NCBI GenBank assembly: GCA_947172645.1
Contig: CAMWBY010000001.1
Location: 124,001-188,000 of the forward strand
Reading direction: 5' to 3'
Length of the DNA: 64,000 bases
From: an uncultured Lachnospiraceae bacterium
GTDB lineage: Bacteria; Bacillota; Clostridia; Lachnospirales; Lachnospiraceae
Both the position numbers and the translations under genes were made by a program. Below are positions 1 to 64,000 of this stretch, in pieces (positions within the stretch are counted from its first letter, which is position 1; every line of letters begins with the position of its first letter). The notes under the pieces are model-generated. The model made no database searches. It worked only from the letters and a program-made list of their open reading frames with translations, and was not told the origin of the DNA.

Positions 1-1082
1 ACTTATCCGCCTACGGGGAAAATTACAATGAAGAAGGAAAGCTGTACCAGACTTACCTGGACGGACAGACATGGTACATCGCAGTGACGCGCCTGAATTA
101 TATGGACGGCCGCATCTACCACCTGGTTCCCATCGGCAACGCCCTGCGCAGCGTAGCATACACCTTTACCCTGGCGGTCACATGCATGTTGGCGCTGGGT
201 ATCTTTTTAGTATCTATCAGCGTGAAAATATCCCGGACCATCACCCAGCCGGTGGAACGGCTTATCTCCACGATGGAATCCGTCGAGTCAGGAAACTTGT
301 CTTTACAGTCAGAAGAGTTTCATGGGGAAATGAAAATTCTCTCCCAGAAATTCAACCATATGGTAAAACGCATTAACGCTATGTTCATCGAAGTAAAAGA
401 ACAGGAGCGGGAAAAACACCGAATGGAGATGTTGGCGCTTCAGTCCCAAATTAATCCGCATTTCCTATACAATACCCTAAATTCTATCCGGTGGCTTTCC
501 GAATTGCAGGGAGCCGACAAGGTAACCCAGATGTTGGACGAGCTGGAAAAAGTACTACGGTTTACCGCACAGGACACGGGCGAGTTTGTGCTTGTCAGCA
601 GAGAAGTAACATTTATCAAAAGCTATATCCGTATCTTAAACTTCCGGTATTTTGAAAGATTCTCATTTATATTAAACGTGCAAAAAGAAGCCGAACCGTA
701 TATGGTTCCCCGCTTCATCCTCCAGCCTCTTGTGGAAAATGCCGTGCTGCATGGATTTGACGGCAATGATATCTGCGCCACCATCAAGATAGATATCCAC
801 CTGGAGAAAGACGAGCTTCTTCTCTGCGTGACCGATGACGGAAAAGGGCTGTCCGCCGAAAAAATAGAAGAAATCTTATCCACCGAAAAGAAATCCGAAC
901 GAAGCCTGAATAAAATAGGCGTTTACAATGTCAACCAACGGATTAAACTGGCCTACGGACAGCAATATGCCATAAAAATCGACAGCAAAGAAGGGTGCTA
1001 TACCAAAGTTACCATAAGGATTCCGGCACAGTGCAGGAGGACGGATAATGAGCAGGAAAATAAAAGTTCTGATAGTAGATGA
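1..1082 (+). CDS. YesM-type sensor histidine kinase (5' end outside window)
   Basis: This is the sensor of a two-component system. The frame is already open at base 3, so the N-terminal extracellular sensor lies upstream of the window. What is visible starts with the end of the extracellular part, then a membrane helix (about bases 150-225), a HAMP linker with the ISRTITQPVERL signature, the His_kinase motif QINPHFLYNTLNSIRWL carrying the phospho-acceptor His, and a C-terminal HATPase domain with VENAVLHG and DDGKGL. This is the LytS/YesM architecture that usually senses sugars or peptides. Its last 35 bases overlap the response regulator start, so the two are translationally coupled. The pair probably controls the sugar importer that follows. 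Confidence 0.93.
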   Translation, partial: LSAYGENYNEEGKLYQTYLDGQTWYIAVTRLNYMDGRIYHLVPIGNALRSVAYTFTLAVTCMLALGIFLVSISVKISRTITQPVERLISTMESVESGNLSLQSEEFHGEMKILSQKFNHMVKRINAMFIEVKEQEREKHRMEMLALQSQINPHFLYNTLNSIRWLSELQGADKVTQMLDELEKVLRFTAQDTGEFVLVSREVTFIKSYIRILNFRYFERFSFILNVQKEAEPYMVPRFILQPLVENAVLHGFDGNDICATIKIDIHLEKDELLLCVTDDGKGLSAEKIEEILSTEKKSERSLNKIGVYNVNQRIKLAYGQQYAIKIDSKEGCYTKVTIRIPAQCRRTDNEQENKSSDSR

Positions 1083-2595
1083 CGAAGTGTTAGTCAGGAT
1101 AGGGATTATCCATGCCTTCGCCTGGGAGGAAAACGGTTTTGAAATCATAGGGGAAGCCGCCGACGGTGAAGGCTGTCTCCAGATGGCCCGCAAATATGAA
1201 CCTGACTTAATCGTGTTGGATATCAATATGCCCGGAATGAGCGGCCTGCAAGTATTGCAGCGGCTGAAGGATGCAGACTACCCGGGAAAAGTCATCATGC
1301 TCACCTGCTACGATGAATTTGAATATGTAAGGGACGCTCTACGCTGCGGTGCTTCCGATTATGTCCTGAAATCAAACTTAAGCGAAAGCGGTCTTCCCGA
1401 CGCCGTTCTGCGTTTAGATTACGGCACAGACAAACAGCCCGACACAGAAAGCGCCCTCAGCCAGAAAATAAAATCAGAAAAATATCTGCGACAGAAAATA
1501 GACGGCTGTTTTTTTGGCGACGCCGTGGAACTAAATTTCCATCCCGCCTGTTTCTGCGCTGTCGCAGGCAAAATCCGGGGTCTGGACAAAGTGGAAGCGC
1601 GCTATGCCGGCAAAGGAATGGACTTGTTTTACCGTTCCCTCAATTCGCTTTTAGAACAGGCTCTCCATAACTGCCCGGAGTATAATATGCTGCAATACGA
1701 CAGGGAAACCGTGGGGATTTTTTTGAGTTTTTCCGATGTTTCCAGCACCCATGACGTCTGGATGCGCATCCGCCGCTTGCTCCCCCATATGCATTCGATT
1801 ATTCAGAATTACCTGGACGTGGATGTGCTTTTTGGCGTCAGCGCCTTTGTCCACGGGGAAGAAGAAATCAAAAAAGCCTGGGAACAGGCCCAGGCTATGT
1901 TGGAAAGGCGTTTCCTTGAGAAGCGGGAAATCTTCTACTTCGATGATGTATGGGAAAATTTCCAGAAAAAAGATGAGATGCTTAGAACTCTTGAGAAACA
2001 GGAAGTCCTGCTGAAAGAACAGATTATCGATGACCGCCTGGACGAAGTGCGGGAAGGCATGCAGGCATGGTGCGAGCAGATACGGAAAAGCAAAATAGCA
2101 GACCCAGGACATATCAAGGATTTCTGCCAGGACATTATCAAACTTATCCAGGCGAAAGAGAAAAGCTGGACTGATTTGGACATCGCGGAAAAGATAAAAG
2201 AACAAGAAACCCTGGAGGAAACCGAAACCCTCGTCTATGCTTACCTGGAACGGATTCTCCCTGAGAGGACGGACCAAAATACAAACTGGCAGGTTCGGCG
2301 GGCATGCGATTACATTAAAGACCACTACACAAAAGACCTGAACCTAAGCTGCATTGCAGAGTATCTTGAGCTGAGCGAAAGTTATACCAGCCGGATTTTC
2401 AATAAATATATGGGTATGAATATTCCCGCCTACATCAACCAAGTCAGGATTGAACAGGCTAAAGAACTCCTGAAGAATACCAACAAGAAAATCTATGAAA
2501 TTGCGCAGGAAACGGGTTATATTTCCACCACTGCATTTCACATCGCTTTCAAGAAGCAAGAAGGAGTCACTCCCATCGAATTTAGAAACCAATAG
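1048..2595 (+). CDS. YesN-type response regulator with AraC DNA-binding domain
   Basis: This is a cytoplasmic transcription factor of 515 residues. The N-terminal receiver domain has the acidic pair D11-D12, the phospho-acceptor D58 in VLDINMPG, and K108. A long central linker follows, rich in charged helices, and the last ~100 residues form an AraC/XylS double helix-turn-helix (CDYIKDHYTKDLNLS onward, then IAQETGYISTTAFHIAFKK). A GGAGG site lies just before ATG 1048 inside the kinase reading frame. The gene overlaps the kinase and is followed by a terminator and then a solute-binding protein whose promoter has no clear -35. This fits activation by this regulator, which is an inference. Confidence 0.93.
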   Translation: MSRKIKVLIVDDEVLVRIGIIHAFAWEENGFEIIGEAADGEGCLQMARKYEPDLIVLDINMPGMSGLQVLQRLKDADYPGKVIMLTCYDEFEYVRDALRCGASDYVLKSNLSESGLPDAVLRLDYGTDKQPDTESALSQKIKSEKYLRQKIDGCFFGDAVELNFHPACFCAVAGKIRGLDKVEARYAGKGMDLFYRSLNSLLEQALHNCPEYNMLQYDRETVGIFLSFSDVSSTHDVWMRIRRLLPHMHSIIQNYLDVDVLFGVSAFVHGEEEIKKAWEQAQAMLERRFLEKREIFYFDDVWENFQKKDEMLRTLEKQEVLLKEQIIDDRLDEVREGMQAWCEQIRKSKIADPGHIKDFCQDIIKLIQAKEKSWTDLDIAEKIKEQETLEETETLVYAYLERILPERTDQNTNWQVRRACDYIKDHYTKDLNLSCIAEYLELSESYTSRIFNKYMGMNIPAYINQVRIEQAKELLKNTNKKIYEIAQETGYISTTAFHIAFKKQEGVTPIEFRNQ

Positions 2596-2702
2596 CTCTT
2601 GCCTCGGACAGCAGATAAGACTACCCCGATTAACCCAAACCATGATTTTATCCCCCGATATGACAAAATCCGAAAGAATATGACAAAATAAATAAGTTCT
2701 TT

Positions 2703-2747
2703 GGAATCTCCGGCGGCATAGAAACTATGCGCGGGATTCCTTTTTTT
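2703..2747 (+). terminator. Rho-independent terminator after the two-component operon
   Basis: GGAATC pairs with GATTCC, and inside it GCATAG-AAA-CTATGC forms a second perfect stem. A run of seven T follows. It separates the regulator from the importer genes. Confidence 0.75.
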
Positions 2748-2810
2748 GTGCCGTGACAAAAACCGTGGCGATTTAATAAGTATGAAAATAGGAAATCCAG
2801 GTAAAAACCC

Positions 2811-2816
2811 TATAAT
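2811..2816 (+). promoter_or_regulatory. Probable -10 of the sugar importer operon
   Basis: TATAAT lies 68 bases before the solute-binding protein gene. No good -35 hexamer is visible 16-18 bases upstream, as expected for a promoter that needs an activator such as the AraC-type regulator encoded just before it. Confidence 0.45.
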
Positions 2817-2883
2817 AAAGATATAGGGAACCGGAACCTTAACCGACTTTATAAAAACATACGAAGGGAGCTAGATACCAACT

Positions 2884-4233
2884 ATGAAAAAGAAATTACT
2901 GAAAAAAATTACAGGATGTATCGTATGCACATCCATGCTTATGGGACTGGCCGCCTGCGGCTCGCAGCCAGAGGCGCCCGAAAATACGGACAATGCTGAA
3001 AGCAGCGCCGCACCGGAGACGGAAACGGCCGGGGCCGAAGACACGGAAGATACAGAGACGGCCGTTGTTGAGGCAAATAACGAGACCGGAGAAGGCGTTA
3101 CGCTTACTATCGGCGTCTGGGCGGACGATGAGTCAAAGCGTCTGGAAAAAGCATTCGAGGGCGTTGAGGAAGACCTGGGGATTCATATTGAGTTTTTGAA
3201 ATATCCCAGTGATTCCGACTTTTGGGACAATATCCCGGCTCAGATTGCAGCGGGTACGGCCCCGGACATCATTTCCTGTACCAACGAGCACTATCTGCAA
3301 TATATTGACCAGGGATTGTTCGAGCCCCTTACCGACTATGTCGACTCCGGCGTCATCAACCTGGACGGCACATGGGCAAAAGCGATGGATGCATGGAAAA
3401 TAGATGATGTTGTATACGGCATTCCTTACGCATTAAATCCCGGCGTATTTATCGTAAACAACAATATGTGGGAAGAATTTGGCTTAGGCGACGCCTACCC
3501 TACCACATGGGATGAAGTGCTTGACATCTGTAAGAAAGTAAAAGAAGAGCACGACATGGCCGCATGGTGTCTGAATATCCAGGAATATCATTTGACCAAT
3601 ATTGCCCTTTCCTTTGGCGGCGGCTGGGATTTCGGCAAAAATATCGGCGCAAAGGAGAACGCGGACGCAATCCAGTTTATCATTGACGCATACAAAGAAG
3701 GCTACATTGTTACCCCCACAGAATTAGGTTTAGGCGGCGATATGGATGTTATGATTCAGCAGTCCGCACTGTTCTCCACTGGCGGCGCCTGGTATCAGGG
3801 CGGTTTTGCCGTAGAGGCTCCGGATATTGAACTGAAATATCTCCCGATTCCGAAGGGTGGCAGCGGCAACGGCGGCGGAACATGTCATTCCGCAGCATTG
3901 GTAGCCCTTAAGAATTCTCAGCATCCCGAAGAAGTAGCAAAGGCAATCAGCTATGTTGCAGAAGGAAACAAGCTTTACGAAGCCGTAGTAGACGTGACAG
4001 AGGTTATCCCTGCCAACGAAACTTATTTCGACTACTATAAAGAAAAAGTTCCCGCACTGACAGAACTTGTGGGCTATCTGGACAACACTACGCCGTTCAG
4101 CTATCCGACCCAGAGTAAGAAATTTGCGGACAGCCTGATTAACATGATGCAGGAAACCATGTTCGATGAAGGTTCTTCCATCACAGGCCAGGATATTGTG
4201 ACCCAGCTGGCATCGGAATACGGCGCAGAATAA
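2884..4233 (+). CDS. Extracellular sugar-binding lipoprotein of an ABC importer
   Basis: This is the 449-residue substrate-binding component of a carbohydrate uptake ABC transporter (family 1, MalE-like). The signal peptide ends in the lipobox LAAC at Cys25, so the mature protein is lipid-anchored outside the membrane. A low-complexity acidic, Thr/Glu-rich linker follows to about residue 75, then a typical two-lobe binding domain (WADDESKRLEKAF, QIAAGTAPDIISC, YGIPYALNPGVF). Two permease genes follow and no ATPase gene is present, so a shared MsmK-type ATPase encoded elsewhere is likely. The exact sugar cannot be read from the sequence. Confidence 0.92.
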   Translation: MKKKLLKKITGCIVCTSMLMGLAACGSQPEAPENTDNAESSAAPETETAGAEDTEDTETAVVEANNETGEGVTLTIGVWADDESKRLEKAFEGVEEDLGIHIEFLKYPSDSDFWDNIPAQIAAGTAPDIISCTNEHYLQYIDQGLFEPLTDYVDSGVINLDGTWAKAMDAWKIDDVVYGIPYALNPGVFIVNNNMWEEFGLGDAYPTTWDEVLDICKKVKEEHDMAAWCLNIQEYHLTNIALSFGGGWDFGKNIGAKENADAIQFIIDAYKEGYIVTPTELGLGGDMDVMIQQSALFSTGGAWYQGGFAVEAPDIELKYLPIPKGGSGNGGGTCHSAALVALKNSQHPEEVAKAISYVAEGNKLYEAVVDVTEVIPANETYFDYYKEKVPALTELVGYLDNTTPFSYPTQSKKFADSLINMMQETMFDEGSSITGQDIVTQLASEYGAE

Positions 4234-4278
4234 AATCCGGCCGCATATGCAGGACATTTCATGAATAGTAATTCGTTA

Positions 4279-4303
4279 TTTCAGCCCGGTCTCCGGGCTG
4301 AAA
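4279..4303 (+). terminator. Hairpin between binding protein and permeases
   Basis: TTCAGCCCGG and CCGGGCTGAA form a perfect 10-bp stem with a 3-nt loop, followed by only a short T-rich stretch. It probably attenuates transcription or protects the 3' end of the binding-protein mRNA, which must be made in excess over the permeases. Confidence 0.6.
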
Positions 4304-4397
4304 TTTGTAATAGGTAAGACAGCCCCTTTCGCCAGATTTAAAAATCTGCCGGCTCTCTTGCCGTAAACCTTTTCGGAATGGAGGTACGGTTTAATAA

Positions 4398-5297
4398 ATG
4401 GGAAAGAAAAATAAGATAAAATATAAACGCGCGGAAGTACTGACAGCCATATCTTTTTTACTGCCGGCTGTCCTGATGTGGATTTACTGGTTCCTTATCC
4501 CCGCAGCGAAATCCATGCGCTTAAGTTTCTATGAATATAGTTTTATAACGCCGGAACGCGCCCGGTTTGTCGGGCTTGACAACTTTAAACGTCTGTTTAG
4601 CGACAATGATTTCTTAAAAGCATTACAACATACCTTTCTGATGGTTGCCGTGGTGGTGGCGCTCATCGCCATTATCGCCTTCCTAATCGCGGTACTCTTA
4701 GACGGAAAAATAAAAGGCAAGACTTTCTTCCGTACCGTATACTATATGCCATACGTTATTTCCTCTGTGGCAGTCAGTATCTTTTTCATGTATTTCTTTA
4801 TCAAAGACGGAATCGGTACGAAACTTTTTACGCTTTTCGGGCTGGACAACACGACCTGGTTTACCAGCACCAAATATGCCCTGCCCTTAATCATCATCAT
4901 CTATGTGTGGCAGCAAATTGGTTTCTATATGATTTTATACATTAGCGGGCTGCAAAATATATCGGCGGAATTGTACGAAGCGGCTAAAATTGACGGCGCG
5001 AACCGTGCGCAGTCCATTCTGCATATCACATTGCCGTTAGTCAAGCCCACTACATACCTTGTCATCACTTTAGGCATGATTAACGCTTTCCAGATTTTTG
5101 ACCAGATTGCGGCCATCTCCAAGCAAAGCCCTCTGGGTTCCCCTGCCGGAGCCACAAGTACCGTAGTGACTTTCCTGTATCAACAGTCGTTCAGCTACAT
5201 GGACATGGGATACGGAAGCGCCGCTGCCATGGTGCTCCTTGGCATTATTTTCCTGCTGTCTTTATTGAGAACGTTTATCAGTAAGGATGGGGAATGA
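4398..5297 (+). CDS. Sugar ABC transporter permease (MalF type)
   Basis: This 299-residue integral membrane protein has about six hydrophobic segments and is the first of two permease subunits. The ATPase-contacting EAA loop is visible as YEAAKIDGANRAQSILHITLP. The N-terminus is short and basic and runs into the first membrane helix (AISFLLPAVLMWIYWFLIP). A GGAGG lies 8-12 bases before ATG 4398. It forms a heterodimer with the next gene product to move the substrate delivered by the lipoprotein encoded upstream. Assignment to the carbohydrate uptake 1 family comes from the EAA loop and gene order. Confidence 0.92.
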   Translation: MGKKNKIKYKRAEVLTAISFLLPAVLMWIYWFLIPAAKSMRLSFYEYSFITPERARFVGLDNFKRLFSDNDFLKALQHTFLMVAVVVALIAIIAFLIAVLLDGKIKGKTFFRTVYYMPYVISSVAVSIFFMYFFIKDGIGTKLFTLFGLDNTTWFTSTKYALPLIIIIYVWQQIGFYMILYISGLQNISAELYEAAKIDGANRAQSILHITLPLVKPTTYLVITLGMINAFQIFDQIAAISKQSPLGSPAGATSTVVTFLYQQSFSYMDMGYGSAAAMVLLGIIFLLSLLRTFISKDGE

Positions 5298-5338
5298 CCT
5301 TGCAAATTTAGAGCAATTTATTCAAAAAGGAGGAAAAA

Positions 5339-6151
5339 ATGAAAAAAAAGCTGCTTACATTTTTAATGTATTTCACCCTGGTGGCATTGGCGTTAATCTT
5401 CTTGCTGCCGATTCTATATGTATTTTATAATGCCCTTCTGCCCTACAGGTATGTGCAGACATGGGCGCCTATCAGCGTGTGGACGCTGGATAACTTCAAG
5501 GAGCTGTTTACACAATATCCAATCCTGCGCTGGTACTGGAACACCTTCCTTTCTACCGTCATTGTAGTGGCCGGAAACCTGATTTTCCCCACCATGGCAG
5601 GCTATGCGCTGGCAAAACTTAAGTTCCCGGGCAAAAAAGTGATTTTCGGATGCCTGCTTCTCTCCATGATGGTGCCTTTTCAGCTTACGATGATACAGAT
5701 GTACATCCAGCTTGCCAAATTAAATATGCATAACACCATCTGGGCCATCACACTGCCCTTCCTGTCCCAGACAATGTTCCTTTTTATGTCAAGGCAGTTT
5801 TTCTTTGCAGTGCCCAATGAGTTGTTGGAAGCGGCAAGGATTGACGGGTTAAGCCATGCAGGAGTGTTCTTCCGCATCGTCGCCCCCATCTCAAAGCCCT
5901 TGTTTGCATCCATCGCTATCTTAAACTTCACGGGAACATGGAATTCCTACATGGTGCCCGCCACATTCATCAACAAAGTGGACCAGTTCACCCTGGTCGT
6001 AGGTTTGCAGACAGTGAACATGACCTACTTCAAAAAGACGAACCTGACGCTGGCAGGCGTAGTTCTTTTATCCTTCCCTGTCATCCTGTTCTTTATCTGC
6101 ACACAGAAAGAATTTGTCAAGGGCGCCATGAGTTCCGGCATTAAAGCATAA
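5339..6151 (+). CDS. Sugar ABC transporter permease (MalG type)
   Basis: This is the second permease subunit, 270 residues with about six membrane segments and an EAA loop reading LLEAARIDGLSHAGVFFRIVAP. A strong AAAGGAGG site precedes ATG 5339. The C-terminus ends in the typical KEFVKGAMSSGIKA, where family members often finish with G-A-V-K-G-like tails. It closes the importer operon, and a terminator hairpin follows 39 bases later. No ATPase gene is present downstream. Confidence 0.92.
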   Translation: MKKKLLTFLMYFTLVALALIFLLPILYVFYNALLPYRYVQTWAPISVWTLDNFKELFTQYPILRWYWNTFLSTVIVVAGNLIFPTMAGYALAKLKFPGKKVIFGCLLLSMMVPFQLTMIQMYIQLAKLNMHNTIWAITLPFLSQTMFLFMSRQFFFAVPNELLEAARIDGLSHAGVFFRIVAPISKPLFASIAILNFTGTWNSYMVPATFINKVDQFTLVVGLQTVNMTYFKKTNLTLAGVVLLSFPVILFFICTQKEFVKGAMSSGIKA

Positions 6152-6189
6152 TATTTCTGCAAAGGGCTGCAGCAAAATACGGCATTACT

Positions 6190-6239
6190 ACAATATATAG
6201 TTCTAGCATTCCAATCTCTAACTATATATTGTAAAAAAA
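6190..6239 (+). terminator. Terminator after sugar importer operon
   Basis: ACAATATATAGTT and AACTATATATTGT form a perfect 13-bp AT-rich stem, followed by a run of seven A. The opposite strand does not show an equally good T-run. It isolates the importer from the pfl promoter. Confidence 0.65.
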
Positions 6240-6345
6240 TGCCATTTTGATGCAGTCTTTTTCCATCTTATCCGGATTACAGACAATTTTCACAAATTTT
6301 TTATAAAAATACGCTATTTGTATGAGAAAAAGTACAAAGCCCGAC

Positions 6346-6375
6346 TTGACTCAGCCGCTTGCTTTAACATATAAT
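6346..6375 (+). promoter_or_regulatory. Strong sigma-A promoter of the pyruvate formate-lyase gene
   Basis: TTGACT and TATAAT are separated by 18 bases and lie 59 bases before the pfl start. About 50 bases upstream, the minus strand carries a half-site resembling a Rex redox-repressor box (TTGTGAAAATT), which I regard only as a weak hint of redox control. Confidence 0.7.
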
Positions 6376-6433
6376 ATGGGTATCAAAAGAGCATAGTTAA
6401 CAAAAATAATAATTGATAGGAGGCTATTTCAAA

Positions 6434-8473
6434 ATGAAACCAGAATGGAAAGATTTTGTAGGCGGCAAGTGGGACAAAGAAGTGAATGTCCGTGACTTCA
6501 TCCAGAGAAACTATCATCCTTACGATGGTGACGAGTCCTTCTTAGCCGAAGCAACACAGAGCACAAAAGATTTATGGGCAAGGGTTTTGGAGTTACAGAA
6601 AGAAGAACGCGAAGCGGGCGGCGTACTGGATATGGATACGAAGGTTGTATCTACCATCACATCCCATGGCCCCGGCTATTTGGACAAGGACAAAGAGACA
6701 ATCGTAGGCTTCCAGACAGATAAGCCTTTCAAGCGTTCTTTACAGCCTTACGGCGGTATCAGAATGGCAGAGAAAGCATGCGCTGACAATGGTTACGAGG
6801 TTGACCCTGAAATCAGCGAGTTCTTCTCCACACACAGGAAGACACACAACGCAGGCTGTTTCGATGCATACAATGCCGAGATGAGAGCTTGCCGTTCTTC
6901 CCACATCATCACAGGTCTTCCGGATGCATACGGACGTGGACGTATCATCGGCGACTACAGACGTGTTGCTCTGTACGGTATCGACAGACTGATTGAGGAC
7001 AAACAGGCACAGAAAGATTCCACAGGCCGCGTGATGACAGACGACGTAATCCGTCTTCGTGAAGAGCTTTCCGAGCAGATGGTTGCACTGAAGCTGATGA
7101 AGGAAATGGCTGCTTCTTATGGCTGTGATATTTCCAAACCTGCTTCTAACGTACAGGAAGCAATCCAGTGGACATACTTCGGATATCTGTGTTCCGTAAA
7201 AGAGCAGAACGGCGCTGCTATGTCCCTTGGACGTACATCTACCTTCCTTGACATTTATGCTGAGAGAGACCTTGCTAACGGTACGTTTACAGAGCAGCAG
7301 ATTCAGGAGTTTGTTGACCACTTCATCATGAAGTTAAGACTGATTAAATTTGCCCGTACACCTGAGTACAACCAGATTTTCGCTGGCGATCCGGTATGGG
7401 TAACAGAGTCCCTTGGCGGTGTTGGTGTCGATGGCCGTCCGATGGTAACCAAGATGAGCTTCCGTTACCTGCACACATTGACCAACTTAGGACCTTCTCC
7501 GGAGCCGAACCTGACAGTTCTTTGGTCCACAAGGCTTCCTGAGAACTGGAAGAAATACTGTGCGAAGATGTCCATCCAGACTTCTTCTATCCAGTATGAG
7601 AACGACGACTTGATGAGAGTGACACATGGCGATGATTATGGTATTGCATGCTGCGTATCTTCCATGGTTATCGGTAAAGAAATGCAGTTCTTCGGTGCAC
7701 GTGCTAACGTTGCTAAGTGTCTGTTATATGCATTAAACGGTGGTATCGACGAAGTTACCAAGAAACAGGTTGGACCGAAATACCGTCCTGTTGTAGGCGA
7801 TGTACTTGATTACGACGATGTTATGGATAAATTTATCGACATGTTAGAGTGGCAGGCAGACGTGTATGTAAATACACTGAACATCATCCACTATATGCAT
7901 GATAAATACTGCTATGAGAGAGCAGAGATGGCTCTTCATGACAGAGATGTTAAGCGTTACTTCGCAACAGGTGTTGCAGGTCTGTCTATCGTGGCTGACT
8001 CCTTATCCGCTATCAAATATGCTAAGGTTGAGCCAATCAGAGATGAGGACGGCATTATTGTTGACTTCAAGACAACCGGCGACTTCCCGAAATATGGTAA
8101 CGACGATGACCGCGTAGACGAGATTGCACAGGAAATCGTGCACAAGTTCATGACGGCAATCAGAAGACACCACACCTACAGGAACGGTGTTCCTACAACA
8201 TCCATCCTTACCATTACTTCCAACGTAACTTATGGTAAGGCTACAGGTAACACACCTGACGGACGTAAGAAAGGCCAGCCTTTCGCTCCTGGCGCTAACC
8301 CGATGCATGGTCGCGATACCCACGGTGCAGTAGCTTCCCTCTCTTCCGTTTCCAAGCTTCCGTTCAATGATGCACAGGATGGTATCTCCAATACCTTCAC
8401 TATCATTCCGGGCGCTCTTGGTAAAGAAGACCAGGTATTTGCAGGCGATATTGAATTAGACCTGAATAAATGA
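6434..8473 (+). CDS. pflB: Pyruvate formate-lyase catalytic body lacking its glycyl-radical domain
   Basis: This enzyme converts pyruvate and CoA to acetyl-CoA and formate by radical chemistry. The protein is 679 residues from ATG 6434, which has AGGAGG 11 bases upstream; the earlier in-frame TTG has no such site. The active-site pair Cys406-Cys407 is present in [20 protein letters not shown]. The protein stops after [15 protein letters not shown] and a short tail, just where the standard ~750-760-residue enzyme would continue into the C-terminal glycyl-radical domain. That domain is encoded by a separate gene at 9218-9457. Codon use looks optimised for high expression. The activase lies at 9720. 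Confidence 0.95.
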
Positions 8474-8578
8474 TAATTTGTTTCACAAATTATCATTGCG
8501 AGATTCGCTTCGCGAACTCGGTATAAGCTGAAAAAGCCTTTGATGCAAATTATCATTGCGAGATTCGCTTCGCGAACT
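8472..8578 (+). repeat. 3' hairpin and 33-bp direct repeat behind pflB
   Basis: GATAATTTGT and ACAAATTATC form a hairpin that begins at the pflB stop codon. An identical 33-bp block occurs at 8486-8518 and 8546-8578 (60-base period), and each copy contains the mini-hairpin TTCGC-TTC-GCGAA. These could stabilise the 3' end of the pflB message or tune read-through. Confidence 0.7.
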
Positions 8579-8601
8579 TGTTATAAACCAGAAAAAATAG
8601 T

Positions 8602-8639
8602 GGTCTGGCGCGGATATTCTGTGCCAGACCGGAAAAAAT
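8602..8639 (+). terminator. Terminator-like hairpin between pflB and the small genes
   Basis: GGTCTGGC and GCCAGACC form a perfect 8-bp stem with a 13-base loop, followed by an A-rich rather than T-rich stretch. It may be a weak terminator or an mRNA processing or stability element. It would lower expression of the two small genes relative to pflB. Confidence 0.45.
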
Positions 8640-8734
8640 CCATATATGAAGGATTAAAGTAAAACCACCTGTTTCTGCGGCATATCTTATATAGATGGCA
8701 ATGCGGCGGTCAGTGATGAAAGGAAGATGAATAT

Positions 8735-8965
8735 ATGGATAACAAACAGATGATTGATGATTTTATCAAGATGATGGATTCCGGGATGGCACAGGGCGTC
8801 GGACATGTGAATGTGGATGTCGCCGATAAGGTGGATGATTCCCCCGACGTTAATTCCGAAGAAGTCCGCGTCAATGTACAGACAATGGGATGTACGGATT
8901 GTTCCCGCACCCCATTAGCGTGCAGTGTTCCAACCCTCCAAGACGGCTTGGATGATTTTAGGTAA
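8735..8965 (+). CDS. Small GrcA-like protein with a cysteine-rich tail in place of the glycyl-radical loop
   Basis: I do not recognise this 76-residue protein as a named family. Residues 6-29 (MIDDFIKMMDSGMAQGVGHVNVDV) match the pattern of the first part of the separate glycyl-radical protein encoded at 9218: a short amphipathic helix, a Gly turn, then [GH]H-[LV]NV-[ND]V. The conserved RVSGYAV loop is absent. The tail instead has three cysteines, C53, C56 and C63, in MGCTDCSRTPLAC, and ends PTLQDGLDDFR. An AAGGAAG site precedes ATG 8735. Its place between the two halves of pyruvate formate-lyase suggests a paralogue with a changed role, perhaps docking, repair or regulation, which is inference. 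Confidence 0.6.
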   Translation: MDNKQMIDDFIKMMDSGMAQGVGHVNVDVADKVDDSPDVNSEEVRVNVQTMGCTDCSRTPLACSVPTLQDGLDDFR

Positions 8966-9062
8966 GCATCGAGCCATGCGGATTTATGGCAAAACAGCCA
9001 GAAGAAAGCTTGCTTTCGGATGGATGCTTTGACAGAAATCCATAGGGCGACAGCCCGTTAAA

Positions 9063-9178
9063 CGAGTGAGTGTTAGTTGCGAAGCAACGGGCTCACGAGT
9101 GTGCATGGCGGGCTTGCAGCTTAGCCCATAGCGAGTGAGTGCTAGTTGCGAAGCAACGGGCTCACAAGTCTGCATGGC
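9063..9178. repeat. Two near-identical ~46-bp palindromic repeats
   Basis: Copies at about 9063-9108 and 9132-9178 (69-base period) share CGAGTGAGTG, the hairpin GTTGC-GAA-GCAAC, then GGGCTCAC and TGCATGG, differing at a few positions. Similar GTTGC-AAA-GCAAC units occur at about 22760, so this may be a dispersed intergenic family. With only two copies it is not a CRISPR array. Confidence 0.7.
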
Positions 9179-9217
9179 TCATAGCAATATAAATATAAAT
9201 TATAGGAGGACAATACA

Positions 9218-9457
9218 ATGGCAGCAAATGCTCAGGTAGATAACTTAGTATCTTTATTAGATGGTTATGCAACAAAGGGTGGTCATCACCTCAACGTAAA
9301 CGTGCTCAACAGAGATACCTTACTGGATGCTCAGAAACATCCTGAGAATTATCCTCAGTTGACAATCCGTGTATCCGGTTACGCAGTTAACTTCATCAAG
9401 TTAACACCGGAACAGCAGGCAGACGTTATCTCCCGTACATTCCACGAGTCAGTATAA
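9218..9457 (+). CDS. grcA: Stand-alone glycyl-radical domain of pyruvate formate-lyase
   Basis: This 79-residue protein carries the part missing from the 6434 gene: [18 protein letters not shown], then [18 protein letters not shown] with the radical-bearing Gly54, then the [13 protein letters not shown] tail. It corresponds to the last ~75 residues of classic PflB and to the YfiD/GrcA spare-part proteins. Here there is no full-length partner in the cluster, so it is probably an obligatory subunit that docks into the catalytic body and is activated by the PflA encoded downstream. A strong AGGAGG precedes ATG 9218. A good terminator follows. Confidence 0.9.
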
Positions 9458-9520
9458 TTTCTGCGGTGATGGTCGAGGGCAGTTCTTTTGTCTTAAACCT
9501 TGAATGTCAGTGATACAATG

Positions 9521-9570
9521 AACCCCGTCCTCTAACTTTAAACGGTTACGGACGGGGTTTACTTTTTTTC
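9521..9570 (+). terminator. Terminator after the glycyl-radical gene
   Basis: CCCCGTCC and GGACGGGG pair around a 19-base loop, and a T-rich run (ACTTTTTTTC) follows. Confidence 0.8.
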
Positions 9571-9719
9571 TTGGCAAAGACACTGGTTTTTTCCTTGTGC
9601 ACAGGTTATACTATATCTTACAAAGTTCCTGTTAAATAAGGCATATTGTTTGCCCGATTTGCCGGAACTATGCAAACAATCCAGTATTTCACTATCATAA
9701 AGAAAGAAGGTTTTCACAT

Positions 9720-10490
9720 ATGCAAGGACGTATTCATTCACTAGAGAGTTTCGGCACCGTCGACGGACCAGGTGTCAGATTTGTTGTCTTCGTACAAGGC
9801 TGCCCTATGCGGTGCGCATATTGCCACAATCCCGACACATGGGAGATGAACGGCGGCACTCTGATGGAGCCGGAAGAAATCATTGAGCAGTATGAGCGCA
9901 ACATAAGCTTCTACAAAGGAGGCGGCATTACGGTGACAGGCGGAGAACCACTGATGCAGGTTGATTTCCTCTTAGACCTCTTTTCTTTGGCTAAGAAGAA
10001 GAATATCCACACGTGCATCGATTCTTCCGGCATCGCATATAAGAAGAATGCCAATCCTGAATGGCTTGCCAAACTTGACCGTCTGATGGAGATGACTGAC
10101 CTTGTCATGCTTGATATTAAACATATCGACCCGGAAAAACACAAGGAACTGACTTCACAGCCTAACGACGGCATTCTTGCCTTCGCGGAATATCTGAACG
10201 AAAAGCACGTTGATATGTGGATTCGTCACGTTATCGTGCCAGGCATCACAGACGATGACAAGTATCTGTATCAGCTTGGTTACTTTATCGGCGCATTTAC
10301 CAACCTGAAAGCCCTGGACGCGCTCCCTTATCATACCATGGGAAAACCCAAATACGAGAAATTAGGCATGGCGTATAAGCTGGACGGTGTAGAGCCAATG
10401 GATAAGAACAAATTGATTGAAAAGAAACAGGTTATCCTGGACGGCATACGCAAACGCCGTGAGGAATTGGGGTTGCACGCAACATCATAG
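9720..10490 (+). CDS. pflA: Pyruvate formate-lyase activating enzyme (radical SAM)
   Basis: This 256-residue cytoplasmic radical SAM enzyme uses SAM and a [4Fe-4S] cluster to abstract hydrogen from the glycine of pyruvate formate-lyase. The cluster motif is C28-xxx-C32-xx-C35 in QGCPMRCAYCHNP, preceded by the typical FGTVDGPGVRFVVF. The SAM-binding TGGEP follows at about residue 79. The length is normal for the family. It lies downstream of the separate glycyl-radical gene but behind a terminator, so it may have its own promoter. The site before ATG 9720 (GAAGG) is only moderate. Confidence 0.95.
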   Translation: MQGRIHSLESFGTVDGPGVRFVVFVQGCPMRCAYCHNPDTWEMNGGTLMEPEEIIEQYERNISFYKGGGITVTGGEPLMQVDFLLDLFSLAKKKNIHTCIDSSGIAYKKNANPEWLAKLDRLMEMTDLVMLDIKHIDPEKHKELTSQPNDGILAFAEYLNEKHVDMWIRHVIVPGITDDDKYLYQLGYFIGAFTNLKALDALPYHTMGKPKYEKLGMAYKLDGVEPMDKNKLIEKKQVILDGIRKRREELGLHATS

Positions 10491-10573
10491 ACTATGCCGC
10501 TGTCAAAATGTATGACCGTATAGTAACTACCTGTTACTTTTCATCCCCGCGCCAAATTTCCAGTACTTTTCCC

Positions 10574-10602
10574 TTGTATATTGGTTTCTTTTATATTAAA
10601 AT
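10574..10602 (+). promoter_or_regulatory. Promoter of the small ferredoxin gene
   Basis: TTGTAT and TAAAAT are 17 bases apart. Just downstream is an inverted repeat ATTGAT-8-ATCAAT around 10616-10635. The repeat half-sites resemble FNR boxes, but the spacing is wrong for FNR. Confidence 0.5.
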
Positions 10603-10670
10603 AGAAACGTAGTGAATTGATAAATTTATATCAATTACGCATAGTCTTATAACATAAGGAGGATATGGTT

Positions 10671-10841
10671 ATGGCATATGTAATTAGCGATTCTTGTGTA
10701 GCATGTGGCGCATGTGAGGCTCAGTGTCCTGTTGGCGCTATCAGCATGGGCGACGGCAAGTTCGAAATTGACCCGGCTAAGTGCATCGACTGTGGTTCCT
10801 GTGCAGGCGCTTGCCCTACAGGCGCAATTTCCCAGGGCTAA
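10671..10841 (+). CDS. 2[4Fe-4S] ferredoxin
   Basis: This 56-residue clostridial-type ferredoxin is too short for many gene finders. Two CxxCxxCxxxCP motifs bind the two clusters: C9, C12, C15, C19 and C38, C41, C44, C48. The internal repeat (SCVACGACEAQCPVGAI and KCIDCGSCAGACPTGAI) is characteristic. It carries electrons in the anaerobic cytoplasm and might supply the reductant for the neighbouring activase, which is inference. An AAGGAGG site lies before ATG 10671, and a promoter and terminator make it a single-gene unit. Confidence 0.95.
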   Translation: MAYVISDSCVACGACEAQCPVGAISMGDGKFEIDPAKCIDCGSCAGACPTGAISQG

Positions 10842-10969
10842 TCTGTTGTATGGCTCTTGCAGGGACGATTCATTGCAGAGACAGTTTTTTAGCTGTATTC
10901 TCTCTGAACTGCCTGTAGATATCGACAAAAGCAAATAACATCCATGGAGTTATGTGACGTCCATGGCAT

Positions 10970-11024
10970 AATGAAGTTGCTCTAAGACATGATGTATCTT
11001 GTGTCTGGCGTAACTTCATTTTTT
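10970..11024. terminator. Bidirectional terminator between ferredoxin and merR-like gene
   Basis: AATGAAGTT and AACTTCATT pair at the ends of a long stem-loop, with T-runs on the plus side (ATTTTTTG). It can end both the ferredoxin transcript and the converging minus-strand operon. Confidence 0.6.
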
Positions 11025-11064
11025 GTGCCTGGGCATAAGCTTTCTCCTGCTCCCCATACTCATC

Positions 11065-11784
11065 TTACCCTTTTTTCTTGCCCTTTACAAACCTCTCCCT
11101 GGGCTTATGGCGCTCCCGAATCATCTCGTCAATCTTGCGGTAGTGCTCTTCTTCTTTCTTCCAGCGCTCGTCATCACGTTCTTCCTGCATCCTAAACTGA
11201 TAATCCAGTTCCTTGAGAATGCTGTCTTTCACCTCAGTACATAATTCTCTATTGGCCGACTTAACCGCCTCCGTTATCATATGCTGTAATAAGTATTGCA
11301 GGCGGGCCGCTTTCTGGCTCCGTTCCGCATCTGCATATTCCTGTTTCACTTCCATAGCGCCTTCGCCGTCTTTCGACAGGGCAACCATGTACCGGTGCGC
11401 CTTGTTCACTGCAATCTCCTCCGTTTTTTCCTCTACGCGCTCTTTTACCATTTCCATAAGCCTGTCCTTTCGCATTTCCGCCTTATTTTCTACTGCTTCC
11501 CCGCTATTCTCTTCCGGGGAGGTTTCCTGCCCTTCCTGTCCGCCAGAGCGCATTGCAGGAGCTTTAAATAAAATTGTACGGATTGCCTTCAACTGCAGTC
11601 CCTGGTCCTTCAGCAATTTTATTTCCTGCAATTTGCTTACGTCCTGCTCCGTATAATAGCGGTGCCCCATCTCATTGCGCTTAATCGGAAGCTGCAATTC
11701 GTCTTCCCAATAGCGCAGCACGTGACTTTCTACCTGAACCTTCTTAGCCGCCTCGGATATGTAATAGATTGTTTTTTCTTCCAT
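11065..11784 (-). CDS. MerR-family transcriptional regulator
   Basis: This 239-residue protein has an N-terminal winged helix typical of MerR proteins (YYISEAAKKVQVESHVLRYWE, then GHRYYTEQDVSKLQEI), followed by a long charged, partly coiled C-terminal region with no ligand-binding domain that I recognise and a basic end (KGKKKG). ATG 11784 is chosen because GGAGG lies just upstream; the longer in-frame extension has no such site. It is the last gene behind dnaB and converges on the ferredoxin unit. The target is unknown. The N-terminal part also resembles chromosome-anchoring RacA-like proteins. Confidence 0.8.
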   Translation of the reverse strand: MEEKTIYYISEAAKKVQVESHVLRYWEDELQLPIKRNEMGHRYYTEQDVSKLQEIKLLKDQGLQLKAIRTILFKAPAMRSGGQEGQETSPEENSGEAVENKAEMRKDRLMEMVKERVEEKTEEIAVNKAHRYMVALSKDGEGAMEVKQEYADAERSQKAARLQYLLQHMITEAVKSANRELCTEVKDSILKELDYQFRMQEERDDERWKKEEEHYRKIDEMIRERHKPRERFVKGKKKG

Positions 11785-11860
11785 ATGTACCTCCATACAT
11801 GCTATGCATACAAAAAAGAGACCTTCCCTGTCTGGGCTTGTCTCTTTTGTAAATAAAATA

Positions 11861-13192
11861 CTATTTCTGTAAATTTGCAAACTTGGTGAAATCCGGCAGC
11901 CACACTAGCTCCACCGTGCCAATCGGGCCGTTTCTCTGCTTCGCTATAATAATCTCCGCTATTCCCTTTTTCTCTGTATCTTTATTATAATAATCATCAC
12001 GGTAAATGAACATAACCACGTCCGCGTCCTGCTCGATGGCTCCCGACTCTCTCAAATCCGAAAGCATCGGCCTGTGGTCGGGTCTCTGCTCCACCGCACG
12101 GCTTAACTGTGACAGCGCGACCACCGGAACATGCAGTTCCCTCGCCAACGCCTTCAGTGAACGAGAGATGTCGGATATCTCCTGCTGCCTGGAATCCGTG
12201 GACCTGCCGCTTCCCGACATCAGCTGGAGGTAATCGATAATAATCATCTCCAGATTATGCTCCAACTTGTACTTGCGGCACTTCGAGCGCAGTTCCGAAA
12301 TACTGATGCCCGGCGTATCGTCTATAATCAGGTTGGACTTCCCAATCACACCCGCACTCTCAATCAGTTTCTCCCATTCTGCATCGGATAAATTACCGGT
12401 CCGCAGATGTTGGGAGTCCACCTTAGACTCCATAGAGAAAAGACGGTTCACCAACTGCTCCTTCGACATCTCCAGACTGAAAATCGCTACCGTCTGGTTC
12501 TGCTTAAAAGCCACATATTGGGCGACGTTTAGGACAAAGGCTGTTTTACCCATGGAAGGCCTTGCAGCCACCAAAATGAGGTCAGAAGGCTGCATTCCTG
12601 CCGTCCTGTAATCCAAATCCAGAAATCCCGTCGCAATCCCGGTCACGTTTCCTTTATTGTGGGACGCCCGTTCAATATTGTCCATGGCGTTCATTACAAT
12701 CTGCCTGATGGGTACAAACTCTCCCGCATTCCTGCGCTGTACAAGGTCGAATACCCTTTTCTCCGTGTCGGACAGGATATTTTCCAGGCTATCCTTCCCC
12801 ACATAGCAAGCATTGGCAATTTCCTCATTTAAACGGATAAGTCTGCGCAAGGTCGCTTTCTCTGCAACGATATTCGCATAATACTTCACGTTCGCCGATG
12901 TGGGAACCGCCGTAATCAAATCGCGGATAAACTCCAGGCTGCTCACCTCCGGAGGGACATCCTTTTCCTTAAGCCTGTCCTGCAAGGTGACCAAATCTAC
13001 CGGCCTGCCCTCGTCATTCAGCTCCACCATCGTGTCAAAAACCACGCCGTACTGTTTATTATAAAAATCTTCTCCCAGAACAATCTCCGAGGCGACTACA
13101 ATCGCCTCCTGGTCCATAATCATGGAACCTATGACAGACTGTTCCGCCTCAATACTGTGCGGTAATATTCTCTTTAGCAACGCTTCTTCCAA
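11861..13192 (-). CDS. dnaB: Replicative DNA helicase DnaB
   Basis: This 443-residue hexameric helicase unwinds DNA at the replication fork. The N-terminal domain starts PHSIEAEQSVIGSMI. The RecA-like C-terminal domain has Walker A RPSMGKTAF, Walker B IIIDYLQLM, and the arginine-finger region QQEISDISRSLKALAREL. The length is typical. The gene follows rplI by 36 bases in a gdpP-rplI-dnaB order common in Firmicutes, and a MerR-type gene follows it. Confidence 0.97.
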   Translation of the reverse strand: MEEALLKRILPHSIEAEQSVIGSMIMDQEAIVVASEIVLGEDFYNKQYGVVFDTMVELNDEGRPVDLVTLQDRLKEKDVPPEVSSLEFIRDLITAVPTSANVKYYANIVAEKATLRRLIRLNEEIANACYVGKDSLENILSDTEKRVFDLVQRRNAGEFVPIRQIVMNAMDNIERASHNKGNVTGIATGFLDLDYRTAGMQPSDLILVAARPSMGKTAFVLNVAQYVAFKQNQTVAIFSLEMSKEQLVNRLFSMESKVDSQHLRTGNLSDAEWEKLIESAGVIGKSNLIIDDTPGISISELRSKCRKYKLEHNLEMIIIDYLQLMSGSGRSTDSRQQEISDISRSLKALARELHVPVVALSQLSRAVEQRPDHRPMLSDLRESGAIEQDADVVMFIYRDDYYNKDTEKKGIAEIIIAKQRNGPIGTVELVWLPDFTKFANLQK

Positions 13193-13228
13193 CGTCTGTC
13201 ACCTGCCTCCATAACCTCTGCCAAGCTA

Positions 13229-13675
13229 CTATTCTTCCACTACTTTCACTTTCAGTTTGCCAGTAACCTTCGGGTGCAGTTTTACGCTCACTTTATAGGC
13301 GCCCAAAGCTTTGATGGCTTCCGGTAACTGGATTTTCTTTTTGTCCAGTTCTAACCCACACTGTGATTTCGCCGCAGTGGCAATTTCTTTCGAGGATACA
13401 GAACCAAAAGCCCTGCCGCCTTCCCCTGATTTCATCTTGAGGACTACTTCCTTCGTCTCCAATTCCTTCGCAAGCGCCTGCGCCGCTTCCAATTGCGCCT
13501 GCGCCACCTTGTCGGCATTCGCCTTCTGCAATTTCAGGTCATTCATATTCGCCGAATTTGCCTCCACGCCCAACTTCTTAGGCAGAACAAAATTCCTGGC
13601 ATATCCGTCGCTCACGTTTACAATCTCACCCTTCTTGCCAAGAGACTTAACATCTTCCAATAAAATCACTTTCAT
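13229..13675 (-). CDS. rplI: 50S ribosomal protein L9
   Basis: This 148-residue large-subunit ribosomal protein begins [19 protein letters not shown] and includes the conserved [13 protein letters not shown]. The Ala/Glu-rich linker helix and the C-terminal domain ([13 protein letters not shown]) are both present. The length is normal. It sits between gdpP and dnaB, as in many Firmicutes. Confidence 0.98.
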
Positions 13676-13719
13676 CTTATCTTAATCCTCCATTCTCATC
13701 CGGACAGTGAAATAATTGC

Positions 13720-15780
13720 CTAAGCATCCAATTCACCTTCCGCAATCATCGCGTCCAGAGTCCTCTTAATCGTCACAATGCCTTCTTCAATCGTCCCGTT
13801 TTCTAACTGCGCGCCTGCAATATTTAAATGGCCGCCGCCGCCCATACGCTCCATGACTACCTGTACGTTCACCTCGTCAATGGAACGGGCGCTGATATAA
13901 ATCAGTCCGTTATACGGCGTCAGGATAAAGCTTGCCCGGATGCCCTTGATATTCAACAGCTCATTAGCCGCCTGGGCGCCTACCACGGTAGGGCTTGACA
14001 CATCTTCCCCGGTACATACGGATATGGCATAATACTGCCTGTAAATTTCCGCCTGGCTGACCGCGTCGGCCTTCGCTTTATACTCCGCCGCCCCTTCCCG
14101 GAACGCTTTCCTGACCCGGGTTACATCCGCGCCGTTTCTGCGCAGGAATGCGGCCGCTTCAAAAGTCCTGACGCCTGTTTTCGTCATAAAATTGTTCGTA
14201 TCTATCATAATGCCGGAATACATGCAGTCCGCCTCTTCCGGCCGCAGTTTCAAATTGTCGCTGATGTACTGTAAAATTTCCGATACCATCTCGCACGCCG
14301 AAGATGCGTATGCCTCGATGTATGACAAGGTGGCATTCTCAATAATCTCCGAGCCTTGCCTATGGTGATCCAAAACCACCACGGATTTGCAATGCTTCAA
14401 CAATTCCGGACATTCCGTGATGCTGGGCTTACTTACATCCACCACCACAAGCACGGCATTGTTGCCCACCATCTCCAAAGCCTGGGCATTGCTGATAATC
14501 ATGTCGTCCGCATACTCGTCATTGTCGGTAAACATCTCCACCATAGGCTTCATGGACGCCGTCACATCATTCAACACAATGTGCGCCTTCTTATCCAACG
14601 CCTCTGCGACTCTGTAAATACCCACCGATGCGCCGAAACTGTCCGCGTCGCACATGCGGTGCCCCATGACGTACACTTCGTCCTTAACGGCGATAATTTC
14701 CTTCAGCGCATGGGCTTTGACCCTCGCCTTGACGCGGGTGCTCTTCTCCACCTGCTGGCTCTTTCCGCCGTAATATGCCACATTCTCCGGCATCTTGACC
14801 ACTGCCTGGTCGCCGCCGCGCCCTAGCGCTATATCAATGGCATTTCGCGCAAACTCATAATTCTGCGCATAGCTTAAACCGTCATGCCCCATGCCGATAC
14901 TGATGGTCACGGCCATCTCATTACCGATATTGACCGTCTTGACGTCCTCCAGTAAATCAAACCGGTTTTCCTGAAACTGGATAGCCGCTTCTTTCCGCAT
15001 GATAACAAGATATTTATCTTTCTCCATTTTCTTGCAGATACCGTCCAGGGAGGCAATGTATTTATTGACTTTACGGTCTATCAAAGCTATCAGTAAGGAA
15101 CGTCTGACCTCCTCCACGCTCTCCAACGCCTCGTCGTAATTGTCCAGGTAAATCAATACCACCGCCAAAGACTGGTTATCCACCTCTTTCAAGGCAATCT
15201 TAAGAGCCGTCTCATCAAATAAATACAGGGCAATCAAATATCCTTCATATCCCTTCGCCTCGATGATATCGCTGTTCTCCGCCATCTCCTTGAGAGATAT
15301 CTTCTTCATTTTCGCGATGTAATTACCCGCTTCATACTCTACGTCAAATTCTACTTCGTCTTCCTCGCTGACTCCCGGTAGCTTGTCTTTCGTGATGGAC
15401 GGAAAAAGGGATGTAATCGATTTACGATATCCTTTCTCCTGATGCACCAGTTTCTCAAAGGCGATATTCGTCCAGATTATCTTGCCCCCATCATCGAGCA
15501 GTGCGTGGGGAAGCTCCAAATCGCGAAGCAGCCTTCTCTGAATCTGCCCGTACTGCGTGGCGAAACTCACCAGTTCATTCATAATGACCGGTTTGTTATA
15601 GAGCATCATAGAAAGCACAATCGCAATATAAAATATAATAAAACCGCTGAGCAACAGACCCGCCCTAATATCCAACATATAGATTAGGACATCTACAGCA
15701 ATCAACAAAAACCCTAAATATAAAGAAGATTGTAAATAGGATTTTAATCTTCCCTTTAACTTTACGCTGTTTTTCATCAT
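13720..15780 (-). CDS. gdpP: Cyclic-di-AMP phosphodiesterase GdpP
   Basis: This 686-residue membrane protein hydrolyses the second messenger c-di-AMP. In order it has two N-terminal membrane helices (about residues 15-60), a PAS-like region, a degenerate GGDEF domain, and the catalytic DHH/DHHA1 domain with GHRMCDADSFGASVG, VLDHHRQG and GGGGHLNIAGAQ. The length and layout match GdpP/YybT. The c-di-AMP synthase gene cdaA lies about 8 kb away at 24108, so both arms of the signalling system are in this window. It heads the gdpP-rplI-dnaB operon. Confidence 0.95.
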   Translation of the reverse strand: MMKNSVKLKGRLKSYLQSSLYLGFLLIAVDVLIYMLDIRAGLLLSGFIIFYIAIVLSMMLYNKPVIMNELVSFATQYGQIQRRLLRDLELPHALLDDGGKIIWTNIAFEKLVHQEKGYRKSITSLFPSITKDKLPGVSEEDEVEFDVEYEAGNYIAKMKKISLKEMAENSDIIEAKGYEGYLIALYLFDETALKIALKEVDNQSLAVVLIYLDNYDEALESVEEVRRSLLIALIDRKVNKYIASLDGICKKMEKDKYLVIMRKEAAIQFQENRFDLLEDVKTVNIGNEMAVTISIGMGHDGLSYAQNYEFARNAIDIALGRGGDQAVVKMPENVAYYGGKSQQVEKSTRVKARVKAHALKEIIAVKDEVYVMGHRMCDADSFGASVGIYRVAEALDKKAHIVLNDVTASMKPMVEMFTDNDEYADDMIISNAQALEMVGNNAVLVVVDVSKPSITECPELLKHCKSVVVLDHHRQGSEIIENATLSYIEAYASSACEMVSEILQYISDNLKLRPEEADCMYSGIMIDTNNFMTKTGVRTFEAAAFLRRNGADVTRVRKAFREGAAEYKAKADAVSQAEIYRQYYAISVCTGEDVSSPTVVGAQAANELLNIKGIRASFILTPYNGLIYISARSIDEVNVQVVMERMGGGGHLNIAGAQLENGTIEEGIVTIKRTLDAMIAEGELDA

Positions 15781-15925
15781 AGCCTCTTACCTGTGTCTCC
15801 ATGAGCGGACAGACATTTTCTCTTTGTGGTTTACAATAGTATAAGTATAGCATTTTTTGCCGTTTCCCGCTACACCAATATATTGACTTTTTTCGTGGGG
15901 TTCTGACAGTATATGGTAGTAGGGA

Positions 15926-15962
15926 TAGAAAAACAGCCAACCACCCCTACAGGTGATTGGCC
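15926..15962 (-). terminator. Terminator of the rpsF-ssb-rpsR operon
   Basis: On the minus strand GGCCAATCACC pairs with GGTGGTTGGCT around a short loop and runs into TGTTTTTC. Confidence 0.8.
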
Positions 15963-15979
15963 GTCGCAACCGTCAAATA

Positions 15980-16243
15980 TTAATCCTGAACGTAAGGCAT
16001 AAGCGCCACATGTCTTGCACGCTTAATCGCTACGGTAAGAGCACGCTGATGTTTCGCACAGTTACCCGTAATTCTTCTGGGAAGAATCTTGCCTCTCTCA
16101 GATACGTATCTTTTCAGCTTATTGGTATCCTTATAGTCGATTACATTATCTTTTCCACAGAATACGCACACTTTCTTTCTTCTGCGCATCCCGCCCTTTT
16201 TCTTTGCAGGGAAATCCGGTCTGTCTGTCTTATTAAATGCCAT
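15980..16243 (-). CDS. rpsR: 30S ribosomal protein S18
   Basis: This 87-residue small-subunit protein binds together with S6. The family signature is clear ([19 protein letters not shown], then [16 protein letters not shown]). The N-terminus is basic ([11 protein letters not shown]). It is the last gene of the rpsF-ssb-rpsR operon, 29 bases after ssb, and a terminator follows. Confidence 0.98.
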
Positions 16244-16272
16244 GGTTGTTGCCTCCTTCTAAAATCAAACAA

Positions 16273-16719
16273 TTAGTTGAACGGCAGTTCCTCATCGATT
16301 CCGTCAGGAATATTCATAAAGCCATCCCCGGCCGCCATAGGCGCCGGCGCAGGCCTGCCTGCAGGAGCAAATCCGCCGTCACTGTTCCCGGCGCTGTTCT
16401 TGCTCTCGGCAAATTCCTGGTCTTCTACTACGACATCTGTTGTATATACCTTCACGCCGTCCTTATTGGTATAACTGCCTGTCTGGATACGGCCCGTGAC
16501 TACGACCTTGGTTCCCTTGTGGAGATACTTCTCCGCAAACTCCCCTGACCTGCCAAAGGCAACACAACCGATGAAATCTGCTGTCTGGTCATCATTGTTA
16601 CGGTTAAATCTGCGGTCTACGGCCAATGTATACCGTGCAACCGCCGTCGCGTTATCACCCTGGGAATATCTTACCTCAGGGTCTCTTGTCAAACGCCCCA
16701 TAAGTATTACTTTATTCAT
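16273..16719 (-). CDS. ssb: Single-stranded DNA-binding protein
   Basis: This 148-residue protein has an N-terminal OB fold (MNKVILMGRLTRDPEVRY, then TGRIQTGSY), a Gly/Pro/Ala-rich linker, and the acidic C-terminal tip DEELPFN that recruits replication and repair proteins. It coats single-stranded DNA at forks and lesions. It sits between rpsF and rpsR, the conserved Firmicute arrangement. Confidence 0.98.
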   Translation of the reverse strand: MNKVILMGRLTRDPEVRYSQGDNATAVARYTLAVDRRFNRNNDDQTADFIGCVAFGRSGEFAEKYLHKGTKVVVTGRIQTGSYTNKDGVKVYTTDVVVEDQEFAESKNSAGNSDGGFAPAGRPAPAPMAAGDGFMNIPDGIDEELPFN

Positions 16720-16731
16720 AGATACCTCTTT

Positions 16732-17022
16732 CTATTTCTCGTCCTGTCTTACGCAAAGGTATCTGATAACGTTGTCCATAATGCGGATACGGCTCTCAAT
16801 CTCGCCCGGAACATTGCTCTCAGCTTCGAACTGGATGAAGTAATAGAACGCTTCTTTCATTTTCTGAACTTCATAAGCTAATCTCTTCTTACCCCAGTCG
16901 TCCACATTCGTAATCTTTCCGCCGAATCTTTCTACCAGAGCCTTAGCCTTCTCTACAGTAGCTGCTCTCTCGTCATCTTCAATCTTTGCACTAACAACAA
17001 CGGCTAATTCGTATTTGTTCAT
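16732..17022 (-). CDS. rpsF: 30S ribosomal protein S6
   Basis: This 96-residue ribosomal protein starts MNKYELAVVVSAKIED and contains VDDWGKKRLAYEVQKMKEAFYY. ATG 17022 is preceded by AAAGGAGG, so the longer in-frame extension to 17091 is not used. The gene heads the rpsF-ssb-rpsR operon. The leader at 17023-17100 can fold (GGCTGTAAAGCC, CTCCT-TCACG-AGGAG), and S6:S18 autoregulatory leaders are known in bacteria, but I could not identify the diagnostic bulge here. Confidence 0.97.
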   Translation of the reverse strand: MNKYELAVVVSAKIEDDERAATVEKAKALVERFGGKITNVDDWGKKRLAYEVQKMKEAFYYFIQFEAESNVPGEIESRIRIMDNVIRYLCVRQDEK

Positions 17023-17181
17023 GCGTCTGTCCTCCTTTTGGTCTCTGGCCCCTCCTCGTGAAGGAGCAAGGATGATTGGCTTTACAGCCAAATTAGTATA
17101 TCACGGATATATATGATACCATAAACACCCACAGTCTGCAAGCAAATTCTGTAAATTTCCCCGTCAACAATTCTCAGCCGG

Positions 17182-17889
17182 TCACAGCGTCTTTTCCCTG
17201 AGCCACTGAACCCATTCGGCATAATACTTCCCTGACATATGTAGACCGTCCGATGAGCACTCATTCGGTAAATTCCCCTGCATGTCATCGAACCTTTCAT
17301 TACTGTCTATATAATAACAATTTAATTCCTGCCCTATCTGTTGTATTTCACTGTTTAACCCGTCTATCTTCGGATTATTATAGACAGTGCTGCCTTCAGA
17401 TTTGTTTGAGGTAACATGCAGGTTTGAGCCTAGAATTATCCGGGCCTGCGGCTGCATATTCTGTATCTGTTCCACGGTTTCCCTGTATTTCTTAAGGATT
17501 TCTTCCGTCGGATATCCCAATTCATTGATGCCAAGCATGAGATGAATGGTCTCGTACTGTTTTTGTGTCAATGCCTGTCCCAATGTCTTCTTCTCATTAC
17601 CGCCGCAGCATACTTCGATGTTCCATAGGTCAAATACGCCTATGCCGCATTTTGCAAATACGTCCGCTTCGCCAAGCTCTCCATATTCATATAATCCCAC
17701 AGTTCTCGAATCGCCAATAAATAACACATTCCGGAAATTATCCGGAAAAACATGGTTTGACTCTGTCACCAGTTCGTCAGACACCTCTTCCTGTTTTGCA
17801 TAAACTTCTATCCCGCCTGTCCACAATCCAAAAACCGCCATTCCAACAAGTAGAAAAGATAAATAACAATACCGCCGCATGTCCATCAT
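17182..17889 (-). CDS. Exported SGNH/GDSL hydrolase
   Basis: This 235-residue protein starts with a signal peptide or N-terminal anchor (MMDMRRYCYLSFLLVGMAVFGLW). The SGNH blocks are visible: GDSRTVG with the nucleophilic Ser, the Gly region, GINELG, and DGLHMSG with the catalytic Asp and His. It probably removes acyl groups from an extracellular polymer or lipid, but the substrate is unknown. GGAGG precedes the double ATG at 17889/17886. The long in-frame extension to 18264 is rejected because it runs through the separate gene at 18009-18191. Confidence 0.82.
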   Translation of the reverse strand: MMDMRRYCYLSFLLVGMAVFGLWTGGIEVYAKQEEVSDELVTESNHVFPDNFRNVLFIGDSRTVGLYEYGELGEADVFAKCGIGVFDLWNIEVCCGGNEKKTLGQALTQKQYETIHLMLGINELGYPTEEILKKYRETVEQIQNMQPQARIILGSNLHVTSNKSEGSTVYNNPKIDGLNSEIQQIGQELNCYYIDSNERFDDMQGNLPNECSSDGLHMSGKYYAEWVQWLREKTL

Positions 17890-18008
17890 AATTCCTCCAT
17901 CTATGATATAATTTCTATCCACTGCCATATAATATATTCCTGTCACAGAAATGGCACTAATATATACATATGCCCGGTAGTCGGATAATATGCTTAGATA
18001 GATAAATT

Positions 18009-18191
18009 TTATGGATATCTGGTAATGCCTTTCACATTCTTCTCTGCCTGCCTTCGCGCAATCATAATCTGGTGCCCGCATCCCATACATTTGAGGCGGA
18101 AGTCCGCACCGACGCGCAAGACCTCCCATTCCTTCGAACCGCAGGGATGCTGTTTCTTCAATTTCAAGATATCTCCTACCTGGATGTCCAT
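18009..18191 (-). CDS. DUF951-like small protein
   Basis: This 60-residue protein has the pattern MDIQVGDILKLKKQHPCGSKEWEV, then FRLKCMGCGHQIMIAR, which I recognise as the DUF951 family found near rpsF in Firmicutes. The CxxC and the single upstream Cys could bind metal. The function is unknown. An AAAGGA site lies upstream. Its position close to the rpsF operon supports the assignment. Confidence 0.85.
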   Translation of the reverse strand: MDIQVGDILKLKKQHPCGSKEWEVLRVGADFRLKCMGCGHQIMIARRQAEKNVKGITRYP

Positions 18192-18267
18192 TTGATAACC
18201 AAGTCCTTTCCGCGGCCTGTAAATCCAATACCGTCCGGTCGGACTGCCTCCTCGTAAAAATCAATCA

Positions 18268-18981
18268 TCAAAGCTGAGAAAAAATCTCCCCGATACTTCC
18301 CTGTACAATTAAATCTGCAATGGAATCTCTGGGCGTAGGCGTCTTATTGACCAGTACAAGTTTATTTCCATTGTAGTAATCCAAAAGACCTGCCGCAGGA
18401 TACACGGCCAAAGACGTGCCTCCCACAATCAACATATCCGCCTCACTTATATAGCGCACAGCGTCCGTGAGCGTCTTCTGGTTCAGGCCTTCCTCATACA
18501 GCACCACATCCGGTTTAATGCTCCCGCCGCAGGCGCAGGCCGGAACCCCTTCCGAATGAAGGATATATTCCGCATCATAGAAAGCGCCGCATTTCTCACA
18601 ATAATTGCGCAGGACAGAGCCATGCAGCTCCAATACTACTTTGCTTCCTGCCGCCTGGTGAAGCCCGTCAATATTCTGCGTAACAACTGCCCGCAGTTTC
18701 CCTTCCTGCTCCCACTGCGCCAGTTTCAGGTGCGCCGCATTAGGTTTCGCGTCAAGACACAGCATCTTGGCACGGTAGAAACGGTAAAATTCTTCCGGCT
18801 TCCGCCTGTAAAAAGTATGGCTTAAAATCGTCTCCGGCGGATAATCATACTGTTGGTGATACAATCCGTCCACGCTGCGGAAATCCGGTATTCCACTCTC
18901 AGTAGACACACCTGCGCCGCCGAAAAAAACAATATTGTTACTCTCCTTCACCCATTCGCGAAGCTGTTCTAACTGTTCCAT
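18268..18981 (-). CDS. cobB: NAD-dependent protein deacylase (sirtuin)
   Basis: This 237-residue cytoplasmic enzyme removes acyl groups from lysines using NAD. The family motifs are GGAGVSTESGIPDFRS, TQNIDGLH, and the catalytic His in ELHGS. The zinc site has C-x-x-C and CAC. The substrate-binding YEEG replaces the more common FGE. It follows leuA by 60 bases with no visible terminator. A broken second copy is present at 49905-50438. Confidence 0.93.
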   Translation of the reverse strand: MEQLEQLREWVKESNNIVFFGGAGVSTESGIPDFRSVDGLYHQQYDYPPETILSHTFYRRKPEEFYRFYRAKMLCLDAKPNAAHLKLAQWEQEGKLRAVVTQNIDGLHQAAGSKVVLELHGSVLRNYCEKCGAFYDAEYILHSEGVPACACGGSIKPDVVLYEEGLNQKTLTDAVRYISEADMLIVGGTSLAVYPAAGLLDYYNGNKLVLVNKTPTPRDSIADLIVQGSIGEIFSQL

Positions 18982-19041
18982 AATACGACACCCCTTTCCT
19001 CATAATACAAACTTTACATCATCCGCAATAACATCCAAGGG

Positions 19042-20721
19042 CTAGTGCTGTCCAAGCCCCAATCTGTTAACCGCTGAGAAAATAGCCCTCACAGACGCCC
19101 TGGTGATATTGGAACTTACGCCCACACCGTAGGTCACCCTGCCGCTCTCCACATCAAGCAGATGGATATATGCCGCCGCCTGGGAATTGGAACCGCTTTG
19201 CAGGGCGTGTTCTTCGTAATCCAGAATCTTGATATCCACATTCAGCTCTTCCTGCAAGCCGCGTTTCGCCGCGTCAATCGGGCCATTGCCGACAGCCTCG
19301 AAGGATTTCTCCACTCCGGCGTCCGTATAGATAACCTTCACCCTTGTATCAAACTGCGACTTCGTCTCGCCGCTCAAATCATCCACACGCATCTTGCGGA
19401 AGTGAATAGGTTCTTTCTGGTCCAAATACTGTTCGCGGAAATTGTCCATAATCTGGTCCGGGGAAACCTCGCCCTGCTTCTCGGAAATTTTCTGGATGAC
19501 ATTTGCAAATTCTTTGTGCATACCCTTAGGCAGCTTGAAGCCAAAATATGTGTCCATGATAAATGCCACGCCGCCCTTGCCGGACTGGGAATTGATACGG
19601 ACAATGGGCTCGTACTCTCTGCCAATATCCGCAGGGTCAATGGGCAGATAAGGCACCTGCCAGATTTCGCTGTTGCGCTCCCGCATTGCCTGCACACCCT
19701 TGTTAATCGCATCCTGATGCGACCCGGAAAATGCGGTGAATACAAGTTTACCGGCATAAGGGTGCCTGGGATGAATCGGTATCTTACAGCATCTCTCATA
19801 GATTTCGATACTTTCGTTGACATGCTCGATAGCAAGGTTCGGGTCGATACCCTGTGAGAACATATTGTATGCAATATTCATAATATCCACATTGCCGGTT
19901 CTCTCACCGTTGCCAAACAACGTACCTTCCACACGGTCAGCTCCTGCAAGCAGGGCAAGTTCCGCACTCGCCACGCCGGTCCCTCTGTCATTGTGCGGAT
20001 GTACGCTTAAGATGATGCTTTCCCTGTTTTTAAAGTGGGTATTCATCCACTCAATCTGGTCTGCATACACGTTCGGCGTATTCATCTCTACGGTGGAGGG
20101 CAGGTTGATAATCATAGGGTTCTCCTTGGTAGGCCCCCACTCTTCCTGTACTGCCGTACAAACATCCAAGGCAAAATCAAGTTCTGTGCCTGTGAAGCTC
20201 TCCGGTGAATATTCCAGAATAATTTTGCCCGGAAAATCCGCGGCGTAACGCTTCACCATCTTCGTGCCTTCTACAGCGATGTCAATAATCTGCTCCCTGT
20301 CCATGTGGAATACCACATCGCGCTGTAATGTCGAAGTGGAATTATAAATATGCACGATTGCCTGCTTGCATCCCTGAATGGATTCAAAAGTCCTGGCTAC
20401 CAATTCCTCGCGGCACTGTGTAAGTACCTGTACCACTACGTCATCGGGAATCAGTTTGCGGTCAACCAACTGGCGCAGGAAATCATATTCAATCTGGCTT
20501 GCCGCGGGAAAACCAATCTCAATCTCCTTAAATCCAAGCTTAATCAGATAGTTAAAAAACTCAATCTTCTCCGACACCACCATAGGGTCAATCAATGCCT
20601 GGTTTCCATCTCGCAAGTCCACGCTGCACCAGATAGGCGCCTTTTCAATTTCCCTGTCAGCCCATTTCCTCTCCGGGTAATCCACTACCGGATTTTTGCG
20701 GTAACGCTTGTAATTTAACAT
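19042..20721 (-). CDS. leuA: 2-isopropylmalate synthase, long form
   Basis: This enzyme condenses acetyl-CoA with 2-oxoisovalerate in the first committed step of leucine synthesis. The protein is about 559 residues. The catalytic TIM barrel has VDLRDGNQAL and the metal-binding HPHNDRGTG, followed by a C-terminal regulatory domain (RASVRAIFSAVNRLG) where leucine would bind. The size and N-terminus (MLNYKRYRKNPVVDYPERKW) mark the long LeuA type also found in actinobacteria. ATG 20721 is chosen because GAGGAG lies just upstream. No leucine leader peptide or T-box is visible in the leader. Confidence 0.95.
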   Translation of the reverse strand: MLNYKRYRKNPVVDYPERKWADREIEKAPIWCSVDLRDGNQALIDPMVVSEKIEFFNYLIKLGFKEIEIGFPAASQIEYDFLRQLVDRKLIPDDVVVQVLTQCREELVARTFESIQGCKQAIVHIYNSTSTLQRDVVFHMDREQIIDIAVEGTKMVKRYAADFPGKIILEYSPESFTGTELDFALDVCTAVQEEWGPTKENPMIINLPSTVEMNTPNVYADQIEWMNTHFKNRESIILSVHPHNDRGTGVASAELALLAGADRVEGTLFGNGERTGNVDIMNIAYNMFSQGIDPNLAIEHVNESIEIYERCCKIPIHPRHPYAGKLVFTAFSGSHQDAINKGVQAMRERNSEIWQVPYLPIDPADIGREYEPIVRINSQSGKGGVAFIMDTYFGFKLPKGMHKEFANVIQKISEKQGEVSPDQIMDNFREQYLDQKEPIHFRKMRVDDLSGETKSQFDTRVKVIYTDAGVEKSFEAVGNGPIDAAKRGLQEELNVDIKILDYEEHALQSGSNSQAAAYIHLLDVESGRVTYGVGVSSNITRASVRAIFSAVNRLGLGQH

Positions 20722-20870
20722 CTTGCTCCTCATTTCTGCGCACTTTTTTATTATAATTTTCTTTCTGTGCGGATGATTCCCATCTATAAATAATTCTTAT
20801 ATTGTATTATCTATACATGAAAACAGATAATGTCCAGTGCGCGTAGACATAAACTTCCTATACAAACAAC

Positions 20871-20899
20871 AAAGAAAAGCCCGTTGAACACAACGGGCT
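20871..20899 (-). terminator. Terminator after the HPr gene
   Basis: On the minus strand GCCCGTTG and CAACGGGC pair around a 4-base loop and are followed by TTTTCTTTG. Confidence 0.9.
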
Positions 20900-20913
20900 A
20901 AACAGACGGCATA

Positions 20914-21177
20914 TTATTCACCGAGTCCACTCTCAATCGCACCAATCAGCGTCTTCAGTGCTTCTTCCTCATCTTCGCCATCACATACAAACTCAATCTC
21001 ATCGCCACACTTGACACATGCACCCAGCACACTCAATACACTTTTGGCATTCGCTGTGTTATCCCGAAATGTAAAAGTAATTAAAGATTTGAACTGCATC
21101 GCTTCCTTACATAGGATGCCCGCCGGTCTTAGATGTAGCCCTGTCGGGTTTTTGATGACTACCTTTTGGCTTACCAT
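20914..21177 (-). CDS. HPr-family phosphocarrier protein
   Basis: This 87-residue cytoplasmic protein has the HPr active-site motif GLHLRPA with the phosphorylatable His. The NAKSVLSVLG region carries the serine equivalent to Ser46, used by HPr kinase in Firmicutes. ATG 21177 has GGAGG upstream. It could be the general PTS phosphocarrier (ptsH) or a regulatory Crh-like protein. The His argues for a PTS role, but ptsI is not adjacent, so I leave the symbol open. Confidence 0.88.
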   Translation of the reverse strand: MVSQKVVIKNPTGLHLRPAGILCKEAMQFKSLITFTFRDNTANAKSVLSVLGACVKCGDEIEFVCDGEDEEEALKTLIGAIESGLGE

Positions 21178-21271
21178 ACCCTTATCCTCCAAATTCCAAT
21201 TCTGGCTGATTCTTAACCCCCACTCACAACCTATCTCTAACTATAGCATTTTTTCGCAAGTACCACAAGAC

Positions 21272-22621
21272 TTATAACATAATATTCTGTATAAGTTCAG
21301 CCAGTTTTTTGGCCTCCGTATCAATCATTTTCTGGTCTTTGCCCTCAATCATAACCCTCACGAGAGGCTCCGTTCCGGATGGCCTGATTAGTACCCGCCC
21401 TTCGCCTGCAAATTTCCTATCTAGTTCCGCGATAGCATCCGCAATTTCAGGATAATCCATATATTTCTCTTTCTTATGTGTAGGCACCTTGGCATTCACC
21501 AATGCCTGGGGCATTACCTCCATAATCGTCTTCAACTCAGACAACGGTTTCCCAGTCTCAACCACTACCTGTAACAGATGAAGCGCGCTCAAAAGTCCGT
21601 CTCCGGTCGTATTCTCATCCAGGAATATTACGTGTCCGGACTGCTCGCCTCCAAGACTTGCGCCAATTTCCTTCATCCTTTCCAGAACGTATCTGTCGCC
21701 CACCTTTGTCTGGTCAATATGAATACCGTTCTTTTCCCCCATCAGGAAAAATCCCAGGTTGCTCATCACGGTAGCGACAATCGTATTCTTCTTCAGCTTG
21801 CCATTCTGCTTCATATGATTGCCTACGACCGCCATAATCTGGTCGCCGTTCACGATATTGCCCAATTCGTCGACTGCAAGCAGTCTGTCGGCGTCCCCGT
21901 CGAATGCAAGGCCTAAATTTGCTTTCTCATAGACCACTCTTGCCTGCAGCTCATCCATATGCGTAGAACCGCAGTTTGCATTGATGTTCGTGCCGTCAGG
22001 GTTATTATGGATTGCCACCACTTCTGCACCTAATTCTTTCATCGTCTCCACAGAAGTATAATAAGCGGCGCCTTCCGCACAGTCCAGGACTATCTTCATG
22101 CCATGCAAGTCTACGTTAACGGCTTTCATTGCATGGTTAATATATTCTTCCCTGGCATCGGTACGGTATTTAATCTTGCCCACTCCTGCGCCGATTGGAA
22201 ATTTAATTCCCTGCATGCCGTTCTTAATCAACGCCTCAATCTCATCTTCCAATGAATCCGGCAGCTTATATCCGTTTCCGTCAAAAAACTTGATTCCGTT
22301 AAACTCCACGGAATTATGCGACGCGGATATCACAACACCTGCATCCACTTTGTATTTCCTTGTGAGATATGCTACCGCCGGGGTCGGAAGAATGCCCACG
22401 TAAACGGCATTGGCGCCGACAGAACACGCGCCTGCCATCAAAGCGTTTGCCAACATATCTCCTGAAATCCTCGTATCGCATCCAACCATAATCGTCGGCT
22501 TGTGTGCATTTTCCTTAGAAAGGACATATGCTCCCGCCTGCCCAAGCTGCATCGCAAGCTGCGGTGTAAGCTCCTCGTTTGCAACACCTCTGACGCCGTC
22601 TGTACCGAATAATCTACCCAT
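21272..22621 (-). CDS. glmM: Phosphoglucosamine mutase GlmM
   Basis: This 449-residue enzyme interconverts glucosamine-6-phosphate and glucosamine-1-phosphate for peptidoglycan synthesis. It has the phospho-serine loop ISASHNS with Ser101, the metal site DGDADR, and the phosphate-binding RPSGTEPLVRVM. It follows cdaA and cdaR in the conserved Firmicute cdaAR-glmM cluster that links c-di-AMP to wall synthesis. Here a 216-base hairpin-rich spacer separates it from cdaR. Confidence 0.97.
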   Translation of the reverse strand: MGRLFGTDGVRGVANEELTPQLAMQLGQAGAYVLSKENAHKPTIMVGCDTRISGDMLANALMAGACSVGANAVYVGILPTPAVAYLTRKYKVDAGVVISASHNSVEFNGIKFFDGNGYKLPDSLEDEIEALIKNGMQGIKFPIGAGVGKIKYRTDAREEYINHAMKAVNVDLHGMKIVLDCAEGAAYYTSVETMKELGAEVVAIHNNPDGTNINANCGSTHMDELQARVVYEKANLGLAFDGDADRLLAVDELGNIVNGDQIMAVVGNHMKQNGKLKKNTIVATVMSNLGFFLMGEKNGIHIDQTKVGDRYVLERMKEIGASLGGEQSGHVIFLDENTTGDGLLSALHLLQVVVETGKPLSELKTIMEVMPQALVNAKVPTHKKEKYMDYPEIADAIAELDRKFAGEGRVLIRPSGTEPLVRVMIEGKDQKMIDTEAKKLAELIQNIML

Positions 22622-22639
22622 ATTTGATGATACCTATCC

Positions 22640-22837
22640 TTTCTGAATTTCTGTTCTTGCAATGCCTTTCATGGCATTTCACACTAACCTCCATGTCACA
22701 GCTCTGCTGTGACTCAAATCAGTGCGGAGAATGCCGCATTTTAGGCATTCTCCTGTGTGAGATGGAGTTGCAAAGCAACTCCTAGAACTTCTCCGCGAAA
22801 TGCCCTCTGGCATGAGTGGCTAGAAGTTCTTCTCACA
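22640..22837. repeat. Hairpin-rich spacer between cdaR and glmM
   Basis: At least five short palindromes lie in a row: AATGCC/GGCATT, TCACAG/CTGTGA, GAGAATGCC/GGCATTCTC, GAGTTGC-AAA-GCAACTC and AGAACTTCT/AGAAGTTCT. Outer TGTGTGAG and CTCACAC also pair. No coding sequence is visible. The unit resembles the GTTGC-GAA-GCAAC repeats at 9063-9178. Confidence 0.65.
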
Positions 22838-24118
22838 CTATTCCCTTTCCGAAATATACACCTGCACTTCCGCCTGTTCTACTGAAACCGGAGAATCTTC
22901 CGGAAGATTTATGGAAAGCGGAATCCTGTAATAGCCGCTTTCCGGCTCCGTGATTTCCTCATCCGAAATCCACGCCGCAAAATTCACCTGTATCTCCAAG
23001 CTGTCTAAATTAATTTCCGCAAAATCTTCTTCCAGCCCGGTCAATGCGACACTGCAAATATCCTCCGGTTCGGTAATCTCCGCTTCAAATCCTGCCGGGA
23101 TACCAACCATCCGCACATCTTCCACCGGCCTGGATACCGTGCGTCTGATTTCCTGGCCCACGTGTACCGTGACATTGACCATTCCTGTAAATTCTTCTTC
23201 CGCTAAAACCGTACCCTCCGGTAAGAACTCCTTAATATCAATCAGAGCCGTCACATCTTCCCGTGCGCCTGTCACATCAATAACCCCTTCCGGAATACTG
23301 ATGGCGTTGACACCCTGGACAACCTTTGACCTGCCTGCAATGACGACACTGTTCCTGGTACTTTCAATCTCCCCTGTCACCCGGTAGCCGTCCGCCGGCA
23401 GACCGGATGTTATATAATTGATAGCAACTGTCTTCTTCTCCAATATTTCCACATTCACACGCACTTTCGTCATGCTGCGCTCAAGATTCGGAGAAGAAAC
23501 TTCTACTCCGTCCGCATCATATAAACGAATGTCCGCGTCTGTGCCGATATTGCTTGTAAAGCCGGACACATCCACCTCCGCCTGCGCCTTGGTAATTCGG
23601 GATACCACCGATTCAGGCCCCGATACCCGAAGCAGGTTCTGTTCCGTTGAGACGTCTCCCACCATAAATCCTTCCCGGACTTCCCCCGTCACATTGGCCT
23701 TAAGCGGGAACGAGCGAATCTGCTTATTCTCGATATTTAGTTTCACGGTATCAATGTTGCCCTTGATACTCTCCAGTTTATCATTATATTTATTAGTTGA
23801 CAGCTTAATGGGAACTGTGTCCAAACTGGTCAAATCATTCACATCCGCTATCGCCACCACATTGCTTTCGCTAAGGGAATCTATAATCGACCGAGGCGCA
23901 TAAATCACCACGGAATCTATCATATCCGTTCCGTCAAGCACCTCGCATATCTGCCCTCTCTCCGTAATCAATTCCATATTTCTAATCGTGACAGGCACAT
24001 CCGATACCCGCCACGGAATCACCGGGTCATTAATATTTGTGACAATCACCCAGAGCACAACGGCAAATAAGAAAGATACAAGCTTCAGTCCCCAGTTTCT
24101 TGTAATCCTATTCTTCAT
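22838..24118 (-). CDS. cdaR: YbbR-domain protein CdaR, regulator of CdaA
   Basis: This 426-residue membrane-anchored protein has one N-terminal membrane helix (LKLVSFLFAVVLWVIVTN) followed by four repeated beta-rich YbbR domains facing outward. CdaR binds the diadenylate cyclase CdaA and modulates c-di-AMP synthesis. Its start overlaps the end of cdaA by 11 bases, so the two are coupled. glmM lies downstream after a repeat-filled spacer. Confidence 0.93.
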   Translation of the reverse strand: MKNRITRNWGLKLVSFLFAVVLWVIVTNINDPVIPWRVSDVPVTIRNMELITERGQICEVLDGTDMIDSVVIYAPRSIIDSLSESNVVAIADVNDLTSLDTVPIKLSTNKYNDKLESIKGNIDTVKLNIENKQIRSFPLKANVTGEVREGFMVGDVSTEQNLLRVSGPESVVSRITKAQAEVDVSGFTSNIGTDADIRLYDADGVEVSSPNLERSMTKVRVNVEILEKKTVAINYITSGLPADGYRVTGEIESTRNSVVIAGRSKVVQGVNAISIPEGVIDVTGAREDVTALIDIKEFLPEGTVLAEEEFTGMVNVTVHVGQEIRRTVSRPVEDVRMVGIPAGFEAEITEPEDICSVALTGLEEDFAEINLDSLEIQVNFAAWISDEEITEPESGYYRIPLSINLPEDSPVSVEQAEVQVYISERE

Positions 24119-24977
24119 TCCTGGACCTGCCTTTCCACAACTTCCGCTTCTTCTCCTCCACCGGCTTATTCTGAATATCCGACAACCTCTCTTTGAGCCT
24201 GTCGGCGTTCATTCCCCTCTCCAACTGTCCGCCATAGGCAACACTAATCTTACCGTTTTCCTCGGATACAATCACCGTCAGAGAATCCGTCACTTCTGAA
24301 ATGCCCACGCCTGCCCTGTGCCGTGTCCCCAGTTCTTTGCTGAGCGCCATATTATCGGACAGAGGCAAATAACAAGTGGCAGAAACGATACGGTTCCCCC
24401 TCACAATGACCGCACCGTCATGCAAAGGCGTATTATGCTCGAATATATTAATCAAAAGCTGGCTGGACACAATACCGTCCACATCGATTCCGGTTCTCTC
24501 ATATTCGCTGAGCGGCTGGTCCTGTTCAATCACAATCAAGGCTCCTGTCTTAACCTTGCCCATTTCCACACAAGCCTTCGTAATCTCATTGATGGTACGG
24601 TCCGAAAAGCGGCCTTCCTCAGTCTTTGCAGCGCTGAACGCAATAATTGAGGAAAAGAAATTCTTTCGTCCAAGTTCCTCAAGCGCCTTTCGCAGCTCCG
24701 GCTGCAATACCACTACAATCGCTGTCGCCGCTATGCTGAATATATTCGTCACAATCCACAGAATCGTATTCATCCTGAAAAATACCGCAATCAAAATGAA
24801 AATTCCGATTACGATAACGCCCTTCAGGAGCGCCCATGCTTTCGTATTCTTAATCCACACCAATATATGATACGCGACCAATGTGAGGATAATAATCTCC
24901 GCAACATCTGTCCAGTGGATTGTGGGCATATGTAGTTTCGTAAGGTATCTCGCCATAAAATTATTCAGTTGTTCCAC
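24108..24977 (-). CDS. cdaA: Diadenylate cyclase CdaA
   Basis: This 289-residue membrane enzyme makes c-di-AMP from two ATP. Three N-terminal membrane helices come first (about residues 20-90), then the DAC domain with the catalytic motifs DGAVIVRGNRI and GTRHRAGVGISE. A basic C-terminal tail follows. It is coupled to cdaR by overlap. The degrading enzyme GdpP is encoded at 13720-15780. Confidence 0.96.
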   Translation of the reverse strand: MEQLNNFMARYLTKLHMPTIHWTDVAEIIILTLVAYHILVWIKNTKAWALLKGVIVIGIFILIAVFFRMNTILWIVTNIFSIAATAIVVVLQPELRKALEELGRKNFFSSIIAFSAAKTEEGRFSDRTINEITKACVEMGKVKTGALIVIEQDQPLSEYERTGIDVDGIVSSQLLINIFEHNTPLHDGAVIVRGNRIVSATCYLPLSDNMALSKELGTRHRAGVGISEVTDSLTVIVSEENGKISVAYGGQLERGMNADRLKERLSDIQNKPVEEKKRKLWKGRSRNEE

Positions 24978-25007
24978 GCGCCCTCACCACCTCTCTGAGT
25001 CTGCCGG

Positions 25008-25973
25008 CTAATGTGTGCTCTTTGTTTTCTGCACAGCCTTCGACTTCTGGCTGTTAATCTGCTTCACTTTCTTCTCCGGCTTTGCCACCGTAACTTTCGG
25101 CACTGCCTTGACATAATAATAATACTCGTCATCTTCGAACTGCACCTTCTCCGTCCGGCTGTAATCCACGTTAAAGACAAAAAACTGTAGTACAAGAGCC
25201 AATAGAAAAGCCGCCACGTTACCTGCAATCACACCGAACAAGGCCACATTCGTCTCAAACATCAAATCGCCTACCAGAAGCACCATGATATCCACAACAA
25301 CGCCTGCCGCCATGGCAATCGTCCAGGCATAGTCAAGGCTGAGCCTTCTAATCAAATATACTAAAATTACGGTAATCCCAAACGCCACAATGGTGACCAC
25401 CATCTCTTTATTATTGAGAAGCCCGTCAATAATAAACCTGAACTTCGCCGCGGTTTCCTCCCCTGCCATCGCCGCAATGACAGATACATTCTGCGTCACA
25501 TAATGTATCATATAGTACGCGATAACACCACATGCCACCGACACCACCGATGTCGGCGTGCCCACAAGCCCCATGGCAAGCGGGACGACATAAGGAATCT
25601 TCATCAAAAAACAAATCGGCATAAGCACCACCACCAATGTGTCCTTCGGCGAAAACCTGAAATACAGCAAGAACATGAGCAAAAACCCTGCTCCCACCAC
25701 CGCCGCACATTCCAGGCTGAAAGAATACAGATGAAGCAGCGTAAACAGCGCCGTCATGATAACGATAAAGTTCATCGGCATAAAAGAACACATCAGCGCA
25801 ACAATCAAAACTACCGTTGATTTATCTATACTCTCCATATAGCCTAAACGTGAATTAATCAATAGCAAAGCAACCAAAGCCAATAAAAATTTCAAAAGCG
25901 GCGTGATGTATACCTCATATTTACTGTATATCGTCATTAAAATCTGTTTCGCAATAAGTAAGGTAGTCATCAT
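25008..25973 (-). CDS. Unknown multi-spanning membrane protein upstream of cdaA
   Basis: I do not recognise this 321-residue protein. It has about eight to nine hydrophobic segments from residue 15 to 275, with a short GEETAAKFRFIIDGLLNN loop in the middle, and ends in a basic cytoplasmic tail rich in Lys (PEKKVKQINSQKSKA). AAAGGA lies before the double ATG at 25973. It is 30 bases upstream of cdaA on the same strand and probably in one transcript with it, so a role in the envelope or in c-di-AMP signalling is possible but unproven. Confidence 0.75.
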   Translation of the reverse strand: MMTTLLIAKQILMTIYSKYEVYITPLLKFLLALVALLLINSRLGYMESIDKSTVVLIVALMCSFMPMNFIVIMTALFTLLHLYSFSLECAAVVGAGFLLMFLLYFRFSPKDTLVVVLMPICFLMKIPYVVPLAMGLVGTPTSVVSVACGVIAYYMIHYVTQNVSVIAAMAGEETAAKFRFIIDGLLNNKEMVVTIVAFGITVILVYLIRRLSLDYAWTIAMAAGVVVDIMVLLVGDLMFETNVALFGVIAGNVAAFLLALVLQFFVFNVDYSRTEKVQFEDDEYYYYVKAVPKVTVAKPEKKVKQINSQKSKAVQKTKSTH

Positions 25974-26044
25974 TTATCCTTTCGCTTTCCGTATATTCTT
26001 ATACGATGTATACCATACAGCATACTGTACAAGACGGAAGTTTA

Positions 26045-26431
26045 TTACTGTCTGTACATCTCCGACAGCCTGCGCAGGTTCATATGGTACAGCTTCAGGC
26101 TCTTTACAGCCCTGTTATAACGCACCGTATAAACTACATAAGAAATCACAGCATATACGCCGATTGTCCATAAATACATCCGGAGTACCTGCTTTGCAAA
26201 TTCAATCAGGTCCATCTTATAAATATCCATCATAAACACTTCAAAATCATAAAAAATGTACATGCCAAAGACCACTACAAATGCAATGGTTGCACTTATA
26301 ATGGACTTTAACACCTGCCATCCTATGTAATCACTTCGAAAAAAGCTTCCTATAGCAACATTTTTCTTGCCTTCATTGGCTTCATAGGATGCCATCTTCG
26401 TCATTAGGATTATTCTTTTTTCGTTTAGCAT
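26045..26431 (-). CDS. Unknown two-helix membrane protein
   Basis: This is a 128-residue protein I cannot name. It has two membrane helices (about residues 40-60 and 85-105) separated by a short loop, and a basic C-terminal segment (YNRAVKSLKLYHMNLRRLSE). A GGAGA site lies before ATG 26431. It sits between the YvyF-like gene (8 bases away) and the larger unknown membrane protein, all in the same direction. Confidence 0.7.
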   Translation of the reverse strand: MLNEKRIILMTKMASYEANEGKKNVAIGSFFRSDYIGWQVLKSIISATIAFVVVFGMYIFYDFEVFMMDIYKMDLIEFAKQVLRMYLWTIGVYAVISYVVYTVRYNRAVKSLKLYHMNLRRLSEMYRQ

Positions 26432-26439
26432 ATCATCTC

Positions 26440-26847
26440 CTAACCAAGGAAACGCATCTTCGGATTCTCACGCGTATCCTTCTTAGGCGCGGGCTTAGGC
26501 TCCTCCGGCTGACGGATGCTGTCATTGAGCTGGTTCGCCATACTCGCCTTACACTTCTCACAGAAGCGTCCGCTGTAAATAGCGACGCCGCATTTCTCAC
26601 AGTGAAGCGTAATACCGGACCCTTCCGCCAATTGCAGACGTTCATCCTTAAGCCACTGCTGAATCTGGTTCTGGGATACATCGCACACCTCAGACACCTC
26701 CGGAATCGTACAGTTAACATGGTCTCTGATGTACGCTTTCACCTCATGGAATTTCTCTTCCAGGGCCTCCCTACATGCCATGCAGATTGGCGGTCCCGAT
26801 ACATAATTAAATAATTTGCCACACTTCCTACAGTTTCTCGCATTCAT
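26440..26847 (-). CDS. YvyF-like flagellar operon protein
   Basis: This 135-residue cytoplasmic protein has two zinc-finger-like pairs (CRKCGKLF with ICMAC, and CEKCGVAIYSGRFCEKC) around a helix-turn-helix-like segment (TIPEVSEVCDVSQNQIQQWL). This is the layout of B. subtilis YvyF, a protein of the flagellar regulatory region. It lies next to comF, which is also the neighbour in Bacillus. AGGAGG precedes ATG 26847. The molecular role is not well known. Confidence 0.85.
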   Translation of the reverse strand: MNARNCRKCGKLFNYVSGPPICMACREALEEKFHEVKAYIRDHVNCTIPEVSEVCDVSQNQIQQWLKDERLQLAEGSGITLHCEKCGVAIYSGRFCEKCKASMANQLNDSIRQPEEPKPAPKKDTRENPKMRFLG

Positions 26848-26879
26848 GCAGTTGTCCTCCTATAGTTAATAATGTTATG

Positions 26880-27596
26880 TTATAAACCTTTGCCGATTGC
26901 AAGAGCCAGAAAATAAATGCGCTTAACACCTGCACCGCGCAGCTCATAACTCATTGCATCTATGGTACTGCCTGTCGTATAGATGTCATCAACAATTATA
27001 ATCGTATTTAATTTTACATCATTACGGCAGATTTTGAAAGCCCTTTTCAAATTATTTTGTCTTTCTGCCACAGATAAATCTTTCATGGGCGCTGTTTTGC
27101 GTACTCTCACAATCAAATTGCTCTCCACCGGAATCCCCATTTCCCTGCCGATTTCCCGGGCTAACGACTCCGCCTGATTGTATCCCCTGGCCCTGCGCTT
27201 AGATGCGTGAATCGGCACCGGAACAAGCGCGTCGGCCCTGCACTGCCTAATCCACCCGCCCAGACGTTCTCTCATACACACGGCGTAATAAGCGGCATAT
27301 TCCTGCCTTCCCTTATATTTAAACCTGTATATAGAATCCGACAGGCTTTTATAAGCATAAAGCGCCCTTCCACTATCAAACAGATGCCTGTGACGCATAC
27401 AATCGCCGCAATACTCTGTCCCCTCTTCTTTCAGCGTCTTGCCGCATTTCATGCAAAATGGCGCTCCGATATACTCAAATTCTTCTTTGCAAGCCTCACA
27501 GACCAGGCTTCCGAAAGGCTTGACAGCCTTGTCACAGACGGGACATCTGCGGGGATAGACCATATCCAGCAACATCCCGAGAAATGTTTTATCCAT
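26880..27596 (-). CDS. comF: ComF-family phosphoribosyltransferase-like protein
   Basis: This 238-residue cytoplasmic protein has an N-terminal zinc-binding part (CPVCDKAVKPFGSLVCEAC, then CMKCGKTL and YCGDCMRH) and a C-terminal phosphoribosyltransferase fold with the PRPP loop IIIVDDIYTTGSTIDA. ComF proteins take part in DNA uptake in competent bacteria, probably handling single-stranded DNA with PriA. Its ATG follows the recD2 stop codon immediately, so the two are coupled. Confidence 0.92.
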   Translation of the reverse strand: MDKTFLGMLLDMVYPRRCPVCDKAVKPFGSLVCEACKEEFEYIGAPFCMKCGKTLKEEGTEYCGDCMRHRHLFDSGRALYAYKSLSDSIYRFKYKGRQEYAAYYAVCMRERLGGWIRQCRADALVPVPIHASKRRARGYNQAESLAREIGREMGIPVESNLIVRVRKTAPMKDLSVAERQNNLKRAFKICRNDVKLNTIIIVDDIYTTGSTIDAMSYELRGAGVKRIYFLALAIGKGL

Positions 27597-29849
27597 TTAT
27601 GTATTTCCTTCTATAATCAGCTCCTGAATCCTGTCCGCCAATCCGGTATACCGACGGTTCTGGTAATTGTTGTCAATCATCTGCTGTACCGTGTCTTTAC
27701 TCCCCAGAATCGTCACACAGTACTTCGCCCTCGTCACTCCCGTATACAACAAATTCCTGTTAAACAACATCTTAGGCCCTGACAGAAGCGGCATAATGAC
27801 TGCCGGATACTCGCTGCCCTGGGACTTATGGATGGTTACCGCGTAGGCCAACTCTATCTCGTCAAGCTGTGCATACTGGTAAGTAACCCTCCTGTGCTCA
27901 TCAAATTCAACCACTACTTCATGAGCATATTCATTAATCTCCACAATCATTCCTATATCGCCGTTAAAAACACCGGTCCCCTTGTCAATAGGTATGCCAT
28001 ATTTGCTGACGACTTCCCATTCAAGCTGATAGTTATTCTTAATCTGCATGACCTTGTCATGCTCTCTGAAAAGGACGTCTCCGGATGTATATTCCTTCTT
28101 ATCCTCCGACGCCGGATTAAGATATCGCTGCAAAATGCCGTTTAGCGTCTCCACTCCTAATTTTCCCTTACGCATAGGCGTCAGCACCTGTATATCATAA
28201 GGCTGCGCGCCCACATAAGGCGGAAGTTTTTCTGTAATTAATTGTATCATATGTTTATAGATTACATCTGTGTTATTTCTTTCCAAAAAAAAGAAATCCT
28301 TACTTTTATTGTTCAGCGTAAGCTCTTCACCCGCATGGATACGATGCGCGTTCCACACAATATCGCTCTCCCCTGCCTGCCTGAAAATCTTCTCAAGCAC
28401 CACCATTGGGAATCTCCCGCTGCCCATAATATCCTGTAACACCTGCCCCGGGCCGACAGAGGGAAGCTGATTCACATCCCCTACCAAAATGAGCCTCGTT
28501 CCTACCATAACCGCTTTTAAAAGCGCCTGGAACAGGAAAATATCCACCATGGACATCTCATCCACGATAATGACGTCCGCCTCAAGCGGATTCTCTTCAT
28601 TCCGCTCGAACCGCGCCGCCTTCGCCTCCTCGGAGACCGCGCCGTTTAATTCTAACATCCGGTGGATGGTCCTGGCCTCATAGCCTGTGGCCTCTTCCAT
28701 ACGCTTCGCCGCCCTTCCCGTAGGCGCCGCCAGATAAATGTCCATCCCCTCCGAGAGGAAATACCGTATAATCGCGTTAATCGTCGTCGTCTTGCCCGTG
28801 CCCGGCCCTCCTGAAAGTATGAAAATGCCATTGGTCACGCTCTCTTTCACCGACTTTTTCTGCAATTCGTCAAGCGCAATGCCAAGTTCCTCCTCTATCT
28901 GGTCAATCCTGGAAAGAATATTCTTCTCCTCAGCCGAAAGCGTCTCGTCGTCTATGGAAATATTCAGGTCATGCAACATCTTCGCGCAGTTTAACTCTGC
29001 GTAGTAATAATTTGCCGCATATACCTTACACGTCCCTTCGTCGTCCGCAGGACGCTTGATGACCAGTTTCTTATCCATAGCCAAATTGCCGAGCTGCGGC
29101 TCCATCACTTCCGACTCCAATCCCAGCAGCTCCCCCGCTTTCTTGAGCAGCACATCCCGGGGCAGATAACAATGTCCTTCCCCTCCTGCCAACGTCAACG
29201 TATAGAGAATGCCGCTTCTAATCCGGAAATCAGAATCTGTATGGATACCGATTCTTGCCGCAATCTCATCCGCAATGCGAAAACCGATACCCCGAATGTC
29301 ATCCGCCAGTCTATATGGATTTTCCTTTAAAATCCCATATAATCCCGCTCCATACGATTCATAAATCCGAATGGCCAGCGTATTGGATATACCGTATTTT
29401 TGCAGAAAGGTCATGGCCTCCCTGGCGTCCCGTTTCTCATAAACCGTCGCCGCAATCTCCCGCGCCTTGCGCTCGCTGATACCCTTAACCTCCGCAAGCC
29501 GCTCCGGCTCCTCCTCAATGATACGGTATGTATCAACCCCGAAACGCTTCACGATTCTGGCCGCAAGAGCTTCCCCCACGCCTTTGACGGCGCCGGAGCC
29601 AAGATAACGCTCTATGCTCTGGATATCATCCGGCGGAACGATTCTGTAATGCTCTATCTTAAACTGCTCGCCATATACAGGATGCGCCGTATAGTTCCCT
29701 TCCGCCTCTATCGTCTCCCCCTGGTCCATCGTCTTAAAAAAACCGACGCAGGTAATCTCGTCTTCACCGCTCAAAAGTTCCAGTACAGTATAGCCGTTGG
29801 CAGCGTTGCGGTATATGATATGTTGTATGTATCCTTTGATTTTTTCCAT
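27597..29849 (-). CDS. recD2: RecD2-type ATP-dependent DNA helicase
   Basis: This is a 750-residue 5'-3' helicase acting in DNA repair without RecBC. An N-terminal OB-like part and helix-hairpin-helix repeats (GVGEALAARIVKRFG, GISERKAREIA) precede the motor: Walker A GGPGTGKTTTINA, Walker B VIIVDEMSMVD, and motif VI AVTIHKSQGSEYP near the end. ATG 29849 is preferred over the upstream TTG because GAGAG lies at a suitable distance. A TTGTGA-17-TTATAG promoter may lie about 100 bases upstream. comF follows directly. Confidence 0.94.
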   Translation of the reverse strand: MEKIKGYIQHIIYRNAANGYTVLELLSGEDEITCVGFFKTMDQGETIEAEGNYTAHPVYGEQFKIEHYRIVPPDDIQSIERYLGSGAVKGVGEALAARIVKRFGVDTYRIIEEEPERLAEVKGISERKAREIAATVYEKRDAREAMTFLQKYGISNTLAIRIYESYGAGLYGILKENPYRLADDIRGIGFRIADEIAARIGIHTDSDFRIRSGILYTLTLAGGEGHCYLPRDVLLKKAGELLGLESEVMEPQLGNLAMDKKLVIKRPADDEGTCKVYAANYYYAELNCAKMLHDLNISIDDETLSAEEKNILSRIDQIEEELGIALDELQKKSVKESVTNGIFILSGGPGTGKTTTINAIIRYFLSEGMDIYLAAPTGRAAKRMEEATGYEARTIHRMLELNGAVSEEAKAARFERNEENPLEADVIIVDEMSMVDIFLFQALLKAVMVGTRLILVGDVNQLPSVGPGQVLQDIMGSGRFPMVVLEKIFRQAGESDIVWNAHRIHAGEELTLNNKSKDFFFLERNNTDVIYKHMIQLITEKLPPYVGAQPYDIQVLTPMRKGKLGVETLNGILQRYLNPASEDKKEYTSGDVLFREHDKVMQIKNNYQLEWEVVSKYGIPIDKGTGVFNGDIGMIVEINEYAHEVVVEFDEHRRVTYQYAQLDEIELAYAVTIHKSQGSEYPAVIMPLLSGPKMLFNRNLLYTGVTRAKYCVTILGSKDTVQQMIDNNYQNRRYTGLADRIQELIIEGNT

Positions 29850-30051
29850 ATAGTTTATACTCTCTGTCAAAAAATATATTGAATCGATTGCGGAACCCCT
29901 TTACAACTCTTAAAATTGCACAACTATAACAATATTGAGGCAAATTTCACAATTGATACGGTAAAATATAATAGACGACGGGAAAAGAGCCGAACTTATG
30001 TGATTGAGAAAAGGACAAACCTGCCCATAGGAAATGATAGGAATGCAAGAA

Positions 30052-30075
30052 TAGGCTGCCCAAACGGCAGCCTAT
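30052..30075 (-). terminator. Terminator-like hairpin after the flagellar rod genes
   Basis: AGGCTGCC and GGGCAGCCT pair around a 4-base loop, with a weak T-rich stretch on the minus side. It lies 42 bases behind the FlgJ-like gene. Confidence 0.55.
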
Positions 30076-30116
30076 AACATACTTAATTCTGCTCTGCAAT
30101 AAAATTTATCCGGCAT

Positions 30117-30479
30117 TTACATCTCATAATTACGCTTCGCCTGTTCGTACAGCATATACGCCAAGGAATTGGATTTCTCGTCAGCGGTCTGCTGTGAAAT
30201 CTGCTGAATCACCGCATCCTTGAAACAGTCAACCATATTTGAAGCATAGCCGTCCTGTCCGTCGTCATCGTCGGTAAAAACCCTGGTAGACTTATCCATT
30301 GCCTTGTAGACTTGTTCCCAGAGATATGCTTCAAACTGTTTACAGGCATCTAAAAGCGCATCGTCTTCAGCCACTTCCGCATTGGCAGTGTTTTGCAACT
30401 GGCTCTGCAATTTCTCCGCCGCCACTCTGTTGGCATCCGTCATATAATCGGTATATATACCCATTCCTGTCAAATCCAT
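30117..30479 (-). CDS. FlgJ-type rod-binding protein, without the peptidoglycan hydrolase domain
   Basis: This 120-residue protein matches the N-terminal rod-binding domain of FlgJ (LDACKQFEAYLWEQVYKAM, then a C-terminal SLAYMLYEQAKRNYEM). The C-terminal muramidase domain of proteobacterial FlgJ is absent, which is usual in Firmicutes. It likely caps or assembles the flagellar rod. It follows flgG by 93 bases, on the same strand. Confidence 0.88.
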   Translation of the reverse strand: MDLTGMGIYTDYMTDANRVAAEKLQSQLQNTANAEVAEDDALLDACKQFEAYLWEQVYKAMDKSTRVFTDDDDGQDGYASNMVDCFKDAVIQQISQQTADEKSNSLAYMLYEQAKRNYEM

Positions 30480-30572
30480 AACACTTCGCCCTGTCCTGCA
30501 CAGCGTCTATTATATCGCGTGCAGCTTCCTTTCCTGCGTTCTATGCAATGCGCGTTTTTCTTCTATTCGTCA

Positions 30573-31391
30573 TTAACGCTTCAGATTATTGGCCACTTCC
30601 ATCATCGCATCGGAAGTCGTGATTGCCTTGGAGTTCATCTCATACGCACGCTGTGTGACAATCATATTAACCATCTCATTCGCCACCTGCACATTGGAAC
30701 CTTCCAGATATCCCTGTACAATCCTGCTCTTCTCCACGTCCGGCGCGGTATCCTCATTGAGCGCACGGCCGCTGGCATCCGTCACTGCAAACTGCGTATT
30801 GCCAACCCTCTTCAAACCGCCCGGGTTGCTGAACTGGTATGTCCCAATCTTCCTGCCGATAGGCTGCGGGTTGTTCCTGTCATCGGGATAGCATATCTGC
30901 CCGTCCTCCGTGATAGAAAGACGGCTTGCAATATAAGTACGGGGCAGGGAAAGCGTACGTCCCTCAGAATCCAATACCGGAAGACCGTCCGCATTAGTCA
31001 GCGTCATGCCGCCATTGGCGCCCAACGCCCATGTAAAGTCACCGTTTCTCGTATAGTATGTAACGCCGTCCTCCCCGCGCACACCGAAGAATCCGACTCC
31101 TTCAATTGCAAAAGCGGTATCACTGTCAGAGTCCAACAAACTTCCTTGTCTGAAAATAGAATTGATGGAAGATGTGCGGACGCCCAACCCTACCTGCGAG
31201 GATGTAGGCTTCGGGTCGCCGTTCGCCGTGGTAGTAACTGTCTGTAGATTCTGGTACAGAAGTGATTTAAACTGTGCCACCTGGGTCTTATACCCCACTG
31301 AGTTTACATTTGCCAGATTATTGGCAATCGTATCCAAATTCGTCTGCTGTGCATTCATGCCGGTTGCTGCCGACCATAAACTTCTAACCAT
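30573..31391 (-). CDS. flgG: Flagellar rod protein FlgG/FlhP
   Basis: This 272-residue protein of the distal flagellar rod is exported through the flagellar secretion system. The N-terminal motif MVRSLWSAATGMNAQQTNLD with TIANNLANVNSVGYK, and the C-terminal EGSNVQVANEMVNMIVTQRAYEMNSKAI, are typical rod and hook signatures. The order mbl-flhO-flhP in B. subtilis supports the alternative name flhP. It lies 24 bases behind the related flgF/flhO gene. Confidence 0.93.
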   Translation of the reverse strand: MVRSLWSAATGMNAQQTNLDTIANNLANVNSVGYKTQVAQFKSLLYQNLQTVTTTANGDPKPTSSQVGLGVRTSSINSIFRQGSLLDSDSDTAFAIEGVGFFGVRGEDGVTYYTRNGDFTWALGANGGMTLTNADGLPVLDSEGRTLSLPRTYIASRLSITEDGQICYPDDRNNPQPIGRKIGTYQFSNPGGLKRVGNTQFAVTDASGRALNEDTAPDVEKSRIVQGYLEGSNVQVANEMVNMIVTQRAYEMNSKAITTSDAMMEVANNLKR

Positions 31392-31415
31392 ATCCTAGCG
31401 CCTCCTATTATTTAG

Positions 31416-32273
31416 CTATTTAATCCTGCCCAACTGGTTTACCGCAGTGTCAAGCGTTTCGTCAAACGTAGTGATTACCTTTTGATTACTGTCATATTTT
31501 CTCTGGATGGCAATCATATTCACCATCTCCGAGACAATTGATATATTAGACATCTCCAGGAATCCCGAATAAATCTCCGATTCCGACTCTATCTCCTCCG
31601 CGCCGTCCACCGGCTCGAAGTAATTCTCCCCGTAACGATGCAGATAATCATAATTCTCGAAATCTGTCAAACCGATTGTAGCCACCTCGGCGCCGTCCTG
31701 GGTAATCACCCCGGTACGGTCAATACTTACCGGCAATGCGGTGTTCATCCTAATCCGCCGTCCGTTCGTATCCAACACGAAATCACCGTCCTGTGTCACC
31801 AGATACCCCTGACGGTCCATGGTGAAATTACCGTCCCTTGTATATTTCGTGAATGTCTCATCGGCTTTATTCGTATATTGTACTGCAAAAAATCCTCTGT
31901 CAGAAATTGCCAAATCAAATGTATTGCCGGTCTCTTTAATGGGGCCCTCAGAATAGTCCACATAGTTCTCGCCGGTCTTGACGCCCAGATTCATGCCTAC
32001 CCTTCTGACACGCCTCTGCATATAATTCTCATTCGCTTCGTTATTCACTTCCGCTTCATCAATCGCCTTGGGAGTGCTGATTAATTTAGGCAGATTCCCC
32101 GCCTCGGACAAATCTTTAATCTTATAAGCAAGCACACTGTCAAAGGCCTGGCTTGTGGCGCCTTCCTTCTTAAAACCAATGGTATCTGCATTGGCCAGGT
32201 TGTTGGTCATGACATCCATTCTGTGCTGTTCGTTAATCATCCCCGTATACGCTGTATACAAACCCTTAAGCAT
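31416..32273 (-). CDS. flhO: Flagellar hook-basal body protein FlgF/FlhO
   Basis: This 285-residue rod-family protein has the N-terminal LYTAYTGMINEQHRMDVMTN with NNLANADTIGFK and the C-terminal EMSNISIVSEMVNMIAIQRK. It is a paralogue of the next gene. The pair directly downstream of an mreB-type gene matches B. subtilis mbl-flhO-flhP. It is part of the proximal rod, or helps assemble it. The start is 18 bases after mbl. Confidence 0.92.
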   Translation of the reverse strand: MLKGLYTAYTGMINEQHRMDVMTNNLANADTIGFKKEGATSQAFDSVLAYKIKDLSEAGNLPKLISTPKAIDEAEVNNEANENYMQRRVRRVGMNLGVKTGENYVDYSEGPIKETGNTFDLAISDRGFFAVQYTNKADETFTKYTRDGNFTMDRQGYLVTQDGDFVLDTNGRRIRMNTALPVSIDRTGVITQDGAEVATIGLTDFENYDYLHRYGENYFEPVDGAEEIESESEIYSGFLEMSNISIVSEMVNMIAIQRKYDSNQKVITTFDETLDTAVNQLGRIK

Positions 32274-32291
32274 AATTATTTCCTGCCTCTC

Positions 32292-33284
32292 TTAATCCTC
32301 GCGGTATCCCGCTAAGAACTCTACATACTTACCCGTCCCCACGGCTACCGCCGTCATAGGGTCTTCCGCTGTCATCGTATTGATGCCAGTCTTCGCAGCA
32401 ATCAGGTCTTCTAAACCTCGCAGCAGGCTCCCTCCTCCTGTCAGCACAATTCCCCTGTCTGCAATATCAGCCGCAAGCTCCGGCGGCGTCTTCTCTAAAA
32501 CGCTGTGGATTGTCTCCACAATCTGTACGGTCGTCTCATGCAACGCTTCCTCTGTCTCCTCAGATGAAACTTTGACTGTTCGCGGAAGGCCAGTAACCAG
32601 ATTACGTCCCCTCACATCCATGTAATCCACTTCCGGTCTCTTGTAAGCCGAACCGATTTTAATCTTCAAATCCTCCGCAGTTCTCTCACCAATCAAAAGA
32701 TTGTGTTTCTTACGCATATAGCGCACGATTGCCTCGTCGAAATCGTCTCCCGCAATCTTAATGGAAGCGCTCACCACCGTGCCGCCAAGCGAGATAACCG
32801 CAATATCGGAAGTACCGCCGCCGATATCTACAATCATGTTGCCGCAGGGCTTAGAAATATCTATGCCTGCGCCGATGGCTGCCGCGATAGGCTCTTCAAT
32901 GATGGACACTTCTCTTGCCCCTGCCTGGTACGTGGCGTCCTCTACCGCTTTCTTCTCCACTTCCGTGACGCCGCTGGGCACGCACACCGCTATGCGGGGT
33001 TTACGGAATGTCTTCTTCCCCAGAGCTTTCTGGATGAAATATTTCATCATCTTCTCTGTAACCTGGTAATCCGAAATAACGCCTTGCCGCAGCGGCCTTA
33101 CCGCCACAATATTTCCCGGCGTCCTTCCGAGCATCAGTCTGGCGTCCTCGCCGATTGCCTTAATTTTACTCGTATCTCTATCAAAAGCTACAACAGAGGG
33201 CTCTTTCAATACGACGCCTTTACCTCTGATATAAACAAGTATGCTGGCCGTTCCCAAATCAATTCCGATATCTGTGTACTGCAT
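32292..33284 (-). CDS. mbl: MreB-family cell-shape protein, Mbl type
   Basis: This 330-residue actin-like ATPase forms membrane-bound filaments that guide side-wall synthesis. It has the phosphate motifs DIGIDLGTASILVY and VDIGGGTSDIAVISLGG and the adenosine motif GIVLTGGGSLLRGL. The neighbourhood (flhO and flhP downstream) supports Mbl rather than MreB of the mreBCD operon. The length is typical. Confidence 0.93.
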   Translation of the reverse strand: MQYTDIGIDLGTASILVYIRGKGVVLKEPSVVAFDRDTSKIKAIGEDARLMLGRTPGNIVAVRPLRQGVISDYQVTEKMMKYFIQKALGKKTFRKPRIAVCVPSGVTEVEKKAVEDATYQAGAREVSIIEEPIAAAIGAGIDISKPCGNMIVDIGGGTSDIAVISLGGTVVSASIKIAGDDFDEAIVRYMRKKHNLLIGERTAEDLKIKIGSAYKRPEVDYMDVRGRNLVTGLPRTVKVSSEETEEALHETTVQIVETIHSVLEKTPPELAADIADRGIVLTGGGSLLRGLEDLIAAKTGINTMTAEDPMTAVAVGTGKYVEFLAGYRED

Positions 33285-33477
33285 TTCCCTTTGATCCCCT
33301 TTCCCGTGGTCTCTCTATAATAATTTCCATTTACACTCAAACTAAACATCGATATGACGCCGCGCCTCTATTCTCCTGTCACTTCCTAAAAAGCGCATTA
33401 CGCTGGATATATTATAACCTAAAGAAATGGTTTTTCAAAGGCTTTTATTGTTTTTTTTGAAAAAATTGAAAAACACC

Positions 33478-33511
33478 AAAAACAGAACAGCTCCGTCTGT
33501 CCTGTTTTTGG
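33478..33511 (-). terminator. Terminator behind the acidic unknown protein gene
   Basis: On the minus strand AAAAACAGGACAG pairs with CTGTTCTGTTTTT and runs into a T-rich stretch. It separates the unknown gene at 33687 from mbl. Confidence 0.7.
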
Positions 33512-33556
33512 CTTCCATGCCCTACACACGTTCTATCGGTTTATCTTCCGTTTTTC

Positions 33557-33652
33557 TTAACCCCATGCGACAAAAAAACATGCCGTTTCACCTGCCAAAT
33601 CATGGTAATCCATACCAATATCTATCAAATCTTTGCAATTTATTAGCATCAT
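33557..33652 (-). CDS. Possible 31-residue small protein
   Basis: An AAGGA site lies before a double ATG, and the reading frame encodes MMLINCKDLIDIGMDYHDLA and ends CFFVAWG. It is 34 bases behind the acidic unknown protein gene and before a terminator. It could be a real small protein, or chance in the 400-base gap. The remaining gap (33285-33477) shows nothing coding. Confidence 0.25.
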   Translation of the reverse strand: MMLINCKDLIDIGMDYHDLAGETACFFVAWG

Positions 33653-33686
33653 GTAATTCCTTCTTTATCACCGGAACTGCCACCGC

Positions 33687-34274
33687 TCAAATCCGTATGT
33701 CGATTGGCTTATATATGTCGTCTTCCGCCTCAGTTAATTGTGCCAATGTTGCTTCCGTCAGCCCGTCCGTCTCCTCAGTCAATTCCTCTGCCATTTCAGA
33801 CAGCTCTTCTTCCACTGTCTCCTCCAACTCCTCCTGTATCTTCTCGACCTCGTCCAACACTTCCTCCAATACGCCGTCGTTTTCGTCTGTTCCCATAGCT
33901 TCCTCGGCCATCTCTTCCAGTCTTTCCTCCGGCGTCTTCGGCTCCATCTTCTCAGCTGCCTCTGCAATTTTCTCTCCCATTTCCCGGGACTCATCCATAA
34001 TATGCATCATCTGCTCGCTGTTATAGGCAATTTTCGCTGCCATAATCTCGTCTTCATAGGAACGGAACATATCAAGCTTCTTCGCAATCTCCTCCACAGT
34101 GTCGCATTTTATGTTTTTCAAATTCTCTTTCTGCTGCTCATAGAACGCCACCTTACTGTCGCGCTCTTCCTGCCGCTCCATTTTCTCCTGTGTGCTTTTC
34201 AGCCCACGGTTTCCATACATCATTCCGCTGCCAAAAACAGACCTGTTGATTCCTTGTATATTTATATTCATCAT
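33687..34274 (-). CDS. Unknown acidic coiled-coil protein
   Basis: I do not recognise this 195-residue protein. It begins MMNINIQGINRSVFGSGMMY, an N-terminus reminiscent of exported or surface-secreted small proteins. The rest is almost entirely charged helix: a basic first third (EKMERQEERDSKVAFYEQQK) and a very acidic, Glu-rich second half likely to form coiled coils. It has no signal peptide. It lies on the minus strand between mbl and the invertible recombinase cassette. If that cassette inverts, the recombinase would read toward this gene. Confidence 0.7.
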   Translation of the reverse strand: MMNINIQGINRSVFGSGMMYGNRGLKSTQEKMERQEERDSKVAFYEQQKENLKNIKCDTVEEIAKKLDMFRSYEDEIMAAKIAYNSEQMMHIMDESREMGEKIAEAAEKMEPKTPEERLEEMAEEAMGTDENDGVLEEVLDEVEKIQEELEETVEEELSEMAEELTEETDGLTEATLAQLTEAEDDIYKPIDIRI

Positions 34275-34524
34275 CCCGCCTCCTGTTCCAACCAGTTTAT
34301 GCTGCTTCTTGCCGCTGTCAACTGAAAAACCTTACGGCAGCGTCTACTCCTGTCATTTTTATAACATTGTCATAAAGTATATCGTCTCAAGCGCTCGGCC
34401 CATAAAGACAATGCCCTCGCGTTTCATGTCATTTTTAGAACGTTTCGCACCCGAAGCTGCGCATCATTGTACAAAGGGCTTTATTTCATCGGACGTACTT
34501 GCACTTTCTTATGAAAGAAAAAAT
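34275..34524. other. Non-coding stretch before the invertible cassette
   Basis: No convincing gene is visible. This stretch must hold the promoter or leader of the minus-strand gene ending at 33687, unless that gene is driven by the minus-strand promoter inside the cassette at 34609-34637. Confidence 0.5.
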
Positions 34525-34553
34525 CTTTCGTAAAATGCCTGGTTTTACGAAAG
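34525..34553. repeat. Left recombination site of the invertible cassette
   Basis: CTTTCGTAAAA, core TGCCTGG, TTTTACGAAAG: the two arms are perfect inverted copies of each other. No T-run follows, so this is not a normal terminator. An extra single arm TTTTACGAAAG lies at 34707-34717. Confidence 0.75.
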
Positions 34554-34583
34554 ACCGAACCGGAAATAAAAAGATTTCCGTCA

Positions 34584-34637
34584 AATAATATTGTTCTGAA
34601 CTTATTGTATAATACTCTTTTTTTGTGGAAAGCGCAA
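34584..34637. promoter_or_regulatory. Overlapping divergent promoters inside the cassette
   Basis: On the plus strand TATAAT (34608-34613) could serve the recombinase, with only a poor -35. On the minus strand TTGCGC-17-TATTAT (34609-34637) reads left, across the left site, toward the gene ending at 33687. After inversion the minus-strand promoter would point at the LCP gene instead. Confidence 0.5.
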
Positions 34638-34766
34638 TATTTTTCAATATAAAATCTAAACGGAGAATTACTTTTCCAAATGTGGGACATCATTACCGTT
34701 CCCGGATTTTACGAAAGGTTATTTTTCGCTAAAAATATCACCATACAAAAGAAGGGAGCATGAATT

Positions 34767-35825
34767 ATGAGAAACATGCCAAACAACATTTTCAGAACAA
34801 AGGACCATTTAATGAAAGAACCCAACCGAAAGTCTACGCCTGCCCCTGGCAAATGTACGCTGGCAGACGCAGCATACCTATGGATGCAGTCACAGAAGCC
34901 TTATTGGAAGCCAGGAACTTGCTCCGTATACAGCCATTTGCTGACAAAATATATTCTTCCATACTGGGGCGGTACAAGAATTAGCAAAATCACGGAAAAG
35001 TCTATGGACGACTTCGCCTCCTATCTGGCATCGCGCCCCGACGGACACTGTCTGTCCAGAACTTACATATCGCAAATTTGCGCTACCGTCCGGAGGATTA
35101 TGACATATATGAATAAAAAATATCATTACGAGGTTACCGTCCCAGGCAATCCCGTCACCAAAGGGCACCCCCGCCAGGTTATCCTTCCTGATACCCGTTC
35201 CCTTATCATATTGGAGAAGTACTTATCCGACCACTGCGAACAGGACACATGCCTCGGCATATTGATTGCTTTCCATACAGGTATACGCATCGGAGAATTG
35301 AGCGCACTGACATGGAAGGATATTAATATAGAAGAAGAACTTATCTATATCCGCAAGAACCTTTTGCGTGTCAAAGATAAGGATGCATACCTTTCCCCTG
35401 AAAAAAGCGTGACCCAAATTATAGAACAATCCCCAAAAACTTCTGATTCATCCAGGATTATCCCGATTCCATCAAAATTAATCCCCTTTTTACAAAAATA
35501 TAAGAAAGAAAATGAACTATATGTAGTCAGCGGTGTCAAAAATCCCTGGGCCGAACCGCGCACTATCCAATATCGTTTTAAAAATATCCTGCAAAAATGT
35601 GGGGTGAATTACTTCAACTTCCATATGCTTCGCCATGCTTTCGCCACGAGATGCGTCGCCATGGGATTGGACATAAAAAGTCTGAGTGAAATACTAGGGC
35701 ACAGCAATATCCAGATTACGCTAAGTCTGTATGTGCATTCAACCACGCAGCAAAAAAAGCAGCTTATGCAACAATATAGTTCCTTTTTCCAAAACGTTTC
35801 CCAAGACGCCTCCTTTTTTTCGTAA
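34767..35825 (+). CDS. Tyrosine recombinase (phage-integrase family)
   Basis: This is a 352-residue site-specific recombinase. It has an N-terminal SAM-like DNA-binding domain (about residues 30-125) and a catalytic domain with R174 in TGIRIGELSALTW, H286 and R289 in FHMLRHAFAT, H312 in LGHSNIQ and the nucleophile Y322 in LSLYVHS. All catalytic residues are present. GAAGGGAG precedes ATG 34767. Its stop codon lies inside the first arm of the right-hand recombination site. No excisionase or cargo is linked, and it is probably the enzyme that flips its own cassette. Relatives act as integrases or phase-variation invertases. Confidence 0.9.
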   Translation: MRNMPNNIFRTKDHLMKEPNRKSTPAPGKCTLADAAYLWMQSQKPYWKPGTCSVYSHLLTKYILPYWGGTRISKITEKSMDDFASYLASRPDGHCLSRTYISQICATVRRIMTYMNKKYHYEVTVPGNPVTKGHPRQVILPDTRSLIILEKYLSDHCEQDTCLGILIAFHTGIRIGELSALTWKDINIEEELIYIRKNLLRVKDKDAYLSPEKSVTQIIEQSPKTSDSSRIIPIPSKLIPFLQKYKKENELYVVSGVKNPWAEPRTIQYRFKNILQKCGVNYFNFHMLRHAFATRCVAMGLDIKSLSEILGHSNIQITLSLYVHSTTQQKKQLMQQYSSFFQNVSQDASFFS

Positions 35826-35845
35826 AACCAGGCATTTTGCGAAAG
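35817..35845. repeat. Right recombination site of the invertible cassette
   Basis: TTTTCGTAAAA, core CCAGGCA, TTTTGCGAAAG: the same plan as the left site in opposite orientation, with an imperfect outer arm. The recombinase stop codon TAA is at 35823-35825 inside the inner arm, so it travels with the gene on inversion. Confidence 0.75.
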
Positions 35846-35866
35846 GCGACTATACAGGAGAGAGCT

Positions 35867-36862
35867 ATGCACAATAAGAAGAAAAAACTTTTTGTGGCGC
35901 TTAGTATTGTCATCACCTTAATCATCCTGCTTGTAAGCGCACTTGAAATCACCAAAGCAGTTGGAAAAAGGCGCCTGCTAAGCAGGGTGAATCTATCTCC
36001 TGGACGTGTCAAATACCAGAATAAGCTATATGAATACAACAATGACGTCATCACATTTTTGGTAATGGGCATCGATAAGGGCAAAGAAGCCTTCGAGCCC
36101 TGGGAAACCGACGATGGAAACAGCGGGCAGGCGGACGCCCTATTTCTTGCAGTCCTTGACACAAACAAGAAGACCATCAAGGTCATCGGAATCAACAGAA
36201 ACACTATGACGGACATTGATTTTTATGACGAAGAAAGTAATTATCTCGCCACGTTTCCCGCTCAGATTGCTTTGCAGTACGCCTACGGAAATAACCAGGA
36301 AGAAAGCTGTACATATCAATTGGAAACCGTAAAAAAGCTATTCTACAACCTTCCCATCCATGGATATGCAGCAGTGAACATCGATGCGGTTCCCGTCATC
36401 AACGATACGGTAGGCGGCGTAGATGTGGAAGTATTGGAAGACTTAACGCATGCGGATGAAACTCTCGTAAAAGGCAGTCATGTTCATTTAATGGGCAAAA
36501 GCGCCTACTGGTATGTGAAATATAGAGACATTAACTTATTTTCTTCTGTTGATATGCGAACACACCGCCAAGCGCAATACCTCGATAGCTTCATCGATGC
36601 CGCCAAGCATTCCGTCAAAAGCAATCCTTTTGTGTCACTCCGCCTTTACCGGGAAATCACGCCCCAAATGGCAACCGATTTATCGCTCCCGGAAGCATTT
36701 TACCTAGCAACCGTCTTACCACAATACCAGTTCGACGAGCAAAGTTTCTACAAGGTGACCGGCATGACGGTGATGGGGGATGAATACGAAGAATTTTATC
36801 CCGACGAAGCCGCCTTGTTCGAATTAATCTTAGATGTTTTTTATCGGGAAGGCAACGACTAA
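35867..36862 (+). CDS. LCP-family (LytR-CpsA-Psr) cell-wall polymer transferase
   Basis: This 331-residue membrane-anchored protein starts at ATG 35867 (AGGAGA upstream). It has a short basic cytoplasmic N-terminus, one membrane helix (LFVALSIVITLIILLVSAL) and an extracellular LCP domain with VMGIDKG, GQADALFLAVLD, the Arg of GINRNTMTDI, VGGVDVEVLEDL and the RTHRQAQYL helix. LCP enzymes attach teichoic-acid-like or capsular polymers to peptidoglycan. The canonical PRDT motif is NRNT here. It begins 21 bases after the invertible site and heads a three-gene run with a pseudo-sortase and a secreted protein. Confidence 0.88.
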   Translation: MHNKKKKLFVALSIVITLIILLVSALEITKAVGKRRLLSRVNLSPGRVKYQNKLYEYNNDVITFLVMGIDKGKEAFEPWETDDGNSGQADALFLAVLDTNKKTIKVIGINRNTMTDIDFYDEESNYLATFPAQIALQYAYGNNQEESCTYQLETVKKLFYNLPIHGYAAVNIDAVPVINDTVGGVDVEVLEDLTHADETLVKGSHVHLMGKSAYWYVKYRDINLFSSVDMRTHRQAQYLDSFIDAAKHSVKSNPFVSLRLYREITPQMATDLSLPEAFYLATVLPQYQFDEQSFYKVTGMTVMGDEYEEFYPDEAALFELILDVFYREGND

Positions 36863-36886
36863 TTTAAGAAGGAAGATTACACCATC

Positions 36887-37690
36887 ATGAGACATACAGC
36901 ATGTAATAAAACAAAGATACCGCTGTCCTTCCTGGCCCTCTGCCTGGCAGGTATTTTCACGGGCTGCTCCGGGAACGAAGAGCCAAGCCAGACAACCGCT
37001 TTTCAGACAGAACCCCAATTTGAGACTGGCAGCGGCACACAAGAGGCGACGGGAATCTCCTCGGAGAGCGCGCAGGATTCTTCTGTAAATTTTGAAATAC
37101 TCCAAGAAGAAAACCCAGATATTTTTGCCTGGCTTTATATCCCCGATACAGGAATTGACTGTCCTGTGCTACAGAGTGGGCAGGGAGACGACTTCTACAA
37201 AAATCACAATGCGCTCGGTGAAGAAGACCCGTCAGGCGCTGTATACATTGAGCTTGCCAACTTAAAAAGTATGTGCGATTTTAACACAGTTCTGCATGGC
37301 AATGCCGACACAGAACAAAACGCCCCTTTTACGCAACTATACCGTTTTTCAGACCCTTTGTTCTTTGACAGCCATGAAACCATCTATTTGTACTTAGACG
37401 GGAATGTCCTTACATATGAAATTTTCGCCGCTTACGAAAGGGAAAACACCAGCCTTATCCGCAGCTATGACTTTACATACACCTCTGGCTGCCAAGAATT
37501 TCTGGATGACTTATACGGCACACGGGAAATGAGCATGAATCTGCGAGAGGGATGGGATTTTATCAACCCCTACCATTTCCTTATCACGCTGACCACTCAA
37601 AGAGCGGAGAGCCCAGACAGACAGTTTGTTGTAGTCGCCGTCTTAACGCAGGACGCTGCCGGAACCATCGGCCGGACTGTCGCAGAATAA
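36887..37690 (+). CDS. Sortase-B-fold lipoprotein lacking catalytic Cys and His
   Basis: This 267-residue exported protein has a signal peptide ending FTGC (Cys27, a near-lipobox), a Ser/Thr/Glu-rich linker, then a class B sortase domain: NPDIFAWLYIPDTGIDCPVL, KNHNALGEEDPSGAVYIE, NTVLHGNAD, and FLITLTTQRAESPDRQFVVV. In active enzymes the second motif has YGH and the third TLSTC or TLTTC. Here the His position is Asn139 (a His lies two residues earlier) and the Cys position is Gln238, while Arg245 remains. It is therefore probably not a transpeptidase and may act as a binding or scaffold protein. It follows the LCP gene by 24 bases. Confidence 0.85.
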   Translation: MRHTACNKTKIPLSFLALCLAGIFTGCSGNEEPSQTTAFQTEPQFETGSGTQEATGISSESAQDSSVNFEILQEENPDIFAWLYIPDTGIDCPVLQSGQGDDFYKNHNALGEEDPSGAVYIELANLKSMCDFNTVLHGNADTEQNAPFTQLYRFSDPLFFDSHETIYLYLDGNVLTYEIFAAYERENTSLIRSYDFTYTSGCQEFLDDLYGTREMSMNLREGWDFINPYHFLITLTTQRAESPDRQFVVVAVLTQDAAGTIGRTVAE

Positions 37691-37755
37691 TTTATTTAAA
37701 GACCACACTTAATATTTAACACTATACAACCCAATCATAAAAGGAGGAAACCACA

Positions 37756-38430
37756 TTGAAAAAATTCAGTAAGTTAGTTTCATTGTCACTGGCAGGCATT
37801 ATGTTAGTTTCTATGCCCGCTATGGCAGCGCCCAGCCCTAAGAAACTCTCTGCGGAGCAGATTGAAGAGCAGGCTGCCAGAGCTGTAGAGAATGCAAAGG
37901 CAGAGGAGCAGGCAAGAATCGTTGCTGTAGAAGCAAAAGCAAGTGAAGCAAAAGCTCTCGCTGCAGAAGCTTCCGGCATCCCGATGGCTGTCTCCGTTGC
38001 TGCCGAAGGCGAAGGAAAAACTGTCGGCGAATTTATCAACAACGCTGTTACAGAATTACCCGGGCTTCCGGACGCTACACCGCTTGCACAGGGCGGACAC
38101 GTAATTATCAACGGCGCTCCCAGTAACCAGACCTTCTCTGTACTGAAACCTGTCGCAGCAGCAGTTACATCTGCAAAATCATACGCTTCCACCCTTGGCG
38201 GCAACGTATTGAATGTTGCAAAGATTGATGCATCTGTAGGCGGATTCAACACAGCAACCGTTAACTTCTATATGCCCGGCGTAGCTGCTGGAAACAATAT
38301 CCAGGTTTACCAGTTAACTGACGGACAGTGGAGCAGCGTAAACGTAGCCGAAGTAAGGGCTGACCATGTGGTTGTTGATATGACATCCCTTGGAACCATC
38401 GCTTTTATCGAAGTACCTGCTGCACAGTAA
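37756..38430 (+). CDS. Secreted coiled-coil protein of unknown function
   Basis: This 224-residue protein starts at TTG 37756 behind AAAGGAGG. A clear signal peptide (LVSLSLAGIMLVSMPAMAA) precedes an Ala/Glu/Lys-rich coiled coil (about residues 32-70) and a C-terminal region rich in beta-type residues (VNFYMPGVAAGNNIQVYQL, then GTIAFIEV). I know no family for it. It has no LPxTG-like signal or membrane anchor at the C-terminus. Codon choice resembles that of pflB, suggesting strong expression. It closes the LCP / pseudo-sortase group, and a strong terminator follows. Confidence 0.8.
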   Translation: MKKFSKLVSLSLAGIMLVSMPAMAAPSPKKLSAEQIEEQAARAVENAKAEEQARIVAVEAKASEAKALAAEASGIPMAVSVAAEGEGKTVGEFINNAVTELPGLPDATPLAQGGHVIINGAPSNQTFSVLKPVAAAVTSAKSYASTLGGNVLNVAKIDASVGGFNTATVNFYMPGVAAGNNIQVYQLTDGQWSSVNVAEVRADHVVVDMTSLGTIAFIEVPAAQ

Positions 38431-38466
38431 GCACCGGTTTAAAAGCTTTTCTTTCATAAGTGTGGG

Positions 38467-38502
38467 AAAAACGCACCGTCTGTATACGCGACGGTGCGTT
38501 TT
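38467..38502. terminator. Bidirectional terminator between the secreted protein and uvrA
   Basis: AAAACGCACCGTC and GACGGTGCGTTTT form a perfect 13-bp stem with T-runs on both strands. It serves both converging units. Confidence 0.9.
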
Positions 38503-38511
38503 AATATGACA

Positions 38512-41397
38512 CTACGATATGTCCTGTCTTCTCTTCGCTTTCTCCAACATCTTCTTAACATATATCCCTGTATAAGAAGCCGGATTCTCCGCAATCTTCT
38601 CAGGTGTTCCCTCCGCAATGACGGTTCCGCCGCCGTCGCCGCCTTCCGGCCCCATATCAATAATATAATCGGCGGTCTTAATGACGTCCAGATTATGCTC
38701 AATCACCACTACCGTATTGCCGCCTTCCGCCAACTTGTGCAGAATATCAACCAGCTTGTGCACATCTGCGAAATGCAATCCAGTGGTAGGCTCGTCCAGA
38801 ATATAGATAGTCTTACCTGTACTTCGTCTGCTCAGCTCCGTAGCCAGTTTAATACGCTGTGCCTCTCCGCCGGACAGAGTGGTGGAGGGCTGACCTAATT
38901 TCACATAGGAAAGTCCCACCTCATGAAGCGTTTCAATCTTCCTGCGGATAGACGGAAGATTCTCAAAGAATGGTACGGCTTCCTCCACTGTCATATCAAG
39001 CACGTCAAAAATATTCTTGCCTTTATATTTTACTTCCAGCGTCTCACGATTGTAACGCTTCCCACCGCATACTTCACAAGGTACATAGACATCCGGCAGG
39101 AAGTGCATCTCAATTTTAATAATGCCGTCACCGCCGCAGGCTTCACACCTGCCGCCCTTCACATTAAAACTGAACCGTCCCTTCTTATATCCTCTCGCCT
39201 TGGCATCCTGGGTAGAGGCGAATAAATCCCGAATCTGGTCAAAGACACCTGTATAGGTGGCAGGATTGGACCGGGGCGTCCTGCCAATAGGCGACTGGTC
39301 AATGTCAATCACTTTGTCCAGCTGGTCAATCCCTTCTATCTTTGTATGCTTGCCCGGAATGCACCTTGCTCTGTTTAAATCTCTCGCCAGACGTTTATAG
39401 AGAATCTCATTGACCAGTGAGCTTTTACCGGAACCGGACACTCCTGTTACGCAAGTCATAATTCCAAGCGGTATCTTCACGTCAACTTTCTTCAGATTAT
39501 TCTCCGCAGCCCCCTTGACAGTCAGATAACCGGTCGGTTTCCTTCTGATTGCAGGAACCGGAATCTGGAGTTTACCGCTCAGGTATTGTCCTGTGACGGA
39601 TTCTTCTACCTGCATAATCTCTTCCGCCGTTCCCTGGGCAACCACCACGCCGCCATGAGAACCTGCTCCCGGCCCAATATCTACTACATGGTCAGCCGCA
39701 AGCATCGTATCCTCGTCGTGCTCTACTACAATTAACGTATTCCCTAAATCTTTCAGATTCTTAAGCGCTGCAATCAGCTTGTCATTGTCCCTCTGATGCA
39801 AACCTATACTTGGTTCATCCAGAATATAGCATACTCCAACCAACCCGGAACCGATTTGAGTTGCCAGGCGGATTCGCTGTGCCTCCCCGCCGGACAGCGT
39901 TGCGGTGGCTCTGGACAGAGACAAATACTCCAATCCCACTTCCATAAGAAAGCCCACACGCGCCCGGATTTCCTTCAATATCTGTTTACCAATCAACTCC
40001 TGTTGGGGGGTAAGCTTCATATCGCCTATGAACGCGTGCAATTTGCTAATTGAAGTCGAGGTAATCTCATAAATGTTCTTATCGCACACTGTCACTGCAA
40101 GGGATTCTTTCTTAAGGCGCATCCCTTTACATTCCTTACAGGGCGTAATACGCATATAACTTTCAAACTCCTGCTTCATTAAATCAGAGCCTGTCTCGCG
40201 GTATTTCCGCTCCATATTCTTAATCAGCCCTTCAAAGGCAACAGGATAGACTCCTTTACCCCTCTGCCCCTCGTAGTAAACATCCACTTTCCTGCCATCG
40301 GTACCATGGCAAATTACATCCTGCGCTTTCTGGCTAAGTTCCTCGTACGGTGTGTCCAGACTGAACCCATACTCCTGCGCGAGCGCCTGTAAAATCGCAT
40401 TACTAAAACTGCCCTCATCCTTGCTTGACTGCCATCCCATAGCGGCAATCGCACCCTCGCTTAAGCTGAGTCCCTTATCCGGTATCATCAAGTCAATGTC
40501 AAATTCCATCTTATATCCCAAGCCAAAACAGTCCGGGCATGCGCCAAAAGGATTGTTGAAAGAAAAGCTCCGCGGTTCAATCTCTCCGATGCTGACTCCA
40601 CAGTCAGGGCATGCAAAATTCTGACTGAAATTAACCGCCTCGCCGCCGATGACATCTAATACCATCTGGCCCTCCGCCAATGCAAAAACATTCTCAATGG
40701 AATCCGTCAGACGTCGCTCTATCCCTTCTTTTACCACCAACCTGTCTACAATAATCTCAATGTTGTGTTTGATATTCTTGTCCATAGGAATATCCTCAGA
40801 CAAGTCATACATGTTGCCGTCCACACGCACACGCACATAGCCGCCCTTCTTGGCACGGTCAAACACCTTGGCATGCTCACCCTTCCTGCCCCGCACTACA
40901 GGCGCAAGAAGCTGTATCTTCGTCCCCTCCGGCATATCCAGAATCTGGTCTACAATCTGGTCTACGGTCTGTTTCTTAATCTCCCTGCCGCACTTGGGGC
41001 AATGTGGAATGCCGATTCTCGCATATAGCAGTCTGAAATAATCATAAATCTCCGTCACCGTCCCCACAGTGGAACGAGGATTTCGATTGGTAGATTTCTG
41101 GTCTATGGAAATAGCCGGAGAAAGCCCCTCAATCTTCTCCACATCTGGTTTCTCCATCTGTCCCAGGAACTGTCTGGCATAGGAAGAGAGGGATTCCATA
41201 TACCTTCTCTGCCCCTCTGCGTAAATCGTATCAAAGGCAAGAGATGATTTCCCAGAGCCCGACAACCCCGTGAGAACAACAAATTCATTCCGTGGAATAT
41301 CCACATTCAATCCTTTCAAATTATGTTCATTGGCTCCACGTATCTTAATGTACTCACGCGGACGCATCTTAACCGTATCTGACATATTAATCTCCAT
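38512..41397 (-). CDS. uvrA: Excinuclease ABC subunit UvrA
   Basis: This 961-residue DNA damage sensor of nucleotide excision repair has two ABC modules with Walker A motifs [13 protein letters not shown] and [13 protein letters not shown], two signature motifs (LSGGEAQRI twice), and zinc modules ([24 protein letters not shown]). The start may be ATG 41397 or ATG 41385, since GGAG is better placed for the second. It follows uvrB by 128 bases and shares its SOS-controlled promoter. Confidence 0.97.
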
Positions 41398-41525
41398 GCC
41401 TTTCTATATCCTTTTTACAGTAACTTTCATACATATTGCAAACCTGCTTGCGATAATGTTCCAATCCGAAATTGTAATGTCTCTGGTTTCTCGACTCAAT
41501 CTCCTGTTTATGCTTCATTCAGCGC

Positions 41526-43526
41526 CTATTTATCAAAGTCCCGCAGCTTTCCTTTTAAATCCTTCATGCGATCACGCAGCTCTGCCGCCGCCTCGAAATT
41601 CAAATCCGCCGCCGCCTTCTTCATCTGCTTCTCCACTTCCTTGATGAGTTTCTCCAACTCCTGCCTGTCCATGGACTCCGGGTCCTTTTCGAACCTCATC
41701 TGTTCTTTCTCAATGGTCTTCGAGATACTTATGAGGTCGCGCACTGCTTTCTTAATCGTCTGCGGCGTGATGCCATGCTCCTCATTATAGCGCATCTGAA
41801 TCTCGCGCCTCCGGTTCGTCTCGTCGATTGCTGCACGCATAGAATCCGTCATATTATCCGCATACATGATGACATGTCCTTCAGAATTACGCGCCGCCCG
41901 GCCGATAGTCTGTATCAGTGAAGTCTCAGAACGCAGGAACCCTTCCTTATCCGCATCCAGAATCGCCACCAAAGAAATCTCCGGAATATCCAAACCCTCC
42001 CGAAGTAAATTGATGCCCACTAACACATCAAACACATCCAACCTCATATCGCGGATAATCTGCGCGCGCTCCAATGTATCGATATCCGAATGCAGATATT
42101 TCACACGGATATCTACTTCCTTCATATAGTCTGTCAAGTCCTCAGCCATACGTTTCGTAAGCGTTGTCACAAGAATTTTATGGTGCTTCGCCACCTCTTT
42201 ATTAACTTCGCTAATCAGGTCGTCAATCTGCCCCTCCACAGGACGCACATCCACCTCCGGGTCCAGCAGGCCTGTGGGCCTGATAATTTGCTCCGTGCGG
42301 AACAATTCGTGCTCCGCCTCGTAATCAGAAGGCGTTGCCGAAACAAAAAGCATCTGATCTATATGCTGCTCAAATTCTTGAAAATTGAGCGGCCTGTTAT
42401 CCAATGCAGAAGGCAGACGGAAACCATAGTCCACCAATGTATTCTTCCGTGACCTGTCTCCCGCATACATACCACGTATCTGGGGAACCGTCATATGGGA
42501 CTCATCTATTATAATAAGAAAGTCATCGTTAAAATAATCAAGCAGCGTAAAAGGCGGTTCGCCTTCCGCCATGCCGTTCAGGTGTCTGGAATAATTCTCG
42601 ATTCCTGAACAAAATCCCGTCTCTCTAAGCATCTCGATATCAAAATTCGTGCGTTCCGAGATGCGTTGCGCCTCCAGGAGCTTGTCCTCTCCCTTAAAAT
42701 ATTTCACGCGTCCTTCCAATTCTTTCTCAATCTCTTTACATGCCGCCTGAATCTTCTCCTGGGCCACTACATAGTGTGATGCCGGATAAATCATCACATG
42801 CTCTAAAGTCGCATGTATCTGGCCGGTGAGCGGGTCAGTCTGCGCAATCCGGTCTATCTCATCACCGAAAAATTCTATACGGATAAGATAATCTCCCCCC
42901 TGCGCCGGATACACCTCCAACACATCTCCCCTCACACGAAAACAGCACCGTTGCAGGTCCATGTCGTTACGGTCATACTGCATGTCAATCAGGCCTCGGA
43001 TGACATCATCCCTGTCCTTCTGCATTCCGGGGCGTAGTGACATACTCATACCCGCATACTCTTCCGGGCTTCCCAATCCATAAATACAGGACACACTCGC
43101 TACCACCACCACGTCCCTGCGTTCTGTCAGCGATGCCGTGGCTGACAGCCTCAATTTATCAATTTCATCATTGATGGAGGAATCTTTCGCAATATAAGTA
43201 TCTGTGGAAGGTACATATGCTTCCGGTTGGTAATAATCATAGTAGGAGACAAAATACTCCACCGCATTCTCCGGAAAAAATTCCTTGAACTCACCGTAGA
43301 GCTGCCCGGCCAGGGTCTTATTATGGGCAATCACAAGGGTCGGCTTGTTGAGCGCCTGTATAATATTCGCCATGGTAAATGTCTTACCGGAACCCGTAAC
43401 CCCCAGTAATGTCTGGAATTGATTGCCCTCTTTAAAGCCCTTAACAAGGGCCTCTATGGCTTGGGGCTGGTCGCCGGTGGGTTGGTATTCTGAATGAAGT
43501 TTGAATATATTTTGTTCCGTTTGCAC
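41526..43526 (-). CDS. uvrB: Excinuclease ABC subunit UvrB
   Basis: This 666-residue helicase-like repair protein receives damage from UvrA and directs UvrC. It has Walker [11 protein letters not shown], the damage-probing beta-hairpin [17 protein letters not shown], helicase motifs IIDESHMT and QTIGRAARN, and a C-terminal UVR domain ([13 protein letters not shown]). GTG 43526 is chosen because GGAGGTGG lies at the right distance and the copied fragment at 45262 has the same GTG arrangement. The first ~100 codons recur in two downstream fragments, so this copy of the 5' end may have been brought by a mobile element. Confidence 0.96.
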
Positions 43527-43728
43527 AAATACCACCTCCATAAATCTAATACGAATAGCGTATTCGCATTGTAAAAAAGTTCAACTATTCGCCAGATATT
43601 CATCGAAGCACATATTCTGTTTCCTAAAAAATGTCCCTTCGACAAACTTGGGTTGCTAAACCCAAGTTTCCGAACCGAGTGAAACCAACAAACTACCGCG
43701 AATAAATTGAAAAGTAAAACTGAGATTG

Positions 43729-43779
43729 ATTATAACATAGCGTCCCTTATTTGTCCATATCAAAACAAACATTTGTTCG
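43729..43779 (-). promoter_or_regulatory. uvrBA promoter with LexA (SOS) box
   Basis: On the minus strand TGGACA and TATAAT are 17 bases apart (43729-43757). Just upstream, at 43766-43779, CGAACAAATGTTTG matches the Gram-positive LexA consensus CGAACRNRYGTTYG-type box at nearly every position. The leader also holds a perfect 11-bp hairpin (43644-43669) of unknown role. Confidence 0.75.
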
Positions 43780-43789
43780 TTTTGTTGTC

Positions 43790-44074
43790 TTATTTACCTT
43801 CCTCAGTGTGCATATAAATGCGGCTTTCTATAATTGAAACCTCAAATTCCTCAATACATTTCTTCATATCTGAACCTATGTAGGCAACCAAGTCTCCCTG
43901 AATCCCCTGAGCCTTCAATTAAAGCCATATTATTATATTTTTATGAATTTTTTCACCCTTTAAATAAACACTATAATAATTTGCTAAAAGCTCAAAAGCT
44001 TTTCCTTTTTGACCTTTAATGCTATTATATCCCAAAAAACAAAGCCACAAGCACCCGCTCATGGCTTCATTCAT
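43790..44074 (-). other. Two short orphan reading frames, probably remnants
   Basis: The minus strand has a 51-codon frame at 43919-44074 (MNEAMSGCLWLCFLGYNSIK onward, with KAFELLANYYSVYLKGEKI) and a following ~41-codon stretch ending at 43790 (DLVAYIGSDMKKCIEEFEV). Together they look like a broken small gene. I cannot name it, and it lies between uvrB and the Rpn-type gene in the accessory region. Confidence 0.35.
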
Positions 44075-44089
44075 TTTCTTATGCTGTAT

Positions 44090-45094
44090 CTAAGCATTTG
44101 CATATAATGCACTCTCTGCTTTTTCATATTCCTCTTCCGTATATCCCATAGATAATATTTGCTCTCTTGTAATATTGGCTCTGATCATTTTCTCAAGAGC
44201 CTCTATTCTTGCTTCTATTCTCGCTTCTATTCTTGCCTCTATTCTTGCCTCTATTCTTGCTTCTTTTTTTTCCCGTTCTCTAATACTCTCTGACCAATTA
44301 CACATAATCCGGATTCTCCTTTCCAGTTCAACAGTCATTGCCATTCCATATTCATCTGCCAATATACGCTTCTTTTCTGATGCGTCTTTCCTGGAAACTA
44401 ACTCTTCCAGCATTGCTATCAACACATTCTGGGACTTCTTCACAGCTTTTCCAGAAGAACTATCCGCCCCACTCCTGATATTGACAATAATGCCTTTCAT
44501 CAGATTCGTATGATATGAATTTCTCTTATTCCCAAAAACTGTTTTTCTGTCAAAACCAATTTCTTCGATAGAATCTTCTGTTTCCTCGCTATCCATACAT
44601 ATCCAGATACTTCGGACTTTTTTCAAATTATCAAAGTCACTATGGAAAAATTCTGTCTGTTTCTGTGCTGAAATCATCCTTGCAAGATAGAATACGATCC
44701 TGTTCTCCAAGTGGTATCCCAACTTACTGGGATCCGTTGACTTCTGCGCCTCAATGTTGATCAGAATCTTCATCTCTTTTTCCTTGAGATATGCAGTAAA
44801 GCGGATATCATAATAGATAATGCCCTCTCCTGGAATATTATCTTCCGTTACTGTTCCTTTCACCCGTCCAAGATTAGAAAGTCCTGCATCAACCGGTCTC
44901 GCTCCTATTTCAATATCATCACCAATGCAGCCAAGGATATCTTCAATATCCATCTCCTGAAACTCCTCAACGGTATACTTCAAAATACGTGAAAGTATCT
45001 GCTTGTCCGCAAGCAAATATTTTACATTTGTATCATATACAGAACCAGAGTCATTCGCTGCATTGACTGTCTGCGCTAAATTTGTCTCAATCAT
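44090..45094 (-). CDS. Rpn-family PD-(D/E)XK nuclease/transposase-like protein
   Basis: This 334-residue protein belongs to the recombination-promoting nuclease group often labelled PD-(D/E)XK nuclease family transposase. The nuclease core is visible as YDIRFTAYLKEKEM, then ILINIEAQKS, with the Asp and the E-x-Q/K pair. The N-terminus (VYDTNVKYLLADKQILSRIL) is typical. Near the C-terminus, a run of ARIE units (five tandem 12-bp repeats) forms a charged helix, followed by an ILSMGYTEEEYEKA tail. Rpn proteins cut DNA and promote RecA-independent recombination. It lies between two uvrB 5' ends. Confidence 0.85.
   Translation of the reverse strand: MIETNLAQTVNAANDSGSVYDTNVKYLLADKQILSRILKYTVEEFQEMDIEDILGCIGDDIEIGARPVDAGLSNLGRVKGTVTEDNIPGEGIIYYDIRFTAYLKEKEMKILINIEAQKSTDPSKLGYHLENRIVFYLARMISAQKQTEFFHSDFDNLKKVRSIWICMDSEETEDSIEEIGFDRKTVFGNKRNSYHTNLMKGIIVNIRSGADSSSGKAVKKSQNVLIAMLEELVSRKDASEKKRILADEYGMAMTVELERRIRIMCNWSESIREREKKEARIEARIEARIEARIEARIEALEKMIRANITREQILSMGYTEEEYEKAESALYANA
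44201..44260 (-). repeat. Tandem 12-bp repeat in the Rpn-type gene
   Basis: Five copies of a unit like CTCTATTCTTGC (plus strand), differing only at C/T positions, encode repeated ARIE/EARI residues. Because 12 is a multiple of 3, copy-number change would lengthen or shorten the helix without a frameshift. Confidence 0.9.
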
Positions 45095-45261
45095 TGGCTT
45101 TCCTCTTTTTTATTATATGCGATATAAATAATAAAATCAATCGCTTCTCAATGAATCGTGGTTACTAGCATATCCTGTTCATGCAGCTATTGCAACCCTT
45201 TTATGCACTATATATAGTTTGTGTTTCTTTAAAATCATCCATATCTTGTATGTAGTTAATT

Positions 45262-45555
45262 TTAGTAATAATAGGACACGAAATATTCTACCGCGTTTTC
45301 AGGGAAAAATTCCTTGAATTCACCGTACAACTGTCCAGCGAGGGTCTTATTGTGGGCTATCACCAAAGTTGGCTTATTAAGCTGCTGGATGATGTTGGCC
45401 ATGGTAAAGGTCTTGCCGGAACCTGTTACCCCCAGTAAAGTCTGGAATTGGTTGCCTTCTTTGAAGCCTTTTACAAGGGCTTCGATGGCTTGGGGCTGGT
45501 CGCCAGTGGGTTGGTATTCGCTGTGGAATTTGAAAATATTTTGTGCAGTTTGCAC
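45262..45555 (-). pseudogene. Truncated uvrB 5' fragment (first ~97 codons)
   Basis: The predicted peptide follows real UvrB almost residue for residue from [16 protein letters not shown] to EYFVSYY, including the Walker A motif, then meets a stop where UvrB reads YYDYYQPE. The ribosome site and GTG start match those of the intact gene, and similarity continues about 50 bases upstream (AAAAAAGTTCACCTATT). The frame is undamaged but cannot give a functional UvrB. A third, more decayed copy lies at 51515. Confidence 0.92.
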
Positions 45556-45657
45556 AATCGTCACCTCCGAAATTCATATTAAAAAAGTTCACCTATTGGT
45601 ACGGAATTCGTGCTCTGGGGATTCCTGTAAAAGCAGATTTGATTATATCATACTGAA

Positions 45658-45950
45658 TCAGATTTGTACAGTGATTCTTAGAACATCTGTTCTTATTTTT
45701 GTGAACCAACTTTTTTGACTCCCTTCCGGAGGCATTGCATCTTTCATGTATGCCAGTAATTCTGGAATTATATTAGAATTGTCACCATAGATATCCACTG
45801 TGACTAATTCCTTTGCATGTCCCATCAGCTTTGATATTTCTTTCGGATTGAAGTTGCTCTTCAAAAGAAGTGTACAATAACCCTTCTCTTTACAATGCAA
45901 ATCTCTCCATATCCTATATCCACATGGAATAAAAGATAAAACACTTATCT
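45658..45950 (-). pseudogene. C-terminal fragment of a tyrosine integrase
   Basis: The frame has no proper start. It encodes LLLKSNFNPKEISKLMGHAK, then ELVTVDIYGDN, matching the end of the catalytic domain of phage-type integrases (LMGHA...Y motif). The Arg-His part upstream is missing. It sits next to the truncated uvrB fragment, where the integrase of an element inserted in uvrB would be expected. Confidence 0.75.
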
Positions 45951-46194
45951 CATATATTTAGATTTATAATCTATGAAGCACCCCTGCTGTGTGATAAGCA
46001 AAATTTCCAGCAAAAACGCCTAGACAGTACAAGACTGTTCGGGCGCTAGGGATAACAGTATATACCTCCAGAAAACGACTATTTTCGCAATCATGGGTGG
46101 AGTTCACCGTTATGGAGATTAGACTTTTTTTGATAAGTGCATATCTATTTGTAAGCGCATGGCGGCATCCTCCTATATTCCTCCAGAGGTATAA
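45951..46194. other. Non-coding accessory stretch
   Basis: No gene is visible. An imperfect stem around 46020-46050 (GACAGT/ACTGTT region with CGCCTAG and GCGCTAGG outside) is the only structure I see. Confidence 0.4.
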
Positions 46195-46223
46195 AAATGG
46201 CGGTTTTGAAATTCAAAACCACC
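46195..46223 (-). terminator. Terminator behind the aldo/keto reductase gene
   Basis: On the minus strand GGTGGTTTTGAAT pairs with TTCAAAACCGCC and runs into ATTTTTAT. It lies about 85 bases after the stop codon. Confidence 0.6.
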
Positions 46224-46306
46224 ACATCAAAACACATTTTAGGCATGGACAATCCCTTATCCAGCAACAGGCTCTCTTGCTGACAGATTACAGTTCTATA
46301 TTGCGT

Positions 46307-47437
46307 TTAGCCCTCGAACAGGCCGCTGACCTTTTTGAGATTTTCAATAATCGGCAAATGCTGGGGACAATGCTGCTCACACTGTTTACATCCGATGCAG
46401 GACGAGGCTTTTCCCATCCCTAATGAGGTCGTGTAATGCGTGTAATAGCTTTTAGCGAGCGGGATTTGCCGCTCACCAAATTTATCCACATCATTCACCA
46501 GCTTGAAAAAGTCAGGAATACCAATTTTTTGCGGGCATCCATCCACACAGTATCGGCAGCTGGTACAGACAATGGATTCTTTTGCGGTAATAATTCCGGC
46601 AACTCTTTCCACAAGCTGCTTTTCCTCATCTGTAAACGGCTGGAAATTGTCCATGTAAGAAAGATTATCTTCCATCTGTTCCGGGGTGGTCATGCCAGAC
46701 AGCACCATCGCCACGTTGGGCAGACTGGCAGCAAACCGCACCGCCCAGGACGCAACCGACATATCCGGCTGGGCTTCCTTGAACAGTTCCTCTGCTTCGG
46801 GCGGAACATTAGACAGCAAGCCGCCTTTGACCGGCTCCATGACCAGCACCGGTTTGTTGTGCTTGACCGCAGCCTCATAGCATTTCCGAGACTGAACTTC
46901 CGTATTCTCCCAATCGGCGTAGTTGATTTGCAGCTGCACATACTCCATTTCCGGGTGTCGAGTCAGGATTTCATCCAACACATCCGCTGTATCGTGGAAA
47001 GAGAAACCGACATGACGGATTTTCCCCTCGGCTTTTTCCCGGGCGACAAAATCAAATGCGCCAATTTTTTCTGCCAACTCCAGGTAGTCCTTGTTCATGG
47101 AGTGCAACAGATAGTAGTCGAAATACTCCACGCCGCACCGCTCCAGTTGTCCGGCAAAGAAATCCTCCAATTCCTCCGCTTTCTGAACTACAAAGAAACT
47201 CAGCTTATCGGTGAGGGTGTAAGTATCGCGGGGATGCCGTTTGGCCACGCACTCCCGGAATGCAATCTCGCTGTTGCCGCCGCCGTGATACGGAAACGCC
47301 GTATCGAAGTAGTTGAAGCCTGCTTTTAGATAGCGGTCCACCATTTTGCACAAGGTCGCATAGTCAATTTTGGCTGCATCTGCCGGGTCCAGCTGGGGCA
47401 GAGGCATCAGGCCGAAGCCCAATTTTTTCTTGTTCAT
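46307..47437 (-). CDS. Aldo/keto reductase with C-terminal 4Fe-4S domain
   Basis: This is a 376-residue cytoplasmic oxidoreductase. The N-terminal TIM barrel of the AKR family has GFGLMPLPQ, the catalytic Asp-Tyr region FNYFDTAFPYHGG, and later MEPVKGG. The C-terminal part adds a ferredoxin-like domain with CTSCRYCVDGCPQ and CIGCKQCEQHCPQ. The substrate is unknown; such fused reductases are common in gut clostridia. AAAGGAGG precedes ATG 47437, and the longer frame upstream overlaps the MATE gene and is rejected. It lies 14 bases after the MATE gene and is probably co-transcribed. Confidence 0.92.
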   Translation of the reverse strand: MNKKKLGFGLMPLPQLDPADAAKIDYATLCKMVDRYLKAGFNYFDTAFPYHGGGNSEIAFRECVAKRHPRDTYTLTDKLSFFVVQKAEELEDFFAGQLERCGVEYFDYYLLHSMNKDYLELAEKIGAFDFVAREKAEGKIRHVGFSFHDTADVLDEILTRHPEMEYVQLQINYADWENTEVQSRKCYEAAVKHNKPVLVMEPVKGGLLSNVPPEAEELFKEAQPDMSVASWAVRFAASLPNVAMVLSGMTTPEQMEDNLSYMDNFQPFTDEEKQLVERVAGIITAKESIVCTSCRYCVDGCPQKIGIPDFFKLVNDVDKFGERQIPLAKSYYTHYTTSLGMGKASSCIGCKQCEQHCPQHLPIIENLKKVSGLFEG

Positions 47438-47451
47438 AAAAGTTTCCTCCT

Positions 47452-48816
47452 TTAAAAGTTGTCTGTTTGTTGTTTGCTTTTTTGGTACAAGCTGCGAAGC
47501 AGCGGGATTCCAATCAGAACCGCCGTAATAACCGTACAGTAGTCTGCCGTCATCTGCGCGTGGAGCAGCCCGTTCAGTCCCCAAAGACGGCTGAACAGAA
47601 AAAGGAAGGGAATATTGTATAGCAGCTGCCGTCCCATGTTGACGGTCATAGCCCGAATTGCCTGCCCGGTTGCCTGGAACGTGACCATCATCGTGGACTG
47701 TACCGCCATGATGGGGACCGCCCACGCCTGGGCCCGCAGAAAGCGAACGCCCACGTCAATGATTTGCGCGTCAGTGGTAAACGCCCCTACAAAGTTCGGA
47801 GAGAGCCAGACGAATGGGATCAATAGTACCAGACAGATGCCCGTCCCAGACAGCATGGTAAATTTTAAGGCTGAGAGCATTCGCTTGAAATTACCAGCGC
47901 CGTAGTTATACCCGGCAAAGGGCATATAGCCGGTGACATAGCCTACCACAATCATAAACACCATCTGAATCAGTTTCCCGGAAACGCCATAAGCGGACAC
48001 AACATGGTCGCCAAAATCGGAAGCCAGATTGTTCAGAATAATATTGGAACAACTCATGATGATGACAGAAACGGAATTGGGCAGGCCGATTTTCAAGACC
48101 TCTGAGAAAATCCGAACACTGGGGCGGCAGTCCTTCAGTTGAATGGAGAGGGGAATATCCCCTCTGATGTAAACGACGATGTAATAGACCACGCCCACAA
48201 AGTTGCCGATAATCGTGGCAATGGCCGCTCCCGCCACACCCTGATGGAGAACCAAGATAAAAACCGGGTCCAGGATGATGTTCAATACTGTACCGATGAT
48301 GATACCGATTACCGCCTCTTTCACCTTGCCCACAGCCCGAAGCATACTGGATAGGATGACTTGCAGGATGATGACCACGGCGAAGGCAACGATCACTTGC
48401 AGATAAGAGCGGGTAGGGCCGATGTTCGCCTGGCTGGTTCCCAGCAAATGAAGGATGGGGTCCATAAAGGCAAATATAGCAATGCCTATGACTATGGTAG
48501 CCGCTGAGGACACATAGACCGATACGGCGCTGGTCCGCTTCACCTCATCATACCGCTTTGCGCCCAAACATCGGGAAATGTAGGAGGGCGCACCATTACC
48601 GAATACATTGCCGATGGCCTGGATCAGCATAAATACCGGGAATGCCAGAGAGATGGCTCCCAGCTGCACTGGGTCATCCAGCAGGCCGATAAAATAGGTA
48701 TCCGTCAGGTTGTAGAGCAATGACACGATATTGCTGAGTACGGTTGGAATGGAGAGCTTCAGGATTGCCTGTGGGACCGGCGAACGCTCCAGAAGCTCAA
48801 TGTTTGTTCCTTGCAT
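47452..48816 (-). CDS. MATE-family multidrug exporter
   Basis: This 454-residue membrane protein has about twelve helices in two repeated halves. It begins MQGTNIELLERSPVPQAILKL and LSIPTVLSNIVSLLYNLTDT, the usual N-terminal repeat of MATE proteins, and a second similar stretch starts after residue 220. MATE proteins export drugs or metabolites using sodium or proton gradients. GGAGG lies before ATG 48816. A MarR-type regulator gene is divergent, a classic arrangement for drug-responsive export. Confidence 0.94.
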   Translation of the reverse strand: MQGTNIELLERSPVPQAILKLSIPTVLSNIVSLLYNLTDTYFIGLLDDPVQLGAISLAFPVFMLIQAIGNVFGNGAPSYISRCLGAKRYDEVKRTSAVSVYVSSAATIVIGIAIFAFMDPILHLLGTSQANIGPTRSYLQVIVAFAVVIILQVILSSMLRAVGKVKEAVIGIIIGTVLNIILDPVFILVLHQGVAGAAIATIIGNFVGVVYYIVVYIRGDIPLSIQLKDCRPSVRIFSEVLKIGLPNSVSVIIMSCSNIILNNLASDFGDHVVSAYGVSGKLIQMVFMIVVGYVTGYMPFAGYNYGAGNFKRMLSALKFTMLSGTGICLVLLIPFVWLSPNFVGAFTTDAQIIDVGVRFLRAQAWAVPIMAVQSTMMVTFQATGQAIRAMTVNMGRQLLYNIPFLFLFSRLWGLNGLLHAQMTADYCTVITAVLIGIPLLRSLYQKSKQQTDNF

Positions 48817-48832
48817 GAAATTATGCCTCCAC

Positions 48833-48886
48833 TTGACTTTTAATCCCCCTTGTAGTAATATAATTCAAAGAGGATAGTTTCCTCTT
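48833..48886 (+). promoter_or_regulatory. marR-type promoter with palindromic operator
   Basis: TTGACT and TAATAT lie 17 bases apart (48833-48861). Directly behind them, AAGAGGA-TAGTT-TCCTCTT (48868-48886) is a perfect 7-bp inverted repeat at the likely transcription start, the place where a MarR dimer would bind to repress itself and the divergent MATE operon. Confidence 0.6.
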
Positions 48887-48963
48887 ATTAATTGTAAACC
48901 ATGATTTACTATCAAGCAAAGAATACCACTATGATTCCTGTTTGTCAAGAGGGGGAGAAAATG

Positions 48964-49455
48964 ATGGAATTTTGGGAGATTCAGGAAAAATTGCTTTCAC
49001 TGCTTCCTGTTTGGAATTATCAGATTGCCAAACCTTTTAAACAGCTTTTGGATGAAGGGGTCAGTCTGGATATGTATTACTGTATCAAAACGCTGGAATG
49101 GTGCGGCGGCGCGTCCAGCATGACACAGCTTGCAGGCCTCACCAAAATGCCAAAACAGCAGATGACAAAAATGGCGGACCGCCTGGTAGAACAGGGCTTT
49201 GTGACCCGCTACGATGACCCGGATGACCGGCGGATTGTCATGATCCAACTGACTGATAAGGCAAAAGAGTATATCGACTACTTCCTGGAGCATGATGCCA
49301 GCTGCTTCCGCCCTCTTTTAGAGCAGATGACCGCAAGGGACTTGGAAGACTTTGGCAATGCGCTGGGACAGCTGATTGAGGTGTTTTGCCGCTTGCCGAA
49401 TTGCTGCAATGGCATGGATAAGGGACCAACCAGCGGTGATGCAAGGTCATATTGA
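48964..49455 (+). CDS. MarR-family transcriptional regulator
   Basis: This 163-residue winged-helix regulator is divergent from the MATE-reductase operon. The DNA-binding part is SMTQLAGLTKMPKQQMTKMA, with the wing DDPDDRRIVMIQLT, followed by a dimerisation helix (EYIDYFLEHDASCF). ATG 48964 is preferred because GGGGGAG lies six bases upstream; the in-frame extension to 48901 has no such site. It probably binds the palindrome at 48868-48886 and releases it when bound by a toxic compound, which is inference. Confidence 0.88.
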   Translation: MEFWEIQEKLLSLLPVWNYQIAKPFKQLLDEGVSLDMYYCIKTLEWCGGASSMTQLAGLTKMPKQQMTKMADRLVEQGFVTRYDDPDDRRIVMIQLTDKAKEYIDYFLEHDASCFRPLLEQMTARDLEDFGNALGQLIEVFCRLPNCCNGMDKGPTSGDARSY

Positions 49456-49551
49456 AATAATCGTTAAATAAGAGAGAAGCGAGAGAGAAATATGAGAGCA
49501 AGGCAGAGGATACTATTTGCGTCCTCCGCCTTGTCGCTATATGGGTTAGAC

Positions 49552-49813
49552 TTAGTAATAGACCAATTCCGCAAAAATGATTTCCTCTACCTGGGCCTTA
49601 CAGCAATTCATCAGCCGCACTCCCCGCTGGCGAAGAATTTCCATCACCTGGCCGACTTTCGGATAGTCCCCAGCCTGGACATACCCTTGACGATAATTGC
49701 CGCCGGGCGAAGTTCACCAGCATGATTTTTGGGGGGATTGAAAAACTCTCGCCTTGCAGTTCATCGTCACGGCTCAACCTCTCGTACAGCAGCACAATCT
49801 TGGTTTTTGCCAT
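49552..49813 (-). pseudogene. Serine recombinase (resolvase) remnant, frameshifted
   Basis: The first frame encodes MAKTKIVLLYERLSRDDELQ and GESFSI, the typical start of a large serine recombinase with the nucleophilic Ser. It then diverges, and another frame continues with GNYRQ and KVGQVMEILRQRGVRLM, a later part of the same domain, then stops. The body and zinc domains are missing. This is the remnant of a mobile element beside the reductase-MATE-MarR cluster. Confidence 0.8.
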
Positions 49814-49904
49814 AGCACAGACCTCCTTGAATGAAAATATGCTCTAAACCGTCCTCGCATATCACCGAAAAATTAGTGAATTAACAAGTCGCTTAGAGCA
49901 TATA

Positions 49905-50438
49905 TCACCTCGGGCAGTGCAGTATTTCCTCTGTATCTTCAAAGACAAACTCCATCCCATATTCCGCATGGCAGCTTACACAATAGCAACGGAGCGCACT
50001 TCCATGAATCTCCCACACTTACTTACTCCCCGCCTTCTGATGCAGCCCTTCAATATTCTGAGTGACAATTCCATCCAGCTTTTCCTTCCGCTCCATTTCC
50101 GCCAGTTTCTTATGGGCATCATTAGGCTGGAAAGTCCGGCAATCCAGATTCTTTCGGAAATAGGAAAAAAATATCTCCGGCTTCTTATTCAGACAATCAT
50201 AGCTGAGCAGATACTCCGGTTTATACTTCCGAAATTTATGGTCCTGCTTATTATATAACCCGTCCTTACTCCGAAAATCTGGTATCCCGCTCTCTGTAGA
50301 GACGCCTGCTCCGCCAAGAAAGACGATATGCTTCGATTCTTCTATCATCTCGTTCAACGCATCTATTTTCTGCCCACCATTCAGTGAACGAAAGAATTTC
50401 TCTTTTTCCCTCAAAGATAAAAACTCTGGCAACATCAT
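49905..50438 (-). pseudogene. Truncated, frameshifted second sirtuin
   Basis: The first frame (50019-50438) has the sirtuin motifs VFLGGAGVSTESGIPDFRSK and TQNIEGLHQKAGSK, then a stop. The next frame continues WEIHGSALRCYCVSCHAEYG and ILHCPR before ending at 49905. A duplicated AGTAAGTAAG at the junction suggests a 4-base insertion. The copy stops in the zinc site and lacks the C-terminal half of the Rossmann fold. It is related to, but distinct from, the intact sirtuin at 18268. Confidence 0.85.
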
Positions 50439-50480
50439 ATCAAATCCTTAGTATTACATCATACTTTCTGCAAATACTTC

Positions 50481-50654
50481 TTAATTGGGAACTGCCCTTT
50501 TACGCTTATATTCTTCAACCACTGCCATCATTTCCTTACTCTTTTGAATACTTTTCCGCAATTCTGCTTCATCAACCTTATGATCTGGATCTGGTGTGAC
50601 TATTTTCAAAGGTTCAAAGCTATATACCAAATCATTCAAAGATGTTTTACCCAT
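50481..50654 (-). CDS. Small unknown protein coupled to the JAB gene
   Basis: This 57-residue protein is not one I recognise (MGKTSLNDLVYSFEPLKIVT, then a charged helix EAELRKSIQKSKEMMAVVEE and YKRKRAVPN). GAGGT lies upstream of ATG 50654. It starts 17 bases after the JAB-domain gene on the same strand. The size and pairing would suit an accessory or antitoxin-like partner, but nothing in the sequence proves that. Confidence 0.55.
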   Translation of the reverse strand: MGKTSLNDLVYSFEPLKIVTPDPDHKVDEAELRKSIQKSKEMMAVVEEYKRKRAVPN

Positions 50655-50671
50655 AACCAATACCTCACTTT

Positions 50672-51295
50672 CTACCGATAATACAATCCTGCCTCACTGC
50701 ACTTCGCCAGAAAAGTTAATGTTGCCATGTACACTTCCAAACTTGGCGAGTTTCTTTTCAATCCTTGTATACACTCTTTAAAGAGAACAACAACCTTCCC
50801 ATAATCAAAATCCTTATCTCGTTTCAGATAATGAACCATGCCCTGATTCGATACCACCACTATCACTGTAAGCATAGGATGCTGAATAAAAAACTGCACA
50901 TCCTCCAATGAAAAAGTCTGTGTTGATGGATGATTATGCAACAAAACAACCACAACAGATTCACTGGAGATAATCATATGATTTGACAAAGTATCCGATA
51001 AAACATCTACATCATGCTCTGTTCCCAATGCAACGCCAAAATTATGCAAAGGATCGGGTTTACCCAAATCACAGGTCAGAGCAACTTCATTACTGTCGTT
51101 GCTCTCTTTAGAGATAACCAATACGTTCCTTGCCAGCTCCTGCATAATCCGATTTTGTTCATCTGTAAAACCATAATATTCAATCAGAGGAACTTTATCT
51201 ATCGCAATATCAGTAATATACACCTTCTTATCATGTTTCTTAGCCATTTTCAGAGATTCCAGGTTCATCGGTTTATCCGAAACATCCATTGGCAT
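50672..51295 (-). CDS. JAB/MPN-domain protein
   Basis: This 207-residue protein carries the metalloprotease-type JAMM motif HNHPSTQTFSLEDV (H-x-H then S and D), as in RadC and deubiquitinase-like families. The first 60 residues are charged and include DKVPLIEYYGFTDEQNRIMQ. The downstream SNQGMVHYL strand fits the JAB fold. Related proteins occur on mobile elements and near defence genes. The exact substrate is unknown. The gene lies between the sirtuin remnant and the third uvrB fragment. Confidence 0.8.
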   Translation of the reverse strand: MPMDVSDKPMNLESLKMAKKHDKKVYITDIAIDKVPLIEYYGFTDEQNRIMQELARNVLVISKESNDSNEVALTCDLGKPDPLHNFGVALGTEHDVDVLSDTLSNHMIISSESVVVVLLHNHPSTQTFSLEDVQFFIQHPMLTVIVVVSNQGMVHYLKRDKDFDYGKVVVLFKECIQGLKRNSPSLEVYMATLTFLAKCSEAGLYYR

Positions 51296-51514
51296 CAGCT
51301 CCCTCCCATAATCAACGTCTACTTCGCATATCCTTTTATATTATTATATATCCCCCAAAATTTTTTCACAATCTCTTCTATGCACGAATTCTGTTCACCA
51401 TTATGCCTGTTCTATACAGTCCATTTCAACGTTAAGAGTCCGCCTTCATACCATATATTGTATTTTTCTAATTTCTTTGGTATTATATTTAGTGTCATCA
51501 AAATATCTACATGC

Positions 51515-51695
51515 TAGGACACGAAATACACCACTGTATTCTCCGGGAAAAATTCTTGGACTCGCCATAGAGCCGTCTGGCAAGAGTCTTATTATGGGCA
51601 ATCACAAGCATCAGCTTATTGAGTGCCTGTATGATATTGGTCATGGTAAATGTCTTACTGGAACCCCATAACCCCTAGTAATGTCTGGAACTGTC
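51515..51695 (-). pseudogene. Decayed third uvrB 5' fragment
   Basis: The plus strand matches the uvrB region from TAGGACACGAAATA (the same breakpoint as at 45284) through the sequence complementary to the Walker A part (CATGGTAAATGTCTTACTGG) to about 51695. Stops and frameshifts have accumulated and the first ~35 codons are missing. It is the most degenerate of the three uvrB 5' ends. Confidence 0.85.
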
Positions 51696-52355
51696 TGAAG
51701 TCGTTCTTTTATCTAATATATTTATTAGCTGATTTAACGCCATTTTTTGTGATTTAATTAAATTATTTCTTCCAATAACAGATTTTTCTTCATAATTGGA
51801 TACTATGTTTAAATCACACGAAAATTTATAATCAAATATTTTTATTGTTTGGTTTTCTAATATCATGTAAAAAAGCAAAATTTCAAATGCATAAATGCAA
51901 ATAAGTTTAGGAGTATTGCTACATTTATACCAAACCACAATGCTAGCTATATACAACATAAAATGTATTTCATATATGTATTTTTTTAACGCAATATGCA
52001 GCACTGAAATATCCCTCTTTGTCAAGTTCCAAATCAACATATAACATATGCATACACCCAAAAAAAATGCAATTTGTTGGGCTGATATATATGGAACGAT
52101 ATCAATATTCAAAAACTCTAACATCCCTAATGATACAAAAATGTTATACGTTAAAAAGCTTATTATAGCTCCAAACATATATTCTAGTAAATTAATTCCT
52201 ATTTTTTTGCTCTTTGCACTCCACATATCTTTTATCCTTATACTTAACTGCAACACCACTTTCTGCTGCAAATCAGTACTCAAAGTACTCCTCTGCACTC
52301 CCCCGGGAAAAGACTTCCCCTCTTGAAAGTTTTGAATATAGATTTGATAGTCCAT
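51675..52355 (-). CDS. Unknown AT-rich membrane protein
   Basis: This 226-residue protein is unrecognised. After a cytoplasmic N-terminus (MDYQIYIQNFQEGKSFPGGV) come four hydrophobic segments (about residues 55-75, 85-110, 130-150 and 155-170), then a soluble tail. Its base composition is much more AT-rich than the core genes here, suggesting recent arrival. The last few codons (TTSDSSRHY) are read from the decayed uvrB fragment in another frame, so the original C-terminus may be lost. Confidence 0.55.
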   Translation of the reverse strand: MDYQIYIQNFQEGKSFPGGVQRSTLSTDLQQKVVLQLSIRIKDMWSAKSKKIGINLLEYMFGAIISFLTYNIFVSLGMLEFLNIDIVPYISAQQIAFFLGVCICYMLIWNLTKRDISVLHIALKKYIYEIHFMLYIASIVVWYKCSNTPKLICIYAFEILLFYMILENQTIKIFDYKFSCDLNIVSNYEEKSVIGRNNLIKSQKMALNQLINILDKRTTSDSSRHY

Positions 52356-52566
52356 TGTTGATTACCAACCAACTTATATAAAGCACATATTTAAAATCCG
52401 TTATTTGAAAACCTACATATTATGCTATTTAACAAAACCATATTTTCAAAAGAAAACAACACTGAATACTATCAATACAAATAATATTATACAGTTAGTT
52501 TGTTTTTATTATAACACATAAGCCAAAAAGTACAAATTAAAATCAAACATATGTTTCCATCATTCT

Positions 52567-52905
52567 TCATACATACAATTTACCCCGAAAAAACCGTTCC
52601 TGAAACCAAATCCCTTCTAAAATCCTTTCTTCCGGAATGTCTTCCCCATCCAGGGACACAATCCATTTATCCTCCACATCATCAAAACGGCGCCACACTG
52701 CTATCACCTTGCCCTCAAACGTTTTCAGCGGTTTATCCGTTCCAAATATATATACATCCTGCTCCTCGCCATCCTTGGCGAAAACACCGTTAACATACCC
52801 GTAATTGACCGGGTAAACCATCTCCGGGTACCTGGGGTGAACTGACCCTAACGGCCTGTCTACATTTCCCCTCACTGTTCTCCCAATCATATCTTCATAA
52901 TCCAT
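52567..52905 (-). CDS. Small inorganic-pyrophosphatase-like protein
   Basis: This 112-residue protein has DRPLGSVHPRYPEMVYPVNY, then GYVNGVF, DGEEQDVYIFG, and EGKVIAVWRR with DKWIV. I recognise this pattern as the short pyrophosphatase-like proteins of clostridia, about half the length of normal family I enzymes. They are annotated as pyrophosphatases, but the activity is doubtful because several metal-binding Asp residues of the full enzyme cannot be placed. Confidence 0.65.
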   Translation of the reverse strand: MDYEDMIGRTVRGNVDRPLGSVHPRYPEMVYPVNYGYVNGVFAKDGEEQDVYIFGTDKPLKTFEGKVIAVWRRFDDVEDKWIVSLDGEDIPEERILEGIWFQERFFRGKLYV

Positions 52906-53072
52906 AAATCAATATTCTCCATCCTCCCAATAACCGCCATCTTTCTGTATATCAAAAACTTAATTCTCGCTATACTAGTACAACCACTCCAAGCATACTT
53001 TTCAATACAAAAATCTCACTAATACTGTACTCTATTCTCCGTCAAAAACTAATCTTAATATAATTCACCTTA

Positions 53073-54422
53073 TCACAAATCATTTCGCAGCTTCCTGTAA
53101 AGCGCAAAATACATAGTGACAAAACATGCCAACCCGCCGATAGCATTAGAGATAGGTTCCGCAAGAAACACACCGTCCACGCCAAATCCTATCCGCGGCA
53201 GCAATACCGTCAGGGGTGCAACAATCACCGCCTTGCGCAGCAAGGAGAAGAAAATTGCATGGCGGGAATACCCTAGCGAAGTGAAAGCCGACTGTCCCGT
53301 AAACTGAAACGCCATAAAGAAAAAGCCAAAAAAATATAAGCGCAGCGCATCCGCCCCGACTTCAATCATAACCCTGTCTTCCGTGAATATGGACAAAAGC
53401 AGGTGTGGGCTCATAATCACCAAAATCCATGCCAACAGCGTATAAACAATACCCAAGGCTGCCGTAAACCGAATGCCCTGCCTGACTTTATCGTATTCCT
53501 TTGCCCCATAATTGTATCCAAGCACCGGCTGCGCCCCGTTAGTGATGCCACTGACCGGCAAGGAAAGAATCTCCCTGGCGGAATTAATCACCGTCATAAC
53601 ACCCACATAGACATCGCCGCCATACACCTTCAATGTTGCATTGCACACAACCTGCACAAGGCAGTTAGTTCCTTGCATAATAAAGCCTGACATTCCAAGG
53701 GCCATAATTTCTTTGGCCAGTTTCATTTCCACCCGCAGGCTTGCCTTTTTAATAGGAAGAATCGCCCTCTTTCCGGCCAGAAACTTGAGCACCCACACGC
53801 ATGAGACAGCCTGGCTAATTACAGTTGCAAGCGCCGCGCCGCCCACACCCATATCCAACCAAAAAATGAAAACGGGGTCTAACACCAGATTTAAGATTGC
53901 CCCCAAGAGCGTCGTCAACATTCCCACGCGAGGAAATCCCTGGGCATTAATAAACCCGTTCAATCCTGTTGCAAGCATCGTAAAGGAAGTCCCCAACAAG
54001 TATATCTTCAAATATGCGTCTGCATACATATAAGAAGCATCGCTGGCGCCAAACAGATAAAGTATTGGTCTTCGAAACAAATAGCAAAACAGAAATAAAA
54101 ATATAGATGTACCTAACAGAAGAGAAAAAGTATTCCCAAGTATTTTCCCTGCCCGCTCTTCCTGCCCCGCCCCTCTGGCAATAGAAAAGAGCGGCGTGCC
54201 GCCTGTACCGAAAAGAAAAGTGAACGCCGCAATCAAAGTGGTTAGCGGAAATACCAGGCCGATGCCTGTCAATGCCATACTGTCCGCCCCCGGTAAATGC
54301 CCGATATAAATACGGTCCACAACATTATATAGTAGCTGCACTAATTGTGCCAAAATCAGCGGAATAGACTGTGCAATAATATTCCGCCATACTTTTCCCT
54401 TAGAAAAATCAGTTGAATGCAT
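53073..54422 (-). CDS. MATE-family exporter
   Basis: This 449-residue membrane protein has about twelve helices. The N-terminal repeat IIAQSIPLILAQLVQLLYNV with VDRIYIGHLPG is a standard MATE signature, and GFPRVGMLTTLLGAILNLVL follows in helix 5. ATG 54422 is used because GGGGAG overlaps the earlier ATG. It is separate from the MATE gene at 47452 and only distantly similar to it. A terminator for the following ABC operon lies at 54506. Confidence 0.93.
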   Translation of the reverse strand: MHSTDFSKGKVWRNIIAQSIPLILAQLVQLLYNVVDRIYIGHLPGADSMALTGIGLVFPLTTLIAAFTFLFGTGGTPLFSIARGAGQEERAGKILGNTFSLLLGTSIFLFLFCYLFRRPILYLFGASDASYMYADAYLKIYLLGTSFTMLATGLNGFINAQGFPRVGMLTTLLGAILNLVLDPVFIFWLDMGVGGAALATVISQAVSCVWVLKFLAGKRAILPIKKASLRVEMKLAKEIMALGMSGFIMQGTNCLVQVVCNATLKVYGGDVYVGVMTVINSAREILSLPVSGITNGAQPVLGYNYGAKEYDKVRQGIRFTAALGIVYTLLAWILVIMSPHLLLSIFTEDRVMIEVGADALRLYFFGFFFMAFQFTGQSAFTSLGYSRHAIFFSLLRKAVIVAPLTVLLPRIGFGVDGVFLAEPISNAIGGLACFVTMYFALYRKLRNDL

Positions 54423-54505
54423 AAGTATAATCATCTCCCCTATCTACTTTATAAGAAACAAACCGCATTGGCAAGCGAAGAAATTTCTTATGCAGGCCTA
54501 CACAT

Positions 54506-54538
54506 CAAAAACAGAGCGTGCCGCAACCGACACGCTCC
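54506..54538 (-). terminator. Terminator of the oligopeptide importer operon
   Basis: On the minus strand GAGCGTG and CACGCTC pair around a 10-base loop and are followed by TGTTTTTG. Confidence 0.8.
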
Positions 54539-54576
54539 GCCCTATTTCATAACCCTTCTCTTTTTAAAATCAAAGC

Positions 54577-55389
54577 CTACACCGTACTCAAATCCCACTC
54601 TTCATAAATCTTCGGAACGTCGTTAATCAGTCGCTGCGTGTAAGCTGCTTTGGGACGCAGAATCACGTCCTCGGCCGAACCATGCTCAACAAACTTGCCA
54701 TGCTCCATAATATATACGGAGTCTGATACATAGTATGCAAGGCCGATATCATGTGTGATGAAAATAATGGTCATATTAATCTCATCACGCAGTTTCAGAA
54801 GCATATCCAGGATAGTTGCCCTGGAACATGCGTCAATCATGGAGGTCGGCTCGTCAGCTAACAGAATCTTCGGCTTCAACAAGAAAATTCTTGCAATCAT
54901 AAGTCTCTGCATCTGACCGCCGGAAAGCTCGAAAGGATACTTATTCGTCAGCTCCTTAAACTCCAGATTTACGAAGCTGCATGCTTCCCTCATCATAGCG
55001 AACTTCTCCTCATAAGGAAGATTCTTGCCGCCTCTCATGTTGATACAGTCCAGTAGAACCGCATCAATTTTGTTGAATGTATTATAGGAAGAAAAGGGGT
55101 CCTGGAAAATAGCCTGAATGCCCTTCCAATATTCCTTCTTCTTCTGTCCGTTGGAAATATCCCTGGGCTTACCTTGGAACATTACATCACCTTCCGTGAC
55201 GCTGATTAAGCCGAGAAGCATCTTGGAAAGAGTGGTCTTGCCGCTTCCGGACTCGCCTACGATAGAGACAATCTCTCCCTCACGGAAGTCAAAATCTACA
55301 TGGTCAACGGCTACCGTTTTTTTGTCGCCCATACCGAATACTTTGGTTACGCCCTTGCCGCTTAAGCATTCCGCTCTCTTATCACTCAT
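54577..55389 (-). CDS. Oligopeptide ABC transporter ATPase (OppF/DppF type)
   Basis: This 270-residue cytoplasmic ATPase has Walker [14 protein letters not shown], the signature [11 protein letters not shown], Walker [10 protein letters not shown] and the His loop [14 protein letters not shown]. It pairs with the OppD-type ATPase encoded just upstream, and its start overlaps that gene. It energises uptake of the substrate carried by the lipoprotein at 58866. The zinc-binding C-terminal tail seen in some OppF proteins is absent or short. Confidence 0.93.
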
Positions 55390-56404
55390 CCTCATACACC
55401 TCCCGAATCTTTCTTACAGACATCAGGCAGCGGTATTCACGGTCTGCGCCGCCCTCTTTGCTGGGAACCTCCAATGCAGGAACCTCCATTGCCATACAGG
55501 TGGGTGTCGCATATTTACATCTGTCTGCAAAACGACAGCCCTTCGGCGGATGTTTTAAGTTCGGAGGCGTTCCGGGTATTGCAATCAGCTTATTCTCACG
55601 CACACCTTCCTCGGGAACGATGATAGAACCCATCAAACCCTTTGTATAAGGATGCAGCGGGTCGAATACCATCTCCTTCGCCGTACCGCGCTCAACAATC
55701 TGCCCGGCGTACATTACCATGATATCGTCTGTCACGTTATAAAGCAGCGGCAGCTCATGGGTGATGAAAATCATGCTCTTAATAAAGCCCTTCTCCATCA
55801 AGTCGCGCATCATCTTGATAACCATCTTCTGGCTCGTAACGTCCAACGCTGACGAAGGCTCGTCGGCAATCAGAACCTTCGGGGAAAGAATCGTAGAGAT
55901 TGCGATAACTGTACGCTGTTTCATACCACCGGACAGCTCTACCGCATGTTTCTGTAACACCTCCTCCGGAAGTCCCAGAATAGCAAATCTTTCTTTTGCC
56001 AGGTCGTAAATATCTTTTTTCGTCGCTTTCGGGTCATGTACATGAATAACGTCTTCAATAAAACGGATAATTTTCTGCGTAGGATTCAATGCGTTCATAG
56101 CCGCCTGGGGAATATAAGCAATCTCCGTACCCAGAATCTTCTTCCGCACATCGTCCGGCTTCAAACCGGAAATATTGTTCCCGTCTACGATAATGTCGCC
56201 GCTGATATAATGCAGAGGCGGGAAATAATATCCCATCAATGACAGCGCCAACGTGGACTTACCACAACCTGACTCACCTGCCACACCCAATGATTTCCCT
56301 TCTTCTATTTTCAAGGAAACACCGTCTACAGCAAAAACGTCTTCCCTTTGACGGGTAACGTATTTTGTTTTTAAATTTTTGACTTCAAGCATTACTTTTC
56401 CCAT
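55382..56404 (-). CDS. Oligopeptide ABC transporter ATPase (OppD/DppD type)
   Basis: This 340-residue ATPase has Walker [14 protein letters not shown], signature [13 protein letters not shown], Walker [15 protein letters not shown] and the His loop [14 protein letters not shown]. The C-terminal oligopeptide-specific extension contains [14 protein letters not shown], a cysteine motif seen in this family that can bind an iron-sulphur cluster. AAGGAGG precedes ATG 56404. It forms a heterodimer with the next ATPase. Confidence 0.95.
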
Positions 56405-56415
56405 GATATCCCTCC

Positions 56416-57666
56416 TTAATCTCTCAGCTGCGGATTGAATACCTGGTCAAGCCCGGTGTTCATCAGGTTCAACGAGAATGCAATCAGAGCAATGGTAATA
56501 ACAACCGGGAAGTACGCCCACCAAGAACCGTTCAGCGGAGCAGCATACAATGTTGCCCAGTTCATCATCAGTCCAAGCGTAGCAGCATTGGACGTGGACG
56601 GTCCAAGTCCCAGCATGGAAAGCTGTGCTTCAGCAAGGATACCCGAAGATATCTGTAAAATAAATGCCATAACAACATAGGAAGCAAGATAAGGAAGGAT
56701 ATCCGTAAGGACAATCCTCATCATGCTATGCCCGGAAAGCTTCGACAGATTCACATGGTCACGGTTTCTCAAAGAGATAACCTGCGAACGCACGGAACGC
56801 GTCGTCCAAGTCCAGGAAGTAATTCCAATAATAATACCTACCAGGTTGACGCCTCTTGCATTCTGGCCCACAGAATAGGAAATCAGTATCAAAAGAACAA
56901 AAGAAGGAATAACCGTAAACATATTCGTGATGAACATAATCAAGTCATCCACGACGCCGCCCACATAACCGGATATTAATCCAAGGAACAGTCCAATCAA
57001 TGTGGCAATCACGCCTGCGATAAGTCCTACGCGCAGGGAAGTCTTCGTTGCATGAACCAACTCCGTGAGCACGTCACGTCCGAAGTTATCCGTACCTAAT
57101 ATAAAAGTTCTCCTGTTGGCTACATCCTTCGTGTTGACAAACTCCTGGGAGCCGATAGATGCGCTCTGCTCCAGTTCGCCTGTCTCGGAATTTTCCTGCG
57201 CTATAATGACATCATTATTCAACAGGATACCATCGATGTTCTTATTCAGGCGGACATAATATTTCTTCTTGGAACTGGTAAGCCCTTTCTGTTCAGCATT
57301 TTCAGAATAGTTTGCTTCCCACAAGCCAATCAGCCCTTCCGCATCCTCAATGTCAATGTCGGCTTCCGCAACACCGCCGAATTTCACAAGCCATTCTTTC
57401 ATGGCTTCCTTGTCCTCGGCGCTAATCTTGGAACCCAATGAAGCAGACTGCACATCTACATTCAATGTATATTTGCTTCCTTCCACTGCATCCTTGACAG
57501 ACACATAAGTGCCCGGTTTGAAGAAGTTACCGTTACCTACCATCTCAAGCGGGTCTGTTGCCACAACTATCGGATAAATAATTGTTGTAAGCAATAACGC
57601 CGCGAAAATTATAAAACCAATCACAAATTTAGGAGAATGGAACACCTGTCTTATTGTATTTTTCAT
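56416..57666 (-). CDS. Oligopeptide ABC permease (OppC/DppC type) with large extracellular insert
   Basis: This is a 416-residue membrane protein. After a first helix ([21 protein letters not shown]) comes an unusual soluble stretch of about 150 residues ([20 protein letters not shown] and [19 protein letters not shown] are part of it), then [20 protein letters not shown] and five more helices of the normal permease. Typical OppC proteins are about 300 residues without this insert. GGAGG lies before ATG 57666. It pairs with the permease encoded upstream. Confidence 0.92.
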
Positions 57667-57676
57667 AGTCCACCTC

Positions 57677-58690
57677 CTAATCCTGCTGAGCTGCCTTGAC
57701 ACGAGGGTCAATCACGCCATAAATAAGTTCCACAAACAGGTTTGCTAAGAGTACCATCACGGTAATCATCAGCGTACATGCCGAAATCAGAGGATAATCC
57801 TGTCCTCTTACCGCCGTCATCAGCGTGGAGCCGATTCCAGGATAACTGAAGATAATCTCTGCAACCAATGCGCCGCCCATCATCGTTCCGAGTGACATTG
57901 CCAGACCGGTAATCTGAGGGAGCATTGCATTTCTGAATACATAGCCCACAATTTTTCTGTCCTTGATTCCAAGGAAACGGCTGTATTTCACATAATCTGC
58001 ATTCAACTCATAGATTGCCATGGAACGCATACCAATCGCCTGACCGCCGATGGTAATCAATACGATTGACCAGAACGGAAGCTGGTAGTGAGAAATCACT
58101 GAACGTACAAATTCCCAACTCATATTCGGAATCAGGTCGAAACCGTAACCGCCGCTGGTAGGGAACCACTTCAGATTAATACCGAAAACCGTCAGCAAGA
58201 TAATTGCCATACCGAAAGCGGGGATATTGCTGACAAACAAGAATACCGGAAGAATGACTTTATCAAAAGCCCCTTTGATATATGCTGCCACAGCACCCAA
58301 AAGGTTACCCAAAATCCATCCTACCAGAATAGCAGGAAGCTGTAGCGCTAAGGTCCATCCGACAGAAGAAGATATAATATCCGCCACTGTTCTCGGATAC
58401 TGGCCGAAAGAAACACCGAAGTCACCCCGGATAGCATTCTTTGCCCAGATGCCGAACTGTACAATCATCGGCTCATTCACGCCGAACTTTTCTGCGTAGT
58501 CGTTCAATACCTTCTGAATTGCCGTGGTATCCGTCATGCCGGAGACAGCGCCTGCCGCGATGCTCGCCACGGGGTCGCCGGGCATCAGCCTGGGCAGTAC
58601 GAAATTCAGCACAATCGCAAAAAATAACGTAATCAGATACCACAAAATTTTCTGACCGTAATATTTCTTAAATCCTTTCAAATACTTCAC
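57677..58690 (-). CDS. Oligopeptide ABC permease (OppB/DppB type)
   Basis: This 337-residue membrane protein has the family start LIRL-like [12 protein letters not shown], the cytoplasmic [16 protein letters not shown] loop, and six helices. The start is placed at GTG 58690, which has AAGGGG upstream; the earlier in-frame GTG at 58708 has no ribosome site. It precedes the OppC-type gene by 10 bases. A hairpin (58715-58742) lies just upstream. Confidence 0.92.
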
Positions 58691-58714
58691 CCCATTCCCC
58701 TTGCTCACACGAAA

Positions 58715-58742
58715 CCGGGCGGAGAACCTAAGCCCCGCCCGG
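58715..58742 (-). terminator. GC-rich hairpin between binding protein and permease genes
   Basis: CCGGGCGG and CCGCCCGG pair around a 12-base loop with only three T after it. It is likely an attenuator that lowers permease expression relative to the binding protein. Confidence 0.55.
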
Positions 58743-58865
58743 CCTCATCAAGGAATTATTTTTTAATGCCGTTATCATGCCCTTATTCGCCTATTCCTTC
58801 TCAGTCTGCGAATTTGGGCTCTAATACAAATTTGTAAATGAAAAATCTAATTTCTTATTTTTAGC

Positions 58866-60797
58866 TTACTCAACCAATGTCAGATTGTAGAGCGCTGCAA
58901 TTCCGTAACCGTCTGTACAATCAGTCGGAGGAATGTTGGTTCCGTCATCTTTCATCGGATAGCCAGTCCATACGGACTCATTTACAATGTAGAACAATTC
59001 CGGTCTGTACATAAGAGCGAAGGAAGGAACATCTGTTAAGTAAATCTCGTTCAGTCTTGTGTAGTATTCTTTCAGAGTAGCTTCGTCTGTCTCAAGCGGA
59101 ATCTTTGCAAGGATTTCGTCTGCTTCATCATTTCTGTACTGGCTCCAGTTACCACTCCAGTTTACTTCCAAATCAGCATACTGGCTGCTCAGGAACTGCA
59201 TACAACGTCCCCAAGGGTTCGTGATGGAAGCGCCTGAAGGAGAGTTCATACAAATTTCAAAGTTACCTGTTGTAATGTCATCATAGAAGGTGTTGGTATC
59301 CGGGAAGAATGTCTGGATATCAATACCGATTTCTTTAGCGGAAGATGCAACGATTTCCAAAGATGCCATCCAGTCTGTCCATCCATCCGGGCACTCAGCC
59401 TTGAAGGAAAGAGGAGTTCCGTTGTATTCACGGATGCCGTCGCCGTCGCTGTCCACGATACCTGCTTCGTCAAGCAGTGCTTTCGCGCCTTCGATGTCTT
59501 TACCAACGAACTGTAAATCTTTTACTGCTGCCTGGTCATACATAGCCTGCTCACCGTCTGTCGGGTTCATTGTAGAACGAGGAACCTGTGCAAAGGTAGG
59601 AGACTGGTTAGACATAGCGGATGCAATAATCTGGTCGAAATCAGTTGCCATAGCAATTGCTTTTCTTACTTCAACCTGGTCAAGACCGGGCTTCTCAACA
59701 TTCATCCAGCAAGAAGGCATAGTAGCGCACTGTCCATAAGGAGGCTCGTCGATGTATGTAGTAATCGGAAGATTCTTCTCTTCCCACAGTTTCTGTACGT
59801 CAGTCGTGAACTGCTGGCATACGTCAACATCGCCTGCCTCTAATGCAACCTGACCTGCGTTGTTATCAGCATAGATTACATGGGCAATGTACTTCGGTGC
59901 AGGCAGTTTGCCCCACATGGAAGCTGCCTGGCCCCAGTAATTCTCATCCCTGATAAACACAACCTTCTGGTCGTCATCGAAGAAAGGCATGTAAGGACCG
60001 GAAGCAACCAAGTCATCCATCTTGTCAAGCTTCATAGCTTCCTTGTCAGCGCCCGTTCTCTCTTCTACTTTCTCAAGATAAGCTTTCTGCATGATATACA
60101 TCTGCTGCAGAAGCTGCTGAACCTTCAGAGGGTTCGTCGGATTGCCAGCGTCATCCAGTTTACACTTGATGGATACTGTAGCGTCATCCACTGCTGTGAT
60201 TGACTCAACATAGTTCGGGAAATCCATACCAAGAGAAGACTCATACTTCACGTTTGCATCCCATGTATAAGCAACGTCATTTGCCGTAAGAGGCGTGCCG
60301 TCGCTCCAGTGTGCATCAGCATTCAGTTTTACAGTCATACTGGTCATGGCATCGTCATCCCAAGCCCATTCCGTAGCAAGAAGAGGATAAAGCTGTCCGT
60401 CTAACATGTTGAACATAAACATTGTCTCGTAAATCAATGTACGGGAAGAATCCTTCTGCTGAACGCACATTGCATTGTTCGAGTTAGTGGAGAAAGGATT
60501 CCAGTCATTGATGGTTCCCCACTGCTGACCTGCAAAATACAATGTCTCATTTCTGGGTGTGCTGTTGGTGTCGCCTGCTGCCGCGGTGTCGTCAGTAGCC
60601 TCTGCTGCGTCGTCTGTCGCTGCCGCATCGTCAGTAGCCTCTGCTGCGTCGTCCGTTGCCGCCGCGTCATCTGTCGTGGCCTGGGTGTCGCTAGGCTCAG
60701 TCGTGTTCGACCCCCCCCCACCACATCCAGCAAGTAATGACGCCGTCATGGCTACAGTTGCAAATAATGCAACTAATTTCTTACTGCGTGTTTTCAT
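58866..60797 (-). CDS. Oligopeptide-binding lipoprotein (family 5)
   Basis: This is the 643-residue substrate-binding component of the peptide ABC importer encoded downstream. The signal peptide ends LLAGC (Cys25). Directly after it, four glycines are coded partly by nine consecutive G. Then a 50-residue acidic repeat of ATDDAAE-type units forms a flexible tether. The binding domain follows (GQQWGTINDWNPFS, ADAHWSDGTPLTANDVAYTW, VRKAIAMATDFDQII). The nine-base G tract near the start could slip and switch the gene off. Confidence 0.94.
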   Translation of the reverse strand: MKTRSKKLVALFATVAMTASLLAGCGGGGSNTTEPSDTQATTDDAAATDDAAEATDDAAATDDAAEATDDTAAAGDTNSTPRNETLYFAGQQWGTINDWNPFSTNSNNAMCVQQKDSSRTLIYETMFMFNMLDGQLYPLLATEWAWDDDAMTSMTVKLNADAHWSDGTPLTANDVAYTWDANVKYESSLGMDFPNYVESITAVDDATVSIKCKLDDAGNPTNPLKVQQLLQQMYIMQKAYLEKVEERTGADKEAMKLDKMDDLVASGPYMPFFDDDQKVVFIRDENYWGQAASMWGKLPAPKYIAHVIYADNNAGQVALEAGDVDVCQQFTTDVQKLWEEKNLPITTYIDEPPYGQCATMPSCWMNVEKPGLDQVEVRKAIAMATDFDQIIASAMSNQSPTFAQVPRSTMNPTDGEQAMYDQAAVKDLQFVGKDIEGAKALLDEAGIVDSDGDGIREYNGTPLSFKAECPDGWTDWMASLEIVASSAKEIGIDIQTFFPDTNTFYDDITTGNFEICMNSPSGASITNPWGRCMQFLSSQYADLEVNWSGNWSQYRNDEADEILAKIPLETDEATLKEYYTRLNEIYLTDVPSFALMYRPELFYIVNESVWTGYPMKDDGTNIPPTDCTDGYGIAALYNLTLVE

Positions 60798-60878
60798 AAT
60801 TTGTATCCTCCTATTTTTTTCTGAACAATAATCGACTTCAGGATTAAATCGCGAAGTCGTTTTCGTTCTTGTTTTCTA

Positions 60879-60906
60879 TAATAGCACATATGCACGAAAA
60901 AATCAA
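60879..60906 (-). promoter_or_regulatory. Promoter of the oligopeptide importer operon
   Basis: On the minus strand TTGATT and TATTAT are 16 bases apart, about 80 bases before the binding-protein start. Confidence 0.55.
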
Positions 60907-61002
60907 AAAAAAATTAAAACATTGTGAAAAATATACAAAGCTAAAATTATGATTTTTTATTCCAAGCACTAAATCGATTCATAAATTTATAATTTTACAC
61001 AT

Positions 61003-62085
61003 TTATTCCCACACATCGTTTCCAAGACCACCAATAAACGCCGAAAGTTCCAACGCCATATTCATCGCCTCCTGCACTCTGATATTGCCCGGAGTCCCTC
61101 TTCCGTTCTCCTCGTATAAAAAGTGCACAATCTTAGGGTCATTCAGTTCCGCGGACGCTTTTCCAATACTTCTGTCCCATCCCGCGTGGTGATATCTGAC
61201 TGTAGTTGCCAACACAATCCATGCCTTTGGATACAGGGCGCGCAGAGACATAATCCAATCCTTATATTTCTCTTTCCACTCTCTTGCTTTCCCATCCTGC
61301 GCATTCTGCATAATATCCTCAGGATATGCGTCGTTCTGCCCGATGGCCGCCACCACTACATGAGGCGTATAGCGGTTAAAATCCCAATCGTTTCGTTCTC
61401 CCTCTTCCTGGTAAAAGCGTACCTTCCTGTAACAGCTTTCCATGCCTGCCTGTCCGTCCATGAAATGTCCTGCGCCATCCGCCAAGGCAATTCCCCCTTG
61501 CGCCACAAGATGAACTCTGGCATGAAGCCTGCGCGCCGCTATCCAGGCATAGGAAAAATAAGCGTTGGAAAACTCTCCCTCATTGGCCGGGTCAGGCTGT
61601 CCACAATAGCCAAGCGCTTCGCTGGCCTCCCCTGCCGTCGCGCAATCACCGTAAAACTCTATTTTCTTCCTGGGGAGCGGACGGCACTTCTCAACCCTCG
61701 CGCCATATTCCAGTAAGAAACCCAGAAAAGCATACTCATGGCAGTTGTCCATCCGCTTAAAAAATGTCACCATATGCTCTGAACCTTTGTCCAAATTCTC
61801 CGCAAGCGTAAGCACCACAGGTTCCCCGTCCTTCTCCACCTCTATCTTGCTCTGGGTATCATCCATTAGAACGCCCAGAAAAGACCTGTTGTAATGCCGC
61901 TTATTGATTACCACCGCCTTGACATAAGAAGAACCGGTAAACGCCATCCTAACAAAGCTCCCGGTCATGGTAAATATTGGCGCATCCGGATTTTCATCGT
62001 CAATCCTGCCACAATACTGCAATCCGTCATGCACCGGTTCCACCAGCCGCTCCTTTTCCTCGTCATATTCATTCCACTGTTTCAT
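61003..62085 (-). CDS. SGNH-fold esterase-like protein with altered active site
   Basis: This is a 360-residue protein. Residues 1-135 form a beta-rich domain like the N-terminal part of CE2-type carbohydrate esterases. The SGNH part starts at KKIEFYGDCATAG, where the nucleophilic Ser of GDS is Cys148, and continues to AAIGQND (block III conserved). The expected C-terminal DxxHP motif is not visible; the region reads GRGTPGNIRVQEA. It has no signal peptide, unlike most CE2 enzymes. GGAGG lies before ATG 62085, inside the end of the upstream GTPase gene, with a 1-base gap, so the two are coupled. It may not be catalytic in the usual way. Confidence 0.8.
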   Translation of the reverse strand: MKQWNEYDEEKERLVEPVHDGLQYCGRIDDENPDAPIFTMTGSFVRMAFTGSSYVKAVVINKRHYNRSFLGVLMDDTQSKIEVEKDGEPVVLTLAENLDKGSEHMVTFFKRMDNCHEYAFLGFLLEYGARVEKCRPLPRKKIEFYGDCATAGEASEALGYCGQPDPANEGEFSNAYFSYAWIAARRLHARVHLVAQGGIALADGAGHFMDGQAGMESCYRKVRFYQEEGERNDWDFNRYTPHVVVAAIGQNDAYPEDIMQNAQDGKAREWKEKYKDWIMSLRALYPKAWIVLATTVRYHHAGWDRSIGKASAELNDPKIVHFLYEENGRGTPGNIRVQEAMNMALELSAFIGGLGNDVWE

Positions 62086-62086
62086 T

Positions 62087-64000
62087 TTATGTCCTCCGTT
62101 TTTCTGTCAACATATGCACCAAAACATGCGTCAATACAGTTTCCTTATCATTGCGCTGCAAAGTGACGTCGAAGACTGCCCGTTCCGCAAAGTTTCCCCG
62201 CTCCTCGCACGCTGTCGCCTCATAAGGATATTCGTACTGTTCGATATACTCCCGGTACTTGTCCTTAAACGCTTTAAAATCCTTACCCTCCGCATACACC
62301 AGAATATAGTTCCTGGGAAGTCCCCATGTATCATAGGTGTATACTTTATCAATATGGTTAGACAGCTTATCCTGATTCAGGCTGTCTAGGTTCAATGCCT
62401 CCACTACGGCAACAGGCATGTTTTTCCGGCTCTTTATCAGCAAATCAAGCTCTCCTGCCGCCTTGCCGCCGCTGGAAATCCCGTTTAACGTCTGGTCGCA
62501 GACAATATAGTTCTTATTTACAGACAACAAATTTCTCAAATAAGTGTTCCTGTCATTCTCTTTTCCTTCCAGTATCTGCAGCGTATCACCCTGGAGCTTC
62601 ACACAGCATTCCAACAGCTCCTCCTCAAACCGCACATAGTCGTTCCTTGCATGAATTTCCGAGAGCATCCTGTAAATAGCGGAAACGTCCGCATTTTTCT
62701 TCTCACTGCAATAACGGATGATACTGTCCGTATCCATTTCATTCTCCACAACCCCAAGAATCTGCCGGATAGGTATTCTTTTCCGGAATACAGGGGAAAA
62801 ATAACTGTTCTCCTTGGAGGCAAGATATATCAGCAGCATACTATATTCAATGCTTTCCGACATATCGCCCTCCCGGTAGACGATAGTGTCCTTCGCGTGT
62901 AAGTTTAATTCCCTGTTAATGGCCAACAGGTTGTCCCTGATTTCGCTCATATACTCTTTTTCCGGGTAGAGACTGCCGTTTGTGCTTTTTACAAAAATTT
63001 CTATCCGCTTCTCATGCATCCTGACCAGTGCGGAAATGTGGTTCTCCCTGGCCCGCAAAATCATCCCCGTAAGCCAGATTTTGTCCTTGTCGAAATCTTT
63101 CTGCATACGAATCATGAGTTTATGCAGGACATTGTTAGGAAGATAGTCATACTCCATATAGTACTCCAGGCAGTCTCCCGCCATAAATATCCCCGCTTCC
63201 TCATGCTGGTTCTTGTCGCACATCATAGGGATAAACTCGTGCCTGTCATCCAACGCATAAGAAATCTCGAAACGCTCCATCACGCCCAGAATATATGGCA
63301 CCTCCATCACATTATACTTAATGTTTTCCACAGACTTGGGCGGCTCCCGCAACAGGCTTACAATGCTGTCCTTACTTATAATACCGTTTTGCGCATAGTT
63401 GCTTCCGTTAAATAATATGATGTAGATGGCGTTTGTAATCCATGTAGGCTTCAACACCATATACCCGCCCAGAAGCTGGTCTTTTTTATGGTAGTTAAAG
63501 CTGACGCCCAGGTCATGGAACCAGTCAAGCAGCCAGTCCTGTATCTGCTCGTCTTCCACTGAATTGCTGCGGCAGATTTCCCGATACTTGGGGTCTGTGA
63601 TATAATTACTGTCCATCTCTGTCAAAATCGTCTTAATATTGTTCCAGGATACCGGAAAATCCATGGCATAGCTGTCGAATGTCCTGACCGTGGAGATAAT
63701 CTCTTCCATCAACCCGCCAAAAGACGCACTGTCATCTTTCAGCGCAGACATTTTCATAATACGGACAATCTGGGGATAGTCATTGCGAAGAAGCCTTTCG
63801 TTGATGCTTGCGGTAGGATTCTGGTCCATCTTATTGAGGACGATAATTACCGGGCAGCCATTGGCAAAGCTCTTCACATTATTCAGCCAATACTCCGCTC
63901 TCTCATCCTGGGTATTATCCCTGGCATTGATGACCACCACATACAGCGTCCGCTCCGTCAGGAAAAACCTGTGCATGGAATGCATTATCTCCTGTCCGCC
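62087..64000 (-). CDS. Roc-COR (ROCO) GTPase with nuclease-like C-terminus (N-terminus outside window)
   Basis: The frame is open to the window edge, so only the last ~637 residues are seen. They start inside the Roc GTPase with the G3 motif GGQEIMHSMHRFF and the G4 motif NKMD, then the COR dimerisation domain (FHDLGVSFNYHK onward, ending near residue 340). A region of ~170 residues I cannot name follows. The end has GELDLLI, then VAVVEALNLD and SNHIDKVYTYD, which resembles a PD-(D/E)XK nuclease-like fold in which the Lys is replaced. It is coupled to the SGNH-fold gene. Bacterial ROCO proteins are little studied, and a role in sensing or defence is inference. Confidence 0.85.
   Translation of the reverse strand, partial: GGQEIMHSMHRFFLTERTLYVVVINARDNTQDERAEYWLNNVKSFANGCPVIIVLNKMDQNPTASINERLLRNDYPQIVRIMKMSALKDDSASFGGLMEEIISTVRTFDSYAMDFPVSWNNIKTILTEMDSNYITDPKYREICRSNSVEDEQIQDWLLDWFHDLGVSFNYHKKDQLLGGYMVLKPTWITNAIYIILFNGSNYAQNGIISKDSIVSLLREPPKSVENIKYNVMEVPYILGVMERFEISYALDDRHEFIPMMCDKNQHEEAGIFMAGDCLEYYMEYDYLPNNVLHKLMIRMQKDFDKDKIWLTGMILRARENHISALVRMHEKRIEIFVKSTNGSLYPEKEYMSEIRDNLLAINRELNLHAKDTIVYREGDMSESIEYSMLLIYLASKENSYFSPVFRKRIPIRQILGVVENEMDTDSIIRYCSEKKNADVSAIYRMLSEIHARNDYVRFEEELLECCVKLQGDTLQILEGKENDRNTYLRNLLSVNKNYIVCDQTLNGISSGGKAAGELDLLIKSRKNMPVAVVEALNLDSLNQDKLSNHIDKVYTYDTWGLPRNYILVYAEGKDFKAFKDKYREYIEQYEYPYEATACEERGNFAERAVFDVTLQRNDKETVLTHVLVHMLTEKRRT

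Follow-up and report, generated by a model that had tools for sequence, protein, structure and literature searches.

The window, by which we mean the whole 64-kb stretch of Lachnospiraceae DNA analysed here, appears to carry a promoter cassette that inverts itself and stands before an LCP-sortase operon; it would belong to a family of such cassettes in the Lachnospiraceae. We put the probability of this reading at roughly 0.8. The predicted reaction is inversion, and comparing the sequences of the family lends it strong support. We infer from these sequences that the window's own copy inverts, that its weak promoter copy is active, and which of the two orientations is ON.

The cassette is compact. 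As the first-pass annotation of this DNA had proposed, two sites with an 11-7-11 plan flank one tyrosine recombinase gene. The U site, on the 5′ side of the recombinase (34525-34553), reads CTTTCGTAAAA TGCCTGG TTTTACGAAAG and is a perfect palindrome, and the D site, on the 3′ side (35817-35845), reads TTTTCGTAAAA CCAGGCA TTTTGCGAAAG and has two arm mismatches; neither is assigned to a strand. The asymmetric cores had been described as reverse complements, which they are, and the two sites are mutual 28-nt inverted repeats. They are the sole matches in the 64-kb window at up to three mismatches, where 100 shuffles give an expectation of 0. The enclosed segment of ~1.32 kb holds a single gene, that of the tyrosine recombinase, whose stop codon falls within the D site. 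The D site ends at 35845 and the ATG of the LCP gene is at 35867, so the spacing of 21 bases given in the annotation is also right. An internal half-site, TTTTACGAAAG (34707-34717, no strand assigned), lies between the U site and the recombinase gene; the region 34702-34717 is identical to the right part of the U site at 14 of 16 bases. The annotation had further suggested looking for the site elsewhere. In the 46 contigs of the same genome the arm pattern (up to two mismatches) matches the U site, the D site, one site with a different core on contig C13 and, weakly, a place on contig C6, and no further copy of a site with the TGCCTGG core was found. An Rfam search of the window gave no match.

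The recombinase (352 aa; 34767-35825, plus strand) matches PF00589 and PF14659. Its catalytic residues had been called intact, and the R-K-H-R-H-Y set is indeed found in the Phage_integrase domain: R174, K224, H286, R289, H312 and Y322, which we take to be the catalytic set of a tyrosine recombinase, are all present, and each is shared by 53-54 of 54 sequences in an alignment. An extra N-terminal domain, which resembles arm-binding domains, is found in most of ten aligned relatives. The window recombinase and that of L103 lack most of this domain, as does L106 in the reading frame chosen. Solved structural relatives are XerD, XerA and the Int protein chain 6emy, which we take to be the Int of Tn1549. 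Relatives at an E-value of 1e-35 or better occur in 39 of the 77 genomes of the genus, and the closest named relatives in a scan of genome contigs are mostly labelled Lachnospiraceae. A tree of 120 recombinases places all 64 that bear sites in a clade of 79, the base of which has a support of 0.015; a clade of 77 in the same tree, with 63 site-bearing recombinases, has a support of 0.82.

Inversion is predicted because the cores are mirrored, and this mirroring can be followed through the family, whose sites have the plan 10/11-7-10/11. When sites were sought by their arms alone, with the core ignored, both were found in 53 of 122 loci, and all 7 core bases were mirrored in 53/53. Pairings of sites across loci, which served as a control, gave fully mirrored cores in 30 of 2756. 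Direct core repeats, the arrangement (direct attL/attR around a larger element) by which a phage or ICE module would be recognised, occur in none of the 53 two-site loci, where 0-4 of 7 bases match directly. In a pool of 58 loci, which leaves out a locus that would have contributed core mismatches (L189), the paired sites differ at 0 of 406 core positions versus 83 of 1160 arm positions (Fisher p = 9e-12). Forty-five distinct cores are found in this pool. Strand exchange over a 7-bp overlap requires identical cores, which would be why they are identical within each locus. We know of no other cause that would require this.

Besides L189, the pool of 58 omits 12 second copies (L136-L145, L160 and L163), L126 as the twin of L125, L108 (register off by one), and L157 and L186, which like L189 have no arm motif or are a coding duplication. 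The test on 122 loci kept L157, L186 and L189 in its input and is thus independent of these three exclusions. A set of 55 recombinase loci (the window, 20 loci and 34 loci) includes 42 with a fully mirrored site pair and 13 without an acceptable pair. Pair scores are 37-47 except for L025 (31), and shuffled flanks reach at most 31. Three of the 13 pairless loci are cut by contig ends (L102, L112 and L033) and two show a single site (L111 and L034). Scanning genome contigs yielded 80 loci, of which 12 are second copies. A mirrored pair with a score of at least 36 is present in 20 of the 27 new near loci (up to L174), and seven have none (L147, L153, L155, L156, L159, L165 and L172, with L155 and L159 at 48-50% identity). 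None of 41 more distant integrases (L175-L215) has a site pair with the arm motif; two reach a pair score of 36, both without that motif.

A further line of evidence comes from cores that have changed between related loci. The locus of the window is found again in genome G078 (L107), with Mbl and rod genes on one side and LCP, sortase and UvrA on the other. The two recombinases are 58% identical over 307 residues and the cores are TGCCTGG versus TATCTTC, each mirrored in its own locus. In L148 and L149 (tttccag and tttctag) one core base differs, and it is changed in both sites. Single core-base differences, again mirrored in both sites, separate L158 from L164 and L166 from L167, and within each of these three pairs the flanking genes are held in common. 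Ten genomes carry two complete cassettes with differing cores (G061, G062, G072, G084, G086, G094, G099, Eisenbergiella tayi DSM 26961, CE91-St56 and JAMPGS), and different cores would keep the cassettes of one cell independent. In G097 one core is common to the twin copies L125 and L126.

The promoter of the cassette was sought with a scan for TTGACA/TATAAT-like elements that covered 250 bp on the inner side of each site and also the outer side, with 8.4 or more as a high score. A high-scoring promoter inside the U site, pointing outward from the recombinase, is present in 34 of 58 loci; the five other contexts have one in 2/58, 0/58, 2/58, 0/56 and 1/58. Promoters are thus enriched neither towards the recombinase (2/58 loci) nor outside the D site (1/58). 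The full consensus TTGACA-17-TATAAT occurs in 14 of the 58 loci, and the best match lies 7-186 bp from the site, in 30/58 at 44-69 bp. In the window a putative outward promoter, P_out (34609-34637, minus strand), has a -35 element TTGCGC (34637-34632), a spacer of 17 and a -10 element TATTAT (34614-34609); it lies 56 bp inside the U site and points leftward. With a score of 7.4 it is under the mark of 8.4, and 77 of 2000 shuffles score at least as high at that position, so that P_out is a weak candidate, supported by the family. The outward elements of close relatives are at 57 bp with a score of 7.3 (L103) and at 62 bp with a score of 8.4 (L107). A single promoter driving both recombinase and LCP was our first idea, and it was dropped as there is no enrichment in that direction.

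The U site also looks like a terminator. On the minus strand the stem of its palindrome (14 pairs) is followed by an outside T-run (T6), giving a terminator-like structure at 34512-34556 with -13.4 kcal/mol and a z-score of -4.2. A terminator scan of the region found 2 such sites versus 1.8 in shuffles, and it listed no plus-strand terminator at the D site. Across 48 hand-listed loci (30 envelope, 13 + 5 TnpB-type), a T-run stands outside the non-target site in 18/48 versus outside the target site in 5/48 (p = 0.0035). This asymmetry comes from the envelope loci (U side 10/30 versus D side 0/30); it does not come from TnpB loci with a D-side target (7/13 versus 5/13). That the arms might be conserved only as part of a terminator had been named beforehand as an alternative. 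It is partly true and agrees with inversion: the U site with its T-run is terminator-like, and we retain a terminator role for this site. As a full explanation, with both palindromes merely terminators that resemble each other by chance, it leaves the mirrored cores unexplained: the 7-nt loops are mirrored in 53/53 loci, and a terminator loop needs no partner to match. We rejected the terminator-only reading and give it next to no weight.

The mechanism that we propose for the self-inverting cassette is as follows. The recombinase would bind the palindromic arms of both sites, cut where the 7-bp core borders on the arms, and exchange strands. With mirrored cores, the outcome would be inversion of the segment that holds the recombinase's own gene. 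Transcription out of the cassette would start at a sigma-A-type promoter close to the U site, on its inner side. As assembled, this promoter would point leftward, its transcript would stop at the hairpin and T-run of the U site, and the LCP-sortase operon would be without a promoter of its own (OFF). In the inverted orientation the promoter end would abut the LCP gene and drive the operon (ON). The recombinase would stay intact after inversion and could flip the segment back. We regard the assembled orientation as probably OFF because the family promoter points away from the recombinase and from LCP; it was the missing enrichment of inward promoters that reversed our ON/OFF reading. Since no promoter is enriched outside the D site either, we expect the operon to be transcribed from a promoter in the cassette or by way of the cassette.

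The predicted target operon begins with an LCP (LytR-CpsA-Psr) glycopolymer transferase (35867-36862, plus strand). The 21-bp gap between the D site and its ATG contains a ribosome-binding-like AGGAGAG, and in both the window and L107 this gap holds little beyond such a stretch. The second gene encodes a class B sortase-like protein (36887-37690, plus strand), named from synteny and from a TIGR03064 match below the cut-off, and the third a secreted-looking protein of 224 aa (37756-38430, plus strand) that is often kept behind LCP and sortase. On the other side of the cassette an operon on the minus strand begins with a 195-aa protein (33687-34274) and includes MreB/Mbl (32292-33284) and flagellar rod genes (30573-32273), the latter two syntenic in L107. 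We do not count this operon as a target because the U site is terminator-like. Relatives of the LCP protein at an E-value of 1e-20 were found in 19 of the 61 genomes searched, all within the genus, and in 19 LCP regions examined a piece of the recombinase stands beside LCP only in L065 (G032), as a remnant.

An envelope locus had been proposed as the target, and the family agrees with this. Many of the related cassettes stand before genes for surface polysaccharides. We classed a locus as envelope when its first outward gene belongs to one of five envelope clusters. In 34/34 envelope loci, which are related and so are not 34 independent observations, that gene starts 0-113 bp outside the D site, and in none is it at the U site; four of the 34 (L102, L111, L033 and L147) have one site only, the far side being set by a fixed distance. 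In nine loci (L105 at 7412-9932, L104, L027-L030 and L113-L115) a pair of proteins of ~220-270 aa and 590-640 aa heads the operon. The pair of L105 has no Pfam or NCBIfam match, and the next gene after it encodes a family 2 glycosyltransferase.

A second class of targets consists of TnpB-like genes and an uncharacterised protein of 450-850 aa. In the 20 loci of this type, a count that includes L126, the twin of L125, the target is found 6 times on the U side and 14 times on the D side. On the promoter side these genes start 2-38 bp from the site in 4/6 loci. The locus L034 can be compared with L117, L122 and L123: both flanks are homologous (up to 89% protein identity), the recombinase is reversed, and a T-run is still beside the flank to which it belongs. 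L034 is the best of the inverted loci, but only one site is seen in it and it may be locked.

The TnpB-like proteins themselves (434-492 aa) stand beside cassettes of the outer family in L032, L035, L036, L037, L041, L117, L119, L122, L123, L125, L126, L128, L129, L130 and L132. Pfam Cas12f1-like_TNB matched in 5/5 tested (L032, L035, L036, L037 and L041). At what we assume to be the position of the first RuvC Asp this residue is absent in 15/15 aligned proteins, and the Cys pairs are conserved. To judge from their sequences the proteins look nuclease-dead, and they are perhaps akin to RNA-guided repressors. Another protein family, of ~450-490 or 822-856 aa, also recurs beside cassettes (L039:8891-11461, L040:4796-7318, L042:3691-6216 and L130:9495-12011). 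Three of its members have no Pfam match at E-values up to 0.1, and in L039, L040 and L042 the family member is followed by proteins of 446-474 and ~260 aa.

The orientation of the envelope loci is what speaks most against a switch that flips freely, unless flipping is strongly biased or selected: every one of the 34 classified envelope loci is assembled the same way round, with the promoter away from the target. This is as expected of a useful state, and it fits the opposite logic, under which the assembled orientation would be ON through a recombinase transcript running through the D site into LCP, and the outward promoter would serve something else. Recombinase and LCP are also co-directional, with 21 bp from site to ATG and no plus-strand terminator listed at the D site. 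However, promoters towards the recombinase occur in 2/58 loci versus 34/58 for the outward ones, the T-runs of envelope loci stand outside U (10/30) and never outside D (0/30), and in 4/6 loci with TnpB-type genes at the promoter end these genes begin 2-38 bp away from the site. We think this opposite logic unlikely, and prefer the assembled orientation as the OFF state of an inverting promoter.

Could the inverted sites instead be the ends of a mobile element, moved by the recombinase, with inversion only incidental? Related cassettes stand beside many different genes, and the recombinase has relatives on plasmids. Four of eight plasmid or phage-record loci have a pair scoring at least 36 (L297, L299, L302 and L303), two of them plasmid loci: L299, from a Vescimonas fastidiosa plasmid, has an outward promoter of 8.7 versus 6.6 inward, and L297, from an Enterococcus faecalis plasmid, has 8.1 outward and 8.4 inward. 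Among the eight loci inspected no site pair was found in L300 and L301 (enterococcal plasmids, beside SecA2 and WxL genes) or in L298 from Bacteroides; L296 from Ruminococcus has one full site and one half-site. In G097 the near-identical cassettes L125 and L126 lie on two contigs, each with two downstream genes that are 97-100% identical and with upstream flanks that differ, as if the unit had recently been copied, which also speaks for mobility. RIT elements, as described in one source, have a comparable outline, with three tyrosine recombinases in ~3.5 kb, ends that carry a palindrome and a 28-9 bp inverted repeat, and presence in copies (PMC3414803). They share with the window a tyrosine recombinase and palindromic inverted repeats at the flanks; in contrast, the window cassette has one recombinase, and the excerpted description of RIT elements mentions no promoter switch (PMC3414803). 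Mirrored cores, however, give inversion and not excision, direct core repeats are absent in 53 loci, the polarity to envelope operons is one and the same in 34/34, a recombinase remnant lies directly before LCP in G032, and L107 keeps the locus. A mobile element therefore seems to us very improbable as an explanation of the inverted sites.

A phage origin of the close family was likewise considered and rejected. A viral scan gave 21 relatives of the recombinase, all at 32% identity or less, and phage records reach at most 36% among the matches listed. L303, an unverified ‘phage’ clone, does carry a mirrored site pair.

Some contigs break at the sites. A scan of 77 genomes with the site pattern found matches in 18. 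Five contigs end exactly at a site: in G099 C10 at its last base and C36 and C78 at their first, and in G094 C47 at its first and C128 at its last. Two more sites are close to an end, at 3 bp in C13 of the window's own genome and at 35 bp in C59 of G099, and single sites in G002, G068 and G071 are away from contig ends. C36 and C10 of G099 are the two flanks of a locus that is intact in G094 (L110), with four upstream proteins at 80-90% identity and one at 56%, and a downstream glycosyltransferase at 95%. Another contig end in G099 overlaps others by 54-55 bases, and from this one contig end the k of the assembly was probably 55. As this exceeds the 27-bp repeat, we would not expect the assembly to break at the repeat by itself, but it would break where the sequence can continue in two ways. 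Such breaks could also arise from a mixture of strains that carry other cassettes. The site on C13 (L265) lies in the last 32 bases of the contig, has the core TTATTAG and precedes genes for an epimerase, a UDP-galactopyranose mutase and a glycosyltransferase, a polysaccharide operon. It may mark a second switch in this genome, with its cassette absent from the assembly.

The first-pass annotation had named inversion as the product of recombination. The mirrored cores in 53/53 loci, core changes between orthologous loci that appear in both sites, homologous TnpB-type loci found both ways round and the contig breaks at sites in G094 and G099 all point the same way. The cassette in this species might nevertheless have decayed or be locked, having lost the ability to flip. 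The two arm mismatches of the D site, the weak promoter copy and the largely missing N-terminal domain would fit this, as would G032, which retains a remnant only, and L034 with its one site. Against it, the reading frame and the catalytic residues are intact, the cores of the window are still mirrored though unlike those of the orthologous L107, and two perfect sites are present in L103, a close relative whose N-terminal domain is likewise mostly missing. Decay is thus a rather unlikely account, and we keep to a working inverter.

How does the cassette compare with known systems? In Cre/lox and XerCD/dif, palindromic arms surround a short asymmetric core, and the identity and direction of the cores decide the product. 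The sites described here share this plan, unlike these systems in that family cores vary by locus (45 in 58) and that we predict a natural switch working by inversion. Integrases of the Tn1549/Tn916 type are related through the Int chain 6emy, whereas the arm-motif site pair was found in none of the 41 distant integrases (L175-L215). In the Hin segment an outward promoter serves an operon for a surface structure. As in the Hin/H segment of Salmonella flagellar phase variation, the recombinase gene of the window lies inside the segment predicted to invert, and so do those of relatives with two sites. Hin is given as the example of a recombinase within its own invertible segment (PMC5903667). 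The cassette would work in the manner of Hin; but Hin is a serine recombinase, and the window enzyme, being of the tyrosine type, falls outside the Hin family. The cassette also has sites of the 10/11-7-10/11 type with cores private to the locus. No second antigen gene as in the Hin system was found at the cassette.

Closer in enzyme type are fimS with FimB-FimE and RecV of C. difficile (flagellar, cwpV), in which, according to paper abstracts and the same source, a tyrosine recombinase inverts a short regulatory segment between inverted repeats and turns surface traits ON or OFF, RecV acting on several sites elsewhere in the genome (PMC5903667). A tyrosine recombinase with a short regulatory segment between inverted repeats is what we predict here as well, but the window cassette contains its enzyme, with one recombinase, one cassette and one core. 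The fim recombinase genes lie outside fimS. The invertons that PhaseFinder detected in gut bacteria are, in the excerpts of their description, segments next to surface genes that can invert; one group of them, number 139, with 32/33 members from Clostridia, is linked to a nearby group of tyrosine recombinases (PMC11892184). The invertases are there termed nearby and generally non-regulatable, whereas in the window the invertase is contained in the cassette and not merely nearby (PMC11892184). Group 139 may overlap the cassette family. The PhaseFinder search is said to have a length limit, which may explain missed segments of this kind. In the literature searched, part of it in excerpts, we found no description of an invertible promoter segment that contains its own recombinase of the tyrosine type. 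Within that literature, what would be new here is a self-contained, tyrosine-type version of the known principle of promoter inversion.

A broader reading, for which we see somewhat better than even odds, is that these cassettes form a widespread, unnamed Bacillota family of portable promoter-inverters, each with its own tyrosine recombinase, an outward promoter and a private 7-bp core that stays the same in both sites and changes fast between loci. The cassettes of one cell would flip independently, and would phase-vary capsule, LCP/sortase and glycosyltransferase operons as well as nuclease-dead TnpB-like proteins. The Lachnospiraceae are common gut bacteria, and in the literature searched their phase variation is little described. 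If our reading is true, many of them decide on the expression of surface polysaccharides by compact one-gene switches. The dozens of natural core variants, maybe mutually exclusive, would then be a testable natural set of orthogonal inverters, and the cassettes would let one ask how cores change while both copies must stay identical.
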